Source of the DNA: Oscillospiraceae bacterium
GTDB taxonomy: Bacteria > Bacillota > Clostridia > Oscillospirales > Acutalibacteraceae
Length of the DNA: 64,000 bases
Assembly: GCA_015065645.1 (NCBI GenBank)
Contig: SVPW01000004.1
Location: 1 to 64,000 of the forward strand
Direction of reading: 5' to 3'
Part shown: in pieces, positions 1 to 64,000 of the stretch
Position numbering within the stretch: position 1 is the stretch's first letter
Layout of the letters: every line of letters starts with the position of its first letter
Position numbers and translations under genes: made by a program
Notes under the pieces: model-generated
Told to the model about the DNA's origin: nothing
Seen by the model: only the letters and a program-made list of their open reading frames with translations
Database searches by the model: none

Positions 1-29
1 ACCATAATTATATCATCTCCATTTTTGTT

Positions 30-179
30 TTAATATACCATTGATGGTGAGGAAACATATTGTCCCGTTGAAAACAATATGTATCCAGCTGCAATAAACC
101 ATCCACTGAAACTTGCGTTTGTATATGTTTCCTCACTCTTATTATCCCAATTGTATATTGACGATTGCTCGAAACCAAT
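30..179 (-). pseudogene. 3' remnant of an unidentified gene
   Basis: Read on the minus strand, this stretch encodes about 49 residues (GFEQSSIYNW...SSPSMVY) ending at a TAA at 30-32. The frame has no start codon and is closed upstream by a stop at 180-182, next to the first hairpin repeat (185-209). The composition looks protein-like, with an aromatic-rich segment GWFIAAGYILF. I read it as the tail of a gene cut off by repeat insertion or deletion. The family is not recognised. Chance openness of a 50-codon frame cannot be excluded. Confidence 0.3.
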
Positions 180-184
180 TTAAG

Positions 185-277
185 AAGACAGGGGACGGTT
201 CCCTGTCTTTACAAGCGGTCGGGACGGGGGAAAGGGGGCGGAAAAACACCTCAACACAGAGAACTGTCCCCTGTGTT
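185..277. repeat. Pair of inverted hairpin repeats (REP-like)
   Basis: Two imperfect palindromes lie 43 bp apart in opposite orientation. The first (185-209) has arms AAGACAGGG and CCCTGTCTT around GACGGTT. The second (253-277) has arms AACACAG and CTGTGTT. The reverse complement of the second closely matches the first, so the pair resembles a REP doublet. The interval is G-rich, unlike the surrounding AT-rich DNA. Such GGGGACGGTT-type repeats are common between clostridial genes and are often linked to RAYT (Y1) transposases, but none is present here. Confidence 0.6.
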
Positions 278-280
278 CCT

Positions 281-715
281 CTAACCATCCCTTGATTTTT
301 CAATTTTAATTATTCTTTTTGACGATTTACCATAAATAATCGTGACTTTATCACGCTTACTTATTTTTATTTCAGAAAAGTCTGATAGTTCATAAAGATT
401 TCCGGATTTGGTATAATCGGTATCATCAATATGATATTTTGAATTGTCTATTTCTAAATATAGTCCGTATTTTTTATTTTCTTCGATATTGATTATTGTA
501 CCGGTTAAGCAACTGGTATTATTTGTTTTGCTATCATAAAAAAACAAAATATCTTCATAATAACAATTGATTATAAATAATATTATTGAGATTGAGGTAC
601 ATAAATATATAATATTTTTTGATTTTTGGGAAGGATTAGGAATAAAATGATATACTGACAAAATAATTGCAAGAATTATAAATGCAGTTAATGTTATGAT
701 TCCTATAATATTCAT
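281..715 (-). CDS. Hypothetical membrane-anchored protein
   Basis: This 144-residue protein is not recognised. It has two hydrophobic segments, at about residues 4-24 and 35-52, and then a polar C-terminal part of about 85 residues. That part is rich in alternating polar and aliphatic residues and looks like a small beta domain (TGTIINIEENKKYGLYLEI; KVTIIYGKSSKRIIKI). The start is supported by GGGAGG on the minus strand, 7 bases upstream. The likely topology is membrane-anchored with one soluble domain. It lies next to another small hypothetical gene on the same strand, and its 3' end abuts a hairpin repeat. This may be a gene-poor, recently rearranged edge. Confidence 0.6.
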   Translation of the reverse strand: MNIIGIITLTAFIILAIILSVYHFIPNPSQKSKNIIYLCTSISIILFIINCYYEDILFFYDSKTNNTSCLTGTIINIEENKKYGLYLEIDNSKYHIDDTDYTKSGNLYELSDFSEIKISKRDKVTIIYGKSSKRIIKIEKSRDG

Positions 716-759
716 ATAAAACCTCCCTATAATTATTCTTAACTCCGTGTGTTTCTGTC

Positions 760-1053
760 CTAATAAATTTTGCCAATATAGTATTCTTCAAGCTGTCTTT
801 TGTTTTCAAATTCATTATATTCTTTTTCTGTATACAAGTTATAAATAAAATACTCTTTAACATTTGAAAACGGGGGAGGATTTCCAAATTCGGTCATAAC
901 GTTTATATAACATTTAATTAAGTTTGAGGCTGTCACACCTGAATAATGTGGATCGTTCACAGAATCGTTCATAACATTATATACTAAATCTTCAATATAA
1001 TCATCCATAAAACCCAAGAGATAAAACAATGGTTCTTTATTTTTAAAATCCAT
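760..1053 (-). CDS. Hypothetical protein, 97 aa
   Basis: A small acidic, aromatic-rich cytoplasmic protein with no signal peptide or membrane segment. It starts MDFKNKEPLFYLLGF and has an AAGGAAGG ribosome binding site just upstream. I recognise no family. It is followed 45 bp later on the same strand by the membrane protein at 281-715, so the two may be cotranscribed. The size and composition resemble immunity-type or contact-system accessory proteins, but nothing in the sequence proves that. Confidence 0.55.
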   Translation of the reverse strand: MDFKNKEPLFYLLGFMDDYIEDLVYNVMNDSVNDPHYSGVTASNLIKCYINVMTEFGNPPPFSNVKEYFIYNLYTEKEYNEFENKRQLEEYYIGKIY

Positions 1054-1248
1054 ATTTAACCTTCCTTATACGCTACAAACTTTTTTATTTAATAAGACAT
1101 AGAACACAGGAACGATTTTCAGCCTTACTTTTGTAAATTTATGGATAATATATACAAATTTATTATAACATTCCGTCTTTTTGCTGTCAATAAATGTGAC
1201 AAAAGTGTAACCGCAGCATTTACAGTGTTTTAATTGAAATATTACTTG

Positions 1249-1277
1249 TTGCTTAATGGAAAAAACTGTGTTAAAAT
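1249..1277 (+). promoter_or_regulatory. Sigma-A promoter of the HAD/hydrolase/rhaB run
   Basis: TTGCTT (1249-1254) and TAAAAT (1272-1277) are separated by 17 bp, about 30 bp upstream of the HAD hydrolase start at 1308. Bases 1054-1248 carry no other gene. Confidence 0.5.
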
Positions 1278-1307
1278 ATAACTATCTAATGAAAAGAGGA
1301 TAATAAA

Positions 1308-2081
1308 ATGAAAGAATTAAAGAATAAAATCGGCTTTATTTGTGATATGGACGGTGTTATATATCACGGAAGCAGAATTCTTGACGGTGTGCCTGAGTTT
1401 ATTAATTGGATGATAGAAAATGATAAAAAATTCGTTTTTCTTACCAATAGCGCCGAAAGAACTCCGCACGAATTGAGTATGAAGCTTGAAAGAATGGGAC
1501 TTACTGTTTCTCCTGACCATTTTTATACAAGTGCTATGGCAACGGCTGAGTTTTTGCATAGCCAAAAGCCGGATAGCACAGCCTATGTTATCGGAGAAGC
1601 TGCTCTTACCAAAGCACTGTATGATCATCGTATATATATGAATGATGTAAATCCCGATTATGTAATCGTAGGCGAAACCAGAACTTATAGCTTTGAAAAG
1701 ATTGAAAAAGCTATTGAGCTTGTGCTTAAAGGTGCAAAGCTTATCGGTACAAATCCGGATATTACAGGTCCTACTGAGCGTGGTATTATGCCCGCAACCG
1801 GCGCACTGATTTCTCCTATTGAAATTGCAACGGGTAAAAAAGCATATTTTGTTGGTAAGCCAAATCCGCTTATGCTGCGTCACGGACTTCGTAAGCTTGA
1901 CTGCCACAGTCAGGATATTGCATTTATCGGTGATAGAATGGATACCGATATTATTGCAGGTATCGAATCTAATGTTGATACCGTGCTTGTGCTTTCGGGT
2001 GTTACTAAAATTGAGGATATTGACCTTTATCCTTACAGACCTAAATATATTGCTGACGGTGTCGGTGATTTGGTAAAATAA
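1308..2081 (+). CDS. HAD-IIA family sugar-phosphate phosphatase (NagD-like)
   Basis: A 257-residue cytoplasmic phosphatase of the HAD superfamily, subclass IIA (NagD/AraL type). Motif I is DMDGVIYHG near residue 14, with nucleophile Asp and general-acid Asp. Motif II is FLTNSAERTP near 44. The cap domain follows, and a late GDRMDTDI supplies the Mg-binding Asp pair. Relatives dephosphorylate small phosphorylated sugars or nucleotides; the substrate cannot be read from sequence. AGAGGA precedes the ATG. It is followed within 30 bp by an esterase-like gene and then rhamnulokinase, suggesting a shared role in sugar salvage or detoxification of sugar phosphates. Confidence 0.88.
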   Translation: MKELKNKIGFICDMDGVIYHGSRILDGVPEFINWMIENDKKFVFLTNSAERTPHELSMKLERMGLTVSPDHFYTSAMATAEFLHSQKPDSTAYVIGEAALTKALYDHRIYMNDVNPDYVIVGETRTYSFEKIEKAIELVLKGAKLIGTNPDITGPTERGIMPATGALISPIEIATGKKAYFVGKPNPLMLRHGLRKLDCHSQDIAFIGDRMDTDIIAGIESNVDTVLVLSGVTKIEDIDLYPYRPKYIADGVGDLVK

Positions 2082-2108
2082 AGATTATAAAGTATAGGTG
2101 AGAGTTTT

Positions 2109-2954
2109 ATGAAATGTGAAGTTATACATCTTAAAGACCGTTTTCCTTTTTTGGGAGAAGATGGTCGCGACCCTGTTTTGCAGACATTTTTGCCTTATAA
2201 TTCTGTTGAAATGGGAAGACAAAACCAAAAGCGTCCATGTATTGTAATCTGCCCCGGTGGAGCATATATTATGTGTTCAGAAAGGGAGGCTGAGGTTATT
2301 GGTGTTCATTTCTTGCCTGATGGTTATAATGTGTTTGTATTGCAGTATTCCGTAATGCCACACCGTTTCCCAACACAACTTCGTGAAGTGGCTGCTGTTA
2401 TGGAGCTTATTTATGAAAATGCCGATAATTGGAATTGTGATACAAGCCGTATTGCAATTATGGGCTTTTCAGCCGGCGGTCATCTTGCCGCACATTATTC
2501 AAATGCCTATAATTGCCCTGAGGTTCGTGAGGTTTTCCCTGAAAGCAAGCGTGTAAATGCATCTGTTTTAAGTTATCCTGTTATCACAGCAGATAACAGA
2601 TATGCACATTTAGGCTCCTTTAAAAATGTTTCGGGTAAGGATGAGGTTGACGATTCAGTGGCTGAGAAATTCTCGTGTGAACGCCTTGTAAGTGATGATA
2701 CTCCGCCTACATTTATTTGGCATACAGCACCTGATACCTGTGTGCCTGTTGAAAACAGCCTTTTATATGCTGCGGCACTTTCGGCACATAAGATACCTTT
2801 TGAGCTACATATTTATCCATTTGGTTGGCATGGTCTCGGAACTGCAGATGAACAGTCAAATAATCCGTTGCCTGTAAAGATTGCTCGTAACAGGGTTTGG
2901 CTTGATGATGCACGCAAATGGTTAAAGCTGATGTTTAGTGCTGATGCTGATTAA
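2109..2954 (+). CDS. Alpha/beta hydrolase (acetyl-esterase type)
   Basis: A 281-residue alpha/beta-hydrolase fold enzyme without a signal peptide, so probably intracellular. The nucleophile elbow is GFSAGGH near residue 120. An oxyanion-hole strand VICPGGAY lies near residue 48. A late Asp (DTCVP) and His (FGWHGLG) complete the Ser-Asp-His triad. The family includes esterases that remove acetyl groups from xylo-oligosaccharides and other sugars. Its position between a sugar-phosphate phosphatase and rhamnulokinase fits deacylation of an imported oligosaccharide, possibly a rhamnose-containing one, but the substrate is inferred. Confidence 0.82.
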   Translation: MKCEVIHLKDRFPFLGEDGRDPVLQTFLPYNSVEMGRQNQKRPCIVICPGGAYIMCSEREAEVIGVHFLPDGYNVFVLQYSVMPHRFPTQLREVAAVMELIYENADNWNCDTSRIAIMGFSAGGHLAAHYSNAYNCPEVREVFPESKRVNASVLSYPVITADNRYAHLGSFKNVSGKDEVDDSVAEKFSCERLVSDDTPPTFIWHTAPDTCVPVENSLLYAAALSAHKIPFELHIYPFGWHGLGTADEQSNNPLPVKIARNRVWLDDARKWLKLMFSADAD

Positions 2955-3046
2955 ATTTAGTCCCTTTTTGTATTAATGCGGATATAGATTTACCTTTGTA
3001 TTTTTGGTATTATTATCAGTAGTTAAAAGTATTCGGAGGTTTATAT

Positions 3047-4507
3047 ATGAAAAGAATCCTTTCTTTTGATTTCGGCGCTTCAAGCGGCAGGGCAATGCTT
3101 GCCACCTTGCAGAACGGAAAAATACAAATGGAAGAAATACATCGTTTTTCCAATGATACGGTTATTGTTAGAGGAACTATGTATTGGGATATTCTGCGTC
3201 TGTTCTTTGAAATAAAAACAGGCATTACAAAGGCTGTAAACAGCGGAGGCTTTGATGCTATAGGTATTGATACCTGGGGTGTTGATTTCGGTCTTATTGA
3301 TAAAAACGGAAATCTTCTTTCAAATCCTGTTCATTACCGTGATAAGCGTACCGAAGGTGTTATGGAAAAGGTATTTGAAACCGTTTCCCGTGATGAGCTT
3401 TACAGTATGACAGGTACACAATGCCTTCGTATAAACACCCTTTATCAGCTTATGGCTTTAAAATATAATGAACCTGAGCTTTTGGAGCGTACCGAAAAAA
3501 TGCTTTTAATTCCTGACCTTTTTGCATATATGCTTACGGGGGAAATGAAGGCAGAGGCAAGCATAGTTTCAACAACCAATCTTTTTGACCCATATAAGAG
3601 GGATTGGAATTTTGAACTGATTGAAAAATTGGGATTACCTGAAAATATTTTTGCTCCTGTTATAAAACCCGGAAGTGTTTACGGTTATTTAACCGATGAT
3701 ATATGTGAAGAATTGGGTTGTGAAAAGGTGCCGGTAATTGCAGTTGCCACTCATGATACTGCATCTGCCGTTGCTGCAACACCAAGCCTTTCTGATGATT
3801 TTGTGTATATAAGCTGCGGAACATGGAGCCTTTTTGGCATTGAAAACAAAACGCCAATTTTAACAGCCGAAGCGGCAAATGCCAACTTCACAAATGAAGG
3901 CGGTTTTGATGATACCACCCGTTTTCTTAAAAATATTATGGGTCTTTGGCTTATTCAGGAATCACGTCGTCAGTGGAGGAGAGAGGGCAAAGAGTTAGGC
4001 TTTGATATATTGGAAAAAGAAGCTCTGGCAAGTGAACCGTTCAGGTGCTTTATAGATGTTGATGATCCATTGTTTGAAACTGCGGGCAACCTTCCTAAGC
4101 GTGTACAGCAGTTCTGTGAGAGAACAGGACAGTATGTTCCTCAAACTATTGGTGAGATAATGCGTTGTATTTATCAAAGCCTTGCAATGAAGTATAAATA
4201 TACCTTTAATAAGCTTAATGAGCTTGGCGGTAAAAAATATAACCGTATAAATATTTTGGGTGGCGGAATTAAAGATAAGCTCCTTTGCCAAATGACAGCC
4301 GATGCCTGTAATGTTGAGGTGCTTGCAGGTCCTACCGAAGCTACCGTTATGGGTAATATAGCAGTGGCTTATTGTGCTTTGGGTGAGATAGATGGTTTTT
4401 CGGGCATCAGAAAAGCTGTAACAAATTCTACCGAGCTTAAACACTATACACCAACCGATAACTCTGCATGGGAAAACGCCTACCAAGAATATATTAAAAT
4501 ACTTTAA
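3047..4507 (+). CDS. rhaB: Rhamnulokinase
   Basis: A 486-residue FGGY-family carbohydrate kinase that phosphorylates L-rhamnulose to L-rhamnulose 1-phosphate. The N-terminal phosphate-binding motif FDFGASSGRAML, the substrate-site region IDTWGVDFGLID and the C-terminal motif NILGGGIKDKLLCQMTAD are all typical of RhaB, and the length is normal. CGGAGG precedes the ATG. No rhamnose isomerase or rhamnulose-1-phosphate aldolase gene is adjacent, so the rest of the pathway must lie elsewhere. It is the last gene of the 1308-4507 run and ends at a strong hairpin terminator. Confidence 0.9.
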   Translation: MKRILSFDFGASSGRAMLATLQNGKIQMEEIHRFSNDTVIVRGTMYWDILRLFFEIKTGITKAVNSGGFDAIGIDTWGVDFGLIDKNGNLLSNPVHYRDKRTEGVMEKVFETVSRDELYSMTGTQCLRINTLYQLMALKYNEPELLERTEKMLLIPDLFAYMLTGEMKAEASIVSTTNLFDPYKRDWNFELIEKLGLPENIFAPVIKPGSVYGYLTDDICEELGCEKVPVIAVATHDTASAVAATPSLSDDFVYISCGTWSLFGIENKTPILTAEAANANFTNEGGFDDTTRFLKNIMGLWLIQESRRQWRREGKELGFDILEKEALASEPFRCFIDVDDPLFETAGNLPKRVQQFCERTGQYVPQTIGEIMRCIYQSLAMKYKYTFNKLNELGGKKYNRINILGGGIKDKLLCQMTADACNVEVLAGPTEATVMGNIAVAYCALGEIDGFSGIRKAVTNSTELKHYTPTDNSAWENAYQEYIKIL

Positions 4508-4514
4508 TAAATCA

Positions 4515-4543
4515 AAAAACGAGGCAGAATATGCCTCGTTTTT
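4515..4543 (+). terminator. Rho-independent terminator after rhaB
   Basis: AACGAGGCA and TGCCTCGTT form the stem, followed by a T run. It lies 8 bp beyond the rhaB stop. Confidence 0.85.
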
Positions 4544-4563
4544 TAAACCTTATTTTATCAAAC

Positions 4564-4593
4564 AAAAAAGACATCCATAAAGGATGTCTTTTT
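4564..4593 (-). terminator. Terminator downstream of tRNA-Leu
   Basis: AAAGACATCC and GGATGTCTTT form a stem with a 5-base loop. Read on the minus strand it is followed by a T run, and it sits directly after the tRNA 3' end. Confidence 0.8.
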
Positions 4594-4595
4594 GC

Positions 4596-4679
4596 TGGTG
4601 CGAGTGATGGGACTTGAACCCATACGTCATTGACACACGCCCCTCAAACGTGCCTGTCTGCCTATTCCAGCACACTCGC
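4596..4679 (-). tRNA. tRNA-Leu (anticodon GAG)
   Basis: Read on the minus strand, the acceptor stem GCGAGTG pairs with CACTCGC, followed by A and an encoded CCA (4596-4598). The anticodon stem CACGT/GCGTG holds the loop TTGAGGG, giving anticodon GAG (reads CUU and CUC). A long variable arm and the T-loop GGTTCAAGTCC are present, as expected for a class II tRNA. Length is 84 bases including CCA. It has its own downstream terminator. Confidence 0.95.
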
Positions 4680-4936
4680 ATTTATGTATTTTGTTTTTAC
4701 GCTGTTTTTATCGCGCCTGATTATTATATCACTACAGTATGTAAATGTCAACAATTATTTTTAAAAATTTTTAATTTTTTTTCGTTCTGTTTTTTGGTTT
4801 CAAAATTACGGCTTTAATTGTGATTATGAAATTATTATAATTCATATTTATTACAGTTTATTATTCGTAAGTTATGGTAGTTAAAAGGGAACAAGAGACA
4901 AAAAGTCCTTTATTTGGTATATTTGATGTTGCATGG

Positions 4937-4965
4937 TTGATATAAATATAATAATATGTTATCAT
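4937..4965 (+). promoter_or_regulatory. Promoter of the WYL regulator
   Basis: TTGATA (4937-4942) and TATCAT (4960-4965) are separated by 17 bp, 30 bp before the start of the WYL gene. The rest of the AT-rich interval 4680-4936 shows no gene. Confidence 0.5.
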
Positions 4966-4994
4966 TTATATAAGATATTTTTGGAGGTTTTAAA

Positions 4995-5972
4995 ATGAAT
5001 ACATTAGAGCCTAAAAAATTAGCGCTTATCAGAATTTTACAAATATTAAAAAAATACAGCGATTATGACCATAGGCTTACACATGAGGATATTGCCGGTT
5101 TTCTTGAAAATGATTATGGAATTGTGATTGAGCGTAAAGCGATAAGTCGAAATCTTTCATTGCTTAGAGAAGCCGGGTTTGAAATTGAATCGGGGCATAG
5201 CGGCAGTTATTTGGCAGAACGTGAATTTGAGGATTCTGAGCTTCGTATGCTGATTGACGGTGTTTTAAACAGCAAATATATTACCGCATCTCATTCTAAA
5301 GCACTGATAGAAAAGCTGTGCGGACTTTCCAATAAATTTTTTCGTTCCCATATAAAAAATATACATTCGGTTAATGAATGGGGAAAAACCGATAATCAGT
5401 CACTTTTTTATAATATTGAGCTTATAGATGATGCTATTGAACATGGAATACAAATTGAGTTTGATTATAATAAGTATGGAATAGATAAAAAACTACACAA
5501 AACCGTTACTCATACAGCAAGTCCGTATCAGTTGGTGCTTCATAATCAGCGTTATTATCTCATGGCTTTAAATGAACGCTGGAAAAATATTACCTTTTAT
5601 AGGGTTGATAATATAACTAATATGGCACTGACTGAGCATAAGCGAACACCTTTAAGAAATGTGGATGGATTTGAGCATGGTATTAATTACAGTGAGCTTG
5701 CAAATTCTCTTCCATATATGTTTACCGATAAATTGGAAAAGATAACCTTTTATGCCGATGAAGAAATTGTTGACCAGATTGTTGATTGGTTCGGTAAAAA
5801 TGTAAAAATAGAAAAGGTTGATGATAAGCTAAAGGTGACGGTGAAGGCAAGTCCTAATGCCATGGAATTTTGGGCTATGCAATACTTGAATTATGTTGAA
5901 ATCATAGCGCCGAATGAGCTTAGGGAAAGAATAAAGGAAAATTTAACAAACGCAATTAATAAGTATAATTAA
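4995..5972 (+). CDS. WYL-domain transcriptional regulator
   Basis: A 325-residue regulator. An N-terminal winged helix-turn-helix (about residues 8-75, including DIAGFLENDYGIVIERKAISRNLSLL) is followed by a WYL domain near 145-225 (HTASPYQLVLHNQRYYLMAL) and a WCX-like C-terminal domain to about 322. WYL domains bind nucleic acid or nucleotide ligands. Such regulators control DNA-damage responses and many defence loci, and are also common in Clostridia generally. GGAGG lies 9 bp before the ATG. A terminator separates it from the helicase operon, so it is its own transcript; regulation of the neighbouring trio is only suggested by proximity. Confidence 0.88.
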   Translation: MNTLEPKKLALIRILQILKKYSDYDHRLTHEDIAGFLENDYGIVIERKAISRNLSLLREAGFEIESGHSGSYLAEREFEDSELRMLIDGVLNSKYITASHSKALIEKLCGLSNKFFRSHIKNIHSVNEWGKTDNQSLFYNIELIDDAIEHGIQIEFDYNKYGIDKKLHKTVTHTASPYQLVLHNQRYYLMALNERWKNITFYRVDNITNMALTEHKRTPLRNVDGFEHGINYSELANSLPYMFTDKLEKITFYADEEIVDQIVDWFGKNVKIEKVDDKLKVTVKASPNAMEFWAMQYLNYVEIIAPNELRERIKENLTNAINKYN

Positions 5973-5975
5973 ATT

Positions 5976-6005
5976 AAAAACCTGCCAAACGGCAGGTTTT
6001 TTTTT
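5976..6005 (+). terminator. Terminator after the WYL gene
   Basis: AACCTGCC and GGCAGGTT form the stem around AAAC, with a nine-base T run. It separates the WYL gene from the helicase operon. Confidence 0.88.
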
Positions 6006-6088
6006 GCTTTTTTACAATGTACCAAAATTGGGACCGCTGAAAATATATAATGATATTAAATATTAAATATAAAAGCGGAGGATTCGGT

Positions 6089-9000
6089 ATGAGAAAAAGA
6101 AAAGAAAAAGGTTCTTTTGATGGTAAATCGGCACAGATATATCTTTTTGACGATTTAATAAGCAAGCTCCAAAAAAATGGAGAAAAGATATCGGCATCCG
6201 ATATTGGTGAGGTGATAAAAAAATTAGTTTCTGTAAAAAAGAATGTTGAAAAAAATGAGCAAATAGAACGCAACCGTAAAGCACAGGAGGAAGAACGGCG
6301 AAGGAAAAAGGAGGCTCGTGAAAGGGAAGAGCTTCATATTAAAGAAGTTACCTCAATGGATTTGCCGCTTGATTGGGAAAATACTTTTAATTGTGATATG
6401 CGTACACAGGGCGTTCACGCAGATAGTATTTCAGATGGACTTATACTATCACTTTCAAATTTAGCACGGGTGGATATAGAATATATTTCCGCTATTACCG
6501 GTGAAGACTACAAAACGGTTATATGTGCGCTTAAAGGTTCAATATATCAAAATCCCGATACTTGGGAAGAGTGCTTTTATAAAGGCTGGGAAACGGCTGA
6601 AGAATACTTATCGGGTAACTTGATGAGAAAGTGGAAATCAGCACAAAGTGCCAATTTGAAATATAAAGGTTATTTTGATGATAATATTAACGCACTTTCT
6701 AAAATTTTGCCTAATACCGTTGCAACTAAGGATATTTATGTTACAATCGGTTCACCTTGGGTACCTGTGGATATTATTGATGATTTTATTACACATATAT
6801 TAAATCTTAAAAGAGAACCATACAGCGGAACCAAGCATGATGAGCTGACCGGTACATGGGAAATACCAAACAAAAGCGGATACTGGTACCGAAACAGTGT
6901 TGCAGCATCCCATACCTACGGTACAGTACGAATGACGGCGCTTTATATTCTTGAAAGAACACTTAATATGAAAACGGTTGCCATTACAGATGAGGTTTCG
7001 TGTGCGGCAAATGCTTCAGGCAAAAAGAGGGTTATTAATAAAGCAGAGACATTGCTTGCTTTGGAAAAGCAGGAAAAGATGATTGAGGAGTTCAGAAAAT
7101 GGGTTTGGAAGGATGAAGAACGCAAAGAACGCTTAGAAATGATTTTTGAAAATAATTTCAGTTGTGTTCGTTCCAGAATGTTTGACGGTTCGTTCTTAAA
7201 ATTTCCCACAATGTCACAAAATGTTCAGCTTTATCCTTATCAAAAAAATGCAGTGGCACGAATTCTTTTTACACCGAATACATTACTTGCACACGATGTC
7301 GGTTCGGGAAAAACTTATATTATGATATGTGCCGGTATGGAAATGCGAAGAATGGGACTTTCAAAGAAAAATTTGTATGTTGTTCCAAATAACATTGTAG
7401 GTCAGTGGAAAAGCATTTTTATGTCTCTTTATCCAAATTCAAAGCTATTGTGTGTAGAGCCTAAAACCTTTACCAAACAAAAACGTGAAGGGGTTTTAGA
7501 AAAAATCCGTGATGAGGATTTTGATGGAATAATTATGGCATACAGCTGTTTTGAACAAATCCCTCTATCAAAGGATTTTTATATGGAGAAGTTACAGGAG
7601 GCAAAGGATAAAATTTGTGAGTTAGCATTAGATAGCAATAAGGCAACATCAAAATTAAGTAAAAAGAAAGAGGAGATTAAAAAAGCAATTTCGCAGCTTG
7701 CAGTTACAATGGATGATATGTATGATACCGTTTATTTTGATGAACTTGGCATTACAAGATTGTTTGTTGATGAGGCGCATAATTATAAAAATGTGCCAAT
7801 AGAAACAAAGGTTGATAAGGTTTTGGGAATTAGTGCGACGGGTTCAAAAAAATGCCGTGATTTGATGGATAAGGTTCATCTTGTTCAGAAAAACAATAAC
7901 GATGGCGGTGTTGTAATGGCAACAGGTACTCCAATCACAAATTCAATAACCGATGCTTTTATAATGCAAAAATATCTGCAAAGCGGTGAGCTTGCAATGT
8001 TGGATTTGCAAAGCTTTGATAGCTGGATTGGAATGTTTGCTGAAAGGGTTACGGAGTTTGAAATAGATGTAGATACAAGCAGTTACCGCTTGGCAACTCG
8101 TTTTGCAAAGTTTCATAATTTGCCGGAGCTCACATCTCTTTTATCATCAATCGCAGATTTTCATCAGGTGGATTCAAGCTCAGGTGTGCCGGAATTTGAC
8201 GGATACGATGATGCTCTCATTGCTAAAACAAAAGATTTTGCAGATTATCTGGAGGAAATTTCAAACCGTGCTGAAAATGTGCGTTCGGGAATAGTGAACC
8301 GCAAGGATGATAATATGCTTAAAATTACCACAGATGGCAGAAAAGCGGCTTTGGATTTGCGTCTTGTAGAGCCTAATGCTTCTTTTACTTATCAATCAAA
8401 GGTTGCACGATGTGCTGAAAATGTTTTTGATATTTATATAAAAACCTATTCGCAAAAAAGCACTCAGCTTATTTTTTGTGATACTTCCACACCAAAAAGC
8501 GGGTTTAATATTTATGATGAACTCAAAAATTTGCTGGTTAATATGGGGATTCCTTCTGAAAAAATCACATTTATTCACGATGCCGAAACCGAAATTCGCC
8601 GTGCAAAGCTTTTCTCTCAGGTTAGAAGCGGAGAAATAAGAGTGCTTATAGGTTCCACCTTCAAATTAGGGCTTGGTGTAAATGTTCAGGATAAGTTAAT
8701 AGCGGTTCATCATATTGATGTGCCGTGGCGTCCTGCAGATATGACACAGCGTGAAGGAAGAATTTTGCGTCAGGGAAATGAAAATCAGAAGGTTCATATT
8801 TACCGCTATATTACAGAGGGTAGCTTTGATGCTTATTCTTGGCAACTTCTTGAAACAAAACAACGCTTTATTTCAGGGCTTCTTTCAGGCTCTCTTACCG
8901 AAAGAAGTGGTTCTGATATTGAAAATACAGTGCTTGATTATGCTGAGGTTAAGGCTTTGGCTGTTGGAAATCCTTTGGTTAAAGAAAGGGTTGAAACCGC

Positions 9001-9568
9001 CAATGAATTAACACGCTATATGGCTTTGCAGAAAAAGGCAATAGAAACACATATTCGTCTTGAAAAGGAGCTGCTTGAGCTTCCTGCAAAAATAAGCCGT
9101 CAATCAGAGCTTATTGCTAAATGTATGGAAGATATTGAGTTTTATAATATTCATCGCAAGGAATATGAAAAGGAGGAAAGAAAGGGAATCAGAGCATCAA
9201 TTTTCAATGCCGTAAAGGATAATGTTTTAATGCAGAAAGAAACACCTCTTATTACCTATCAAGGCTTTGATATCATTCTTCCTGCTAATATGACACCTGA
9301 AAAACCGTTTGTATGGTTGCAGAAAAACAGTAGATATTATGTGGAACTTGGCGATACCGAAATAGGAGGTCTTATTCGTATTGATAATTTTCTTGATAGC
9401 TTGCCTGAGCATATTTCAAAACTCAAAAACGGTTATACCGAGCTTTGTAATAAGCAGTTGGCAATAAAGGCGGAGCTATCCAAAAAAGAAAATTATACTG
9501 ATAAAATTGAAGAAATGAAGCAGCGCCTTGAAAAACTTGATAAAAAGTTAGGAGTAGATAAAAAATGA
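6089..9568 (+). CDS. Large SNF2/superfamily-2-like helicase
   Basis: A protein of 1159 residues. The start is set by GCGGAGG seven bases before ATG 6089; an upstream in-frame ATG at 6050 lacks such a site. The N-terminal 350 residues contain a region with YISAITGEDYKTVICAL...AEEYLSGNL. This resembles the front part of the long methylase-helicases carried on conjugative elements, but I see no methyltransferase motifs here. The motor follows: Walker A HDVGSGKT near 402, a DEAH-type box VDEAHNYKN near 559, motif III ATGTPITNS near 610, and motif VI TQREGRILRQGNENQ near 884. The last 200 residues are charged and helical, likely coiled coil. The stop overlaps the next gene's start (ATGA), so it is translationally coupled to the MoxR ATPase. 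The DNA or RNA substrate is unknown. Confidence 0.85.
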   Translation: MRKRKEKGSFDGKSAQIYLFDDLISKLQKNGEKISASDIGEVIKKLVSVKKNVEKNEQIERNRKAQEEERRRKKEAREREELHIKEVTSMDLPLDWENTFNCDMRTQGVHADSISDGLILSLSNLARVDIEYISAITGEDYKTVICALKGSIYQNPDTWEECFYKGWETAEEYLSGNLMRKWKSAQSANLKYKGYFDDNINALSKILPNTVATKDIYVTIGSPWVPVDIIDDFITHILNLKREPYSGTKHDELTGTWEIPNKSGYWYRNSVAASHTYGTVRMTALYILERTLNMKTVAITDEVSCAANASGKKRVINKAETLLALEKQEKMIEEFRKWVWKDEERKERLEMIFENNFSCVRSRMFDGSFLKFPTMSQNVQLYPYQKNAVARILFTPNTLLAHDVGSGKTYIMICAGMEMRRMGLSKKNLYVVPNNIVGQWKSIFMSLYPNSKLLCVEPKTFTKQKREGVLEKIRDEDFDGIIMAYSCFEQIPLSKDFYMEKLQEAKDKICELALDSNKATSKLSKKKEEIKKAISQLAVTMDDMYDTVYFDELGITRLFVDEAHNYKNVPIETKVDKVLGISATGSKKCRDLMDKVHLVQKNNNDGGVVMATGTPITNSITDAFIMQKYLQSGELAMLDLQSFDSWIGMFAERVTEFEIDVDTSSYRLATRFAKFHNLPELTSLLSSIADFHQVDSSSGVPEFDGYDDALIAKTKDFADYLEEISNRAENVRSGIVNRKDDNMLKITTDGRKAALDLRLVEPNASFTYQSKVARCAENVFDIYIKTYSQKSTQLIFCDTSTPKSGFNIYDELKNLLVNMGIPSEKITFIHDAETEIRRAKLFSQVRSGEIRVLIGSTFKLGLGVNVQDKLIAVHHIDVPWRPADMTQREGRILRQGNENQKVHIYRYITEGSFDAYSWQLLETKQRFISGLLSGSLTERSGSDIENTVLDYAEVKALAVGNPLVKERVETANELTRYMALQKKAIETHIRLEKELLELPAKISRQSELIAKCMEDIEFYNIHRKEYEKEERKGIRASIFNAVKDNVLMQKETPLITYQGFDIILPANMTPEKPFVWLQKNSRYYVELGDTEIGGLIRIDNFLDSLPEHISKLKNGYTELCNKQLAIKAELSKKENYTDKIEEMKQRLEKLDKKLGVDKK

Positions 9569-10680
9569 CTGATATAAAGCTTTCAAATATTCCATCTTTA
9601 AATGTAGGTAAATTAATTGATGAGCTCTCCGGTGCATACTGTACAATAATAAATAATGGTATGCCTATAAAAACACTTCCTTCTGTTATGCTTTGGGGGC
9701 CGCCCGGTGTGGGTAAATCTCAGGCGGTGAGACAAATAGCAAATGAAATTGAAAATAATACGGGTAAAAAGGTTTCGGTAACCGATGCCCGATTATTACT
9801 GTTTAATCCTATTGATTTAAGGGGCATTCCAACCGCTAATGCAGATAAAACCTTGGCAGTTTGGCTTAAACCGCAAATTTTTCAAATGGACGAAAGCGAT
9901 GACACTATAAATATACTTTTCCTTGATGAAATTTCAGCGGCACCTCAATCGGTTCAGGCGGCAGCTTATCAAATTACGCTTGACCGTGTTGTGGGAGAAC
10001 ATAAATTACCTGAAAATTGTATAATTATTGCAGCCGGAAACCGCACTACCGATAAGTCAGTAGCATTTAAAATGCCAAAGGCTCTTGCAAACCGCCTGAT
10101 GCACATTGAGGTTGATGGCAGCTTTAAATCATGGAAAGAATGGGCAATTAAAAACGGAATTAATGAAAAGGTTTTGGGATTTTTATCTTTTAAGCAAAAT
10201 AATCTTATGGCGTTTGATTCCTCTTCTGATGATTTGGCTTTTGCAACACCTCGTACTTGGGAAATGGTAAGTAACCTATTAAACTATGTAAATAATGATA
10301 TTGAAAAGATATATTCATTAATTTCAGGTCTTGTAGGAAGCGGTGTTGCAATAGAATTTAGAACTTGGGCAAAGGTTTACAAGCAACTGCCATCTATCAA
10401 GGATATTTTTGATGGTAAAATGCCACCGCTTCCCTCTAATACCGATGCTTTATATGCGCTGATTGCATCAATGACCGTTTATGCCGGAGAACATAAAAAC
10501 GATTTATCACGCATTGCAAATTCTATTCGTTATGCAGACCGTATGCCGCCCGATTTTTCAACCGTGCTTATGAAAGATTATATGTATATAGAAAAGGGAT
10601 TTAAGGAAAAGCTTTTAAAAATTCCTGAATTCTCAAAATGGCTTCAAACGAAAGGAAAGTTTTTAAATGGCTCTGTCTGA
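9565..10680 (+). CDS. MoxR-like AAA+ ATPase
   Basis: A 371-residue AAA+ ATPase of the MoxR/dynein-related (AAA_5) type. Walker A is WGPPGVGKS near residue 45, Walker B ILFLDEISAAP near 119, sensor 1 AAGNRTTDKS near 155, and an arginine-finger region ALANRLMHIEV follows. MoxR proteins act as chaperone-like ATPases, nearly always paired with a VWA-domain partner whose MIDAS motif docks on the ring. Here the partner is the next gene, overlapping by 14 bases. The start overlaps the helicase stop. Such tight packing implies one stoichiometric complex or pathway; what it remodels is unknown. Confidence 0.88.
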   Translation: MTDIKLSNIPSLNVGKLIDELSGAYCTIINNGMPIKTLPSVMLWGPPGVGKSQAVRQIANEIENNTGKKVSVTDARLLLFNPIDLRGIPTANADKTLAVWLKPQIFQMDESDDTINILFLDEISAAPQSVQAAAYQITLDRVVGEHKLPENCIIIAAGNRTTDKSVAFKMPKALANRLMHIEVDGSFKSWKEWAIKNGINEKVLGFLSFKQNNLMAFDSSSDDLAFATPRTWEMVSNLLNYVNNDIEKIYSLISGLVGSGVAIEFRTWAKVYKQLPSIKDIFDGKMPPLPSNTDALYALIASMTVYAGEHKNDLSRIANSIRYADRMPPDFSTVLMKDYMYIEKGFKEKLLKIPEFSKWLQTKGKFLNGSV

Positions 10681-11875
10681 AGAAAAAATAAAATCTTATT
10701 CTCAAAGAATTTTGCTTTCAAGAATGAGAATTTTATGTAATCACGGTTTTTACGGTTTGCTGTTAATGCATATGAAATTTTCAATAGATGAATCGGTAGA
10801 AACTGCTTGTACAGATGGAGAACGCATTATTTTTGGAAGTTGCTTTTTAGAAACTTTATCTGATAGAGAACTTGATTTTGTTATGATGCACGAAATTATG
10901 CATGTGGTGCTTCAGCACTGTATGCGTGGTGAAAAATATGATGCAGAAAGGTTTAATATTGCGTGTGATATTGTTGTTAATTCAAATATTTTATTGGAGA
11001 ATAATAAAAAGATGAGCAGTATCACACTAAAACAATACGGTGTTTCAATACATCTTGCACCTGATGGCAAAGAGGGTTATGAGTATACTGCGGAGCAGGT
11101 GTATAATATGTTGCCAAAAATTAATAAAGGCTTTGGGCTGATGAATGGTGATGGTGAAAAGGGTTTTTGGGACAACCATTCAAAATGGGGTTTTGGTGGT
11201 GATGATGATTTACTTAAAGATGTATGGGCAAAACATTTCTCTGATGCGGTAGAGGCAATTTCAATCCGTGATGCATCAAATAATAGAAATAATATTCCGC
11301 TTTTTGCTAAACGAATTTTAGAAACAATGCGTAAAGCCCAAACCAATTGGCGAACAATCCTTAATGATTTTGTTCAGGAAGAGGTAGTTGATTATTCTTT
11401 TTCACCACCTGACCGCAGATTTGCCGAAAGTCCGTTTTTTCTACCTGATTTTAATGAAAAGGACGATATCGTGGAGGATATTCTGTTTATGATTGACACA
11501 TCAGCTTCAATGTCGGACGAAATGATAACAGCCGCCTATTATGAAATTAAGGGTGCTATTGACCAGTTTAACGGCAGACTTAAGGGATGGCTTGGATTTT
11601 TTGATGCGGCGGTTATTAAACCACAGCCCTTTGCGGATGAAAACGAATTTGAAATAATAAAGCCGTTTGGTGGAGGCGGAACAAATTTTCATATCATCTT
11701 TGAGTATGTGCGTAAAAAAATGCAGGATAAATTACCTGTAAGCATAATAATTTTAACCGATGGCTATGCTCCTTTTCCGGAAGAATCAATTTCAATGGGA
11801 ATACCTGTTTTATGGCTGCTTAATAATGAAAAAGTAAATCCGCCTTGGGGAAGGATAGCAAGAATAACAGTGTAA
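10667..11875 (+). CDS. Metallopeptidase-like/VWA protein (DUF2201 type)
   Basis: A 402-residue protein with two parts. The N-terminal half carries HEIMHVVLQH near residue 75, a zinc-protease-like HExxH within a helical domain, as in the DUF2201 putative metallopeptidase family. The C-terminal half is a VWA-like domain with an intact MIDAS: DTSAS near 276, the Thr of GGGGTN near 340, and LTDGYAP near 363. VWA partners of MoxR ATPases hand substrates to the ring. The start overlaps the MoxR gene by 14 bases and has AAAGGAAAG upstream. Whether the HExxH is catalytic is not established; the third zinc ligand is not obvious. Confidence 0.85.
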   Translation: MALSEEKIKSYSQRILLSRMRILCNHGFYGLLLMHMKFSIDESVETACTDGERIIFGSCFLETLSDRELDFVMMHEIMHVVLQHCMRGEKYDAERFNIACDIVVNSNILLENNKKMSSITLKQYGVSIHLAPDGKEGYEYTAEQVYNMLPKINKGFGLMNGDGEKGFWDNHSKWGFGGDDDLLKDVWAKHFSDAVEAISIRDASNNRNNIPLFAKRILETMRKAQTNWRTILNDFVQEEVVDYSFSPPDRRFAESPFFLPDFNEKDDIVEDILFMIDTSASMSDEMITAAYYEIKGAIDQFNGRLKGWLGFFDAAVIKPQPFADENEFEIIKPFGGGGTNFHIIFEYVRKKMQDKLPVSIIILTDGYAPFPEESISMGIPVLWLLNNEKVNPPWGRIARITV

Positions 11876-11890
11876 GCAAAAATTTTTGAA

Positions 11891-11919
11891 TTGATATACA
11901 CTTTAAATGGTGATATAAT
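11891..11919 (+). promoter_or_regulatory. Promoter of the small HAD gene
   Basis: TTGATA (11891-11896) and a perfect TATAAT (11914-11919) are separated by 17 bp, 30 bp before ATG 11950. The HAD gene can therefore be expressed apart from the helicase trio. Confidence 0.65.
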
Positions 11920-11949
11920 TATAAAAAATGGTGAATAAAGGAATGTGCG

Positions 11950-12408
11950 ATGAAGTTTATTTTTCTTGATATAGATGGTGTTTTGAATTCTCAAAAATAT
12001 GACCTTTCAAGGGGAGAGGATGACGGTAATATTGATGTTACTCGTTTGCCTTTATTAAAGCGTATAGTAGAAGCAACAAATGCAAAAATTGTCTTATCAA
12101 GCTCTTGGCGTAAGGCATGGGAAAAGGATTTATCGCTTTGTGATGAAATAGGTATTGAGCTTAATCGTATTTTTTTAAAATTCGGTATTCAAATATATGA
12201 TAAAACCCCTGTAATCGGATTGCGCAAATCAGAAATTGAAGCTTATCTTCAAAATAATGCCAATGTGGAAAGCTTTGTTATTTTAGATGATATGCTTTTA
12301 GGCTGGGGAGATTATGGGGAATTTTTAGTTCACACAAACCCTATGGTGGGCAGAGGCCTTGAGGAAAGGCATATTAATGCCGCAATCGAAATATTAAATA
12401 AAAAATAA
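11950..12408 (+). CDS. Small HAD-domain protein
   Basis: A 152-residue stand-alone HAD domain. Motif I is FLDIDGVLNSQ at the N-terminus, giving a DxD with nucleophile Asp. Motif II is VLSSSWRKAWE near residue 55, and a late FVILDDMLLGWGDYG supplies the acidic motif. The pattern matches the HAD family also found as a module in 'Swiss Army Knife' RNA-repair proteins, where it is thought to act as a polynucleotide phosphatase; small orphan members are common and uncharacterised. It follows the MoxR/VWA gene by 74 bp with no terminator between but with its own promoter. Confidence 0.75.
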   Translation: MKFIFLDIDGVLNSQKYDLSRGEDDGNIDVTRLPLLKRIVEATNAKIVLSSSWRKAWEKDLSLCDEIGIELNRIFLKFGIQIYDKTPVIGLRKSEIEAYLQNNANVESFVILDDMLLGWGDYGEFLVHTNPMVGRGLEERHINAAIEILNKK

Positions 12409-12459
12409 AGCCTTTTAAAATGTGCTTTTGTGAAATGTTCTATACTTGCGTCGGTTCAC

Positions 12460-12488
12460 TTGAAAAATATTTTATAATACTGTATAAT
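12460..12488 (+). promoter_or_regulatory. Promoter of the 78-aa gene
   Basis: TTGAAA (12460-12465) and TATAAT (12483-12488) are separated by 17 bp, giving a leader of about 60 bases before the GTG at 12559. Confidence 0.6.
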
Positions 12489-12558
12489 AACCTTACCACT
12501 TGATTTAGATGTTTGTTTTTTGTGTTTAAGTGAGGAAAATAATAAGGAGGTTGTTAGT

Positions 12559-12795
12559 GTGAAAAAGGTAATTTGTAAGGTAGAATATGATACTGCAAAT
12601 TCTGAGCTTGTAGCAAAGTATACCAGCGGTGAATTTGGTGATGCCGCAGGTTATGAAGAAAGCCTTTATAAAACCGCAGAGGGTAAATACTTTATTTATG
12701 TAAACGGCGGTGCCGATTCTGCTTATCCTGAAGAAAATATTAAAAGAATAGCGCAGGGTAAGGTTAATGAATGGCTTTCTCAGCACGGTTTCTAA
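12559..12795 (+). CDS. Small acidic hypothetical protein, 78 aa
   Basis: This protein starts at GTG 12559, which has an ideal AAGGAGG eight bases upstream. The longer in-frame ATG at 12520 has no ribosome binding site. The protein is soluble and has an alpha/beta character (KKVICKVEYD; YKTAEGKYFIYVNGG), ending in a helix (IKRIAQGKVNEWLSQHGF). I do not recognise a named family. It is monocistronic, with its own promoter and a strong terminator shared with the convergent Cys-rich gene. Confidence 0.75.
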   Translation: MKKVICKVEYDTANSELVAKYTSGEFGDAAGYEESLYKTAEGKYFIYVNGGADSAYPEENIKRIAQGKVNEWLSQHGF

Positions 12796-12798
12796 TGT

Positions 12799-12838
12799 AA
12801 AAAATGCGCCCCACCTTATTAGGTGGGGCGCATTTTTT
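12799..12838. terminator. Bidirectional terminator
   Basis: The stem ATGCGCCCCACC/GGTGGGGCGCAT is flanked by an A run on the left and a T run on the right. It can end transcripts from both the 78-aa gene (plus) and the Cys-rich gene (minus). Confidence 0.88.
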
Positions 12839-12853
12839 GTTGTCGCTCAAATA

Positions 12854-12994
12854 TTAGCAACCGCAGCAGTTGTTATCACAACCACAGCCGCAACCGTTAC
12901 CGGTGCTGATGCCGTTACCGCCACCGCAGCAAACAAGGATAAGGATAAGAACAAGAATCCAACTGCAATTTCCACCAAAACCGTTGTTACACAT
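12854..12994 (-). CDS. Cysteine/glycine-rich mini-protein (HCB13-like)
   Basis: A 46-residue gene on the minus strand. The protein begins MCNNGFGGNCSW, crosses a short hydrophobic stretch ILVLILILV and ends in a Cys/Gly/Asn-rich tail (GCGCGCDNNCCGC); ten residues are cysteine. A near-perfect AAAGGAGGTC lies about 8 bases before the ATG. The layout matches the small clostridial proteins annotated as 'chorion class high-cysteine HCB protein 13'. Their function is unproven; spore-coat or membrane roles have been guessed from composition. It ends just before the bidirectional terminator. The plus-strand frame opposite it has no ribosome binding site. Confidence 0.78.
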   Translation of the reverse strand: MCNNGFGGNCSWILVLILILVCCGGGNGISTGNGCGCGCDNNCCGC

Positions 12995-13076
12995 TTGACA
13001 GACCTCCTTTTTCTTAGGTATTACATACTATGTCTTTTAAATAAATGTGTTCAAAAAAATTTTTTCATTGTAGGTA

Positions 13077-13124
13077 TTGACTTTTCCTGACTTTCGTGTA
13101 TAATTAAAGTCAGGAAAGGTCAAA
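13077..13124 (+). promoter_or_regulatory. ctsR promoter embedded in two CtsR-box arrays
   Basis: TTGACT (13077-13082) and TATAAT (13099-13104) are separated by 16 bp. A heptad repeat resembling the CtsR consensus lies on the minus strand at 13077-13095 (reverse complement AAAGTCAGGAAAAGTCAA). A second lies on the plus strand at 13106-13124 (AAAGTCAGGAAAGGTCAAA). They are mirror images around the -10 box, so CtsR bound here would block RNA polymerase, giving autorepression of the operon. Confidence 0.8.
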
Positions 13125-13138
13125 AACAGGTGATAAAT

Positions 13139-13591
13139 ATGAGAATAAGTGATCTTATAACAGCTGAAATTCAGCGTTTGCTTGATGAGTCTGATATTAA
13201 TACGGCTGAAATCCAGCGTAATGAGCTTGCAAATCTGATAGGTTGCGCTCCAAGTCAAATCAATTATGTTTTGTCTTCTCGTTTTACTCCGGAACACGGT
13301 TATATAATAGAAAGCAGGCGTGGTGGCGGTGGATATATAAAAATTCGCCGTGTGATGATGAGTCATTCTTCGGCTTTGATGCACATTATAAATTCTGTAG
13401 GGGATAGCGTTGATGCAATGACTGCAAGAATTGTTATTGAAAATTGCCTGCAATCAGGGCTTATTGAGGCTTCTGCGGCAAAGCTTATGTATGCGGCACT
13501 TTCAAATAATGTTATGCGGTGTGTTCCTCCTATATTAAAGGATGCGGTTCGTGCCGCCATTTTAAAAGAAATGTTACTCACTCAAATTTAA
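13139..13591 (+). CDS. ctsR: CtsR heat-shock repressor
   Basis: A 150-residue repressor of class III heat-shock genes. The N-terminal winged helix (ISDLITAEIQRLL, then NELANLIGCAPSQINYVLSSRF) ends in the conserved glycine-rich wing ESRRGGGGYIKIRR, which senses temperature and is the arginine-phosphorylation region in relatives. The C-terminal half is the CtsR dimer domain. ATG 13139 is preferred because AGGTG sits 6-7 bases before it; a GTG at 13130 lies inside that site. It heads ctsR-mcsA-mcsB-clpC and represses its own promoter through the flanking boxes. Confidence 0.93.
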   Translation: MRISDLITAEIQRLLDESDINTAEIQRNELANLIGCAPSQINYVLSSRFTPEHGYIIESRRGGGGYIKIRRVMMSHSSALMHIINSVGDSVDAMTARIVIENCLQSGLIEASAAKLMYAALSNNVMRCVPPILKDAVRAAILKEMLLTQI

Positions 13592-13618
13592 GCTTATTTA
13601 TAGAAAGGTAGGATTTAT

Positions 13619-14119
13619 ATGCTTTGTGAAAAATGCGGAAAGAATAATGCTACTACACATATAAGAACTGTTGTAAACGGTGTTGTTACCGAGCATAATC
13701 TTTGCGGTTATTGTGCCGCTAAAGAGGGTTATACCGATATTGGTAATAACAGCTTAGGTGAAATGTTGGCATCGGTTTTCGGTGATGTTTTAACCAAAAA
13801 TTCAGCATCTGCTGCTTTGCGTTGTCAGTGCTGTAATGCTTCTTTTTCGGATATTGCCGAAAGCGGTAAGGTTGGTTGTTCGGAGTGTTATAAAACCTTT
13901 TATGATGAGCTTTTACCGTATCTTAAAAGGGTTCACGGCTCCACCCGTCATGCAGGTAAAATTCCCAATAGGGCACCGCTTATGGTTAAGCCTCAAAAAG
14001 AAACCATTGATAGCCTCAGGATGAAGCTTAATGAGCTTGTGCGTTTGGAAAAATTTGAAGAGGCGGCAGTTGTTCGTGATAGAATAAAAAAGTTAGAGGA
14101 GGAAAAGGGTAATGAGTAG
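13619..14119 (+). CDS. mcsA: McsA, activator of protein arginine kinase
   Basis: A 166-residue zinc protein. It has CxxC pairs at the N-terminus (CEKCGKNN; LCGYCAAKEG), two more near residues 68-90 (RCQCCNASF; GCSECYKTF), and a C-terminal UVR motif (LRMKLNELVRLEKFEEAAVVRDRIKKLEEE; residues about 128-160). McsA binds and activates the McsB arginine kinase, releases CtsR from DNA under stress and bridges to ClpC. It lies 27 bp after ctsR and overlaps mcsB by 8 bases. Length and domain order are normal. Confidence 0.92.
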   Translation: MLCEKCGKNNATTHIRTVVNGVVTEHNLCGYCAAKEGYTDIGNNSLGEMLASVFGDVLTKNSASAALRCQCCNASFSDIAESGKVGCSECYKTFYDELLPYLKRVHGSTRHAGKIPNRAPLMVKPQKETIDSLRMKLNELVRLEKFEEAAVVRDRIKKLEEEKGNE

Positions 14120-15134
14120 CTGGTATTTAGGAAAAAATCCTGAAGATGATATTGTTGTAAGTACAAGAATACGTTTAGCCCGTAATATTACGGGACTTCC
14201 TTTTCCCTCAAGAATGAGCGAGACTCAGCGTGAAGAGCTTAATCAAAGGGTGAAAAAGGCAATACTTGAAAGCAATACACCCTTTGCACGCACACTTAAA
14301 TTTATAGAAATGAAGGATGTTCCCGAGGATGAGCGTCACGCAATGGTGGAAAGGCATATTGTAAGTCCGGAATTTGTTGCTAATCAAAAAGGAAGGGCAA
14401 TAATACTTTCTCAGGATGAAAGCATCAGTATAATGATTGGCGAGGAGGATCATCTTCGTATACAGGTGCTTTGCGGCGGATTACAGCTTGAAAAGGCTTA
14501 TGATACGGCTGCAAGACTTGATGATCTGCTTTGCGATCAGCTTAATTTTGCATTTGATGAACAGCTTGGTTTCCTTACCGAATGTCCTACCAATTTGGGT
14601 ACAGGGCTTCGTGCTTCGGTAATGCTTCATTTGCCAATAGTTGAGGGAATGGGGCAGATTGGTTCTTTGGCGGATTCGGTTAATAAAATAGGCTTTACCG
14701 TCAGAGGAATGTACGGTGAGGGTACAAAGGCATCAGCTTCGCTTTATCAGATTTCCAATCAAATAACACTTGGTATAAGCGAAAAAAATGCACTTGATAA
14801 TTTAAAAATTGTTACAATGCAGTTGATTGAAAAGGAGCGTCGTGAACGCAAAGGGCTTAATAAATTGAAAATTGAGGATATATGTATGCGTGCATACGGT
14901 ATTTTAAGCTGTGCTCGTATACTTGATAGCAGTGAAATGATGAAACGCTTATCCGAGATTAAGCTTGGTATGGGTTTGGGCATAATAAACGATGAGGAAA
15001 TTAATCCCATTCGTATTCTTATTGAGGGTCAGCCCTATATGCTTATGCGTAAATTTGGAAGAATGAGTCCTGATGAGCGTGATATTTATCGTGCAAATAT
15101 GGTTAGGCAAGCCCTTATGAAAAAAGGAAATTAA
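14112..15134 (+). CDS. mcsB: McsB protein arginine kinase
   Basis: A 340-residue member of the phosphagen-kinase fold, without the N-terminal domain of eukaryotic creatine/arginine kinases. Nucleotide-binding arginines are seen in STRIRLARNITGLPFPSRM, and other conserved blocks are ILSQDESISIMIGEEDHLRIQ, LTECPTNLGTGLRASVMLHLP and VRGMYGEGTKA. McsB phosphorylates arginines on CtsR and on misfolded proteins, marking them for ClpC-ClpP. GAGGAGGAAAAGGG precedes the ATG, which lies inside the mcsA 3' end, so the two are translationally coupled. Confidence 0.93.
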   Translation: MSSWYLGKNPEDDIVVSTRIRLARNITGLPFPSRMSETQREELNQRVKKAILESNTPFARTLKFIEMKDVPEDERHAMVERHIVSPEFVANQKGRAIILSQDESISIMIGEEDHLRIQVLCGGLQLEKAYDTAARLDDLLCDQLNFAFDEQLGFLTECPTNLGTGLRASVMLHLPIVEGMGQIGSLADSVNKIGFTVRGMYGEGTKASASLYQISNQITLGISEKNALDNLKIVTMQLIEKERRERKGLNKLKIEDICMRAYGILSCARILDSSEMMKRLSEIKLGMGLGIINDEEINPIRILIEGQPYMLMRKFGRMSPDERDIYRANMVRQALMKKGN

Positions 15135-15146
15135 GGAGATTGTTAT

Positions 15147-17585
15147 ATGAAATTTAATTTTGAAGGTTTTACCGAAAAGGCTAAAGCGGCACTAAACTAT
15201 GCCATAGTTGATGCCGGACAAATGGGTCACACCTATGTTGGCAGTGAGCATATTTTATTGGGTCTTTTAAAATCGGGTAGCGGTATTGCCGCAAATATTT
15301 TAGATAAGTATAATGTTACATGGGAAAAAATTGAGGAAATGCTCAGAAACTCAATAGGAAGCGGTACTCCCACACGCCTTTCTCCTGAATATTTCACCCC
15401 CAGAGCAAAGCGTGTAATTGAAAATGCAATGTCTTGTTGTGTTAAAATGGGCAAAAAATATGTTGGAACAGAGCATTTATTGATAGGTATTTTAAGTGAG
15501 GGCGATAATTACGCCGTTAATTTCCTGATTGAGCTTGGTGTTGATGTAGCTTCCCTTAGAAACGAAATGCTTTCCGGTATTCAAAGCGGTGTTGATTCTG
15601 CATCAACATCCTTTAAAGAGCCCCGTAAACCGAATAAGGATAATAAGGCTCCAACCCTTGAAAAATATGGCCATGATTTAACCAAATCGGCTAAAAATGG
15701 TGAAATCGACCCCGTTATCGGACGCAGTGAAGAGGTTCAGCGTGTTATTCAAATACTTTGCCGCAGAACTAAAAACAATCCTTGCCTTATCGGTGAACCG
15801 GGTGTGGGAAAAACCGCAATAATTGAAGGTCTTGCGTTAAAGATTGTTTCGGGAGAGGTTCCTGATATTCTTCGTGATAAAAGGGTAATAACACTTGATC
15901 TTACGGGAATGGTTGCAGGAACAAAATACCGTGGTGATTTTGAAGAGCGTATTCGTTCGGTAATAGAAGAGGTATCTAAATCGGATAATATAATTCTGTT
16001 TATTGATGAGGTTCATACTATCATAGGAGCAGGCTCTGCTGAGGGCTCAACCGATGCCGCAAACATTTTAAAGCCTGCTTTGGCTCGTGGTGAATTTCAG
16101 CTTATAGGTGCTACCACTATTTCCGAATACCGCAAAAATATTGAAAAGGATTCGGCATTGGAACGCCGTTTCCAGCCTGTTAATGTTGCAGAGCCTTCTG
16201 TTGAAGATGCAATTCTTATATTAAAGGGTCTTAAAGATAAATATGAAGCTCATCATAAGGTTAAAATACATGATGAGGCAATCGTTGCGGCAGTTGATCT
16301 TTCAAGCAGATACATTAATGACCGCTTTTTGCCCGATAAGGCTATTGATCTTATTGATGAAGCGGGAAGTAAGGTTCGTTTGGCTGTTGCAAATATTCCG
16401 CCTGAGCTCAAAGAGCTTGAAGAAAAAATTTCTGCTGTAAATGCCGATATGGATGAAGCGGCAAACAGCCAGGATTTTGAGCGTGCGGCAAAACTGCGTG
16501 ATACTAAAAAGCTTCTAAAGGAAGAGCTTGAAGAACGCAAAAATGCTCTAAAGGCAAATAACTCACATTATGAGGGTGAGGTCACTGCTGAGGATATTGC
16601 TGAAATAGTATCTTCTTGGAGTGGCGTTCCTGTTGTTCAGCTAACCGAAGAGGAAAGTGAAAGATTGCTTAATCTTGAAAAGGTTCTTCATGATAGACTT
16701 GTAGGTCAGCATGAAGCAGTTGTTGCGGTATCAAAGGCAATTCGCCGTGGCCGTGTTGGTCTCAAAGATCCCAAACGCCCCATAGGTTCGTTTATATTCT
16801 TAGGCCCCACAGGTGTTGGTAAAACTGAACTTTGCCGTGCTTTGGCAGAAGCAATGTTTGGAAGCGAGAACCGTATGGTAAGGCTTGATATGTCGGAATA
16901 TATGGAAAAACATTCGGTTTCCCGCCTTGTTGGTTCACCTCCCGGATATGTAGGCTTTGAAGAGGGCGGTCAGTTAACCGAACAGGTTCGCCGTCATCCG
17001 TATTCGGTAATACTCTTTGATGAGGTGGAAAAAGCTCATCCGGATGTTTTCAATATCTTGCTTCAAATTTTGGAGGATGGTATTTTAACCGATTCGCAGG
17101 GTCGCCGTGTTGATTTTAAAAACACCGTGATAATTATGACATCTAATATTGGCGCCCGCCTTATTACTGATAAAAAGGTAAGCTTTGGATTTACCGCCAC
17201 TGAGGCAACTGTTGAAACCAATGTTAAAGATAAGGTTATGGGTGAATTAAAGGAGGCCTTCCGTCCTGAGTTTTTAAACCGTGTGGATGATATTATTGTG
17301 TTTAATAAGCTCACTCACGATGAGATTGGTCAAATAGCCGTTAAAATGCTTGAAGGTCTGCAAAAAAGGCTTGATAACCTTAATATTAAGGTTGATTTTG
17401 ATCAAAGCACCATTGCTGCTCTTGCTGATAAGGGCTTTGATCCGGTATATGGTGCGCGTCCGCTTCGCCGTGAAATTCAAAGCAGTATAGAGGATGCTTT
17501 AAGCGAAAAGATACTTGACGGAAGTATTAAAAACGGTGATAAGGTGCGTTGTACCTTTGAAAACGGTGTATTTGAATTTAAGTAA
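15147..17585 (+). CDS. clpC: ClpC AAA+ unfoldase
   Basis: An 812-residue Hsp100 ATPase. Domains in order: two Clp N repeats (about residues 3-140, which bind McsA/McsB and phospho-arginine substrates); AAA-1 with Walker A GEPGVGKT near 217; a middle domain with a UVR-like stretch ([12 protein letters not shown]) near 441; AAA-2 with Walker A GPTGVGKT near 552; and a D2-small C-terminal domain. It unfolds tagged proteins and feeds them to ClpP, which is not encoded here. It is the last gene of the CtsR operon, 12 bp after mcsB, and is followed by a terminator. Confidence 0.95.
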
Positions 17586-17591
17586 AATGAA

Positions 17592-17625
17592 AAAATCAGC
17601 CTTGCAAAACAAGGTTGATTTTTTT
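17592..17625 (+). terminator. Terminator after clpC
   Basis: AATCAGCCTTG and CAAGGTTGATT form the stem, followed by a T run that immediately precedes the next promoter's -35 box. Confidence 0.82.
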
Positions 17626-17626
17626 C

Positions 17627-17684
17627 TTGACAAATTGGTCTATAGATGATAGACTATGAATGTAAGGTCTATTGATTATAGACC
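17627..17684 (+). promoter_or_regulatory. Promoter with two BlaI-type operators
   Basis: TTGACA (17627-17632) and TAGACT (17650-17655) are separated by 17 bp. Two near-identical inverted repeats of the form GGTCTAT-N5-ATAGACC lie at 17637-17655, covering the spacer and -10, and at 17666-17684, just downstream. The BlaI-family repressor encoded next is the obvious ligand, implying autorepression. Confidence 0.8.
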
Positions 17685-17702
17685 AAAAAAGGAGGTAAAA
17701 AA

Positions 17703-18068
17703 ATGAAAGAAATAAATTTGGGTGTTGTTGAAGCGCATTTTGCTGATATAGTTTGGTTTAATGAACCGCTTTCTTCGGGTGAGCTTGTTGGTCTTTGTGA
17801 AAAGGAACTCGGCTGGAAAAAATCCACCACCTATACCGTTTTGAAAAAACTGTGTGAAAAGGGTATTTTTAAAAATGAAAACAGCATAGTAACATCTCTT
17901 GTTTCAAAAGAAGAATTTTATGCTATAAAAAGTGAAAAATTTGTTGAGGAAACCTTTAAGGGCTCATTACCCGCTTTCATAGCAGCCTTTACAAAGCGTA
18001 AGTCATTAACAGCAAAGGAGATAGAGCAGATACAACAAATGATAAACGATTTTAAGGGGGAAGAATAA
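17703..18068 (+). CDS. BlaI/MecI/CopY-family repressor
   Basis: A 121-residue winged-helix repressor with a C-terminal dimerisation helix region. The recognition region is ELVGLCEKELGWKKSTTYTVLKKLCEKG, typical of BlaI/MecI. In the family, proteolysis triggered by a BlaR1-type sensor relieves repression. The sensor is the next gene, whose ATG shares its A with this gene's TAA. AAAGGAGG precedes the start. No beta-lactamase gene is nearby, so this may be one of the many clostridial BlaI/M56 pairs with unknown stimulus. Confidence 0.9.
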   Translation: MKEINLGVVEAHFADIVWFNEPLSSGELVGLCEKELGWKKSTTYTVLKKLCEKGIFKNENSIVTSLVSKEEFYAIKSEKFVEETFKGSLPAFIAAFTKRKSLTAKEIEQIQQMINDFKGEE

Positions 18069-20689
18069 TGGAGGATATTTTCTTAAAACTCCTTAATATG
18101 AGTATAACGGCAGGTTATCTTGTTCTTGCAATAGTGATAATTCGTGTTATTTTCAAAAGAATACCAAAGTTTATAAATTGTATACTTTGGGCTTTGGTTG
18201 GAATAAGGCTTGTCTTACCGTATTCTATAGAAAGTATTTTAAGTCTTATACCAAATAACGAGCCTATACCTGCGGATATTGCATTAGCATCACAGCCTCA
18301 AATAGAAACAGGAATAAGTATTCTTAACAGCACGGTAAATCCTATTATATCAAATAGCTTTGCACCGGATATGCGTTATAGTGCCAATCCTTTACAAATA
18401 GTAAATTTTATTGCAGCAAATGTGTGGTTAATGGTTTTAGCGGTAATGCTTTTATATGCTGTTATAAGCTATATTGTTGTTAGAATAAGGGTTCGTGTGC
18501 GTATTAATTTAAAGGAAAATATTTATATATGTGATAATATTGATACTCCTTTTATTTTAGGTTTAATAAAGCCATGTATATACATTCCTTCAAATATTGA
18601 TAAGGATTGTATTGAAAGCGTTATTTTGCATGAAAAGGCACATATTAAGCGTCTTGATTATATTTGGAAACCGTTAGGCTTTTTATTGCTTTCGGTTTAT
18701 TGGTTTAATCCGCTTATTTGGTTAGCTTATATTCTGCTGTGCCGTGATATTGAATTTGCCTGTGATGAAAGGGTAATAAAGCAAATGAGTGATAGCTGTA
18801 TAAAGTCATACTCAAGGGCTTTACTAAGCTGTAGCAGTAAAAAAAGCAGTATTAAAGCTTGTCCGTTGTCTTTTGGTGAGGTTGGAGTTAAGCAAAGAAT
18901 AAAATCGGTTTTAAATTATAAAAAGCCAACCTTTTGGATAAGCATAACAGCCGTTATTCTAAGTATTGCCGTAGCGGTAACATTTTTGACCAATCCCATT
19001 AAGAAAAACAAAGATACATCATTAGGTGAAATATCAAATATTGAGATATTAAGCTCAGGCTCTGATATTGATGGTATAACCATAAATATTATATCGGCAC
19101 ATTTTGATACCACACCTCAAAAATCTTTTTTAGAGGTTATTTTGCTTAATAACACACGCACAGAGCATAATTTCGGTGAGGAGTTTTATATTTACCAAAA
19201 AACGGGTAACGAATGGAAAAATTGCCGTAAGAGTAAAGAGTATAGCTGGAATTCAATAGCAAATATCTTATCGGCTGAATCTGATTATACAAAAAAATAT
19301 TATCTTGATGATATTCAGCTTGAGTCAGAAAATATATATCGCTTTGAAGCCATATTTTTATCAAGTGACCCGCTTACAAATTCAAAGCCTAAGGCATGGG
19401 TTGAGTTTAAACTTTCTTCGGATAATACAACCGGCGAAACAATTTTAAAAGCTAATAAACTTGTGTATGACCATGGTATGTTTTCTTATGTTCAAACGGC
19501 AGATTCTGCTCCTGTTTATTGCAATAAAAATGGTAGTTTATTACAGCGTACCAATGGCGGAGATGTGTGGTTTAGCCTAGGAAAATTGGAGGAAGTAAAG
19601 CTTAATGATGATAATTTCAATTCCCGATTTATAAATGATTATTTTCAGGATATATCATTAGAAAAGCTTGTTAAAAATAATAAAAAGATGTGGCAGTTAA
19701 AGCGAAAAAATGAAGATATTTCGGAGCTTTATATCGTAACGCTTCAAAATAACGGTCAATATTATTTAGGCTATGGCTATTATGATAGTGATGGCAATTA
19801 TAAATATAATAATCCCGATAATTCATATATTCGTTGGCTTTATGAGTGTAAAGTGTTACAGGGTCTTCCGCCTGAACAAATTGATTCACCAAGCATCATT
19901 AAAACAAGCTATTGCGGCAGTGAACAACTAAGCCTTTATAGCGGTGCGCTTAATACCAAAATGATGATATATAGTTCTGTCCGGCATCTGCCAATATATA
20001 AATTTGAATCGGTTTCGCAACTTAATAAATTTAAAGAAAGAATGGGAGCTGCTGCAAATTCGCAGTCTTTAAGCAATATACCGTCTTTTAATGACATCAC
20101 CTCAAATTGTAATGATGATTTTTTTGAAAATTATGTATTGTTTGCAATTTATATCCATTCGGATGATAATTTAGTTGGATTTACGGTTGATAATATTTAT
20201 AATGATGGTGAAAATTTTGTAGTTCATGTGGCAAGCAAACCGCTTGAAACAAAGGAAACACCAACAGGCTCATTTATATTAACCGTTTCTGTGCCGAAAT
20301 CGGTTGTGGAAAGCTGTAAGGAATTTGATGCTGATGTGGATAATATTCCTCGTTTTAATAATATATTGGTTTACGGCTATTATGATTCCAAGGATGTTTT
20401 AATGCCAAGATTCGTTCTTGATACATCTGATATGACCTTTAATTTCACATATTCCGGGTTGAGCAGTTATTGGCCAAGAGGAAAATACACTCTTACCGAT
20501 ACCGAGCTTTTGCTTAAAACTACCGATGATTTTGCTTATGAGTATGTATTTAAAAGAACCGAAAATGGCTTTGTATTTGATGAAAAGGCATCTTCCGCAA
20601 TACCAAAATATAATTATTCGGCTGAAAACACAGAGAAAATTTCACCCGTTCCTGATGGTGCATTGTTTACCATTATAGAAACCGAATAA
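18068..20689 (+). CDS. BlaR1-like M56 membrane metallopeptidase
   Basis: An 873-residue integral membrane protease-sensor. The N-terminal 320 residues contain about five hydrophobic segments. The zinc motif is HEKAH near residue 187, with a downstream CDERV Glu near 230, as in M56 peptidases. After the last membrane helix (SITAVILSIAVAVTFLT, about 297-315) comes an extracytoplasmic region of some 550 residues. It is not the penicillin-binding domain of BlaR1: I see no SxxK-type pocket, only beta-rich sequence. It probably senses an envelope signal and cleaves the cognate repressor inside the cell. The two genes are coupled by a one-base overlap. Confidence 0.85.
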   Translation: MEDIFLKLLNMSITAGYLVLAIVIIRVIFKRIPKFINCILWALVGIRLVLPYSIESILSLIPNNEPIPADIALASQPQIETGISILNSTVNPIISNSFAPDMRYSANPLQIVNFIAANVWLMVLAVMLLYAVISYIVVRIRVRVRINLKENIYICDNIDTPFILGLIKPCIYIPSNIDKDCIESVILHEKAHIKRLDYIWKPLGFLLLSVYWFNPLIWLAYILLCRDIEFACDERVIKQMSDSCIKSYSRALLSCSSKKSSIKACPLSFGEVGVKQRIKSVLNYKKPTFWISITAVILSIAVAVTFLTNPIKKNKDTSLGEISNIEILSSGSDIDGITINIISAHFDTTPQKSFLEVILLNNTRTEHNFGEEFYIYQKTGNEWKNCRKSKEYSWNSIANILSAESDYTKKYYLDDIQLESENIYRFEAIFLSSDPLTNSKPKAWVEFKLSSDNTTGETILKANKLVYDHGMFSYVQTADSAPVYCNKNGSLLQRTNGGDVWFSLGKLEEVKLNDDNFNSRFINDYFQDISLEKLVKNNKKMWQLKRKNEDISELYIVTLQNNGQYYLGYGYYDSDGNYKYNNPDNSYIRWLYECKVLQGLPPEQIDSPSIIKTSYCGSEQLSLYSGALNTKMMIYSSVRHLPIYKFESVSQLNKFKERMGAAANSQSLSNIPSFNDITSNCNDDFFENYVLFAIYIHSDDNLVGFTVDNIYNDGENFVVHVASKPLETKETPTGSFILTVSVPKSVVESCKEFDADVDNIPRFNNILVYGYYDSKDVLMPRFVLDTSDMTFNFTYSGLSSYWPRGKYTLTDTELLLKTTDDFAYEYVFKRTENGFVFDEKASSAIPKYNYSAENTEKISPVPDGALFTIIETE

Positions 20690-20694
20690 TTTTT

Positions 20695-20726
20695 AAAGAC
20701 CGCTTTATCAGGCGGTCTTTATTTTT
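20695..20726 (+). terminator. Terminator after the M56 gene
   Basis: AAAGACCGC and GCGGTCTTT form the stem around TTTATCAG, followed by a T-rich stretch. Confidence 0.82.
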
Positions 20727-20788
20727 AAAAATTTCCTTTATTAAAATTATTTTTTCAGGGCAGAATTATTTTGAAAGGAAATGATTTT

Positions 20789-22036
20789 ATGAGGCTTATA
20801 CGCGGGATTGTTAAAGCGTTTTTTTATTTTTCACTTGCTGTTTGCATTTTTATTTTTTCAATGATTTTTTACCTTGATAATACCTTAAAAGAGGAATATA
20901 AAATCAGCAGGGGAGAGATATTGAAAATTAATACCTTCGTTCCCATAACTGCAGAATATAACGGTACAAGTATGTCGGGAGTAACTATAAATAACAGCGG
21001 TAATAACCGCTTTGCCGTTGAACTTAAAATGTTTGGTGCAATTCCTTTCTCAACCGTGGATGTTGAGGTGGTTGACGAAATATATGTTGCTGTACTTGGA
21101 AACCCTTTTGGAATAAGACTTTATACCGAGGGCGTGCTTGTGATAGATATGACCGATGTTTCAACTGCAGGCGGTATGCTTAATCCTGCATCAGACGCAG
21201 GATTAAGAAAAGGTGATTATATTTTAACTGCAAATGGTGATACAATTACCTGTAATGAGGATATTGCGGCAATTGTTGCCGATTCTAACGGCCGTGATAT
21301 AAAGCTTGAAATTAAGAGAAACGGAAAGAAAAAGACCCTCACCGTAACACCTGCCTTGTCATCAGAAACTAAAAATTATCAAATTGGAATATGGGTGCGT
21401 GATAGTTCAGCGGGTATTGGAACACTAACATTTTATAGTCCTGCAAACAATGTGATTTGCGGGTTGGGACATGGTATTTGTGATAACGATACAGGTGACC
21501 TTTTATCGGTGGAAACAGGACAACTTGTAACCGCAACAATCTCTGCTGTTCAAAAGGGAACAAGCGGCTCACCCGGTGAGCTTAAAGGAGCGTTTAAGGG
21601 TGATGTATTATCGGGTATAGACTTAAATTGTGAAATCGGTGTTTATGGGGAGCTTAACGGAAATATAAATATATCTGCTTTAACTGAGGTTGCCCTCGGT
21701 CATGAGGTTAAAAATGGTTCGGCTCAAATTCTTTGTACCGTTAATGGCGATACTCCAAAGCTTTACTCCTGTAATGTAAAAAAACGAATTTCCACCGAAC
21801 ACAGCCCCACTCAAAACCTAACCGTAACCGTAACCGACCCTGAGCTTTTAAAAATCACCGGTGGAATAGTGCAGGGAATGTCGGGAAGCCCCATTATCCA
21901 AAACGGAAAACTTATCGGCGCCGTAACACACGTCCTTGTCGACGACCCGACCAAGGGCTACGCCATATTTGCAGAAAATATGTTAGAAACAGCACAGAGT
22001 GTTGCAGAGAACAATAAATTGAAAGAAGCGTCGTAA
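20789..22036 (+). CDS. spoIVB: SpoIVB sporulation serine peptidase
   Basis: A 415-residue protease of family S55. An N-terminal membrane anchor (about residues 8-25) is followed by a PDZ domain near 124-195. The peptidase core has the catalytic-His region GLGHGI near 227 and the catalytic-Ser region QGMSGSPI near 362. In Bacillus it is secreted from the forespore and triggers pro-sigma-K processing. The ATG at 20789 follows AAAGGAAA; a TTG at 20771 is in frame but lies upstream of that site. Oddities: it is not flanked by recN and spo0A, the usual neighbours, and its last 52 codons are duplicated 1.2 kb downstream. The 3' third uses more C-ending codons than the rest. Confidence 0.9.
   Translation: MRLIRGIVKAFFYFSLAVCIFIFSMIFYLDNTLKEEYKISRGEILKINTFVPITAEYNGTSMSGVTINNSGNNRFAVELKMFGAIPFSTVDVEVVDEIYVAVLGNPFGIRLYTEGVLVIDMTDVSTAGGMLNPASDAGLRKGDYILTANGDTITCNEDIAAIVADSNGRDIKLEIKRNGKKKTLTVTPALSSETKNYQIGIWVRDSSAGIGTLTFYSPANNVICGLGHGICDNDTGDLLSVETGQLVTATISAVQKGTSGSPGELKGAFKGDVLSGIDLNCEIGVYGELNGNINISALTEVALGHEVKNGSAQILCTVNGDTPKLYSCNVKKRISTEHSPTQNLTVTVTDPELLKITGGIVQGMSGSPIIQNGKLIGAVTHVLVDDPTKGYAIFAENMLETAQSVAENNKLKEAS
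21879..22036 (+). repeat. Direct repeat, copy 1 (spoIVB 3' end)
   Basis: This segment matches 23101-23258 across its full length and contains a 53-base perfectly identical core (21896-21948 versus 23118-23170). Both copies end at a stop codon. Outside the core the differences are mostly synonymous. Confidence 0.9.
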
Positions 22037-22041
22037 ATATA

Positions 22042-22074
22042 AAACCCTATCGTTTGTAAACGATAGGGTTTTAT
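22042..22074 (+). terminator. Terminator after spoIVB
   Basis: AAACCCTATCG and CGATAGGGTTT form an 11-bp perfect stem with loop TTTGTAAA, followed by T-rich sequence. Confidence 0.85.
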
Positions 22075-22143
22075 ATTTGTATTGAATTTTTTTATTTTTT
22101 CTTTTATAATGAATGTGTAAAAATCTATCGGGGAGGTGTTAAA

Positions 22144-22929
22144 ATGATTGATGAATATATGATTAAATACGATATCAGTCATCAGCAAAAAATTGAATTT
22201 CATTCATCTTATTTAACTCTATTAAAAGATGTTTCAAAACCAATATTATTGCGAGAATTAAAAAAGCATGAACATCCTGGTGGTGAGTATATAGCATGGG
22301 TTTCAATGAATTTTTTGAAATCCAAAAACCTTGAAAATAGCAAATTATTGTTAAATAAACCAAGTTTTCAGATATTTCTCAATTCCTCTCATATGAACAT
22401 TGGTATGATAAGTTTTAATTTTACTGCGGATAATTTAACTTATAGTGAGGGTGTGCGTTGGCCTGCAGTTGATCCTTTAGAAGATATATCTAAACATAAC
22501 CCACTATTCACACTACATGACACGTTTTTTCTCCCTTCCGAAGCTGAAATGGAAAAAAGAGCGCGAAAAGCAGCTGAAAATTTTGTTAAAAGTTTTAATA
22601 AATTCCGTTTTTCTTGTGAATTGGTGGCTTCTGATTTCCCGGATGTGATTTTTGAAATCAGCTATGCAACACCTTTGAGTGAAGTTCTTATTAACAAAAC
22701 CTATACTACATTAGAAAAATGGGTTTTTCAATATAATAAAAGGAAAGAAAAAGATGGCGGAGAAGCCATACATTTTATACAATTATTAGTCGATAAAAGT
22801 ATAAAAAATAAAGAAAACACAGTTTATATTCACATTGATTTTGGTGGATGCGATCCAACATTACTTAAAAATGCCGTGATGGTTTTGGATAAAACTGAAT
22901 TGCCAATTTCTCACATAGTTTTGAAATAA
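22144..22929 (+). CDS. Hypothetical protein between spoIVB repeats
   Basis: A 261-residue soluble protein with no signal peptide or membrane segment and no family I recognise. A basic-amphipathic helix (AEMEKRARKAAENFVKSFNKF; residues about 137-157) sits between two alpha/beta parts, and the C-terminus reads VYIHIDFGGCDPTLLKNAVMVLDK. GGGGAGGTG precedes the ATG. It lies alone between two copies of the spoIVB 3' end, and its AT-rich style differs from the GC-richer repeat DNA on either side, so it may be inserted cargo. Function unknown. Confidence 0.6.
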   Translation: MIDEYMIKYDISHQQKIEFHSSYLTLLKDVSKPILLRELKKHEHPGGEYIAWVSMNFLKSKNLENSKLLLNKPSFQIFLNSSHMNIGMISFNFTADNLTYSEGVRWPAVDPLEDISKHNPLFTLHDTFFLPSEAEMEKRARKAAENFVKSFNKFRFSCELVASDFPDVIFEISYATPLSEVLINKTYTTLEKWVFQYNKRKEKDGGEAIHFIQLLVDKSIKNKENTVYIHIDFGGCDPTLLKNAVMVLDKTELPISHIVLK

Positions 22930-23099
22930 CAATATATTATTTAATATATTGTTTGGTCCTAATATAACACGTATCAACCAATATAGAATTCCTATAATAC
23001 AAAGAAATCGCGCCTAATGGGTGCGGTTTCTTTGCGTTTATAGGAGATTTCGAGAATATATTTGATATAAAAAGTTGTTGTATCCCACTTGACACACTC
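22930..23099. other. Gene-free spacer with a weak hairpin
   Basis: No coding frame is credible here. A hairpin at about 23002-23034 (AAAGAAATCGCGCC / GGGTGCGGTTTCTTT, mismatched) may terminate transcription from the orphan gene. Confidence 0.5.
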
Positions 23100-23258
23100 G
23101 TGTCGGGCAGTCCAATAATCCAAAACGGAAAACTTATCGGCGCCGTAACACACGTCCTTGTCGACGACCCAACAAAAGGCTACGGCATCTTCGCAGAGAA
23201 TATGTTAGAAACTGCTCAAAGAGTGGCAGAAAACAATAAATTAAAAGAAGTATCATAA
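23100..23258 (+). pseudogene. Truncated second copy of the spoIVB 3' end
   Basis: The reading frame gives [20 protein letters not shown]...ENNKLKEVS and a stop, colinear with the last 52 residues of SpoIVB, including the catalytic-serine loop. No upstream domain, start codon or ribosome binding site exists. The differences from the intact copy are largely silent (GGA/GGC, CCC/CCA, GCC/GGC). This suggests either an old duplication under selection before truncation or recombination with a homologous allele, rather than a fresh copy. Confidence 0.85.
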
Positions 23259-23756
23259 TCCTTGCTTTCACTTGTCAGGGGGCACGGCTTGCCCGTGACG
23301 GATGGGTAGTCATTGTCTCTCCCTCAGTCTTTTGCTTCGCAAAATACAGCTTCATCAGAGGGAGCCTTTTTTGAAATATGTTAATATTTATAATTGAAAA
23401 AAGACAGGGAACGGTACTATGCTTTAAACTGTAGGGTCTTTCCGTTCACTACTGTCCTAATAAATAAACCCAAGACGGATTTAAGCGCCTTGGGTTTTAT
23501 GATTATTATTCTAAACCTAATAACCAATATAATCATAAATTTTCATACAATTATCATCTCCATTATTTGGTTATATTAAAAACAAATACCATAAAGAATG
23601 GTGAGATTGCAAATGCTGCAGTAAGTGTTTCAAACTGCTTAAAACCGGTATATTGATTGCTTTAGCGGCTTTAGGTATTGGTGTTTTAATAGCATTACCT
23701 TTTTTTAATTTGTATTTTTAATAATATTCTTAGCACAATGGCGTTGTAAAATAAGC
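23259..23756. repeat. Gene-poor repeat block
   Basis: This block contains several unrelated repeat remnants. A GC-rich GGGCACGGCTTGCCCGTG palindrome lies at about 23279-23298. A hairpin at 23316-23366 has arms CTCCCTCAG and CAGAGGGAG and an inner TTTTGC/GCAAAA stem, typical of dispersed clostridial intergenic repeats. A degenerate AAGACAGGGAACGGT at 23401-23415 recalls the repeat at 185-209. A CCCAAG/CTTGGG hairpin spans about 23468-23495. At about 23600-23721 a frame without an ATG start ends in a hydrophobic tail (GILIALAALGIGVLIALPFF) and may be the relic of a small membrane protein. Confidence 0.55.
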
Positions 23757-23788
23757 ATCAAAAAAGGCACCTGTTTAACAGGTGCCTA
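23757..23788 (-). terminator. Terminator after the zinc-ribbon gene
   Basis: AGGCACCTGTT and AACAGGTGCCT form the stem. Read on the minus strand it is followed by a T run, 16 bp past the gene's stop. Confidence 0.82.
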
Positions 23789-23803
23789 ATCTTTTGATTG
23801 GGT

Positions 23804-24502
23804 TTATTCAAACATATTTTCCAATTTGCTGAATGTGTTTGGCTTTAAGAAATCTACAACTGAGTATGCAACGCCTGCACCCACAAAAATAAATGAGAAG
23901 AACCAGCCTACAGAAGGGGTGAGATTGTATCCGCCAAATAAAAATCCGCTTGTTCCCAAAGAACCGATAAGAGCAAATATTATGTAGAAGAACATTACAC
24001 CGTAAAAAGACATTGCAATAATTCCGCCAACATTTAATTTAACTCGTGGAATAATGAATTTAACATTTATAAACAATGAAGCAAAATAAACAATAAATGT
24101 AAGTACACCCAAAACGGCAAAAATTCGTGCAATGATTAACATTATAGGTGTTCCGCTTCCCAATGCATTATGGAAAATACTAAAAGATACGCTTGTAGCA
24201 CCGGTAGACATTGAGGTAACGGGAACAAATAAACAGAAGATAAAAGTAAGTAATGAAAGGGCAACCCTTAAACTGTTTAAGAAGGTGTTTTTACGCATAA
24301 GCGGACCTCTCTCAACAGGAGTGGGGGGAGTATATGGCTGAACAGGTGGCTGTACAGGTTGAACGGGGGGTTGTACAGGCTGAACAGGTGGTTGAACGGG
24401 TTGAACAGGTGGTTGTACCGGCTGTACATTGAATTGCTTACCGCAGTTTTGGCAGAAAGCCGAGTTATCAGGTACATTGGTACCACAATTAGGACAAAAC
24501 AT
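23804..24502 (-). CDS. Zinc-ribbon membrane protein with Pro-rich linker
   Basis: A 232-residue protein. It begins with a double-CxxC zinc ribbon (MFCPNCGTNVPDNSAFCQNCGKQF), then a linker of repeated VQPPVQP units (about residues 28-58). The C-terminal part contains four hydrophobic segments. The start at 24502 has GGAGG eight bases upstream; a longer frame from 24535 lacks one. The layout (cytosolic zinc ribbon, flexible linker, membrane domain) is common in Firmicutes, but the function is unknown. The tandem 12-bp-scale repeats (about 24330-24425) could vary in length by slippage. Confidence 0.78.
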   Translation of the reverse strand: MFCPNCGTNVPDNSAFCQNCGKQFNVQPVQPPVQPVQPPVQPVQPPVQPVQPPVQPYTPPTPVERGPLMRKNTFLNSLRVALSLLTFIFCLFVPVTSMSTGATSVSFSIFHNALGSGTPIMLIIARIFAVLGVLTFIVYFASLFINVKFIIPRVKLNVGGIIAMSFYGVMFFYIIFALIGSLGTSGFLFGGYNLTPSVGWFFSFIFVGAGVAYSVVDFLKPNTFSKLENMFE

Positions 24503-24564
24503 ATTTTTTACCTCCAAATATAGTATATCAAACAATAAATCGTTTTTATAACATTGTCAATCGG

Positions 24565-25860
24565 TTAAATGTTTTTTGTTAAAATACCTATACAGTAATC
24601 GTCTTTATTGTGTAAAATTTTCACAGGAACTAATTTGCCGTGTATATTTTCATCTGTTTTGACACGTATTTTTGCATAGTTTGAGGTATATCCCTCTGCA
24701 AATCCCTCAGATACTGTTTCAAACAAAACATCATATTCCTTATCGCAAAGGCTGTTTAAAAATTCAATTTCGCTTTTACTTGTTTCTTCAATCATACGGT
24801 GACTGCGTTCCTGCTTTACCGAATTTGAAATTTGTGATTTAAGTGCTGCCGCAACCGTTCCCTGACGCCTTGAGTACATAAAAATATGTGCTTTTGCAAA
24901 TTTGATTTCCTTTGCAAAGGAAAGACTTTTTTCAAATTCTTCATCCGTTTCACCGGCAAAGCCAACCATTATATCGGTTGTAATTGCGGCATCGGGAAAC
25001 ATTTTACGAATACGGTTTACCAAATCCCTATAAAAGGCTGTATCATAATGACGGTTCATTCGTTTGAGTGTTTCATCACAACCTGATTGCAGAGAAAGAT
25101 GAAATTGCGGGCAAAATTTATTTTGTTTTCTTAGCCTTTCAAGCATTTCGTCGGTTATATGATCGGGTTCAAGTGAACCAAGTCTCACACGCAGAATACC
25201 ATCGGTTTCGCAAACCGCTTCCACCGCATCGCATAAATCAAAATCTTCATCCTTACCGTAAGCTGAAAGATTTATTCCAACCAAAACTATTTCGCTGAAA
25301 CCGTTTTGACTTAAACGTATAGCCTCTTTTTTTATATCCTCAATACTTCTCGAGCGAACTCTACCACGAGCTTTTGGTATAATGCAGTATGAACAAAAAC
25401 GGTCACAACCATCTTCAATCTTCATATATGCACGTGTTCGCTCACTGAATTTTGAAATTGAGGGTGTATTGAATTTTTCACCGTTTTGGTGAGGGTAAAC
25501 CTCAATGATTTGCCCTTGAGACTTTGAATAATTTAATGCGGCTTCAACAATGCTTTTATGATTGCTGTTACCCATGATTATATCTGCATCGGGAAGAAGA
25601 GAACGATCTTCAGGAAAGGCTTGAACCATACATCCTGTTAAAACTATTGTACAATTAGGATTTTCACGGCGGCATCTTCTAACGAGCTGTCTTGTTTTGC
25701 GGTCACTTTCCGCAGTAACCGTGCAGGAGTTTATAACAATTATATCAGCCGTATTGGCACTTTCTGCATTTTGATATCCTGCGGCACAAAAAAGCTCACG
25801 CATACTTTGTGTTTCGTATTGATTTACCTTGCAGCCCAATGTATAAAAAAATATATTCAT
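24565..25860 (-). CDS. mtaB: tRNA t6A37 methylthiotransferase MtaB
   Basis: A 431-residue radical-SAM enzyme that adds a methylthio group to t6A37 of tRNAs reading ANN codons. The N-terminal UPF0004 domain has its three cysteines (TLGCKVNQYE; NSCTVT; LTGCMVQ). The radical-SAM cluster is CDRFCSYCIIPKARG near residue 150, and a C-terminal TRAM domain spans about 370-428. The TLGCKVN start and CxxxCxxC spacing distinguish it from MiaB and RimO. It is divergent from the UPF0340 gene, and both promoters must lie within 140 bp. Confidence 0.92.
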   Translation of the reverse strand: MNIFFYTLGCKVNQYETQSMRELFCAAGYQNAESANTADIIVINSCTVTAESDRKTRQLVRRCRRENPNCTIVLTGCMVQAFPEDRSLLPDADIIMGNSNHKSIVEAALNYSKSQGQIIEVYPHQNGEKFNTPSISKFSERTRAYMKIEDGCDRFCSYCIIPKARGRVRSRSIEDIKKEAIRLSQNGFSEIVLVGINLSAYGKDEDFDLCDAVEAVCETDGILRVRLGSLEPDHITDEMLERLRKQNKFCPQFHLSLQSGCDETLKRMNRHYDTAFYRDLVNRIRKMFPDAAITTDIMVGFAGETDEEFEKSLSFAKEIKFAKAHIFMYSRRQGTVAAALKSQISNSVKQERSHRMIEETSKSEIEFLNSLCDKEYDVLFETVSEGFAEGYTSNYAKIRVKTDENIHGKLVPVKILHNKDDYCIGILTKNI

Positions 25861-26000
25861 ATAACACTCCGTATTTTACTGTTTTCTATGTTATTATAAA
25901 AGAAATTTTCACTAAATTCAAGTAATATGGAATATATTTTCAATATTTGCTTTTCATTTGGATAAAAAGGTGATACAATAAATAGCGGAAGTGATTATTT

Positions 26001-26543
26001 GTGAAAAATATAAAAGAACAGGCATATAAAGCCGCAAAGGAAATTATTGAAACAGCAAAGCTTAAAAGAGGACAAATTTTGGTGATAGGATGTTCCACAA
26101 GTGAAGTATTGGGGCAAAAAATAGGCACAGATTCTTCACCGAAAGCGGCAAAGGCAATATTTGAAGGTGTATATACTGCGGCAAATGAAAAGGGTATTTT
26201 TGTTGCGGCTCAGTGCTGTGAGCATCTTAACCGTGCAATAATCATTGAAAGTACGGCGTTACCTTTTAATGAAAGAGTGAATGTTGTTCCTCAACCAAAG
26301 GCAGGCGGTTCATTTGCAACCGTGGCATATAATTCATTTGAAAAACCTGTTGCTTTAGAGGAAATTCAAGCTGATGCAGGGCTTGATATAGGCTTTACTA
26401 TGATTGGAATGCACCTTAAAAAGGTAGCGGTTCCGGTAAGACTTGAAAACAATCGTATTGGTGAGGCTTGTGTTTTAGCTGCCCGTGTTAGACCAAAGTT
26501 TATAGGTGGAATCAGGGCAAATTATGATGAAGAGTTAATGTGA
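26001..26543 (+). CDS. UPF0340 family protein (TIGR01440, YwlG-like)
   Basis: A 180-residue cytoplasmic protein of the conserved but uncharacterised UPF0340 family. Signature blocks are VIGCSTSEVLGQKIGT, AAQCCEHLNRAIIIE and DAGLDIGFTMIGMHLKKVAVPVR. It starts at GTG 26001 with a modest GGAAGTG upstream. Homologues sit near ribose-5-phosphate or glycine-related genes in Bacillus, but no reaction is established. It precedes maf by 9 bp and is probably cotranscribed. Confidence 0.85.
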   Translation: MKNIKEQAYKAAKEIIETAKLKRGQILVIGCSTSEVLGQKIGTDSSPKAAKAIFEGVYTAANEKGIFVAAQCCEHLNRAIIIESTALPFNERVNVVPQPKAGGSFATVAYNSFEKPVALEEIQADAGLDIGFTMIGMHLKKVAVPVRLENNRIGEACVLAARVRPKFIGGIRANYDEELM

Positions 26544-26552
26544 GGAAGTATT

Positions 26553-27137
26553 ATGAAAATTATTCTTGCTTCAAAATCACCACGAAGGCGTGAGATACTG
26601 CAAAATCTTGGTGTTAAATTTGATGTTGTAATAAGTGAAACCGATGAATCTTCCGATATAAATGATCCGTGTGAACTTGTAGAGGAGTTGGCTTTCAGGA
26701 AAGCAATGGCGGTTTTTGCCGATATAAATAACAAGAGGGTACAAGCGGATATATTGGTTATCGGCTGTGATACCGTTGTGTGTTGTGACGGTAAAATACT
26801 TGGAAAACCTAAAGATAAGGCTGATGCATTCCGTATGATTAAAATGCTTCAGGGGAGAGCTCATGAGGTTATAAGCGGGGTTGCATTAATATATAATAAT
26901 CAGGTACTTGTTCGCCATGAGGTAACTAAAGTGTTTTTTGATGCTCTTACAGATTCACGGATAGAAAGCTATATTTCCACAGATGAGCCTTATGATAAAG
27001 CAGGCGGATATGCTGTTCAGGGTATTGCTTCCCGTTTTATTGGCAGATTGGAAGGCTGTTATTTTAATGTTGTGGGGCTTCCCGTAAATCTGCTTTGCCG
27101 TATGGCAGATAAATTGAATTTAGATATGTTTAATTAA
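26553..27137 (+). CDS. maf: Maf-family nucleotide pyrophosphatase
   Basis: A 194-residue house-cleaning enzyme that hydrolyses non-canonical or modified nucleoside triphosphates. The N-terminal LASKSPRRREILQNLG is the phosphate-binding Maf signature, and GCDTVVCCDGKILGKP and YDKAGGYAVQG supply the catalytic Asp and Lys regions. In relatives, overproduction blocks septum formation. GAGG precedes the ATG, 9 bp after the UPF0340 gene. Confidence 0.92.
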   Translation: MKIILASKSPRRREILQNLGVKFDVVISETDESSDINDPCELVEELAFRKAMAVFADINNKRVQADILVIGCDTVVCCDGKILGKPKDKADAFRMIKMLQGRAHEVISGVALIYNNQVLVRHEVTKVFFDALTDSRIESYISTDEPYDKAGGYAVQGIASRFIGRLEGCYFNVVGLPVNLLCRMADKLNLDMFN

Positions 27138-27144
27138 AAAAATA

Positions 27145-27173
27145 TTGACAAACGATTTGTTTTAATATATTAT
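27145..27173 (+). promoter_or_regulatory. Promoter of the T-box operon
   Basis: TTGACA (27145-27150) and TATTAT (27168-27173) are separated by 17 bp, just upstream of the T-box leader. Confidence 0.75.
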
Positions 27174-27184
27174 ATTTATATATA

Positions 27185-27431
27185 ATAAATGCTATGATGG
27201 GAATAAGTAATCAATTTAATGTATTTTAGAGAAGGGCTGTTTGGTGCAAAGCCTTAATGCATATTTTGATGAAGCTATCCTTAAGCGGCTCCCGAAAGGG
27301 TTGACGGTTGCCTTCCGTTATAAAGGTGCGGTATTTTAAGTATCGGCAGAGTGCAGGGGTATTTTATCCCTGAATTTAGGTGGTAACACGGCATTGTCCG
27401 CCCTAAACGCTTCGGCGTTTAGGGCTTTTTT
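27185..27431 (+). promoter_or_regulatory. T-box leader, candidate alanine specifier
   Basis: A tRNA-sensing riboswitch. Stem I has AGTA (27206-27209) opposite GAA (27271-27273), the loop-E pair of the specifier loop. The trinucleotide after GAA is GCT (27274-27276) followed by A, so the specifier would be an alanine codon. GGTGCAAAGCC marks the distal loop. The T-box proper, AGGTGGTAACACGG (27378-27391) followed by TCCGCCC, can form the antiterminator. The competing terminator is GCCCTAAACG/CGTTTAGGGC (27400-27425) plus six Ts. Uncharged tRNA-Ala would then switch on the Lrp-aminotransferase pair. The T-box itself is clear; the specifier is a hand-fold. Confidence 0.88.
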
Positions 27432-27457
27432 AATACTTTTGAAAGGGAGAAAATGTT

Positions 27458-27937
27458 ATGAAATCTGAATTATTAAAACTTTTGGCAAGAAATGCCCGCT
27501 ATACTACTGCAGAGCTTGCAGCAATGCTTGGTATTGGTGAGGATGAAGTAGAAAAACAAATTGCACAGTATGAAAAGGAAGGCATTATTCGTGGATATAA
27601 GGCTGTTATTGATTGGGAAAAGTTAGATGGTGCTTATGTTTCTGCAATAATTGAGCTTAATGTTGTTCCCAAAGCAGAGCTTGGTTTTGAAGAGGTTGCC
27701 GAAAAGGTTATGTCTTATAATGAGGTTGAATCGGTTTATCTTATGTCCGGAGTGTATGACCTTAATGTTGTTGTAAAGGGTAAAACCTTGCAGGATGTTG
27801 CTCGTTTTGTTGCTCGTGAGTTGGCAACTATTGACTCTGTAACCTCCACTACAACACACTTTGTTATGCGCCGTTATAAAGAAATGGATGTTCAGCTTTG
27901 TGATAGCGGTGATGATAGGGGGCAGTTTTGGTTATGA
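27458..27937 (+). CDS. Lrp/AsnC-family transcriptional regulator
   Basis: A 159-residue regulator. The N-terminal helix-turn-helix (TTAELAAMLGIGEDEVEKQIAQYEKEGII) is followed by a RAM (ligand-binding) domain from about residue 65 (VSAIIELNVVPK...VMSYNEVESVYLMSGVYDLNVVVKG). The family senses amino acids and regulates their metabolism. It is the first gene behind the T-box leader and overlaps the aminotransferase by four bases, so both respond to tRNA charging. It may itself gate the pathway or auto-regulate. AAAGGGAG precedes the ATG. Confidence 0.9.
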   Translation: MKSELLKLLARNARYTTAELAAMLGIGEDEVEKQIAQYEKEGIIRGYKAVIDWEKLDGAYVSAIIELNVVPKAELGFEEVAEKVMSYNEVESVYLMSGVYDLNVVVKGKTLQDVARFVARELATIDSVTSTTTHFVMRRYKEMDVQLCDSGDDRGQFWL

Positions 27938-29106
27938 TTGATTACGGTAAGATTTTAAATCCCACCGTTCAAGCAATCAAGCCATCGGGAATAAGAAAGT
28001 TTTTTGATATTGCCGCAACAATGGATGATGTTATATCATTGGGTGTTGGTGAGCCTGATTTTCAAACTCCTTGGCAGATAAGAAAAGCAGGTATAAATTC
28101 GCTTGAACGAGGAAAAACAAAATATACCTCAAATTCGGGTATTATTGAGCTTAGGCGTGAAATATCCCGTTATATGGAACGTAAATATAATGTTTGCTAT
28201 AATGATGAACATGAGGTACTTATAACGGTTGGCGGAAGTGAGGCTATTGATGGTGCTATCCGTGCATTGGTTTCACCGGGTGATGAGGTTATTATCCCAC
28301 AACCAAGCTATGTTTGTTATGAGCCTGTAACATTGCTTGCAGGCGGTACTCCTGTGATTTTGGAAACAAAAGCCGAAAATGATTTTAAAATAACACCTGA
28401 GGAATTAAAGTCTCTAATTACCGATAAAACAAAGGTTTTGATACTTCCGTATCCTTGCAATCCAACAGGTGCAATCATGGAAAGGGAGGATCTTGAGGCA
28501 ATCGCCAAGGTGCTTAGAGATACCAATATAATAATTATTTCGGATGAAATATATTCTGAATTAACCTTTGGCGGTAAATCTCATGTTTCTATAGCATCTA
28601 TTGACGGAATGTGGGAACGAACTATTACTGTTAATGGCTTTTCAAAATCTTTTTCAATGACCGGTTGGCGATTGGGCTTTGCTTGCGGACCTGAGCCTCT
28701 TATGACTCAAATAACCAAGATACATCAGTTTGCAATAATGTGTGCACCCACCACTTCACAGTATGCCGCTATTGAAGCATTGCGTAACGGTGATGAGGCT
28801 GTTGGTGAAATGGTGAAGGAGTATGACCGCCGACGCCGACTTATGGTTAATGGTTTTAATAAAATCGGTCTTACCTGCCGTGAACCAAAAGGCGCTTTTT
28901 ATGCATTTCCTTGTATAAAAAGTACAGGTCTTACAAGTGAGGAATTTTGTGAACAGCTTTTGCTTGAGCAAAAGGTTGCTTTGGTGCCTGGTACGGCTTT
29001 TGGAGAAAGCGGTGAAGGCTTTATAAGGGCATCTTATTGCTATTCTAATGAGCATATAATAAAAGCACTTTCCCGTGTGGAAGAATTTTTAAAGAAATTT
29101 AAATAA
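27934..29106 (+). CDS. PLP aminotransferase, class I/II
   Basis: A 390-residue fold-type I aminotransferase of the aspartate/aromatic/alanine transaminase group. The PLP lysine lies in VNGFSKSFSMTGWRLGF, the cofactor-contact blocks in PYPCNPTGA and ISDEIYSEL, and the carboxylate arginine in EGFIRASYC. Start ATG 27934 overlaps the Lrp stop (ATGA) and has AGGGGG upstream. The candidate alanine specifier of the T-box suggests alanine formation from pyruvate and glutamate, but the sequence alone does not fix substrate choice. Confidence 0.88.
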   Translation: MIDYGKILNPTVQAIKPSGIRKFFDIAATMDDVISLGVGEPDFQTPWQIRKAGINSLERGKTKYTSNSGIIELRREISRYMERKYNVCYNDEHEVLITVGGSEAIDGAIRALVSPGDEVIIPQPSYVCYEPVTLLAGGTPVILETKAENDFKITPEELKSLITDKTKVLILPYPCNPTGAIMEREDLEAIAKVLRDTNIIIISDEIYSELTFGGKSHVSIASIDGMWERTITVNGFSKSFSMTGWRLGFACGPEPLMTQITKIHQFAIMCAPTTSQYAAIEALRNGDEAVGEMVKEYDRRRRLMVNGFNKIGLTCREPKGAFYAFPCIKSTGLTSEEFCEQLLLEQKVALVPGTAFGESGEGFIRASYCYSNEHIIKALSRVEEFLKKFK

Positions 29107-29111
29107 TAAAT

Positions 29112-29149
29112 AAACCCCGTTTGAGCAAATCTTAGTTCAAACGGGGTTT
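29112..29149 (+). terminator. Terminator after the aminotransferase
   Basis: AAACCCCGTTTGA and TCAAACGGGGTTT form a 13-bp perfect stem. Confidence 0.82.
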
Positions 29150-29253
29150 AAGCTTTAAATCTTAAAACAAAAAAACGAAGTCGATTTTTTATAGATTACA
29201 GCTTAAATAATGTGTATAATTAAATTGGAAGTTTTTAAAAAGGTGGGTTTATT

Positions 29254-30834
29254 ATGAAAAAAATTTTATCTTTATTTTTATGTGCGGTTATGCCTTTTGC
29301 TTTAACTGCTTGCGGCGGTGATGCAAAAGATAATCCCAATAAAATACATATTGAATTTAAAGCGGCAACATCTTCGGATGATATTTTACTTGCTGATAAT
29401 CCCGATAGAGGTTTTCGCTTTGAGGCTTATGTTAATACCAATGCAACATCTTATGTAGATGTAAATGTAAAGCGTTGGAATCCTGATTTTCAAACGGTGG
29501 TTAATGCTATTAAGCCGGGAATGTGGCATAAACCTAAATTGATTCAGGTTTATTTCTATCTTACTGATTTTAAGGATACTAAAGAGCTTCCTCAAATTGT
29601 TTTTGAGAATATTCAAACCGTTTTTAACAGCGTAAGGGCAGAGGGTCAAAAGGCGGTTGTTCGTTTCACCTATCAAGGAGCAATAGAAGAATATAAGGAT
29701 CAGGCTTCCCAGGAAATAATGTTTGCTCATATGGAGCAGCTTAAACCTATTCTTGAAAAGAATAAAACATCAATTTATTCTCTTGAAGCAGGCTTTTTGG
29801 GCGCTTGGGGTGAATGGCATGGTTATGCACCTAATTTCTATGCGCTTTATAAGGGTGTTGATGAGCTTACAGCCGCAAAACTCACTTGGGATTATACTGA
29901 GGATTTTGATGAAATTGAAATAATAAAGCATATTATTGATATGGTGCCTGAGGATATATATGTTCAGCTCAGAACATCAATGTACCGTGATCTTTTCTTG
30001 GAAGCTTATCCAAATATGGGTTATGAAAAGCGTTTGGGACTTAAAAATGATGCGTTTTTCGGCTATCGTGAGAGCGATAGTGCTTGGCCATATAATTCAA
30101 TGAGAAGTGCCGCTACAAAATCAGCAATGGATGCAGGTCTTATAGCTCCTTCAGGCGGTGAATTTTTCTGGGGTTGTCAATTTAATTATCCTCGTGTTAC
30201 GGCTGATAGTGCAATATTGGCATTTAATAAATTCCATACAAGTCTTTTTAGTGTTTTTCATAATTCCTTTGAGGGGTATGAAACTATTGCTCATGGGGAT
30301 TGGTTCCAAACAGAGCGTAAAGGAGATATGGAAATTTGGGCTGAGACTAAATTAGAACCCAAAAATCTTGATTTACTTAATGCGCCATATTCACCGTCAT
30401 GGTTTAAGGATAAAAACGGCAAGGATGCAAAAAGAACATATTTTGAGTATATTCGTGACCATTTGGGCTATAGAATTGAAGCTAAATCTCTTGATGTTAA
30501 GGGTGAAAGAAAGCTTGGCGGCGATATTGAGCTTGAGATGAAGCTTGTAAATAACGGTTTTGCGGCTCCGTTTAATATGAGTGCAGAATTTGTTGTTTTA
30601 AACGATAAAAATGAAATAGTTTCATCAGTACCGGCATCAGATCCGCTTAAATGGTACAATAATGGCAAGGTTGTAACCCATACAGTAAAGGCTTCTGTTA
30701 AATTGCCGTCAGAAAGCGGAAAATATAAAATCGGCTTTTATTTCCATAATTCAGCAGGAGATATTGCATATTTAGCAAACAGTATGGAAAGAACAAATGA
30801 TTTTAATATACTTTACAGCTTTGAGCTTAAATAA
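29254..30834 (+). CDS. DUF4874/DUF4832 lipoprotein
   Basis: A 526-residue exported lipoprotein. The signal peptide ends in the lipobox LTAC (Cys near residue 20). The N-terminal part (DNPDRGFRFEAYVN...VVRFTY) and the block LEAGFLGAWGEWHGY match the DUF4874 TIM-barrel-like family. The later barrel half and a C-terminal beta-sandwich (about 415-525) match DUF4832. Members look like catalytically uncertain glycoside-hydrolase relatives displayed on the cell surface. AAGGTGGG precedes the ATG, and TATAAT at 29215-29220 may be its -10 box. It stands alone, with no transporter partner. Confidence 0.82.
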   Translation: MKKILSLFLCAVMPFALTACGGDAKDNPNKIHIEFKAATSSDDILLADNPDRGFRFEAYVNTNATSYVDVNVKRWNPDFQTVVNAIKPGMWHKPKLIQVYFYLTDFKDTKELPQIVFENIQTVFNSVRAEGQKAVVRFTYQGAIEEYKDQASQEIMFAHMEQLKPILEKNKTSIYSLEAGFLGAWGEWHGYAPNFYALYKGVDELTAAKLTWDYTEDFDEIEIIKHIIDMVPEDIYVQLRTSMYRDLFLEAYPNMGYEKRLGLKNDAFFGYRESDSAWPYNSMRSAATKSAMDAGLIAPSGGEFFWGCQFNYPRVTADSAILAFNKFHTSLFSVFHNSFEGYETIAHGDWFQTERKGDMEIWAETKLEPKNLDLLNAPYSPSWFKDKNGKDAKRTYFEYIRDHLGYRIEAKSLDVKGERKLGGDIELEMKLVNNGFAAPFNMSAEFVVLNDKNEIVSSVPASDPLKWYNNGKVVTHTVKASVKLPSESGKYKIGFYFHNSAGDIAYLANSMERTNDFNILYSFELK

Positions 30835-30879
30835 AATCATTCAATCCAATAATAATTTTATTTGTTTTGATTATATTGC

Positions 30880-30908
30880 TTGACAGCATTTTTTGCTTGC
30901 TTTATAAT
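30880..30908 (+). promoter_or_regulatory. Strong promoter of the malate gene pair
   Basis: TTGACA (30880-30885) and TATAAT (30903-30908), 17 bp apart, are both perfect consensus hexamers. Confidence 0.8.
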
Positions 30909-30943
30909 AACTATGATAATATTAAATGCTGGGAGGCAGTTTT

Positions 30944-32065
30944 ATGAGTTCTGTTAGATATAGCTATGAACAGCTGAAAACATTTTGCTGTGATGCTTTT
31001 GAAAAGTTTGGGTTTACCGCTGAAGAAGCTGTAAAGATTACCGATGTACTTCTTCTTTCTGATCTTTACGGTATTGAATCACACGGTATGCAAAGGCTTG
31101 TTCGCTACCATAAGGGAATTGAGAAGGGCTTGATTCATGTTGATGCAAAGCCAGAGGTTGTTTTTGAAACACCCGTTTCTGCCGTTATTGAGGGTCATGA
31201 CGGAATGGGTCAGCTTATCGGTATTGAGGCAATGAAAATAGCTATTGAAAAGGCTAAGAAAAGCGGAATGGCTGTTGTTAGTGTGCGTAATTCCAATCAC
31301 TATGGTATTGCAGGATATTATGCAAAAATGGCTGCTGATGAGGGGCTTATCGGCTTTTCAATGACTAATTCAGAAGCAATAATGGTTCCCACATATTCCC
31401 GTCTTGCAATGTTAGGCTCTAACCCCATTGCTATTTCAATGCCTGCAAAGCCTTATCCTTTCTTCTTCGATTCTTCAACTACCGTTGTAACACGTGGTAA
31501 GCTTGAAATATATAATAAGCTTTCAAAGCCTTTGCCTGATGGTTGGGCTTTGGATGAAAACGGAAAGGCATGCTCTGATGCTTCAAGAGTGCTTGCAAAT
31601 ATTGTGGGTAAAAATGGCGGCGGAATTATGCCTCTTGGCGGAGAAACTGAAACTTTGGGCGGTCATAAGGGTTATGGTTACGGTATGCTGTGTGAAATCT
31701 TCTGCTCAATTTTCTCAGGCGGTCTTACTTCAAATCACACACATATTGGCGGTAAGGGTGGAACCTGCCATGGCTTTATGGCTATAGATCCTGATGTTTT
31801 TGGTGATGCAAAGGGGATGCAAGAGCGTTTTTCAACCTTCTTGCAGGAACTTCGTGATGCACCTAAGGCTGAGGGCTGTGAGCGTATTTATACTCATGGT
31901 GAAAAGGAAATTTTTGCTTATGCTGACCGTATGAAAAATGGTATTGATGTAAATATAAACACTGTTGCAGAAATGAAAAATCTTTGTGATTATCTTGGTA
32001 TGGATAGCGTTAAATATTTGGGCGATGTTGATTTTACAGATGCAAAGCAAAGCTCATATAAATAG
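30944..32065 (+). CDS. Malate/L-lactate dehydrogenase (Ldh_2 family)
   Basis: A 373-residue NAD(P)-dependent 2-hydroxyacid dehydrogenase of the YlbC/Ldh_2 fold, unrelated to classical LDH. Conserved blocks are SDLYGIESHGMQRL, VVSVRNSNHYGIAGYYA and GHKGYGYGMLCE. Family members oxidise malate, lactate or ureidoglycolate; pairing with malic enzyme 11 bp downstream favours malate. The ATG at 30944 has GGGAGG eight bases upstream; an ATG at 30926 precedes that site. Expression should be strong from the consensus promoter. Confidence 0.87.
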   Translation: MSSVRYSYEQLKTFCCDAFEKFGFTAEEAVKITDVLLLSDLYGIESHGMQRLVRYHKGIEKGLIHVDAKPEVVFETPVSAVIEGHDGMGQLIGIEAMKIAIEKAKKSGMAVVSVRNSNHYGIAGYYAKMAADEGLIGFSMTNSEAIMVPTYSRLAMLGSNPIAISMPAKPYPFFFDSSTTVVTRGKLEIYNKLSKPLPDGWALDENGKACSDASRVLANIVGKNGGGIMPLGGETETLGGHKGYGYGMLCEIFCSIFSGGLTSNHTHIGGKGGTCHGFMAIDPDVFGDAKGMQERFSTFLQELRDAPKAEGCERIYTHGEKEIFAYADRMKNGIDVNINTVAEMKNLCDYLGMDSVKYLGDVDFTDAKQSSYK

Positions 32066-32076
32066 GGTGAATAATT

Positions 32077-33249
32077 ATGGATATTAAAGAAAAAGCATTA
32101 CAAAAGCATTATGATTGGCAGGGAAAGATTGAGGTTGTTTCCCGCACAAAGGTGAACTGCAGTGAGGATCTTTCTTTAGCATATACCCCCGGTGTAGCAC
32201 AGCCTTGCCTTGAAATACAAAAGGATTATAATAAATCATTTGAACTTACAAGAAGATGGAATCTTATCGGTGTTATTACCGATGGTTCTGCTGTTTTGGG
32301 TCTTGGAAATATCGGTCCTGAGGCAGGTATGCCTGTTATGGAGGGTAAATGCGTTCTGTTTAAGGAATTTGCGGGTGTTGATGCCTTCCCAATATGTATT
32401 CGCAGTAATGATGTTGATGAGATAGTAAGAAATATTTATCTTATTTCCGGCTCTTTTGGCGGAATTAATCTTGAGGATATTGCAGCGCCTCGTTGCTTTG
32501 AAATTGAGCGAAAATTAAAGGAAATATGCGATATTCCGATTTTTCATGATGATCAACATGGTACAGCAATAGTTGTTGCCGCTGCAATGCTCAATGCATT
32601 GAAGATTGTTAAAAAGGATATTAAGGATATTAAGTGTGTTATAAACGGTGCCGGTGCTGCAGGTACTGCTATTGGTGAGCATCTTTTGAAATTAGGGCTT
32701 AAAAACCTTATTATGTGTGATAAGTTTGGTGCCATTTGTGAGGGAATGGAAAATTTAAGTGATGCTCATAAGGAGCTTTCGCTTAAAACTAACCCAAATA
32801 AAGAGCAGGGAAGTCTTGTTGAGGTTATAAAGGGCGCTGATGTATTTATTGGTGTTTCGGCACCAAAAATGGTGACTGCACAAATGGTTTCCACAATGGC
32901 TGAAAATCCTGTTGTATTCCCAATGGCAAATCCTGTACCGGAAATATTCCCCGATGAAGCAAAGGCAGGCGGTGCTGCAATAGTGGGAACGGGCAGAAGT
33001 GATTATCCAAATCAGATAAATAATGTTTTAGCGTTCCCCGGTATATTCCGTGGTGCTTTGGATGTTAGAGCAAGTGATATAAATGATGAAATGAAAATGG
33101 CTGCAACCTATGCCATAGCATCACTTGTTTCCGATGAGGAACTTAACCCTGAATACATACTGCCAAAGGCTTTTGATAGCCGCATTGCCGAAACTGTTGC
33201 AAAGGCTGTAGCAGAAGCGGCAAGAAAAACAGGTGTTGCAAGAATTTAA
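32077..33249 (+). CDS. NAD(P)-dependent malic enzyme
   Basis: A 390-residue short bacterial malic enzyme that converts malate to pyruvate and CO2. Conserved blocks are LAYTPGVAQPCLEI, GSAVLGLGNIGPEAGMPVMEGK, the metal-binding IPIFHDDQHGTA and the Rossmann GAGAAGTAIGEHLL. It lacks the phosphotransacetylase-like extension of MaeB, so it is the minimal form. With the upstream dehydrogenase it could form an oxaloacetate/malate-to-pyruvate route that transfers reducing equivalents and yields pyruvate. Confidence 0.92.
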   Translation: MDIKEKALQKHYDWQGKIEVVSRTKVNCSEDLSLAYTPGVAQPCLEIQKDYNKSFELTRRWNLIGVITDGSAVLGLGNIGPEAGMPVMEGKCVLFKEFAGVDAFPICIRSNDVDEIVRNIYLISGSFGGINLEDIAAPRCFEIERKLKEICDIPIFHDDQHGTAIVVAAAMLNALKIVKKDIKDIKCVINGAGAAGTAIGEHLLKLGLKNLIMCDKFGAICEGMENLSDAHKELSLKTNPNKEQGSLVEVIKGADVFIGVSAPKMVTAQMVSTMAENPVVFPMANPVPEIFPDEAKAGGAAIVGTGRSDYPNQINNVLAFPGIFRGALDVRASDINDEMKMAATYAIASLVSDEELNPEYILPKAFDSRIAETVAKAVAEAARKTGVARI

Positions 33250-33271
33250 TAGTTTAATGCAAAAATGATTA

Positions 33272-33304
33272 GAGGCGCACTTCCATACGAAGTGCGCCTC
33301 GGTT
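33272..33304. terminator. Terminator between convergent genes
   Basis: GAGGCGCACTTC and GAAGTGCGCCTC form a 12-bp perfect stem between the malic enzyme (plus) and the FkbM gene (minus). The T tract is weak. Confidence 0.72.
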
Positions 33305-33317
33305 TATAAATTAAATA

Positions 33318-34349
33318 TTAAACAAAAATATAATCAATATCCCATGCAGGCAGGCTTTTATGATGACGCATATAGATTTTGTATTGAGGTGTAATTTCTT
33401 TGATAAGTAAGGGGATTTCAAAAATATCGGTGGAGTTATGATAACAGGCAATTCGCATTTTGGGTAAAAGGGTTTTAATTGTATTTTGTGCACCCAATAT
33501 TGTATTTATCTCGTTACCCTCAACATCCATTTTTATGTATGTGGGAGAGGTGTTTTTAGCTATGGTATCAACCGTTGTGCATTTAACCTCAACCGTTTTT
33601 GATGTGTCACCAAGACCTCTTCCGTGCTGTTTTGAAAAGCTTACGGTGCTGTTTTCGTTGCCTATTGCGGCATTAATTAATATGATGTTTTTACATTTTT
33701 CGGTATTAAGGGTTAATTTTTTGAAATTTCTGCTATCGGGCTCAACCGCAATGATTTCTTTGTAAAGCTTTGTGTGTAAAATAAATTCTTCAACCGTATC
33801 ACCGTTAAAAGCACCAAGGTCTAAAAATGTTTCCTGATTGCCAAAATTTAAAATATCAAAAACTTCGCTTCTTTCACTTTCAATTTCAAATAAAAAATCT
33901 GCTTTTCCTGTTATTTTAAAATAAACGGTGTTTTCAAAAACCTTTTTTGAATGTTCATCGGCAAGCATATTATACGCACATTTAAGCTTATCGGCATTTT
34001 TTCGTGCAAATTCAATATCAAAAATTTCTTTTCCGTAAACCGGAACATCAGGTAGGTATAATTCGTTTTCTTGAGATAATCGCTTTATATTCTCAATAAC
34101 TTCGCTTCGATCACTGCCAAAACATACCAAAATTATCATTTCACCAAAATTATCTTTTAATGTTTTGTAATCACAAACACTGTGCCCGTAAAAAACTTTA
34201 TTCTTTTTAAAACCGTCAGAGGAAAATATGCCATCAATTTTTATACCGTTTTTATTAAGCTGTTTAACAATTTTATCAGCGCCGTTTCCCGTGCCATATA
34301 AAACAATAGGTTTTGTTACGCCCTTTAAATATGTCCATATATCCGTCAA
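33318..34349 (-). CDS. FkbM-family methyltransferase with N-terminal Rossmann domain
   Basis: A 343-residue protein. The first 110 residues form a Rossmann-like domain (KPIVLYGTGNGADKIVKQL; MIILVCFGSDRSEV), as seen in sugar-modifying enzymes. From about residue 165 an FkbM SAM-methyltransferase follows (FLDLGAFNGDTVEEFI, IIAVEPDSRNFKKL, IKMDVEGNEINTILGA). FkbM proteins O-methylate sugars or polyketides. It starts at TTG with GGAGG seven bases upstream. It is isolated between housekeeping genes, with no glycosyltransferase nearby. Confidence 0.84.
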   Translation of the reverse strand: MTDIWTYLKGVTKPIVLYGTGNGADKIVKQLNKNGIKIDGIFSSDGFKKNKVFYGHSVCDYKTLKDNFGEMIILVCFGSDRSEVIENIKRLSQENELYLPDVPVYGKEIFDIEFARKNADKLKCAYNMLADEHSKKVFENTVYFKITGKADFLFEIESERSEVFDILNFGNQETFLDLGAFNGDTVEEFILHTKLYKEIIAVEPDSRNFKKLTLNTEKCKNIILINAAIGNENSTVSFSKQHGRGLGDTSKTVEVKCTTVDTIAKNTSPTYIKMDVEGNEINTILGAQNTIKTLLPKMRIACYHNSTDIFEIPLLIKEITPQYKIYMRHHKSLPAWDIDYIFV

Positions 34350-34461
34350 AATAATGCCTCCAATAAAATATAAATTAAAATAAATGCTTTATGCTTGAAA
34401 AAATTATATTATCATTGTATAATATAATTTGAATTAAGTCAAATTTTAAGAAGGTGATTTT

Positions 34462-35430
34462 TTGAATTTTACACCTATTGATAATAGTGAGCGTGTAGAA
34501 GGATATTGTCTTATAAGGGCAGTTGAAAAAAAGACGGGTAAGAACGGTGAGTATCTTGATGTAACCCTTTGTGACAGTGACGGTGAAATTAACGGTAAGC
34601 TGTGGCGTTACAGTGCTATGGAGCATGGCGAATACAGCGTTAATGAAATTGTAAAGGTAAGGGGAATCATCCGTCCTTATAACGGTGTTGATCAGCTTAA
34701 TATTGAGCGTATTCGTCCTGTGGTGGAGGCTGATAATGTTTCTATTGATGATTTTATAAAAACCGCTGATTATTCGGGTGAGCAGATGTATAATGAGCTT
34801 TTTGCAATAGCTTCCGGTTTTGTGGATGAGGATTTGAAGAAAATTGTAACCACCATTCTTTCAGATAATCGTTTAAAGCTTTTGTATTGGCCTGCAGCGT
34901 TTAAACTGCATCATGCTATTCGTGGCGGTCTTTTAATGCACACACTTTCAATCGTGCGTTTAGCACAGGGTGTATGTAAAATTTACCCGTTTGTAGATCG
35001 TGAGCTTTTGCTTGCAGGCACAATTTTGCATGATATATCAAAGCTTGAGGAATTTGAAGTTTCTGAAGCAGGTGTGGCAGACGGTTATTCTATTGAGGGA
35101 AATTTGTTAGGTCATATCGCAATGGGTGCTGTTACAATTTCAAAGTATGCTGACCGCTTGGGTATTAATCCAAAAACCTCTATGCTGCTTCAGCATATGA
35201 TTCTTTCACATCACGGTGAGCCTGAATTTGGTGCCGCTGTAAGACCTATGTTTATTGAGGCTGAGCTTTTGAGTGAGCTTGACTTAATGGATTCAAGGGT
35301 TTATGAGATGAAGGAAGCTGTTTCTGCCGCTAAAGACGGTGATTTTTCTCAAAGAGTATGGGCTTTGGATAACCGCCGTTTATATAATCATTCAAGAGCT
35401 TCTCTTGAAGAAGAAACAAAGTTATTTTAA
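34462..35430 (+). CDS. yhaM: 3'-5' exoribonuclease YhaM-like
   Basis: A 322-residue RNase: an N-terminal OB fold (VEGYCLIRAVEKKTGKNGEYLDVTLCD; about residues 10-90) followed by an HD domain with HHAIRGGLLMHTLSIVRLA and GTILHDISKLEEF supplying the metal-binding His/Asp. YhaM trims RNA 3' ends, including those left near terminators. It starts at TTG 34462 with AAGGTGAT upstream. It opens a run of RNA and translation-quality genes that ends with rqcH. Confidence 0.87.
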   Translation: MNFTPIDNSERVEGYCLIRAVEKKTGKNGEYLDVTLCDSDGEINGKLWRYSAMEHGEYSVNEIVKVRGIIRPYNGVDQLNIERIRPVVEADNVSIDDFIKTADYSGEQMYNELFAIASGFVDEDLKKIVTTILSDNRLKLLYWPAAFKLHHAIRGGLLMHTLSIVRLAQGVCKIYPFVDRELLLAGTILHDISKLEEFEVSEAGVADGYSIEGNLLGHIAMGAVTISKYADRLGINPKTSMLLQHMILSHHGEPEFGAAVRPMFIEAELLSELDLMDSRVYEMKEAVSAAKDGDFSQRVWALDNRRLYNHSRASLEEETKLF

Positions 35431-35450
35431 TTTGAAAGGATTTGTTAATT

Positions 35451-35651
35451 ATGAAAATTACGAAGGATATGCTTATTGGAGATGTACTTGATATGGATAC
35501 AAGTGCCGCTGAATACTTTTTTGCTATCGGTATGCACTGTCTCGGATGTCCTGCTTCAAGAGGTGAAAGCATAGAGCAGGCATGTGCTGTTCATGGTACA
35601 GATTGTGATGAATTGCTTGCAAAGCTTAATAAGCATTTTGAAAACAAGTGA
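35451..35651 (+). CDS. DUF1858 redox-disulfide domain protein
   Basis: A 66-residue protein made of a single DUF1858 domain with the pair MHCLGCPASRGESIEQAC, the CxxC of hybrid-cluster-associated disulfide proteins. Members accompany redox or iron-sulfur enzymes and may act as small disulfide carriers. ATG 35451 follows AAAGGA. Its stop overlaps the trmK start (GTGATAA). Its role in this RNA-processing run is not evident. Confidence 0.82.
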   Translation: MKITKDMLIGDVLDMDTSAAEYFFAIGMHCLGCPASRGESIEQACAVHGTDCDELLAKLNKHFENK

Positions 35652-36337
35652 TAACTTTAAGTGAACGCTTGCAATTAATCTCTTCGCTTATACCTGATGG
35701 TGCTCGCATCTGTGATGTGGGCACCGATCACGCTTATTTACCCATTGCTTTGCTTAAAAGCGGAAAGGTAAAGTCTGCCATTGCTACAGATTTGCGTGAA
35801 AAACCGTTAGCTTCCGCTAAAATCAATGCCGAAAAACTATGTGAAAAAAGGCTTGATTTGCGTTTGTGTGATGGGCTTTCGGCTGTTAAGTCGGGGGAGG
35901 TTGATACCGTTATTATAGCAGGTATGGGCGGTGAAGTGATTTCGGGTATTCTTGACCGTTGTGAATGGGTTAAGAGCATAGATATAAATCTTATTTTACA
36001 ACCTATGACTTCGGCTGAAGCTTTAAGGGATTATTTAGCCAAAAACGGTTTTGATATTAAATCCGAAACTGCACTACAGGAAAACGGTCATATATATTCG
36101 GTAATTTCCGTTGTGTTTGACGGTGTTGAAAAGACTGTTGATCCTGCATACCGTTATATCGGCAAAATTTCAGTAGATACACCTGCCGGTGTAGAATACA
36201 TTAAAAAACAATATAACAGGCTTTTTAAATGTGCAAAAAGCCTTGAAAATGTTGCTTCAAAGCAAACAGAATATAAAGAATATAAGTCGGCTGTTGAAAA
36301 AATAGGTCGGCTGTTGGAGGGTGCTTATGCCGTTTGA
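35648..36337 (+). CDS. trmK: tRNA (adenine22-N1)-methyltransferase TrmK
   Basis: A 229-residue SAM methyltransferase that makes m1A22 in tRNA. The Rossmann start is ARICDVGTDHAYLPIALLKSG, with the catalytic-site block IIAGMGGEVISGIL near residue 90 and a C-terminal helical coiled-coil extension that recognises tRNA. It starts at GTG 35648 inside the previous stop. The normally associated NIF3-like gene is absent; instead it overlaps rqcH by 11 bp. Confidence 0.88.
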   Translation: MITLSERLQLISSLIPDGARICDVGTDHAYLPIALLKSGKVKSAIATDLREKPLASAKINAEKLCEKRLDLRLCDGLSAVKSGEVDTVIIAGMGGEVISGILDRCEWVKSIDINLILQPMTSAEALRDYLAKNGFDIKSETALQENGHIYSVISVVFDGVEKTVDPAYRYIGKISVDTPAGVEYIKKQYNRLFKCAKSLENVASKQTEYKEYKSAVEKIGRLLEGAYAV

Positions 36338-38075
36338 CGGCGCATTTACACACAAAATTGCGGCTGAATTGGAGCTTGCCGTTGATTGCCACATTGATAA
36401 AATTTACCAGCCATCCCGTGATGAGCTGGTATTTTTGCTACGCAAAAAAGGCTTTGCTTCAAGAATGATATTATCCGCAAGAACAGGTGCATCCCGTGTG
36501 CATTTCACAGAAACAAAATATGAAAATCCTGATACTCCGCCAATGTTTTGTATGCTTGCTCGCAAGCATTTTTCTGCGGCAAGACTTGTAAGCGTTAAAC
36601 AACCGGGATTTGAAAGAATAATTGAGTTTTATTTTGAAACAACTAATGAAATGGGGGACCGTGTAACCCCACGTGTTATATGTGAGCTTATCGGAAATCA
36701 ATCAAACATAATTTTGATTGATAATGAAGGAAGGATAATTGATGCTGTTCGCAGAAGTGATATTGAAACTGCACAGCGAATAATACAGCCGGGTGCTGTT
36801 TATGAATATCCTCAGTCTCAGGGTAAATTAAATCCGTTAGAAAGCTCTGTTGATGAATTGATAAATGCGGTTTTTTCTTGTAGCGAAATTCCGTTATCAA
36901 GAGCACTGTTGTCTGTGGTTGATGGTTTTTCTCCTCTTATTGCAAGAGAAATTACTTACAGTGCATATAATGATGACCCTATAGTTTCTCAAATAGAAAA
37001 CAAGGATTTGCTTTATTCGCATTTAAAAAATGTAACAGATGATATTAAAACTGCAATAAAGCCTGTTTTGTTATTTTGTGACGATAATCCGTCTGATTAT
37101 TCCTATACAAATATAACACAATACGGTGCAGCTTCAAGATGTGTATGCTATGAAAGCTTTAGTAAATTGCTTGATGCTTATTATTCCGGAAGAGAGCTTA
37201 AAGCACGTATTCAGCGTGCCGCATCGGATGTTTTAAAGGTTGTTACAAATGCTCATAGCCGTGCTTTAAAACGTATGGCTTTGCGTAAAAAGGAATTAAA
37301 TGATTGTGCAGATAGAGAGCAAATGCGTATTTACGGTGAGCTGATTAAAGCTAATTTGTACGCAATAAAAAACGGAAGTTCAAGCATTACTGTTCAAAAC
37401 TATTATGACCCTGAGCTTAAAATGATTGAAATTCCGCTTAATCCTGCTATTTTACCTGCGGCAAATGCGGCGAAGTATTTTAAGGATTATAAAAAAAGCT
37501 ATACCGCAGAGCAAACCTTAACCAGGCTTATATCAGAGGACCAAGAGGAGATTGTTTATCTTGAAACGGTGCTTGAAAGCCTTGAGAGATGTGATACTCT
37601 TGCCGATATTTCGGATATACGGGATGAGCTTTTTGAATGTGGTTATATTAAAATTAAAAGCGGTGGTGTTCGCCGTAAAAATACAGCCAATACAGCCTTT
37701 CGTGAATATATATGTCGTGAGGGTTACCGTGTTTTGGTTGGAAGAAATAATAAACAGAACGATTATATTACTACCAAGTTGGCTTCTAAATCGGATATGT
37801 GGTTCCATGTAAAAAATATACCGGGTTCTCATGTGGTAATATTTTGTGATGGAAAACCGCTTAGCGATGAAACTATTTTATCGGCGGCACAACTTGCGGC
37901 ATTTTATTCAAAAGCTTCCTCTTCATCACAGGTTCCGGTTGATTATACACCTGTTAAGTTTGTAAAAAAGCCAAACGGCGCAAAGCCCGGAATGGTTATA
38001 TATACCACCAATCAAACGGTATTTGTAAAACCTTGTGAAAATGCTTTCAATACAGTAGAAAAAGGAGAGAACTGA
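36327..38075 (+). CDS. rqcH: RqcH/Rqc2 (NFACT), ribosome rescue factor
   Basis: A 582-residue NFACT protein, once called fibronectin-binding protein. It binds stalled 50S subunits and appends alanine tails to blocked nascent chains. NFACT-N begins MPFDGAFTHKIAAELE. A coiled-coil middle region spans about 285-430, and the NFACT-R domain carries ASKSDMWFHVKNIPGSHVVI near 490. The ATG at 36327 is chosen because GGAGG lies six bases before it; GTG 36321 is less likely. Confidence 0.9.
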   Translation: MPFDGAFTHKIAAELELAVDCHIDKIYQPSRDELVFLLRKKGFASRMILSARTGASRVHFTETKYENPDTPPMFCMLARKHFSAARLVSVKQPGFERIIEFYFETTNEMGDRVTPRVICELIGNQSNIILIDNEGRIIDAVRRSDIETAQRIIQPGAVYEYPQSQGKLNPLESSVDELINAVFSCSEIPLSRALLSVVDGFSPLIAREITYSAYNDDPIVSQIENKDLLYSHLKNVTDDIKTAIKPVLLFCDDNPSDYSYTNITQYGAASRCVCYESFSKLLDAYYSGRELKARIQRAASDVLKVVTNAHSRALKRMALRKKELNDCADREQMRIYGELIKANLYAIKNGSSSITVQNYYDPELKMIEIPLNPAILPAANAAKYFKDYKKSYTAEQTLTRLISEDQEEIVYLETVLESLERCDTLADISDIRDELFECGYIKIKSGGVRRKNTANTAFREYICREGYRVLVGRNNKQNDYITTKLASKSDMWFHVKNIPGSHVVIFCDGKPLSDETILSAAQLAAFYSKASSSSQVPVDYTPVKFVKKPNGAKPGMVIYTTNQTVFVKPCENAFNTVEKGEN

Positions 38076-38080
38076 TAATT

Positions 38081-38860
38081 ATGGAATTAGGTGTTTCCAC
38101 ATCCTGCCTTTATCCTTTGGAAACGGAAAAGTCTTTGGAGTTAGTGACGAAAAACGGTGTGAAAAGTTGTGAGATTTTTTTTAATGCAACTTGTGAATTA
38201 GAGCCTTATTTTGTTGATATACTGTATCGTATTAAAAAAGAATACGGAATACAGGTTATCTCACTTCATCCAACACTTTCTTTAGCGGAATCATTTATGA
38301 TTTTTTCAGCTTATGAGCGCCGTATACAAGAAGGGCTTGATAAATATCGCCGTTACGGTGAAATAGCGGCAAAGCTTGGTGCAAAGTATGTAATTATGCA
38401 CGGTGGAAAGCCAAACGGTGTTTTGGATGATGATGAATATTGTGAACGTTTTTTACAGGTTGCAGATGTAGTATCTCAAAACGGAGCTGTTCTCTTACAG
38501 GAAAATGTATTTAATTTTCGTGCCAATGAAATTCCTTTTTTGAAATATATGGTTCGTAATTTAGGAGAAAAGGCTAACTTTTGTTTGGATGTTAAGCAAA
38601 GTATAAGAGGGGGCTATACTCCTTTTGATGTTTTGGATGCGGTGGGTGCAAATGTTCGTCATTTGCATATAAGTGACCATAATTCTTCATCTGATTGCCT
38701 TTTGCCATTAGATGGTGCTTTTGATTTTATTAAACTTTTTGAGAGAATGAAGGATTTTGATTATGATGGTGCCGCTATGATTGAGGTTTATAGTTGGGCA
38801 TATAAGAATTATGACCAAATTTTTTCTTCTTATAAAAATCTGAGGGATAAAATAGGGTGA
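38081..38860 (+). CDS. Sugar phosphate isomerase/epimerase-like TIM barrel
   Basis: A 259-residue AP-endonuclease-2/xylose-isomerase-like TIM barrel. Metal-ligand blocks are VIMHGGKPNG, LLQENVFNF, NFCLDVKQS and HLHISDHNS. The family spans sugar epimerases, inosose isomerases and endonuclease IV-like enzymes, so specificity is unknown. It follows rqcH by 5 bp and is probably its cotranscript, although functionally unrelated. Confidence 0.78.
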   Translation: MELGVSTSCLYPLETEKSLELVTKNGVKSCEIFFNATCELEPYFVDILYRIKKEYGIQVISLHPTLSLAESFMIFSAYERRIQEGLDKYRRYGEIAAKLGAKYVIMHGGKPNGVLDDDEYCERFLQVADVVSQNGAVLLQENVFNFRANEIPFLKYMVRNLGEKANFCLDVKQSIRGGYTPFDVLDAVGANVRHLHISDHNSSSDCLLPLDGAFDFIKLFERMKDFDYDGAAMIEVYSWAYKNYDQIFSSYKNLRDKIG

Positions 38861-38930
38861 ATTCACTCTTGAAAATTATATTTATTTGTGATAAAATTAT
38901 TTAGATGTATTTTGCATAGGAGTTGTAAAA

Positions 38931-39662
38931 ATGAGAGAATTATCCTTAATGTATTTGCTCAATCTCGCTTGGAGGCGAATATGGGCATTAATTATAGCTT
39001 TTGTTTTGTTGGCAGGAATAGCATTTTGTTATTGCGAGTTTGCTGCTACACCGGTTTATTCTGCAAGAGCTTCGGTTTTGGTTACAAACGGTGGTTCTAT
39101 TTCTAATACTGAAATTGAAAATACTCAATCAGTTACCAATAACGATATTACCGCTTCTGTTAATATGATACAAACGGTTGTTGATATTTTAAAAACACCT
39201 GATATTTATAAGCAACTTGCTGTTAAGTTTGATAATAGATATTCTTATCAACAACTTATGGCAAAATGTAATGTAGTATCTCGCGGAGAAGATACTATGT
39301 TTATAGATGTTACTTTTTCTTCATCAACACCTGAAGAAGCAAAAAGACTTGTTAATGCTTTTGTAGAGCTTGCTCCTGATTATATTTCGGATCCAATTCC
39401 GTTTTCTCATTCAAAATATTATACTACTGAATCCGCTTCAAAAACTTACCCTGTAACAAGTCAGATTACAGTTATTTTCGGTTTGGTAGGTGTTGTTATT
39501 ACATATGGTATTGTATTGTTGATTGATTCTTTTGACCGTGCTATTAAGGGCGAGGAAGATTTTGTATCTCGTTTTGATATTCCGCTTCTTGGCACAGTGC
39601 CTGATTTTGAGGCAGCATCCGCAGGCACACATTCTTCATATAAAGGAGGACGCAAAAAATGA
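38931..39662 (+). CDS. Wzz-type capsule chain-length/kinase activator
   Basis: A 243-residue membrane protein of the Wzz/YveK/CpsC family, with a helix at about residues 14-34, an extracytoplasmic loop and a second helix at about 178-200. The C-terminal cytoplasmic tail is short (SFDRAIKGEEDFVSRFDIPLLGTVPDFEA). It activates the partner tyrosine kinase through this tail. The stop overlaps the kinase start (ATGA). GGAG precedes the ATG. Confidence 0.85.
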   Translation: MRELSLMYLLNLAWRRIWALIIAFVLLAGIAFCYCEFAATPVYSARASVLVTNGGSISNTEIENTQSVTNNDITASVNMIQTVVDILKTPDIYKQLAVKFDNRYSYQQLMAKCNVVSRGEDTMFIDVTFSSSTPEEAKRLVNAFVELAPDYISDPIPFSHSKYYTTESASKTYPVTSQITVIFGLVGVVITYGIVLLIDSFDRAIKGEEDFVSRFDIPLLGTVPDFEAASAGTHSSYKGGRKK

Positions 39663-40537
39663 AATTAAAGAACGAAAAATATGCAACTCCTGATAATAAT
39701 TCTGTTGAAGCTGATATTGTAAAGGGTGGTAAAAAAGCACCTTTTGCCGTTGCTGAGGCTTATAAGCTTATTCGTACCAATATTCTTTTCCTTTTGGCTC
39801 AGAAAAACGGTAAGGTTATTGCTATTTCAAGCTCGGGCGCTAACGAAGGTAAATCCACAACCGCTGTAAATGTGGCTATTGCATTTTCACAGCTTGGCGG
39901 TAAGGTTTTACTTGTTGATGGTGACCTTCGTCGTTCCTCTATTCACAGAAAACTTAAAATTGAAAATGAAGATGGCCTTTCAAATGTTTTGGTTAGTTTT
40001 TCTGAGCTTACTACTGCTGTTCAGCACCTTAACGAAAATTTGGATGTTTTAACTGCAGGTCCTATGCCTCCCAATCCCTCTGAACTTTTGGGTTCAACTC
40101 AATTTGAAACATTCATAAATGATGCAAAAGAAGAGTATGATTATATTATTGTTGATACACCACCTATCAACATCGTTTCGGATGCTTTGGTTATCGCTCC
40201 GAGAACGGATGGTTTGATTTTGGTTGTGCGTGATAATGTTACACCTTATGATGCGGTTCAACATACTATTGAAGCTGTAGAGTTTGCTAATATTACTGTT
40301 CTTGGTACCATTATGAATGGTGTTAATTCTAAGGGTAATAAGCGTTACACATACCGTAAATATAGCAGATACAGCCGTTATGGTTATAGTGGTTATGGTT
40401 ATGGTTATGGCTATGGCTACGGTGGATACGGTTATGGTGGATATGGCTATGGCGGTTATGGTTATGGCGGATATGACCGTGCCGCACAAAAGGATAATAA
40501 TAAAGAAGAAACTGCTAAAAATAATAAGGAAAACTAA
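39659..40537 (+). CDS. Bacterial tyrosine kinase CpsD/CapB type
   Basis: A 292-residue BY-kinase. Walker A is SGANEGKST near residue 59, Walker A' VLLVDGDLRR near 84, and Walker B IIVDTPPINIVSDA near 162. The C-terminus is an unusually long Tyr/Gly tail (about residues 225-275, repeated GYGYGGYG units) ending in a Lys/Asn-rich stretch. Tyrosine clusters are the autophosphorylation sites of this family. It overlaps the Wzz-like activator by four bases and is followed by the matching phosphatase. Confidence 0.9.
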   Translation: MKLKNEKYATPDNNSVEADIVKGGKKAPFAVAEAYKLIRTNILFLLAQKNGKVIAISSSGANEGKSTTAVNVAIAFSQLGGKVLLVDGDLRRSSIHRKLKIENEDGLSNVLVSFSELTTAVQHLNENLDVLTAGPMPPNPSELLGSTQFETFINDAKEEYDYIIVDTPPINIVSDALVIAPRTDGLILVVRDNVTPYDAVQHTIEAVEFANITVLGTIMNGVNSKGNKRYTYRKYSRYSRYGYSGYGYGYGYGYGGYGYGGYGYGGYGYGGYDRAAQKDNNKEETAKNNKEN

Positions 40538-40562
40538 TATTTAAAATAAAGGAGGCAACAAA

Positions 40563-41288
40563 ATGCTGGATATACATTCTCATATTCTTCCCGGTGTTGA
40601 TGACGGTGCAGAAGATGTTGCCTCAGCTATTGAGCTTCTTGAAGCAATGAAACAGCAGGGAATAACAGATGTTATTGCAACCCCTCATTTTTATGCTATG
40701 GATAATAACATTGATGAATTCAGGCATAATGTTGCATCTGCTTATTCTGAATTATATAATGCGGCTCTTTCAAAGGAGCTTCCTAATGTTTCTATCGGCT
40801 GTGAGGTATTTTATTTTAATGGTATAGGCAGAAGCCGTGGTATAAGGGAGCTTACGCTTTGCCGTTCAAATCATATTTTGCTTGAACTTCCCAATTGCCG
40901 ATTGGATAAGGAAATTTTGCGTGATGTTACTGATTTAAGTGACCGCTTGGGATTGACTGTTATTTTAGCTCATTTGGAAAGATATGCCGGTGAAAAGGGC
41001 TTTAAGGATTTGTTAAGGCTTATAGATAACGAATCTCTTTTTGTTCAAATAAATGCTTCATCCCTTTTTAATCCTTATCTAAAAAAGGCAGCTAATAAAC
41101 TGATAAAGAATGGTTATGTTTCTTTTTTGGCAACAGATACCCATTCTCTTTCAAACCGTCCTCCAATGATGAGTGAAGCTATTGAGGAAATAAAAAAGCA
41201 ATTTGGAGTAAGAACTGCACAAATGCTTATAAATAATTCTGATATACTTCGTGATGAAATTTTTAAACTTCCTGTATCCAAGGAGTGA
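40563..41288 (+). CDS. CpsB/YwqE-type tyrosine phosphatase (PHP)
   Basis: A 241-residue metal-dependent phosphatase of the PHP fold that dephosphorylates the BY-kinase. Metal ligands are visible in DIHSHILPGVDDGAED, IATPHFY, HLERYAG and ATDTHSLSNRP. AAAGGAGG precedes the ATG. Completes the triad activator-kinase-phosphatase. Confidence 0.9.
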   Translation: MLDIHSHILPGVDDGAEDVASAIELLEAMKQQGITDVIATPHFYAMDNNIDEFRHNVASAYSELYNAALSKELPNVSIGCEVFYFNGIGRSRGIRELTLCRSNHILLELPNCRLDKEILRDVTDLSDRLGLTVILAHLERYAGEKGFKDLLRLIDNESLFVQINASSLFNPYLKKAANKLIKNGYVSFLATDTHSLSNRPPMMSEAIEEIKKQFGVRTAQMLINNSDILRDEIFKLPVSKE

Positions 41289-41292
41289 AATA

Positions 41293-42111
41293 ATGAAGAG
41301 TAATTCGGTGATAATTAATCGTAATAATGATTTGTGTTATATTACCTTTCCAAAGCTTTTAAGGTGTGGTGTTGTACGCCACACCTTTTCCACACGCTTA
41401 GGAGGTGTAAGTAGTGGTCAGTTTTCTACTATGAACCTGAGCTTTCGTAATGGCGATACCAGAGAAAATGTTGAACGCAATTATGAAATACTTTGTTCTG
41501 CTGCAGGAATATCAACTTCTCATCTTGTATTAAGCCGTCAAACACATACTAACAATGTGCGTATAGTTACATCAAAGGATTGCGGAACAGGGTATTCAAA
41601 ACCCTCATTTGAGGATGTTGATGGCCTTATAACCGCTGAAAGCGGTGTTGCACTTGTAACGCAGTATGCGGATTGTACACCTTTGCTTTTTTGTGATCCT
41701 GTAAAAAAAGTTATTGCCACTTCTCATGCCGGTTGGCGTGGTACGGTTAAGGAAATCGGCAGGGTAACGGTTGAAAAGATGAAAAGTGAATTTGGGTGTG
41801 AGCCGGGGGATATTATTGCGGCTATAGGACCGTGTATAGGCCCATGCTGTTATGAAGTTGATGATCCGGTATATAATGAATTTGCAAAGCTTTCGGTTGA
41901 TTTAAGCGGCGCTTTTAAGGAAAAGAGTAATGGAAAATATATGCTTGATCTTCGCCTTGCAAACCGTGCTATTTTGATTGATAGCGGTATAAAAGAAGAA
42001 AATCTTGATATTGCTGATATTTGCACATGCTGTAACAGTGATGAATTACATTCTCACCGTGCTACTGCGGGAAAACGTGGCAATCTTGCCGCTGTAATTG
42101 AATTATTATAG
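41293..42111 (+). CDS. pgeF: Peptidoglycan editing factor PgeF (YfiH/laccase domain)
   Basis: A 272-residue multicopper-oxidase-like YfiH domain protein. The active-site Cys/His motifs are SRQTHTNNVRIV, YADCTPLLFCDP, SHAGWRG and IGPCIGPCCYEV. PgeF removes wrongly incorporated residues from peptidoglycan precursors, and relatives also have purine nucleoside phosphorylase activity. Start ATG 41293 follows AAGGAG, the last bases of cpsB-like; an upstream frame from 41251 overlaps that gene and lacks a site. Confidence 0.88.
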   Translation: MKSNSVIINRNNDLCYITFPKLLRCGVVRHTFSTRLGGVSSGQFSTMNLSFRNGDTRENVERNYEILCSAAGISTSHLVLSRQTHTNNVRIVTSKDCGTGYSKPSFEDVDGLITAESGVALVTQYADCTPLLFCDPVKKVIATSHAGWRGTVKEIGRVTVEKMKSEFGCEPGDIIAAIGPCIGPCCYEVDDPVYNEFAKLSVDLSGAFKEKSNGKYMLDLRLANRAILIDSGIKEENLDIADICTCCNSDELHSHRATAGKRGNLAAVIELL

Positions 42112-42142
42112 AAAAAACTGCCGCAAAAACGGCAGTTTTTTA
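42112..42142. terminator. Bidirectional terminator
   Basis: AAAAACTGCCG and CGGCAGTTTTT form the stem, with A and T runs either side. It lies between pgeF (plus) and the YgjV-like gene (minus). Confidence 0.85.
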
Positions 42143-42661
42143 TTGCTTTTTTGAATCTTTGTGCCTTATCATAGCAATTACGATAGAGCACATAGTAAGA
42201 ATATCTCCTAATGCAGAGCCGTAGGCACGGCTTAAAAAATTGTATATAAACCAAAACGGTGAACCAAGTAATGAAACACGGCGAATTATTTTTTCATTAT
42301 TTATCCAAAATGCACTTGTGTGAAGTAAAATACCCGCAATGGGTAATAGGTCAATAAAACTTTTGTTTATATAAGCAATAATACAACCCGAAATTAAAAT
42401 GCAGATATTAATGCAGATTAAGACCGTTTTAGTATGATTTTTGATAAACTTAGAATGTTTTTTACCTGCTATAACTGAGGAAATAGCTCCAAGTATGTCA
42501 AGTACAGCACCTGAAAAAGCACCAAGTAATAAATATTGTGTTATGTAAAGACACCTTGAAATGGTGTTTAAAAGGATTATGTTTTTTCTTTTCTTCTGCT
42601 GATAACTTAAAAGAAAAGTTGCAACCGCAAGTAATCCTATAATTTGAGCTATTAGTTCCAT
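42140..42661 (-). CDS. YgjV-family inner membrane protein
   Basis: A 173-residue membrane protein of four to five helices, matching the Imp-YgjV family (LLAVATFLLSYQQKKRKNIILLNTISRCLYITQYLLLG). The function is unknown. It stands alone on the minus strand, with its stop inside the shared terminator. Confidence 0.82.
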   Translation of the reverse strand: MELIAQIIGLLAVATFLLSYQQKKRKNIILLNTISRCLYITQYLLLGAFSGAVLDILGAISSVIAGKKHSKFIKNHTKTVLICINICILISGCIIAYINKSFIDLLPIAGILLHTSAFWINNEKIIRRVSLLGSPFWFIYNFLSRAYGSALGDILTMCSIVIAMIRHKDSKKQ

Positions 42662-42786
42662 AACAACCTCGTTGTGTATATGAATTTATGATTTAATAGT
42701 ATACTATAATTACTGTTTTCTGTAAAGTATATATTCAAATAGACAAATAACTGCAGCAATGATATAATAAAAAAGAGGTGATTACT

Positions 42787-43287
42787 GTGAGAGGTAAGAA
42801 TATTGTTTTAATAGGAATGCCGGGGGCAGGGAAAAGCACAATAGGTGTAATTCTTGCAAAGGTGTTAAATTATAGCTTTTTAGATACCGATTTAATAATC
42901 CAAAACAAAACAGGTAGTTTGCTTTTTGAAATAATTGAAAATAAAGGTATTGAGCATTTTATAGAAATAGAAAACAGTATTGTAAGTAATATTAAGTGTG
43001 ATAATACCGTGATAGCAACAGGTGGTAGCGTTGTTTTTGGTGCCGATGCAATGCAAAATTTAAAAAGAAATAGCACTATTGTTTATTTAAAACTAAAACC
43101 TGAAGAAATTGAACGCAGGGTGAATAATATAACTACTCGTGGTGTTGTGATGCGCAAAGATGATACAATATATGATATATATCGTGAGCGTGCTGCCCTA
43201 TATGAAAAGTATTCGGATTATATTGTAGAATGTGACGGATTTGATATGGAAGTGATTGTTGAAAAGATTGTAAGAATTATTAAATAA
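42787..43287 (+). CDS. aroK: Shikimate kinase
   Basis: A 166-residue kinase of the aromatic amino acid pathway. The P-loop is GMPGAGKST near residue 11, the shikimate-binding Asp lies in LDTDLII, the glycine-rich loop is ATGGSVVF near 79, and the lid arginine region is TRGVVMRKD. GTG 42787 follows AGAGGTG; another GTG at 42778 lies within that site. No other shikimate gene is adjacent. Some kinases of this family (AroL-like) can have other substrates, but the motifs are canonical. Confidence 0.82.
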   Translation: MRGKNIVLIGMPGAGKSTIGVILAKVLNYSFLDTDLIIQNKTGSLLFEIIENKGIEHFIEIENSIVSNIKCDNTVIATGGSVVFGADAMQNLKRNSTIVYLKLKPEEIERRVNNITTRGVVMRKDDTIYDIYRERAALYEKYSDYIVECDGFDMEVIVEKIVRIIK

Positions 43288-43332
43288 CATTAGCAATAGC
43301 AATATTTGTCCAAAAAATGCGTCATAGATGTC

Positions 43333-43361
43333 TTGAATAATATTGTGTGTTTATGTATAAT
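43333..43361 (+). promoter_or_regulatory. Promoter of the Gfo/Idh cluster
   Basis: TTGAAT (43333-43338) and TATAAT (43356-43361) are separated by 17 bp, 70 bp before the first gene of the oxidoreductase/isomerase run. Confidence 0.6.
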
Positions 43362-43431
43362 AAAAACATAAGAAAAGGAATTTTTTAACTTTTTTCTGTT
43401 CATTTTTATGATTCAAAAACGGTGATAGTTT

Positions 43432-44478
43432 ATGAAAAAAAGGGTCGCAGTAATAGGATATGGTGGGCAGGGTGCTTGGCATTGCGCACAAATAATGAAA
43501 AGTGATGTTGTAACTCTTGCGGGTACTTATGATATAAAAGAAAATCGCAGAGCCGCCGCAAAGGAAAACGGAATTTTTGTCTATGATTCAAATCAAGCAA
43601 TATTTGCCGATAATTCGGTAGATATCGTTGTAGTTGCCACACCAAATGATGTTCATGAGGATTTGGTTGTTTCATCACTTAAATCCGGTAAAAATGTAAT
43701 ATGTGAAAAACCGGTTGCTTTGTCGGTTGATGAATTTGACCGTATGACTGCCGCCGCCGAAGAATCCTGCAAGCTCTTTACAGTTCATCAAAACCGCCGA
43801 TGGGATGTTGATTTTTTGGCTTGTAAAAAGGTTATTGATTCGGGTGAGATTGGCAATGTGCTTCGTATAGAATCCCGTATACACGGCTCTCGTGGAATAC
43901 CAAGTGATTGGCGTTGTAAAAAGGAACCCGGTGGCGGAATGGTACTTGATTGGGGAGTTCATCTCATAGATCAGATGCTGCAACTCATTCCGGAAACAAT
44001 AGTTGGTGTAAATTGTGTTTGCACCCATATTACTAATAGCAAAGTGGATGATGGTTTTCGTTTAGAGCTTGATTTTGCAGGCGGAAAAACTGCACATATT
44101 GAGGTTGGTACATATAATTTCCTTGCAATGCCTCGTTTTTATATGCAGTGTTCTGATGGAAGCTTATATCTTGAAGATTGGCAAAGACCTGCTCATATTG
44201 CAAAGCTTACCCGTTGGATTGAAAAGGATGTAACCCCTGTTCAGAATGCGGCGGGCATTACCAAAACAATGGCTCCTCGTGACTCGTTAACACTTGATGA
44301 ATATGATATTGAGCGTCCGATTAGCGATGTTCATGAATTTTATCGCAACTTCTGTGCCGCTATTAACGGTGAAGCACAGCAGCTAATCCGTTTGGATGAG
44401 GTTAGGCGTGTGCTTTGTGTTATGGAAGCATGTTTTGAATCTGATTTTAAGCATCAAACGCTTAAAGTTAATATATAA
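43432..44478 (+). CDS. Gfo/Idh/MocA-family oxidoreductase
   Basis: A 348-residue NAD(P)-dependent sugar dehydrogenase. The Rossmann motif AVIGYGGQGAWHCAQI is at the N-terminus, and VICEKPVALSVDEFDRM holds the catalytic EKP lysine. The C-terminal alpha/beta dimer domain carries GGGMVLDWGVHLIDQM, including the active-site Asp/His. It starts an apparent four-gene run alternating oxidoreductase and isomerase-like genes. The substrate is unknown; the context is carbohydrate catabolism. Confidence 0.87.
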   Translation: MKKRVAVIGYGGQGAWHCAQIMKSDVVTLAGTYDIKENRRAAAKENGIFVYDSNQAIFADNSVDIVVVATPNDVHEDLVVSSLKSGKNVICEKPVALSVDEFDRMTAAAEESCKLFTVHQNRRWDVDFLACKKVIDSGEIGNVLRIESRIHGSRGIPSDWRCKKEPGGGMVLDWGVHLIDQMLQLIPETIVGVNCVCTHITNSKVDDGFRLELDFAGGKTAHIEVGTYNFLAMPRFYMQCSDGSLYLEDWQRPAHIAKLTRWIEKDVTPVQNAAGITKTMAPRDSLTLDEYDIERPISDVHEFYRNFCAAINGEAQQLIRLDEVRRVLCVMEACFESDFKHQTLKVNI

Positions 44479-44493
44479 AGGAGTGCATATATT

Positions 44494-45408
44494 ATGAAGC
44501 TTGGAATTGTAAGCGCTATTTATGACGGTTTTTCATTTGAAGAAATGATTGATAATGCGTCAGAAAACGGTTATGAGTGTGTAGAGGTTGCCTGCTGGCC
44601 TCAGGGTAAGGCAGAACGCAGATATGCAGGAGTAAGCCATATTGATGTTGATAACACCTCTGCCGAATACATTTCCTATGTAAAGGATTACTGTAAAAAG
44701 AAAAATATTGAAATTTCTTCTCTCGCTTTTTATCCCAATACTATGGATGGAAATCTTGAAAAGCGCAAAGCAAGTATTGACCACCTTAAAAAGGTTATAA
44801 AAATGAGTGCGCTTTTGGGTGTTAATATGGTTACTACATTTATCGGTCGTGACCAAACAAAAACCGTTGAAGAAAACCTTGAAATTTTCAAAGAGGTTTG
44901 GCCTCCCATTATAAAGTTTGCTGAAGAAAATGGTGTTAAGGTTGCCATTGAAAACTGCCCAATGCTTTTTGGTGCTGATCAGTGGCCGGGAGGACAAAAT
45001 CTTTTCACAACACCTAAACTTTGGAGAAAGATGTTTGAGATTTTGCCCTCTGATAACTTCGGTATCAACTATGACCCCAGTCATTTTATTTGGCAGCAGA
45101 TTGATTACATTAAGCCCATTTATGAATTTAAGGATAAGATTTTCCATGTTCATTATAAGGATATTAAAGTTTATCCCGATAAGCTTAATGATGTGGGAAT
45201 TATGGCTTATCCGCTTGAGTATATGAGCCCTAAATTACCAGGTCTTGGTGATGTTGATTGGGGTAAATATGTTTCTGCTTTAACCGATATTGGCTTTGAT
45301 GGCTATACCTGTGTTGAGGTAGAGGATAAGGCATTTGAAGGCTCTCGTGAGCGTGTTCTTGATTCGGTTAAATTAAGCTATCGCTATATGCGGCAGTTTG
45401 TTATTTAA
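44494..45408 (+). CDS. Sugar phosphate isomerase/epimerase-like protein
   Basis: A 304-residue xylose-isomerase-like TIM barrel. Metal-ligand blocks are VAIENCPMLFG, FGINYDPSHFIWQ, IFHVHYKDIKV and TCVEVEDKAFEGS. It lies 16 bp after the first oxidoreductase with an AAGGAG site, so it is cotranscribed. Such pairs act together on inositols or keto-sugars in known systems; the substrate here is not defined. Confidence 0.85.
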   Translation: MKLGIVSAIYDGFSFEEMIDNASENGYECVEVACWPQGKAERRYAGVSHIDVDNTSAEYISYVKDYCKKKNIEISSLAFYPNTMDGNLEKRKASIDHLKKVIKMSALLGVNMVTTFIGRDQTKTVEENLEIFKEVWPPIIKFAEENGVKVAIENCPMLFGADQWPGGQNLFTTPKLWRKMFEILPSDNFGINYDPSHFIWQQIDYIKPIYEFKDKIFHVHYKDIKVYPDKLNDVGIMAYPLEYMSPKLPGLGDVDWGKYVSALTDIGFDGYTCVEVEDKAFEGSRERVLDSVKLSYRYMRQFVI

Positions 45409-45435
45409 ATAATTTTTTTACGGAGGTAAAAAACT

Positions 45436-46593
45436 ATGGCACTTGATATGAATGATTTTTCAACCAACCAAGTAGAAACTGAAGCTGTTGTCAGCGAAAA
45501 GAAAATGCGTATCGGTATAATCGGTACAGGCGGTATTTCCGGAAGCCATATTCAGGCATATCTTAATCAACCTGATGTTGAGCTTGTTGCAGGCTGTGAC
45601 CTTATTCCCGGAAAGGCTGAAAAGAAGTTTGCTTCTTATAATATTGAAGGCGCAAAATTCTTTACTGATTACAAGGAAATGATTGATACTGTAGAAATGG
45701 ATGCTGTATCTGTTTGTACATATAACTGCACACACGCTGAATGTGCAATCTATGCTCTTGAGCATGGTCTCAATGTGCTTCTTGAAAAACCCTTCACCGT
45801 TACTCTTGATGAAGCTGTTGAGGTTATGAAGGCAGAAAAGAAGAGTGGTAAGATTGTATCTGTGGGCTTCCAACCTCGTTTTGATGCAAATATGCAGATG
45901 ATTAAGAAGATTGTAGAATCAGGTGAGCTTGGCCGTGTATTCTATGTTCAAACAGGTGGCGGACGCCGTCATGGTATTCCGGTAGGCTGGTCTGAAACCT
46001 TTATTGAGGGTGATAAGGCAGGTCTTGGTGCTTTGGGCGATATTGGTTGCTATTCTATTGACCTTGTTATGAATGCTTTGGGTAATCCCAAGCCTCTCAC
46101 CGTCACAGGAACAGCTACTGATTATTTTGGAACAACACCTGAAGCTTATGCCGCAGTTGGAAAGCCTCAGTGCGCTGAAAAGTTCTCTGTAGATGACTTT
46201 GCATCAGCTTATATCCGTCTTGAAGGCGGTGTGGTTCTTGACTTCCGTATTTCTTGGTATATGCACCTTGATACTTCGGGTGATACAATTATTTACGGTA
46301 CAAAGGGCTCATTGCGTATTCCTTCTACCGAATGCTGGAACGGTACATTCAATAAGCCTATGACTATTTATCACGATGTTGCAGGCCGTCCTGTTGAAAC
46401 AACCATTCCGCTTCTTCCCGAAACAAAGGATCTTTGGAACAAAAAGATTCGTTCCTTCCTTGATGCTTGTATCACAGGTGGAAAAGCTCCCGTTCCTACC
46501 GATCAGATTATCTATAATCAGGCTATTCTTGACGGTATTAACCGTTCTTCAAAAGCAGGCAAAGAGGTAGAGGTAGTTATACCTGAAATTTAA
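45436..46593 (+). CDS. Gfo/Idh/MocA-family oxidoreductase
   Basis: A 385-residue paralogue of the first oxidoreductase. An N-terminal polar extension of about 20 residues precedes the Rossmann RIGIIGTGGISGSHIQAY. The EKP motif is VLLEKPFTVTLDEAVEVM, and GALGDIGCYSIDLVMNALG marks the C-terminal active-site block. It carries GGAGG before the ATG. The codon choice uses more C-ending codons than its neighbours, consistent with high expression. Confidence 0.88.
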   Translation: MALDMNDFSTNQVETEAVVSEKKMRIGIIGTGGISGSHIQAYLNQPDVELVAGCDLIPGKAEKKFASYNIEGAKFFTDYKEMIDTVEMDAVSVCTYNCTHAECAIYALEHGLNVLLEKPFTVTLDEAVEVMKAEKKSGKIVSVGFQPRFDANMQMIKKIVESGELGRVFYVQTGGGRRHGIPVGWSETFIEGDKAGLGALGDIGCYSIDLVMNALGNPKPLTVTGTATDYFGTTPEAYAAVGKPQCAEKFSVDDFASAYIRLEGGVVLDFRISWYMHLDTSGDTIIYGTKGSLRIPSTECWNGTFNKPMTIYHDVAGRPVETTIPLLPETKDLWNKKIRSFLDACITGGKAPVPTDQIIYNQAILDGINRSSKAGKEVEVVIPEI

Positions 46594-46625
46594 TCATTTG
46601 AGAGTATATTTTGAGGAGTGTTTCT

Positions 46626-47435
46626 ATGGATTTTCCTATAGCTTTACAGCTTTTCACTGTTCGTGATGATATGAAGAATGATTTTGAGGGTACTTTGAAA
46701 ACGGTAAAGGCTCTCGGTTATGATGGTGTTGAGTTTGCAGGTCTCTTCGGTAAAACGAGTGCTCAGGTTAAAAAAATGTGCGAAGAAATAGGTCTGGTAC
46801 CTATTTCTGCACACATTCCGTTTGTGGATATGATAAAGCATACTGATATTCTTAATACTTATGCCGAAATTGGATGTAAGTATGTTGTTATACCATATCT
46901 TACGGAAGAGTACCGTCCGGGTGAGGATAAATTTGCTGAGGTTATAGAGGGCGCTAAAATGCTTGGAGAAAAGGCAAAAAGCCTTGGAATGATGCTTTGC
47001 TATCATAACCACGATTTTGAGTTCACGAAGATTAACGGTGAATATGCTCTCGATATTCTTTATAATGAAGTTTCGGCTGATCTTTTACAGACTGAATTGG
47101 ATACTTGTTGGGTAAATATTGGCGGGGAAGAGCCTGCTGCATATATTCGTAAGTATTCGGGCCGTTGTGAAGTTGTACACCTCAAGGATTTTGTTGGTGG
47201 AAAGGCTGAGAATATGTATGGACTCATCGGCATAGATGAGAACGAAAAAAAGGATACCGGCGGCAAATTTGAATTCCGTCCTGTTGGTTACGGTGTTCAA
47301 AATTTCCCGGGTATCCTTGAAGCTGCAAAGGATGCAGGTGCTTTGTGGATGGTAGTTGAGCAGGATCAGCCAAGTATGGATAAAACTCCAATAGAATGTG
47401 CTGAAATGAGTATCAACTATTTAAAATCACTTTAA
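46626..47435 (+). CDS. Sugar phosphate isomerase/epimerase-like protein
   Basis: A 269-residue TIM barrel of the xylose-isomerase-like family. It begins DFPIALQLFTVRDDMKNDFEGTLKTVKALGYDGVEFA. Metal-site blocks are LCYHNHDFEF, QTELDTCWVNIGG and VVHLKDFVGG. ATG 46626 is chosen for GAGGAG upstream. Its 3' end overlaps the convergent AraC gene by 9 bp. Confidence 0.87.
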   Translation: MDFPIALQLFTVRDDMKNDFEGTLKTVKALGYDGVEFAGLFGKTSAQVKKMCEEIGLVPISAHIPFVDMIKHTDILNTYAEIGCKYVVIPYLTEEYRPGEDKFAEVIEGAKMLGEKAKSLGMMLCYHNHDFEFTKINGEYALDILYNEVSADLLQTELDTCWVNIGGEEPAAYIRKYSGRCEVVHLKDFVGGKAENMYGLIGIDENEKKDTGGKFEFRPVGYGVQNFPGILEAAKDAGALWMVVEQDQPSMDKTPIECAEMSINYLKSL

Positions 47436-48206
47436 TATTTTGCTTTGGTTTCGGTATTCAAGCGGTGTGAGTTTCATTATCTGCTTGAATGACCGATTGA
47501 GTGAGCGTATCGTACCATAGCCGACTTCTTCCGAGATGTCGGCTATTTTTTTATCGCTTTCAAGAAGTAATGCACAGGCGGTTTTAACCCTTAAAAGATT
47601 TATGTAATCATTAAATCCTAATTCTAATTTGCGGTTGATAAGGTGAGAAATATAATATTTATTAAGGTGCAGTTCATCTGCAACCTGACCAAGACTTATA
47701 TCTTCGGTAAAATGCTCCGAACAATACTGTAAAATACTGCGAAGTGTAGAATTATCCGAAGATAAATTAGGCTTTAGGTCGAGCATCGGTATTAAAATTC
47801 CCAAAATTATATTGATATAACCAACCGATACAGTGTTGAAATTTTGATTGAAGTTATCAACTATCTTTTGAAACATTTCTTGAATTTGAGAATCGCAGGT
47901 AAAATTATTTTTTTGAGGCACATAATTGGTAAACTGATTTTTAAGTCCAAAAACAAAATCTGATGATATTATATATACATAAAAAATGCCACTTATATGT
48001 GTTTTATAATAGTGGATTTGGTTTGGAAAAGCTATAAAAGTATCGCCGTTTTTTAAATTGCAAACGGTGCTGTCGGCGTAAGCACTTGCTTCACCGTCTT
48101 TAACATATATTATTTCAATTTCATTATGAAGATGGGGAATAGGAGTTAATGCTCTATTGATGAAAAATGTAAATGGATCAGTCTTTTTTTCGAATATTAC
48201 ATTCAT
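47427..48206 (-). CDS. AraC-family regulator with cupin domain
   Basis: A 259-residue regulator. A cupin-like sensor domain lies at about residues 1-140 (HLHNEIEIIYVKDGEASAYAD; GDTFIAFPNQIHYYKT), and the C-terminal double helix-turn-helix at about 160-255 (ISLGQVADELHLNKYYISHLIN; IADISEEVGYGTIRSLNRSFKQIMKLTPLEYR). Such proteins activate sugar-utilisation genes after ligand binding. It is convergent with the isomerase run and is probably the local regulator of one of the flanking clusters. Confidence 0.87.
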   Translation of the reverse strand: MNVIFEKKTDPFTFFINRALTPIPHLHNEIEIIYVKDGEASAYADSTVCNLKNGDTFIAFPNQIHYYKTHISGIFYVYIISSDFVFGLKNQFTNYVPQKNNFTCDSQIQEMFQKIVDNFNQNFNTVSVGYINIILGILIPMLDLKPNLSSDNSTLRSILQYCSEHFTEDISLGQVADELHLNKYYISHLINRKLELGFNDYINLLRVKTACALLLESDKKIADISEEVGYGTIRSLNRSFKQIMKLTPLEYRNQSKILK

Positions 48207-48270
48207 TTTTTTATATATCCTTTTAAGAAATATTTTTTAAATTATATACTATTATGTTGTTAAATGCAAT

Positions 48271-48314
48271 AAAAACGGATAAAAATCCAATTGTGATTTT
48301 TTATCCGTTTTTTT
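48271..48314. terminator. Terminator between the two AraC genes
   Basis: AAAAACGGATAAAAA pairs with TTTTTTATCCGTTTTT. It lies downstream of the second AraC gene (minus strand). Confidence 0.68.
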
Positions 48315-48324
48315 AATATTTAGA

Positions 48325-49128
48325 TTACTTATCAGCAGTGTTATTTTCAGATAAGGCTCTTAATTTTTTTCTGTAAGCACCGGGAGTAATATTATAATAC
48401 TTTTTATAAAGCCTTATAAAATAATCAGGGCTTGTAAATCCGCACTCATAAGCTAAATCCGCAATACATATATCGGTTGTAGAAAGCATTTTATTGGCAT
48501 AAAGCATAGCCGCATCAGCAAGGTCTTTATTAGGAGAAATACCAAAAAGAGAATGGTATTTTGTTGAAAATCTTGAACGGCTTAAATTTACATACTCTGC
48601 CATTGTTGCAACAGACCAGCTTCCCGGATTTTGATATATAAGAGTTCTGAGGTTGTCAAAACGGGTTTGGGTTGAAAAGCCGTCAAATGTGATTCTCCGT
48701 CTCTGCTCTTTTGAAATCATTGTAAACATTTCAAAAATAATAGAATCAATACCTTCAATATAATTATTGAATTTTTTAACGGTATGCGTTTCAACAAGCT
48801 CAATTGCATCGGTAATTTCATTTTGCAAATTGGTGTAAAAAATACGGTTCAGCGGAATGTGCAATTCTTCAAAAATATTTTCATTTGTAATGTTAAAATG
48901 TAAAAAGTTATGCATCATTCGTATTTTTTTTGCAGTGTAGTTTAATTTGCTTCCAGGAGTGAAAATAATACAGGCATTTGAAGATGTATCAATTTCTTCT
49001 CCGTTAAGCTTGATGCAGATAGGATTGATAAAATGTAAAAATATATAAGTTTTAGCTTCAGCATTAATGGTAAAACCTATTTTTTGATGCTTTAAATGCA
49101 TTGCCTGTTCAGCAGTAAATAAAGGCAT
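48325..49128 (-). CDS. AraC-family regulator
   Basis: A 267-residue regulator. The N-terminal half is a cupin-like sensor (residues about 10-110, IFLHFINPICIKLNGEEID). The C-terminal half is an AraC double helix-turn-helix (WSVATMAEYVNLSRSRFSTKYHSLFGISPNKDL; ICIADLAYECGFTSPDYFIRLYKKYYNITPGAYRKK). The start at 49128 has CGGAG nearby; a GTG at 49146 is upstream of it. It is divergent from the large dockerin gene, the usual arrangement for its activator. Confidence 0.87.
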   Translation of the reverse strand: MPLFTAEQAMHLKHQKIGFTINAEAKTYIFLHFINPICIKLNGEEIDTSSNACIIFTPGSKLNYTAKKIRMMHNFLHFNITNENIFEELHIPLNRIFYTNLQNEITDAIELVETHTVKKFNNYIEGIDSIIFEMFTMISKEQRRRITFDGFSTQTRFDNLRTLIYQNPGSWSVATMAEYVNLSRSRFSTKYHSLFGISPNKDLADAAMLYANKMLSTTDICIADLAYECGFTSPDYFIRLYKKYYNITPGAYRKKLRALSENNTADK

Positions 49129-49287
49129 TTTATCAACTCCGTTCACTTTTTAATTATCATATCATATTTGAAGTTTAATTGCAATTTTTATTTTTGATTT
49201 TGACCGACTTTTTGTTTTATTAAAAACTTTAAAATCGATTTATTATTTTGAGGTTTGCATAAATGAATCAAAAAGCAAAATGAAATA

Positions 49288-49316
49288 TTGCGGTTTTTGT
49301 GCAAATGTGATATTGT
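49288..49316 (+). promoter_or_regulatory. Candidate promoter of the dockerin gene
   Basis: TTGCGG (49288-49293) and TATTGT (49311-49316) are separated by 17 bp in the divergent AraC-dockerin intergenic region. The weak hexamers fit a promoter needing an activator. Confidence 0.4.
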
Positions 49317-49361
49317 TAAATTGCGGATAATTCCGAAAAAATGAATTGGAGGAATAGCAAA

Positions 49362-52300
49362 ATGAAAAAAGTTTTAGCGCTTGTTCTCAGTATGGCACTC
49401 GTTCTAAGTGTGTTCGTTTTTCCTGTAGCCACTTTTACTGCTTCTGCTGAGGGCGAAAAATCCACCACCGCACTTTCTTTTAGCGATGCTATCACAGTTT
49501 TGGATGAGGAAATCAATCCAAGAGCAATTCGCACAAAAGTTCTTAGTGACGGTACAGTTGCCGCTGTTTATTACAGAAGCGGCAGCGGAATTTACTATGC
49601 CACCAGTAATAACGGCGGCGTAACATTTTCTGAAGGGGTAAAGATTATCGGTAATGCAACCGATAGCGTGCTTGCGGCTTCAGAAGAGGTAACCACACAA
49701 ACCACACTTGCTAAAGAGTATGTTGCAACATACGGTCAGTATGGTCGTGGCAGACTTGAAGCGCAAAATCCGAATCTTGTTGAACTCAAGAACGGTGATG
49801 TAGCGGCTTTTTATCGCTATAACACTTTTGAGACCGACCCCACAAATAAGCCTTGGAGCATTTATTATGCTTCTATCTGCTATCAGATTCTTGATAAGGA
49901 TACCGGCGTTTGGGGCGATGTACAGGTAATGTATGAATGTACCCAAGAGGATGTTGTTGCTGATTCGGGCTCTCCTTACGGTGTGTGGGAGCCGGACCCT
50001 GTTTACATAGGCGATGAACTTTTCTGTTACTTTGCAGATACCGATCTTCCCGGAAATGTTAGTTATCAGCATATTATGTATTGTGTATATGATGAAGATA
50101 CCGGTAAGTTCGGGGCACCTGCTATTGCACAAAATGGTATTAACCACGAGTCCCGTGACGGTATGAGTGTTGTTACCAAGCTTTCAGACGGCACTTATGC
50201 AATGGTATTTGAGTCCACAAGAACAGACAAAGATGATTATACCGATATTCACAATTCTACTACTTTTGTTATTAAAATGTCCTTCTCAGAAGACGGTAGA
50301 ACCTGGACCGATCCTGTTATCGTTGCAAAACCCAATCCTGTTAATGAGCCTGCCACAGCATCTGATGAGTATGCCGTATGTGCAGCTCCTTATGTTGTAA
50401 CACTGCCTGACGGTCGTCTTGCAGTTTCTTATCAGACTACCGACCGCTATATCGGTACAACACCTAACCGTGTATCTTACCGTATAGGTACTCAGGTTGC
50501 AATTTCTTCTCAAGCTATTACTTATGATACCTTTGCAAATAATTCTATAGATGATGATGTAACTTCCTATTTTGCAGCAGAGTACAATCCCGGTGTACAC
50601 GCTGAAAATGATTTTTCTAAATCTGCAAGCCTTATGGTAAACAATAATAGACTTTATGTTTATTACAGTGTGGGCGAAAATGTTTGGACTGAGGTTGACG
50701 GTGTTGTAACCGAAAAGCATAACTTCGGTGATGTAAGAATGGCTTATATGCAGTTGCCAAAAGAAGATGAAATTGATGCCGCAAACAGAAATAATTATAT
50801 CGTATATCACAACAATAAAAAGGATGTAACCGTTAATGATGACGGCTCGTTCTCATTTGCAACAGGCACTACAAATATGCTTTACGGCAAGGAAGAAAAG
50901 GTAGTAGTTGACAAAGATATTGCTATCGGTGATCTTTATTCTGAAAGCACTTATACAAGACATGCAGGAACATATACCTTTAATACTACAGATGATTTTA
51001 TCAGAACTTCCGGTCAAGGTAAGGCTATAATTACTTCTACTGCTAATATGACCTCTTTTGATGCAAGTGTTACTATACAGGGTAATAATATTTCCGGTGA
51101 TATAAATGAGGGTTATGTCTTGGGCGGTGTAACACTCTTTACCAATCCTAATACATTAACAGCTACTACCTTTAATCCTGAAGGCGTCCTATTAGCTATC
51201 AGAAGAAACACATCAAAGTTGAATTTGGTAGAGTTGGTTGTTCGTTATTGCGATGCTGCCGGAGTAGCAAAATGGTCGAAAGCTTATACACTTTCCAGCA
51301 CTTTTGATACAACTGATTTAGATCCTAAATTTACAATGAATCTTTCTGTTGACGAAAGCGGTATTTCTGTTAAGGTTTATAATGCTGAAACAGGCAAACA
51401 AATGGGTACAGATTATGAATTACCTCTTACCAATGGTGGTCTTACCTTTAAAAAAGGTGCATTGGGCTTTGCTGTAAACGGTGTTCATACCTTTACCAAT
51501 TTTACTGTTACAAATGCTAAAGAAAAAGTAAATGTTGATAACAGTGTTATGGAAACAGCAGGCGATCTTAATGCTTCTGCAACCTTTAATTTCCCGAGTG
51601 ATATAGCTGTTGGAAATCAGATTGGTATGTCTTTCAGAGTTAAGTCTGCTGCCGATGCTTCTCCCGGACTTAGCGGTTATGTTGTAAAACTTCTCCAAAC
51701 AGTTTCTACTGAGGATAATTTCCAGGTTCAGCTTACCCGTTACGGAACAAATGCTGATGGTACTGTAAATGTTAATCTTGGTAATATGTACACCGAAAAA
51801 GCTGATATTTTAGGAGAAGATAACAGCGAAGCCGGTAAATCCATAAAGATGGATGCAAATTTGAGGGATAATATTCTTACAATAACCCTTACTAATGTTG
51901 CAAATCCGTCTCTTACTTCTACTCATGTTTTTGATTTGACTAAAGCAAGCGGTGCTTACAGCGATTATTATGCAGAAGGCGGCTTCGGATTTTTCAAGAA
52001 CGGAAACACCACAAATATCACTGTTTCTGATATAAGTTTTGAAAAGTGCGCTAAAAACGTAAATGACATTGCTGATAACAGTGTTTATACAGTATACGCT
52101 CCTGATGAAAGTGCAGGCGTAACCTATCAGGATAATGCATTTGTTAATAATGATGCTGTAACAAAGAAGATTATGCTTAATGATGTTATCGCTTCAAATC
52201 TCAAGGCTGATGCAACCTTTGAGGTCGGTTTTGATGGCAATATTAAGGGCGGTATTATCTTCCGTGCTGCAAATGTTGGTAATTCAATAGATGCTATGGA

Positions 52301-53759
52301 AGGCTATTCTGTAGCTATCTGGAAGAATGCTCACACAACAGGTAATTACGGCCGTATAGTATTGTTTGTTTATAAGTGGGGCAGAAATAAAGACGGTGAA
52401 TTGATGTATCTCGGCGAAGTTGCAAGACTTGTTGATACTACATCCTTTAACGCCGTATATCCGAATGCTGAAAACGATATGCTTGCTTCTGCAGGTGCAC
52501 ATATTAAGGTGAATGCAGAGGTTGAAGGAATCAATGTAACAGCTTGGTTTGAAGTTCTTGATGAAAACAATGTTGTTGCAGCAACCTCAGGCACACTTCA
52601 AACTGCTCTTGATGCTAAGAGCTTTGCAAACGAAGCTGATGCAACCGTTTATAACAGCGGTGCGGTAGGTGTTTCTATCAGCACATTAGGCTCTGTTTGT
52701 GATTTCAATATTATTGAAGCTGATAATATGATAGATGCTTCAAATATTGGCGGTTATAACATTTATTCCGAAAACTCCGACACATTAGTAACCGATTCTA
52801 TTAACAATAAGATCTATTCCATCACAACTGGTAATAAACAGGCTGTACTTTCAGGAATAAGCCTTAGCGAGTTTAAGGCAAGCGCTACTATGAAGAGTAC
52901 ATCTGCAGGCAAAACCTACAATATAGGTTTTGACTTTATGATAAATGAATCGACCCATTCGGGTTATGCCTATAATACAACCCACGCAACTATGGGCTAT
53001 GAAGGCTATCGTGTAGTTCTTGTTCGTAACGGTAACGAATCTGCAAATCCTGCAGGCACAATGATTTATCTATTTAAGTTCACTAAGGATGAAAGCGGTT
53101 ATACCCGTACCAAAATCAAGACAGCTTCAAACGCTGATTTCTTTGCCGATTACACCTCTTACGATGAAATTGAAGTTGATTACAGTGTTGAACTTATTGG
53201 CGGAACTCTTACCGTAAAGGCTGTCATGTGTGAATATCCCAACAGAACTATAACCCTTACTTATGACGGTCTTGAGGGTTCCGGTGCTACAGGTTGGTTT
53301 ATTTCCGGTGGCGGTTCACTTACAGGTCTTTCTGTAAGAGCTCCTTACGAAAATGGTATGCTTACCGCAGCAGAATGTGTTAACGGCTCTGTTTATGCAG
53401 CTGTAAACAGTGGTGCTGCAAAGGTTGGCGATACTGTTAAAATTGTTCCTGTTGCAAATAACGGTTATGTTGCACTTTCTGTTTACACAACTGTAAACGG
53501 TGTTAAGACCGAAGTTGCTGAGGGCGAAAACGGCTTTGTATTCACAAAGGTTTACGGTGCAACCGAAATTTCTGCAATATTTGCGTTACTTGGTGACCTT
53601 GACGGTAATGATGATCTTAGTGCCGGCGATACAATAGCACTTCGTAAGCATCTCCTTAATGTTGAAGAAGCTAACGAAAGAATCGCTGACTGCAACGAAG
53701 ATGATACCGTTAATGTTAAGGACCTTGTAAATCTTAAGAAGAAAATCGCCGCAAAATAA
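49362..53759 (+). CDS. Secreted sialidase-like propeller protein with dockerin
   Basis: A 1465-residue exported protein. A Sec signal peptide spans residues 1 to about 30 (MKKVLALVLSMALVLSVFVF...ASA). A BNR/sialidase-like six-bladed propeller follows at about 38-480, with repeated Asp-box-like turns (SNNGGVTF; FSEDGRTWTDPV). Then come four tandem beta-sandwich (concanavalin/LamG-like) modules of 150-190 residues at about 550-1345 and a bacterial-repeat domain near 1350-1400. The C-terminal dockerin (about 1408-1464) has two calcium loops, DLDGNDDLSAGD and DCNEDDTVNVKD. It probably binds or cleaves a glycan while attached to a cohesin scaffold or the cell surface. GGAGG precedes the ATG. Confidence 0.85.
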   Translation: MKKVLALVLSMALVLSVFVFPVATFTASAEGEKSTTALSFSDAITVLDEEINPRAIRTKVLSDGTVAAVYYRSGSGIYYATSNNGGVTFSEGVKIIGNATDSVLAASEEVTTQTTLAKEYVATYGQYGRGRLEAQNPNLVELKNGDVAAFYRYNTFETDPTNKPWSIYYASICYQILDKDTGVWGDVQVMYECTQEDVVADSGSPYGVWEPDPVYIGDELFCYFADTDLPGNVSYQHIMYCVYDEDTGKFGAPAIAQNGINHESRDGMSVVTKLSDGTYAMVFESTRTDKDDYTDIHNSTTFVIKMSFSEDGRTWTDPVIVAKPNPVNEPATASDEYAVCAAPYVVTLPDGRLAVSYQTTDRYIGTTPNRVSYRIGTQVAISSQAITYDTFANNSIDDDVTSYFAAEYNPGVHAENDFSKSASLMVNNNRLYVYYSVGENVWTEVDGVVTEKHNFGDVRMAYMQLPKEDEIDAANRNNYIVYHNNKKDVTVNDDGSFSFATGTTNMLYGKEEKVVVDKDIAIGDLYSESTYTRHAGTYTFNTTDDFIRTSGQGKAIITSTANMTSFDASVTIQGNNISGDINEGYVLGGVTLFTNPNTLTATTFNPEGVLLAIRRNTSKLNLVELVVRYCDAAGVAKWSKAYTLSSTFDTTDLDPKFTMNLSVDESGISVKVYNAETGKQMGTDYELPLTNGGLTFKKGALGFAVNGVHTFTNFTVTNAKEKVNVDNSVMETAGDLNASATFNFPSDIAVGNQIGMSFRVKSAADASPGLSGYVVKLLQTVSTEDNFQVQLTRYGTNADGTVNVNLGNMYTEKADILGEDNSEAGKSIKMDANLRDNILTITLTNVANPSLTSTHVFDLTKASGAYSDYYAEGGFGFFKNGNTTNITVSDISFEKCAKNVNDIADNSVYTVYAPDESAGVTYQDNAFVNNDAVTKKIMLNDVIASNLKADATFEVGFDGNIKGGIIFRAANVGNSIDAMEGYSVAIWKNAHTTGNYGRIVLFVYKWGRNKDGELMYLGEVARLVDTTSFNAVYPNAENDMLASAGAHIKVNAEVEGINVTAWFEVLDENNVVAATSGTLQTALDAKSFANEADATVYNSGAVGVSISTLGSVCDFNIIEADNMIDASNIGGYNIYSENSDTLVTDSINNKIYSITTGNKQAVLSGISLSEFKASATMKSTSAGKTYNIGFDFMINESTHSGYAYNTTHATMGYEGYRVVLVRNGNESANPAGTMIYLFKFTKDESGYTRTKIKTASNADFFADYTSYDEIEVDYSVELIGGTLTVKAVMCEYPNRTITLTYDGLEGSGATGWFISGGGSLTGLSVRAPYENGMLTAAECVNGSVYAAVNSGAAKVGDTVKIVPVANNGYVALSVYTTVNGVKTEVAEGENGFVFTKVYGATEISAIFALLGDLDGNDDLSAGDTIALRKHLLNVEEANERIADCNEDDTVNVKDLVNLKKKIAAK

Positions 53760-53799
53760 GGCGAAAATCTTAAATTTTACTTAATTTAAAACATATAAA

Positions 53800-53837
53800 C
53801 ACAGTCTTGCCGAATTTCGGCGAGGCTGTGTTTTTTC
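53800..53837 (+). terminator. Terminator after the dockerin gene
   Basis: CACAGTCTTGCCG and CGGCGAGGCTGTG form an imperfect stem, followed by six Ts. Confidence 0.78.
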
Positions 53838-53962
53838 TACCGGTTCTAAAAGTTGGTGATTTTTGGATACTTGGACAAAAAGAAAGGTGTTTTTTTGAGA
53901 TACTTCTGTTATAACAACTATAGAATAAAACAAAAAGTCTGTTTCATAAAACAAAATTCATA

Positions 53963-53990
53963 CCATATAGATATGGATATATAGTATAAT
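53963..53990 (+). promoter_or_regulatory. GH2 operon promoter region with palindrome
   Basis: A perfect palindrome CCATAT-AG-ATATGG (53963-53976) lies just before a TATAAT (53985-53990). The -35 position is not consensus, so this looks like an activator- or repressor-controlled promoter. It is 37 bp upstream of the GH2 start. Confidence 0.45.
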
Positions 53991-54026
53991 ATAATTACTA
54001 AAATATCATTGTGGGGGTATAGGCGA

Positions 54027-55796
54027 ATGTACAGCTTTGAAATGATAGAAAAACATCCAAATCCTCAAAATTACCGTAAAGATTTTTTTTCTCTTGACGG
54101 TGAATGGGAGTTTGCTTTTGATAAGGAAAATAAAGGACTTTCTGAGGGTTGGTTTATTGATAAAGAATTGCCTCTTAATATCCGTGTTCCGTTTGTTTAC
54201 CAGTCAAAACTAAGCGGCGTTGATTCGGATGAATTTTGTGAGGTTGTTTGGTATAAGCGTTCTTTTGAGTTTGGCGCAAACTTTTTTAATAAACGAACCA
54301 TACTTCATTTTGCAGCTGTAGATTATGAGTGTGATGTTTGGGTAAACGGAAAACATGCAACACATCATATCGGTGGATATTCTTCCTTCAAGGTTGATAT
54401 TACAGAGCTTTTACATAGTGGTGAAAATGAAATATCCCTTAGAGTAGTTGATCGTGATTTTGCAAAGGAAAATATTCGTGGAAAACAGCTTTGGGGAAAA
54501 GGTGAATTTGGTTGTTGGTATAAACGCTATACAGGCATTTGGCAAAGTGTTTGGCTTGAGGCTGTTTCAAGAGTACACATTGATAAGTTTATTCTTCGTG
54601 GTGATGTTGATACCAATACCGTTTCTCTAAAAGCAGAGCTTAAAAACTTTTTACCGGATGAGGTATTTTGTGCTGATATTGAAATAACGGTCAATGATAT
54701 TTCGGTGGCTCATGCCTGCTTTGATGTTTATGACGGATATATTGATGAAAAAATAAATGTGGATTACCGCAATTCTCCTTTTAGGGGAAGTGAGTGGTGG
54801 TCACCTGAGCATCCAAATCTTTATCAAATGCTTATAACCCTTAAAAGCAATGATGAGATTATGGATGAGCTTCAAACCTATTTCGGCATGAGAAAAATTG
54901 AAGCTTCAAACGGTAGGGTATTGCTTAATAATTTCCCGTTTTATCATCGCAGTGTTCTTAATCAGGGCTATTATCCCGATGGTTATATTACTCCTGAAGA
55001 TGATGAACGCATCATTTCGGATATTAAACTTATAAAGTCTATGGGTTATAACGCAATGCGTATTCATCAAAAAATTGAAAGTCCAAGATTCCTTTATTGG
55101 TGTGACCGCATTGGTATTGCTGTTTGGGAAGAGATTCCCTCAATGTACCACTATCGTGAATTGCAAGCCCACAACATAATGAGTGAGATGACCTCAATAG
55201 TTGAACGGGATATTAATCATCCTGCAATTACCGCTTGGGTATTGTTTAATGAATCTTGGGGTGTTCAGCAGATACGCTTTGATTCTCAACAGCAAAATCT
55301 TACAAAAGGCGCTTACTTTACTGTTAAATCTATGGATCCCACACGTTTTGTTATCAGTAATGACGGTTGGCAGCAAACCGAAACCGATCTTGTTACCATT
55401 CATGATTATTCTGCTTACGGTGATGAAATTTTTGACCGTTATAATAATACAGCAGGATATGAAATTGGTGAAAATCCCGTTGCAGGACAGAGAAGATTTG
55501 CTTTTGCAGAGGGTCATTCTTACAGCGGTCAACCTGTTATGCTTACCGAATTTGGCGGTATATCTTATGCTGCTGACGGCGGTTGGGGTTATAACGATAA
55601 GGTTAAAACAGAGGAAGAGTTTATTGAACGCTTTAAGAGTCTTACTCATGCAATAAGAAAAATCCCTTATATGACAGGGTATTGCTTTACACAGTTTACC
55701 GATGTTGAAAATGAACAAAACGGTCTTGTGACGATTAATCGTGAGCCTAAGGCCGATTTGCAAAAGATAAGAAAGATTAATCTTGGTGCTTTATAA
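54027..55796 (+). CDS. Glycoside hydrolase family 2 enzyme
   Basis: A 589-residue GH2 enzyme without a signal peptide, so likely cytoplasmic. Domain order: sugar-binding jelly roll (about 1-170), immunoglobulin-like domain (about 175-290) and TIM barrel (about 295-585). The acid/base Glu is in AWVLFNESWGV near 405 and the nucleophile in MLTEFGGISY near 510. The substrate class (galactoside, glucuronide, mannoside) is not fixed by what I can read. ATG 54027 follows GGGGGT. It is the first gene of the ABC operon. Confidence 0.87.
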   Translation: MYSFEMIEKHPNPQNYRKDFFSLDGEWEFAFDKENKGLSEGWFIDKELPLNIRVPFVYQSKLSGVDSDEFCEVVWYKRSFEFGANFFNKRTILHFAAVDYECDVWVNGKHATHHIGGYSSFKVDITELLHSGENEISLRVVDRDFAKENIRGKQLWGKGEFGCWYKRYTGIWQSVWLEAVSRVHIDKFILRGDVDTNTVSLKAELKNFLPDEVFCADIEITVNDISVAHACFDVYDGYIDEKINVDYRNSPFRGSEWWSPEHPNLYQMLITLKSNDEIMDELQTYFGMRKIEASNGRVLLNNFPFYHRSVLNQGYYPDGYITPEDDERIISDIKLIKSMGYNAMRIHQKIESPRFLYWCDRIGIAVWEEIPSMYHYRELQAHNIMSEMTSIVERDINHPAITAWVLFNESWGVQQIRFDSQQQNLTKGAYFTVKSMDPTRFVISNDGWQQTETDLVTIHDYSAYGDEIFDRYNNTAGYEIGENPVAGQRRFAFAEGHSYSGQPVMLTEFGGISYAADGGWGYNDKVKTEEEFIERFKSLTHAIRKIPYMTGYCFTQFTDVENEQNGLVTINREPKADLQKIRKINLGAL

Positions 55797-55823
55797 GATT
55801 TAAACTTTAAGGAGGCCGGTGCC

Positions 55824-58793
55824 TTGAAAAAAATATTGGTGTATAAATCAAATGAAAAAAATATATTTAAGCGTGCGCTTTGTATATTCTTTATTTTGAT
55901 ATTGCTGTTAAATTGTATAATTACAGCTTCAGCTGAAAGCACCGCAAATTCTTCAGCCGAAAAAACGAACGGTAAAGAAAACACAGCTTTGTCAAACAAG
56001 GACAAGGCTGAGGCTAATTATCGTTCTGTTTATAAAAGCTACACATTTCCAAAATACAACGGTGATGATATAGCTTTCTCTGCGGCACAAATTGCCTTGG
56101 GCGGGGAGATAATTGCTGATGCACCTGAATATGACCAAAATGCTGTAAAAATAGCTCAGGGGAATAAGGTGGATTTTGTGATTGAAGTGCCGCAGGATGC
56201 TCAATACAAGATTATGGTTGAGTATTTTGATGCTTCAAACAGCACATTGCCTGTAAACTGTGCGGTTGCAATAGATGGAGAATACACCTGTTACGAAATG
56301 CGTAATCAGCAGTTTGAAAGTGATTGGGAATATGAAATAGATGAGTTTTCTACTGATCGCTATGGTAATGAGATTGTTCCTGAATCGGTTAGGGTATCAC
56401 GGTGGAAACAAAAATTCATTTCAGATGCTGCCGCTATTACTATTGAGCCTTTTTGGTTTCAGCTTTCGGCAGGAAGCCATAATATAAGCTTTGATTGCTC
56501 TCAGGGTAATATTTTGATTGGTAAAATATTACTTACTGCCGAAAAGAAATCTGAACATGGAAAGGTTGGAACACCAAAGGGTAATGAAGTTGTTGTTTTG
56601 GAGGCTGAGCGTTTTGCTTACAAAAACAGTGCTTCTATTCGTCCTGCGGGTGAATATGATACCGCAGTTTCACCTTATGATTATGCTAATTTAAAGCTTA
56701 ATATGCTTTCGGGTTCGTCCTTTGCAGATGGCGGACAAAGTGTTACATACACATTTAATGTTGATAAAAGCGGTTATTATTATTTAGGCTTTAGATACCG
56801 CCAAAATTCTAAAACAGATTTTCCTGTTTTTCGTTATCTATATCTTGACGGAAAGCTTTATAATGATGATTTTAAAAATATAGCCTTTGATTATTCAAGA
56901 GATTTTGTTAATGTTTCTGTTAAAGATAAAAACGGCAAGCCGATAGGTGTTTATCTTGAAAAGGATATTACCCATACATTAACCCTTGCAGTATCACTTG
57001 AAAATATGGCTGATATTATTGATGATGTTAATGTTTTGATTGATGAAATAAATGATACATCATTGCAGATAATGAAGGTTAGCGGTAACAATACTTCAAC
57101 CTACCGTGATTTTGATATAATTGCATATATTCCCACCATTAAGGATGATCTTAATGATTGGGCAAAGCGTATTGATGATATATATAATCGTTTAAGTGCG
57201 TATGCACCTGATGTTGATACTGTTGGCGAATATGCAACATTAAAAATTTGCGTAAAGCAGTTAAATTCTTTAACAGAGAATATTAATGATTTACCAAATC
57301 GTATTAATGAGCTTTATCAGGGTGATAGTTCAATAGGTCAGTATCTTGCAAACACACTTGAAAGCCTTTATACATCACCACTTACCATAGATCAAATTTA
57401 TATTTACCAAAATGAAGATAATCTTCCTGAGGAACCGGGGTTCTTTTACAGTATCGGTATGTCGTTCTGCCGTTTTCTCAATTCCTTCTCATCAGATTAT
57501 TATTCAAGCGGTGATAATAAAAACGCTGAGCATTTGCAGGTTTGGGTAAACCGTTCCCGTCTATACATTGAGTTAATGCAAAAAATGGTAGATGATGATT
57601 TTTATAATAAGCATAATATTACCGTTGATATTTCTCTTATGCCAAATGAAGAAAAATTAGTTTTGGCAAGTGCATCGGGTAATGCACCTGATGTTGCAAT
57701 GGGTGTTACTTATACCATTCCTTTTGAGCTTGCTATTCGTGGTGCTATTAAAAAGCTTAGCGATTATCCAAATTGGGATGAGGTATCATCACGGTTTGGT
57801 AAGGGTATAGTTAATATCGGTGCTGTTGATGGCGGATATTATTTATTGCCGGAAACCTCTGATTTTCTTGTTCTTTTCTATCGTAAGGATATTTTGGATG
57901 AGCTGGGGCTTTCGGTTCCAAACACTATGGACGAAGTAAAGCAGATGCTTCCTGTTTTAAAACGATACGGAATGGATTTTTATTCCCATATAGCAGGTCA
58001 TCCTGGAACTAAAACACTTTCTGTTTTAGTACCGTTTATTTATCAAATGGGCGGTAGGGTATATGGAAAAACTGCAACCGATTTAATGATTACTTCTGAA
58101 CAAACAGTTAATGCGTTCAGTGAAATGTCTGATTTGTTTACTATTTATGATATTCCCTATGAAGTAAGCAACTTTTATCAGCATTTCAGAAGCGGTTCAA
58201 TTCCTTTAGGTATTTCAGGATTTAATACATATATGACACTTCTTAATTCTGCTCCTGAAATTGCAAACTCTTGGGGTGTGGCTCCATATCCCGGTTATCT
58301 TGATGAAAACGGAAATGTTCTTCGTTATATCAGCGGTGCTCAGTCAACAGCAATCATATTTGAAAGCACTAAGTATGAGCAAAAATCTTGGGATTTCTTA
58401 ACATGGTGGACAGAAGCTAAAACACAATCTGAATTTGCCGAAACACTTCGTCTCACATACGGTAATGAATATATGTGGAATACCGCAAATTTAGAGGCTT
58501 TTGCAAAGCTTCCATGGAACGAACAGCATAAAGCAACAATCCTTCAGATGCTTGACTGGATTGTTGAAGTTCCAAGAATACCGGGAAATTATATGACACA
58601 GCGTTCTCTTTCAAACGCACTTAACAATATTGTGCTGAGTAATGGTAATGTTCGTCAGGAATTGGCGGAGGCCACAAAGGATATTCGTGCCGAAGTTAAT
58701 TCAAAGCTTGAAGAGTTTGGTTATAATGACGGCAGTAAGGTAATTAAAGATTTCAAAATAGTAGAACAGGAGGGATATTATGAGAGCCGATAA
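55824..58793 (+). CDS. Large solute-binding protein with N-terminal beta domains
   Basis: A 989-residue exported ABC solute-binding protein. TTG 55824 is the start, with AAGGAGG eight bases upstream. The membrane/signal segment spans about residues 16-37. Residues 75-245 and 255-400 each read as carbohydrate-binding-like beta sandwiches ([23 protein letters not shown]). A helical linker (about 415-540) precedes the family-1 binding domain (about 555-970: [40 protein letters not shown]). Ordinary binding proteins are 420-450 residues, so this is a doubled architecture. It overlaps the MalF-like gene by 14 bp. Confidence 0.85.
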
Positions 58794-59673
58794 GTTAAAG
58801 CGTCGTGCTACGCCGTACTTATTTGTTTTTCCGTATTTTGCTCTGTTTGCTATATTTGTGGCTGTTCCTGTTGTTATTGCAATAGCTTTATCCTTTACTA
58901 ATTTTAATGCTATTCAATTTCCTTCTTTTGTTGGAATTGATAATTATATTGATTTGTTTTTGCAGGATGAAGTATTTATTCGCTATGTAATTCCAAATAC
59001 TATTGTATTCGCAATAATTGTAGGCCCGGGTGGATATGTGCTTTCTTTTCTGCTTGCGTGGGCACTTTCTCAAATTACACGTGGTCCTCGTACAATATTA
59101 GCACTTATAATTTATTCACCCTCAATGACAGCCGGAACCACAATGGCTGTTATATGGAAGGTTCTCTTCAGTGGTGACCAGTTGGGTTATATAAACAATC
59201 TTTTAATGCAAATGGGCATTATTACTGAGCCTATTATATTCTTGCAATCTTCTGATTGGTTGTTACCTGTAATGATGATTGTTGCCCTGTGGTCAAGCAT
59301 GGGTGTTGGCTTCCTTTCAATGCTGGCAGGTCTTTTGAATATTGACCCCAGCCTTTATGAGGCTGCTCATATTGACGGTATACGCAACCGTGTGCAGGAA
59401 ATGTTTTATATAACAATTCCTTCAATAAAACCGCAAATGCTTTTCGGTGCTATTATGGCAATCGTAAATGCATTTAAACAAAGTGCTATCGGTGTGCAGC
59501 TTTCGGGCTCAAACCCAACACCTAACTATGCGGGTCAGTTAATGGTAAACCATATTTCTGACTTTGGATTTACCCGTTATGAAATGGGATACGCTTGTGC
59601 AGTATCGGTTGTATTGCTGGTAATCATTTGGGTATTTTCTAAGGGTGCACGCACCTTGTTTAAGGAGGATTAA
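58780..59673 (+). CDS. Carbohydrate ABC permease, MalF/UgpA type
   Basis: A 297-residue permease with six membrane helices. The ATPase-docking EAA loop reads [26 protein letters not shown] near residue 190. GGAGG precedes the ATG. It pairs with the next permease, 3 bp away. No ABC ATPase gene follows; a shared MsmX-like subunit is expected. Confidence 0.92.
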
Positions 59674-59675
59674 CT

Positions 59676-60545
59676 ATGGCTATTAAGGGTAATCTTGCTA
59701 ATCCTCGTAAATTCCAAAAGGACCAATTAAAGCTTTATGCAATTCTTATTCCAATGACCTTGGTAATGGTTTTGCCTATAGTTTATATTGTATGCCATGC
59801 CTTTAAGCCTTTGGAAGAATTATTTGCATTTCCGCCAAAATTTTTTGTTTCAAATCCTTCTTTCACAAATTTTTATAAGCTTGTAAATGCTACAGCTTCC
59901 TCAACTGTACCTTTTTCAAGATACCTATTTAACAGTATTTTTGTTACAGCATGTGTTTTGGGATTTACATTGATTTTCACAACAATGGCGGCATTTGCTT
60001 TATCAAAAATGAATTTTAAGGCAAAAAAGATTTTAATGGCGGTAAATGATGTCGGTCTTATGTTTGTTGCAATCGCTTTGCAGATTCCTCGTTATCTCAT
60101 TGTAGATAAATTTGGAATGCACGATACATATTTCGCTCATATTTTACCAATCGTTGTATTACCTGTGGGGCTTTTGCTTTTAAAACAGTTTGTTGATGGT
60201 GTTCCATCCGCTTTAATAGAGGCTGCCCATATTGATGGTGCGGGTGAGCTAATGGTTTATACCCGTATAATATTACCACTCGTAAAACCTGCAATGGCTA
60301 CCGTGTCAATACTTATGTTCCAAGAGGTATGGAATAATATAGAAACATCTTCAATGTATATTGATGCAGATGTTTTTAAAACATTTGCGTTTTATATGCA
60401 AACCCTTTCTTCAAATACCAACAGTGTAGCGGGACAGGGTCTTGCTGCTGCAGCAACGCTTATTATGTTTGTTCCTAATGTTGTGTTATTTGTAATTATG
60501 CAAAGCCGTGTAATGAGTACCATGGCTACATCAGGCATTAAGTAA
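59676..60545 (+). CDS. Carbohydrate ABC permease, MalG/UgpE type
   Basis: A 289-residue permease with six membrane helices and the EAA loop IEAAHIDGAGELMVYTRIILPLVKP near residue 190. The N-terminal cytoplasmic tail is basic. It completes the transmembrane channel with the upstream MalF-type subunit; AAGGAGG lies seven bases before the ATG. Confidence 0.92.
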   Translation: MAIKGNLANPRKFQKDQLKLYAILIPMTLVMVLPIVYIVCHAFKPLEELFAFPPKFFVSNPSFTNFYKLVNATASSTVPFSRYLFNSIFVTACVLGFTLIFTTMAAFALSKMNFKAKKILMAVNDVGLMFVAIALQIPRYLIVDKFGMHDTYFAHILPIVVLPVGLLLLKQFVDGVPSALIEAAHIDGAGELMVYTRIILPLVKPAMATVSILMFQEVWNNIETSSMYIDADVFKTFAFYMQTLSSNTNSVAGQGLAAAATLIMFVPNVVLFVIMQSRVMSTMATSGIK

Positions 60546-60567
60546 TGCAAAAGATGTGAGGCGCAAA

Positions 60568-62601
60568 ATGAGATTTAATAAATGCTTTAAATTTATAACT
60601 GCAATTTTGCTTTTAATATCTGTTTTGGCGGTTCCAACTTTTGCTGATACCGCATATAAAACAATTACCGTTGATAAAAACGGTGATTATATTGAAACGC
60701 AAAATGCTTATAATCCGGTAAAAATAATAGAAAAGATTGATAATGAAATACTTAATAAGCCTTCTGACCTTGTAATTGACGGTGAATTAATGTATATTGC
60801 CGATACCGGAAACCACCGTATAATCGTTTCCACACTTAACGGTGAATTAATACGCATATTCGGTGAAGATGTGTTAAAGGAACCGGGCGGACTTTTTCTT
60901 GCAGAAAACGGTGAGGTTCTTGTAGCCGATCAATCAGCGCAGGCTGTATTTGCTTTTTCTGCAAACGGTGAGTTATTACAAACCTATACAAAACCGCAAT
61001 CTTTGCTTTACGGCGAAAAAGAGAGCTTTATACCGTTAAAGGTTGCAAGTGACGGAAATGATAACCTTTATGTTGCATGTAAGGGTAATTCAAACGGTAT
61101 TGTTCAGCTTTCACGCAGCACAGGTGAATTTTTGGGATATTTCGGTGCAAATGAGGTTGTTGTAAGCCTTTGGGATATGATACTTGATGCAATTTTTACC
61201 GAAGAGCAAAAAAGTCAGCTACAACAAACGATTCCTGCTTCAATAAGTAACCTTACAGTTGATAAAAAGGGAATTGTTTATACAATGACCAACATCGAAA
61301 CCGAACAGGTTATTCGTAAGCTTAATATGTCGGCGAATGATATGCTCAATACTAATATTTCTTTCCCAAATCCAAGTGATTTAACGGTTGGAAATATTGG
61401 TAATATATATGCCACAACCGGTAACGGATATATTCTTGAATTTAACAGTGAGGGTGATTTGCTGTTTATTTTCGGTGGATTTGATGATGGTAGTCAGAGA
61501 ATTGGTCTTTTTGGAACCATTTCTGCAATAGCCGTTACCGAAACAGGTGAGCTTTATGTTCTTGATGATACATCGGGACAAATACAAACCTTTGCTCCTA
61601 CTGAATTTACCGATAGTGTTCATACTGCATTGAATCTTTATCAGCAGGGTAAATATCTTGAAAGTAAAGAGCCATGGGAAAAGGTTCTTTTGATGAATAA
61701 TCTTTTTGATTACGCTCACAAAGGTATCGCAGAAGCTTATTATATGGAAGAAAACTATTCTGCCGCTATGGAGCATTTCCGTTTATCTAATGATAAAGAG
61801 GGTGTTTCAAAAGCTTACACTGAATACCGTAACGAAATGATACGGAAAAACATTTTCACTGTGCTTGGTGTAATAGTTGCTTTGTTTGCTGTACTTTATG
61901 TGGTTGTTATAATAAAAAAGAAAACAAAGCTTTTGATTCCGGTTGGTGCAGGAATTAAAAAGGTTACTGACCGTAAGCTTATAAAGGAAATTTTATTTAT
62001 ATTCAAAATTCCTAAAAATCCAATGGATGCCTATTACGGAATTAAGCGTGAGGGTAAGGTTTCGGTTAAATCGGCAAGTATTTTATATGTGGTTTTCATA
62101 TTAATTTATCTTGCGGATAAATACCTTTCGGGATATATTTTCTCAACCATTACCGATGGTCAATATTCACTGCTTAAAGATGCAGGAATTATAGTGGGAA
62201 TATTTGTGCTGTTCGTGCTTTGCCATTACCTTATATGCTCAATAACAGAAGGTGAGGCTTCTCTTAAAAATATTTATTGCGGTGTTATCTATTCATTAAT
62301 GCCGTATCTGATTTTAAGACCTGTTGTTATTATACTTACACATGCACTTACTTTGGATGAGGTATTTATTCTTAACTTCCTTAATACCATAATAATTGCT
62401 TGCAGTATTGCCTTGTTGGTGGTAATGATAAGTGAGCTTAATAATTATAAAGCATCTGAAACCATTAAGTGCATTTTCTGGACATTGTTTGCATTCTTTA
62501 TGGCAATAGTTGTGCTGTTTATACTTTATGTTATGTGTAAGCAAACATTTGAGTTTATTTCTCAAATTTGGAGTGAGGTGATTTATCGTGCCGAAGTTTA
62601 A
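60568..62601 (+). CDS. NHL-propeller/YIP1 membrane protein
   Basis: A 677-residue exported protein. A signal peptide (about residues 6-27) is followed by an NHL-type beta-propeller at about 55-350 (KPSDLVIDGELMYIADTGNHRIIV; GLFLAENGEVLVADQSAQAV). A short TPR-like helical pair lies near 355-415 and one membrane helix near 430. The C-terminal YIP1-like domain has about five helices (470-670). ATG 60568 is preferred over GTG 60556. It sits between the permeases and the DUF5696 gene, so it may sense or process the glycan at the membrane. YIP1 domains in bacteria have no defined function. Confidence 0.85.
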   Translation: MRFNKCFKFITAILLLISVLAVPTFADTAYKTITVDKNGDYIETQNAYNPVKIIEKIDNEILNKPSDLVIDGELMYIADTGNHRIIVSTLNGELIRIFGEDVLKEPGGLFLAENGEVLVADQSAQAVFAFSANGELLQTYTKPQSLLYGEKESFIPLKVASDGNDNLYVACKGNSNGIVQLSRSTGEFLGYFGANEVVVSLWDMILDAIFTEEQKSQLQQTIPASISNLTVDKKGIVYTMTNIETEQVIRKLNMSANDMLNTNISFPNPSDLTVGNIGNIYATTGNGYILEFNSEGDLLFIFGGFDDGSQRIGLFGTISAIAVTETGELYVLDDTSGQIQTFAPTEFTDSVHTALNLYQQGKYLESKEPWEKVLLMNNLFDYAHKGIAEAYYMEENYSAAMEHFRLSNDKEGVSKAYTEYRNEMIRKNIFTVLGVIVALFAVLYVVVIIKKKTKLLIPVGAGIKKVTDRKLIKEILFIFKIPKNPMDAYYGIKREGKVSVKSASILYVVFILIYLADKYLSGYIFSTITDGQYSLLKDAGIIVGIFVLFVLCHYLICSITEGEASLKNIYCGVIYSLMPYLILRPVVIILTHALTLDEVFILNFLNTIIIACSIALLVVMISELNNYKASETIKCIFWTLFAFFMAIVVLFILYVMCKQTFEFISQIWSEVIYRAEV

Positions 62602-64000
62602 AATACTTGCTCTGATAATGGCAGCGGTTTTTCTTACCTCATGCTCTTCAAATTCTACTTATGGTAAAGTACCTGTTGACGGTGCTTTGGATTCAAAGGT
62701 GGTTGCCGTTAATACAACCCCATCTGAAATAACAGAAGATGGTTATATGCTTGCGGCTTCTAATGAAAATTATTCACTTTATTATGAAGAAACAGGTTTA
62801 ACCGTAAAGGTTAAAAATAACCATACAGGTGCTGTTATGACCAGTGCCGCACCTCCTAAAGAGGATTCCGGTGAAACCTGGAAAAACTTTGTAAATTCAG
62901 GTATCGTTCTTGAATACTACAAGGGTAAAGCGGTCAATATAAATAAAATTAATATGTATTCCGGAAAACCGCAAAAAAAGATATCATTAATAAAAAACGG
63001 TTTTGCGGCAGAGCTTAATTTTAAGTCAATAGGAATACAGCTTACAATGTTTGTTACTCTTGATGATGCTAGTATCAGGGTTCAAGTGCCAAATAGCTCC
63101 ATTAAAGAAACAAATGAGAATTGCCGTTTGGCTGCAATTTATGTATTACCGTTTTTGGGATACACCCATTTGGGTGAGGTTGAAGGTTATATGCTTATAC
63201 CTGATGGTTGCGGTGCTTTAATTGATCTTAAAGACAATAATGAAAAGTTTTCACAGCCATTTAAGTCAAAAATATACGGTGGTAATTACAGCGTTGAGGC
63301 AGATACAACATCAGTGCAGAAGTTTGATGAAAGTATTGCTACCACAGCTGATACTGTTGAGGTTTTTGCACCGGTGTTCGGTATGGTTCATAAATCTTCT
63401 CAAAATGCCTTTTTGGGAATTATTGAAAGCGGTAAATATAACGCCGAAATTTACGCCTATCCCAATGGTGTAATAACTGAATTTAACTGGATTAGCGCAA
63501 GATATATTTATCGTGAGCCTTATAAATATCTAACAGGCCAATCGGGAAGTATTATTAGCGCTCAGGAAAAAAGGGAGACCTTTGATATAAGTGTTGTTTA
63601 CCGTTTTGCGGGCGGTGAAGATGCTGATTATGTTGGTTTGGCAAAATGTTACCGTGAATATCTAAAGGAAAACGGCGTGTTAAAAGCTGATAACAATATT
63701 GATTATAGTATGCGTCTTGATTTCTTTGCGGGGGATGTTGAAGAATCGCTTTTCGGTACATCTTTTGTTCCAATGACTTCTGTTAGCCAAATTGATGAAA
63801 TACTTTCAAATTTAGCTTCAAAGGATGTTAAACAGCTTTCGGTTTCGCTAAAAGGTTGGCAGGATGACGGTATATACGGCGAAATAAACGGAGATACCTC
63901 TTTTGAGAGCGATGTTGGTGATTTTGATGAATATGTTGATTTAGCAAAGAAGTATAAAAACATTGATTTTATGCTTTATGCTGATTTTCTTAATACATAT
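62588..64000 (+). CDS. DUF5696 lipoprotein (3' truncated by window)
   Basis: The first 471 codons of a gene running past the window edge. The N-terminus is a lipoprotein signal (MPKFKILALIMAAVFLTSC), with the lipobox Cys near residue 19. A beta-rich domain follows (about 60-330: YSLYYEETGLTVKVKNNHTG; GYMLIPDGCGALIDL), then the start of a TIM-barrel-like part (SMRLDFFAGDVEESLFG; LSVSLKGWQDDG). This matches the DUF5696 family, which accompanies ABC glycan transporters in Clostridia and Bacilli. It starts at GTG 62588, overlapping the NHL-YIP1 gene by 14 bp, with GAGGTG upstream. Probably a surface glycosidase-like or substrate-recognition protein. Confidence 0.82.
   Translation, partial: MPKFKILALIMAAVFLTSCSSNSTYGKVPVDGALDSKVVAVNTTPSEITEDGYMLAASNENYSLYYEETGLTVKVKNNHTGAVMTSAAPPKEDSGETWKNFVNSGIVLEYYKGKAVNINKINMYSGKPQKKISLIKNGFAAELNFKSIGIQLTMFVTLDDASIRVQVPNSSIKETNENCRLAAIYVLPFLGYTHLGEVEGYMLIPDGCGALIDLKDNNEKFSQPFKSKIYGGNYSVEADTTSVQKFDESIATTADTVEVFAPVFGMVHKSSQNAFLGIIESGKYNAEIYAYPNGVITEFNWISARYIYREPYKYLTGQSGSIISAQEKRETFDISVVYRFAGGEDADYVGLAKCYREYLKENGVLKADNNIDYSMRLDFFAGDVEESLFGTSFVPMTSVSQIDEILSNLASKDVKQLSVSLKGWQDDGIYGEINGDTSFESDVGDFDEYVDLAKKYKNIDFMLYADFLNTY

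Follow-up and report, generated by a model that had tools for sequence, protein, structure and literature searches.

A predicted WYL-linked operator precedes a SNF2-MoxR-peptidase operon and scattered defence-type and DNA-damage-type genes

The WYL regulator gene and the helicase-MoxR-VWA gene trio described here probably belong to a WYL-activated regulon that acts against invaders or responds to DNA stress. They lie in a 64-kb stretch of DNA from an Oscillospiraceae bacterium, here called the window. A common operator was found before scattered DNA-repair-like and defence-like genes, which suggests that damaged or invading DNA induces a response. Defence islands and DNA-damage genes are each known to be under WYL control; in our case, a single operator family seems to join genes of both types. 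The features of the locus are as follows:

4895..4923, + strand: likely WYL promoter (GAGACA, 17 bp, TATATT, extended TG)
4995..5972, + strand: WYL regulator, 325 aa, with WYL and WCX domains (ORF, Pfam and profile)
5976..6001, + strand: intrinsic terminator of the WYL gene (consensus scan)
6018..6035, unstranded: candidate operator TGTACCAAAATTGGGACC, the top model match in the window
6046..6051, + strand: -10 box TATAAT, exactly 10 bp past the operator, with no -35 hexamer
6089..9568, + strand: SNF2-type motor (helicase), 1159 aa (ORF and Pfam; a longer ORF runs from 6050)
9565..10680, + strand: MoxR-type AAA+ ATPase, 371 aa (ORF, Pfam and phage-family match)
10667..11875, + strand: DUF2201_N putative metallopeptidase (HEIMH) plus VWA-like domain (DTSAS MIDAS), 402 aa
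11950..12408: HAD_SAK_2 gene (Pfam)

The gene set and overlaps claimed in the earlier note on this DNA proved real: each gene is supported by Pfam, and the overlaps are 4 bp for helicase and MoxR and 14 bp for MoxR and VWA. The regulator matches the Pfam WYL (37.7 bits) and WCX (27.7 bits) models over both cut-offs, and its N-terminal part is probably DNA-binding. The helicase ORF has two candidate starts, ATG 6050 (1172 aa) and ATG 6089 (1159 aa). The second is preferred because GGAGG lies 5' of it and ATG 6050 falls inside the inferred -10 box, so the length of 1159 residues given earlier was borne out as the better choice. The WYL terminator and a promoter-like site 5' of the HAD gene (11891-11919), both reported before, were recovered by a consensus scan in which promoter-like sites were not enriched over background (39 vs 38.6 in shuffles) and terminator-like sites were in slight excess (11 vs 7.2). 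The upstream flank holds tRNA-Leu(gag) and a gene that we take to be rhamnulokinase-like (rhaB-like). The downstream flank holds ctsR (CtsR by Pfam), and the genes beside it are presumably mcsA-mcsB-clpC.

Eighty loci were collected via MoxR. L073 and L105 duplicate G084 and G056 and were removed, which left 78. The complete trio was called in 58 of these; in eight loci the ORF caller replaced MoxR with an antisense ORF. Helicase and MoxR overlap by 4 bp in 30 of the loci measured, which numbered at least 55, and MoxR and VWA overlap by 14 bp in 28 of 50. Since the same spacings recur across loci, the overlaps are not due to chance and, with the conserved gene order, they uphold the view that the trio is one unit. 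The motor, ATPase and MIDAS motifs are near-invariant across homologues. These sequences suggest a single ATP-driven machine made of a SNF2-type motor, a MoxR AAA+ ATPase and a zinc-peptidase-like/VWA protein, which would form a complex and may have protease activity. The catalytic Glu of HExxH is absent from 10 of 75 VWA homologues (Gln in 7 of these) and, therefore, proteolysis is not essential everywhere. Once induced, the motor would track DNA, and MoxR-VWA would remodel or cleave DNA-bound proteins; phage replication or packaging proteins and DNA-protein crosslinks are the candidate targets. The trio may instead have a housekeeping or repair role.

The palindrome TGYACC-N6-GGTRCA is common to the WYL-gene promoters of other genomes. 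An operator model was trained on ten such sites, and a score above 10 was counted as positive. The best match of this model in the window sits downstream of the WYL terminator and upstream of the helicase, and a perfect TATAAT follows it at 10-bp spacing. None of 150 dinucleotide shuffles contained an equally good operator and -10 composite at a threshold set to the score observed in the window, while 9 of 150 were positive at a score of 12 and a -10 match of 4/6. The search for TGTACC-N6-GGTACA with two mismatches found three sites in the window compared to 1.17 expected, which is not significant. Operators above 10 were found 5' of helicase genes (HEL, 17/60), AAA_lid_6 (11/23), AAA-M41 (7/12), LigA-like (5/6), DUF2779 (3/10) and PHP polymerase genes (2/8), compared to 1 of 203 control genes. 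The WYL-locus group includes the training sites. Among the loci examined, all selected because they carry the SNF2-MoxR-peptidase operon or its WYL regulator, this operon was the most frequent operator target. The 43 of 60 helicase upstream regions that scored 10 or less count against a WYL regulon. Of 45 target promoters, 36 have a -10 box that starts exactly 10 bp past the operator, compared to a mean of 2.4 and a maximum of 12 at 30 other offsets. The composite motif of operator, 10-bp spacer and -10 box allows further response genes to be found by sequence.

The layout at target promoters looks like activation, since the operator stands where a -35 hexamer would be, with a constant 10 bp between it and the -10 box. 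A WYL dimer would bind TGYACC-N6-GGTRCA, the trio operon would be a target of the adjacent regulator, and replacement of the -35 by the operator would lead to activation as in DriD, whose site is described as covering the -35 with constant spacing to the -10 (PMC12340889). In relatives, the -10 box of the WYL promoter lies inside the operator, and a bound regulator would thus shut off its own promoter (autorepression). At the WYL promoter of the window, no site exceeds a score of 10; the context there, TTTGGTATATT, resembles a degenerate operator half, and the full operator is weak. Operators that contain the -10 at WYL promoters would also suit a BrxR-like regulator that represses all of its targets until a signal lifts repression of the defence island. 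BrxR acts as a repressor, recognizes inverted repeats and is linked to BREX as well as to Type IV restriction (PMC9122601). Here, too, a WYL regulator lies 5' of Type IV restriction genes and the operators are inverted repeats. However, a pure repressor would need no fixed distance to the -10, and the targets here look activated. In addition, a PDB profile search with WYL (E<=0.1) returned no chain named BrxR among 12 matches. The BrxR study places 338 of 347 homologues in Proteobacteria (PMC9122601). Repression of all targets is judged unlikely, and activation is preferred.

The link between the WYL gene and the trio, proposed in the earlier note, gained support from the common operator and from the enrichment of close WYL orthologues in trio genomes (15/50, compared to 19/394 genomes of the order). 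The two appear to be linked by this operator rather than by co-transcription. At a cut-off of 1e-30, WYL had no match in 7 of the 50. In the same genomes, the presence of the operator showed no clear association with that of WYL (9/24 vs 5/26, Fisher p 0.21), and the exact pattern only weakly separates genomes with WYL from those without (16 sites in 19 genomes vs 6 in 20). The sensor half of the regulator gave profile matches to DriD (8.5e-7) and PafBC (4.7e-9), which the cited sections describe as ssDNA-activated WYL regulators of the DNA-damage response (PMC12340889; PMC11804915). The likely signal would be ssDNA or some other product formed from invading or damaged DNA. The Arg pair through which PafB contacts ssDNA is R211/R214. 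R203 is kept in 23 of 25 sequences; the second contact position is Arg in 18 of 25 and Asn in the window copy, a point against the preferred reading. Our regulator also differs from DriD and PafBC in its operator sequence and in a regulon with restriction and mobile genes.

Three operator/10-bp/-10 composites were found elsewhere in the genome, on contig C2, each preceding a gene. The own-genome operator search with two mismatches gave 235 sites compared to 62 for a reversed control, and the composites were chosen among the sites listed, from those with A/T-rich spacers and the loci returned by the search. Two of the three C2 gene families recur in WYL/trio loci (13/104 and 4/104; controls 0/20). 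The C2 DnaB_C-like gene showed no such enrichment (1/104 vs 1/20 control loci). Several relatives carry McrBC, GmrSD or PD-(D/E)XK genes between WYL and the trio. In many relatives, Type IV restriction genes would be co-induced with the trio; no separate operator precedes the GmrSD (0/4) or McrB (0/1) genes. Among 133 neighbour proteins, 45 PADLOC families were matched at E<=1e-15, compared to 1 among 133 control proteins; this is a tally of families, and several can be matched by one protein. A more specific version of the preferred reading is possible, although it is only tentative: gut Clostridia may have an SOS counterpart merged with immunity, in which an ssDNA-sensing WYL regulator induces a mobile trio that strips or cleaves DNA-bound proteins, accessory replisome-like paralogues (ligase, PHP polymerase and DnaB-like ATPase) and Type IV restriction modules that can be exchanged, all from scattered operator/10-bp/TATAAT promoters. 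If true, such an inducible response to invaded DNA would be previously undescribed. In full-text searches of the open-access literature, no paper on this trio or operator was found among the matches listed, judged by title and opening of the abstract.

The full trio is present in 7 of 149 related genomes, with the source genome counted. In the same-genus carriers G019 and G056, the trio and ctsR are on different contigs. These results agree with the expectation that the trio is accessory and has no universal syntenic core locus. Trio identities are discordant with host relatedness when compared to ClpC, which suggests that the trio has been horizontally transferred and is mobile. Twenty same-genus ctsR regions, two of them just 1.8 and 6 kb, contained no trio, WYL or HAD gene; they do not provide a clean empty site because the rhaB-like gene is also missing from them. 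A tRNA-integrated island was considered and is unsupported; transcription of tRNA-Leu leads away from the trio. This distribution bears on a further explanation, that of a DNA-damage response without immunity, in which an SOS-like WYL regulon includes the trio as a means of clearing DNA-protein crosslinks or stalled complexes. The eukaryotic pair of p97 and the SPRTN protease is a loose parallel to such a trio. The nearness of the sensor half to PafBC and DriD, the activator-like promoter geometry and the ligase-, polymerase- and DnaB-like paralogues among regulon or island genes argue for this explanation, but a sparse trio that does not follow its hosts and the restriction cargo between WYL and the trio argue against it. 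A DNA-damage response without immunity seems rather unlikely.

The trio had been placed among MoxR-vWA ternary conflict systems, which comprise a MoxR ATPase, a vWA protein and a third component, with a peptidase on the vWA protein and, in some systems, SWI2/SNF2 parts among the effectors, according to the cited sections (PMC7159879; PMC12839542). MoxR and vWA are encoded together at our locus, but membership could not be sustained: the bpMoxR match (15.6 bits) is below the cut-off of 27, and no VMAP, beta-propeller or iSTAND component was seen, iSTAND being without a dedicated model. The third gene here is a DarB-related SNF2 motor. PADLOC-DB 2.0.0 gave no full-length trio match, only partial core matches for helicase and MoxR (best DrmD, 48 bits) and none for VWA. 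The closest parallel to the other two genes is in phages, with MoxR matching phrog_1297 (2.6e-98, residues 39-368 of 371) and the VWA protein matching phrog_1314 (3.9e-73, residues 4-401 of 402). A jumbo-phage MoxR-vWA pair also has an N-terminal metallopeptidase domain and is proposed, in the section cited, to act in virion assembly (PMC7824862). Our pair, in contrast, is chromosomal, coupled to a SNF2 motor and behind a WYL-type operator. The helicase shares its core with DarB-like helicase-methylases, antirestriction proteins found in phages and plasmids (phrog_10089, 801 bits over residues 124-1171). Unlike these, it is about 1160 aa long and has no detected methylase domain (no Pfam family at E<=0.1; the DarB-like match starts at residue 124), while the plasmid or element type consists of giant ORFs, about 2200-3100 aa long.

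Such matches could mean that the locus is a phage- or plasmid-derived remnant, a virion-assembly pair with a DarB-type helicase and no host function. VWA homologues occur in 605 and helicase homologues in 111 of 50,697 phage records, and helicase relatives occur in 2,035 of 72,556 plasmid records. The intact motifs and the overlaps and promoter layout conserved across many hosts speak against a remnant, as does a viral-contig scan with one partial relative. Also, in phages G and phiFa, where most genes are unnamed, the 6 kb around the VWA gene on each side include no gene annotated as SNF2-type. A remnant is, thus, very improbable, and an induced host response is preferred.

The HAD gene was rejected as a partner. 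It had been counted as part of the system, but a relative lies near the trio in only one other locus (L081) of 86 neighbourhoods, and no operator precedes it. Single-sequence PDB searches gave no match for WYL (<=0.01) or the helicase (<=0.001), short Walker A-region matches for MoxR and two weak matches for VWA. The VWA profile matched the uncharacterised protein MJ1213 at 1.2e-4.

In the window, the WYL regulator gene is followed by its own terminator and by three overlapping genes (the trio) encoding an SNF2-type helicase, a MoxR ATPase, and a metallopeptidase-VWA protein. The start of the locus contains the following features:

4995-5972, WYL gene
5976-6001, terminator of the WYL gene
6018-6035, operator (TGYACC-N6-GGTRCA), the best site in the 64-kb window
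6046-6051, TATAAT, 10 bp past the operator

Transcription from this TATAAT would have the helicase translated from the ATG at 6089. The earlier note was right that WYL is transcribed separately, as the composite promoter (operator, 10 bp, then -10 box) sits past the WYL terminator. No such composite was seen in 150 dinucleotide shuffles. The 4-bp and 14-bp gene overlaps claimed there are exact and are also the commonest values in homologous loci (helicase-MoxR, 30 of at least 55 loci measured; MoxR-VWA, 28/50). Upstream of the locus lie a tRNA-Leu and a putative rhamnulokinase-like gene; a HAD gene and, beyond it, the ctsR operon follow downstream. Small ORFs lie at 12520-13090, in the HAD-to-ctsR gap, and the one tested (91 aa) had no Pfam match. 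The host genome is 1.86 Mb and 86% complete; judging from its relatives, the host is probably a gut or rumen member of the Clostridia.

The palindrome is common to the upstream regions of WYL orthologues. A symmetric operator model was made from ten WYL-upstream sites, none from the window, and run on 250-bp upstream regions with a threshold score of >10. Sites were found ahead of 17/60 helicase genes (Fisher p 3e-11), compared to 1/203 control genes and 0.6-1.0% of dinucleotide shuffles. Repeated companion families also carried sites: AAA proteins with AAA_lid_6 (11/23), AAA-M41 (7/12), LigA-like (5/6), DUF2779 (3/10), and PHP polymerase (2/8). WYL genes had 15/28, a group that holds the training sites, and none were found ahead of four GmrSD genes or one McrB gene. 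WYL loci, a set that includes the training sites, had 52 non-coding sites scoring >12 in 58 kb; other trio loci had 27 in 98 kb, and control loci had 0 in 30 kb. Among 92 gene-site pairs, the commonest genes behind a site were helicase (22), WYL (12), AAA_lid_6 (11), and AAA-M41 (6). In L126, a locus without the helicase, the site is ahead of MoxR. A family without a Pfam match, bearing the motif ERTDEDGVLYIP, has the operator in several genomes, including the window's (L266 16936-17769; L115 15436-16497; L038 4534-5553; L206 8315-8677).

In WYL promoters with a site, the -10 box begins 14 bp inside the operator in 13/15, with a TTG-type -35 at 16-18 bp in 11 of those 13; a bound dimer would therefore block the -10 box. 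A second -10 is found at +28 in 10/15. In target genes, a -10 box, which is not in the operator model, starts exactly 10 bp past the operator in 36/45 (at least 4/6 matches; at least 5/6 in 30/45), compared to a mean of 2.4 and a highest count of 12 at 30 other offsets. Here the operator itself occupies the -35 position, where the hexamer is mostly poor. Sites of DriD, a WYL regulator activated by ssDNA, similarly overlap the -35 at a fixed distance from the -10 (PMC12340889). The WYL-protein profile matched the solved structures of PafBC, also ssDNA-activated (4.7e-9), and DriD (8.5e-7). Binding of ssDNA by PafB requires two Arg in its WYL domain (PMC11804915); the first is kept in 23/25 WYL sequences, and the second position is Arg in 18/25 and Asn in the window copy. 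The WYL-trio link would run via binding of the WYL regulator to the operator.

Outside the window, composites were read in genome parts picked by operator matches. Three were found on contig C2, in a setting of ordinary genes that include histidine-biosynthesis-like ones, with no more in the rest of C2 or in 20 kb of contig C40. One precedes a 278-aa protein, whose family has the operator in L038, L115, and L206 (41-44% identity); the other two lie divergently ahead of a metallophosphoesterase and a DnaB_C-like ATPase. These families occur in 4/104, 13/104, and 1/104 WYL or trio loci, respectively, versus 0/20, 0/20, and 1/20 control loci. No composites were found ahead of genes in twenty control loci.

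Close WYL orthologues were found in 15/50 trio genomes versus 19/394 genomes of the order (p 3e-7), and WYL at E<=1e-60 in 24/50 versus 23/394; the two samples are composed differently and have a slight overlap. MoxR was present in five of 22 WYL-bearing genomes (18 of them with a close orthologue), within about 9 kb of WYL in four. An operator ahead of the helicase did not clearly track detectable WYL (9/24 versus 5/26, p 0.21), which counts against a simple one-to-one WYL-operator picture. This may reflect genomes that are incomplete, operons that start further upstream, or WYL paralogues that have diverged.

A MoxR scan of one genome per species (84,980 species) gave 98 confirmed stretches, and 80 loci were kept, chiefly Clostridia from gut and rumen samples. 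After removal of two duplicates, the full trio was called in 58/78, the helicase in 70/78, and the VWA gene in 74/78; three of the eight loci without a helicase start at a contig edge. In 149 related genomes (own included), helicase relatives were found in 26, many being 2200-3100-aa ORFs with 37-41% identity, the VWA protein in nine, and the full trio in seven. The trio is thus a conserved accessory unit. Pairwise identities suggest that the trio does not mirror host relatedness, as expected with horizontal transfer.

Percent identity to the window's host, ClpC / MoxR (for broken ClpC, the best segment)
L105 (same genus): 72 / 65
L056: 69 / 77
L057: 66 / 76
L047: 64 / 84
L048: 61 / 80
L064: 58 / 72
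L050: 57 / 80
L102: 52 / 64
L049: 51 / 80
L070: 51 / 73
L051: 50 / 78

Some loci vary in structure. The helicase is last of the trio in L122, and L103 and L104 have two MoxR genes in succession between helicase and VWA. A divergent second pair (MoxR, 27-28%; VWA, 24-26%) lies near WYL genes at L207 11540-13758 and L221 9648-11782 and stands alone in L044. At L037 8962-14774 (genome G121), a split in the Walker A region leaves the helicase as two overlapping ORFs, and MoxR is also interrupted, so this trio appears decayed or mis-assembled. At L208 12552-18190, WYL and two GmrSD-like genes are followed by a helicase ORF that is shortened and by part of a VWA gene, with MoxR absent from the genome; these remains appear to be a decaying trio.

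Helicase motifs I, II, III, V, and VI (66 sequences) and MoxR Walker A/B, sensor 1, and arginine finger (76-77 sequences) are near-invariant. The VWA protein keeps DxSxS and both HExxH His in 75/75, and the Glu in 65/75. Since the Glu is replaced in L092, L097, L102, L114, L115, and L122-L126 (Gln in 7/10), the sequences suggest pseudo-peptidases in some lineages. The helicase matches the DarB-like antirestriction family phrog_10089 (801 bits, residues 124-1171); the methylase of DarB-like proteins was not detected in it by Pfam. MoxR and the VWA protein match phrog_1297 and phrog_1314, to which a jumbo-phage MoxR-VWA pair also corresponds by its described domains (PMC7824862). In Bacillus phage G and Thermus phage phiFa, the VWA gene has no helicase-annotated gene within 6 kb.

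WYL orthologues (58-68% identity) occur at 13 other trio or MoxR-VWA loci. Between WYL and the trio are AAA_5 and McrC genes (L050, L063), GmrSD genes (L111, L115, L120), PDDEXK_4 (L048), genes lacking a Pfam hit (L062, and one in L082), or no gene (L037, L091, L123, and the window). Repeated companions are the AAA_lid_6 protein (18 loci), AAA-M41, DUF2779, an NAD-ligase paralogue, PHP-DnaE polymerase, and LRR proteins; the same families adjoin WYL orthologues without the full trio. A wider sample (133 of 292 neighbour proteins) was less striking, with GmrSD in 2/133 and otherwise a broad mix by Pfam. These 133 matched 45 families of PADLOC, an anti-phage system database, at E<=1e-15, compared to one for 133 control proteins; the families overlap, so 45 families are not 45 proteins.

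The earlier note proposed the locus as a candidate conflict or defence system. The parts and neighbours of the trio suggest an induced machine that tracks along invading or damaged DNA and remodels or cleaves proteins there; the regulatory part of this proposal has good support from sequence. Defence is somewhat favoured over repair because of the mobility and the restriction cargo. Short replication-protein paralogues (ligase, PHP-DnaE polymerase, DnaG/Toprim, DnaB_C) were also seen in or near WYL-linked loci or behind the operator (L111 12672-14555; L115 17829-20111; L223 2516-3424; L267 15611-16420).
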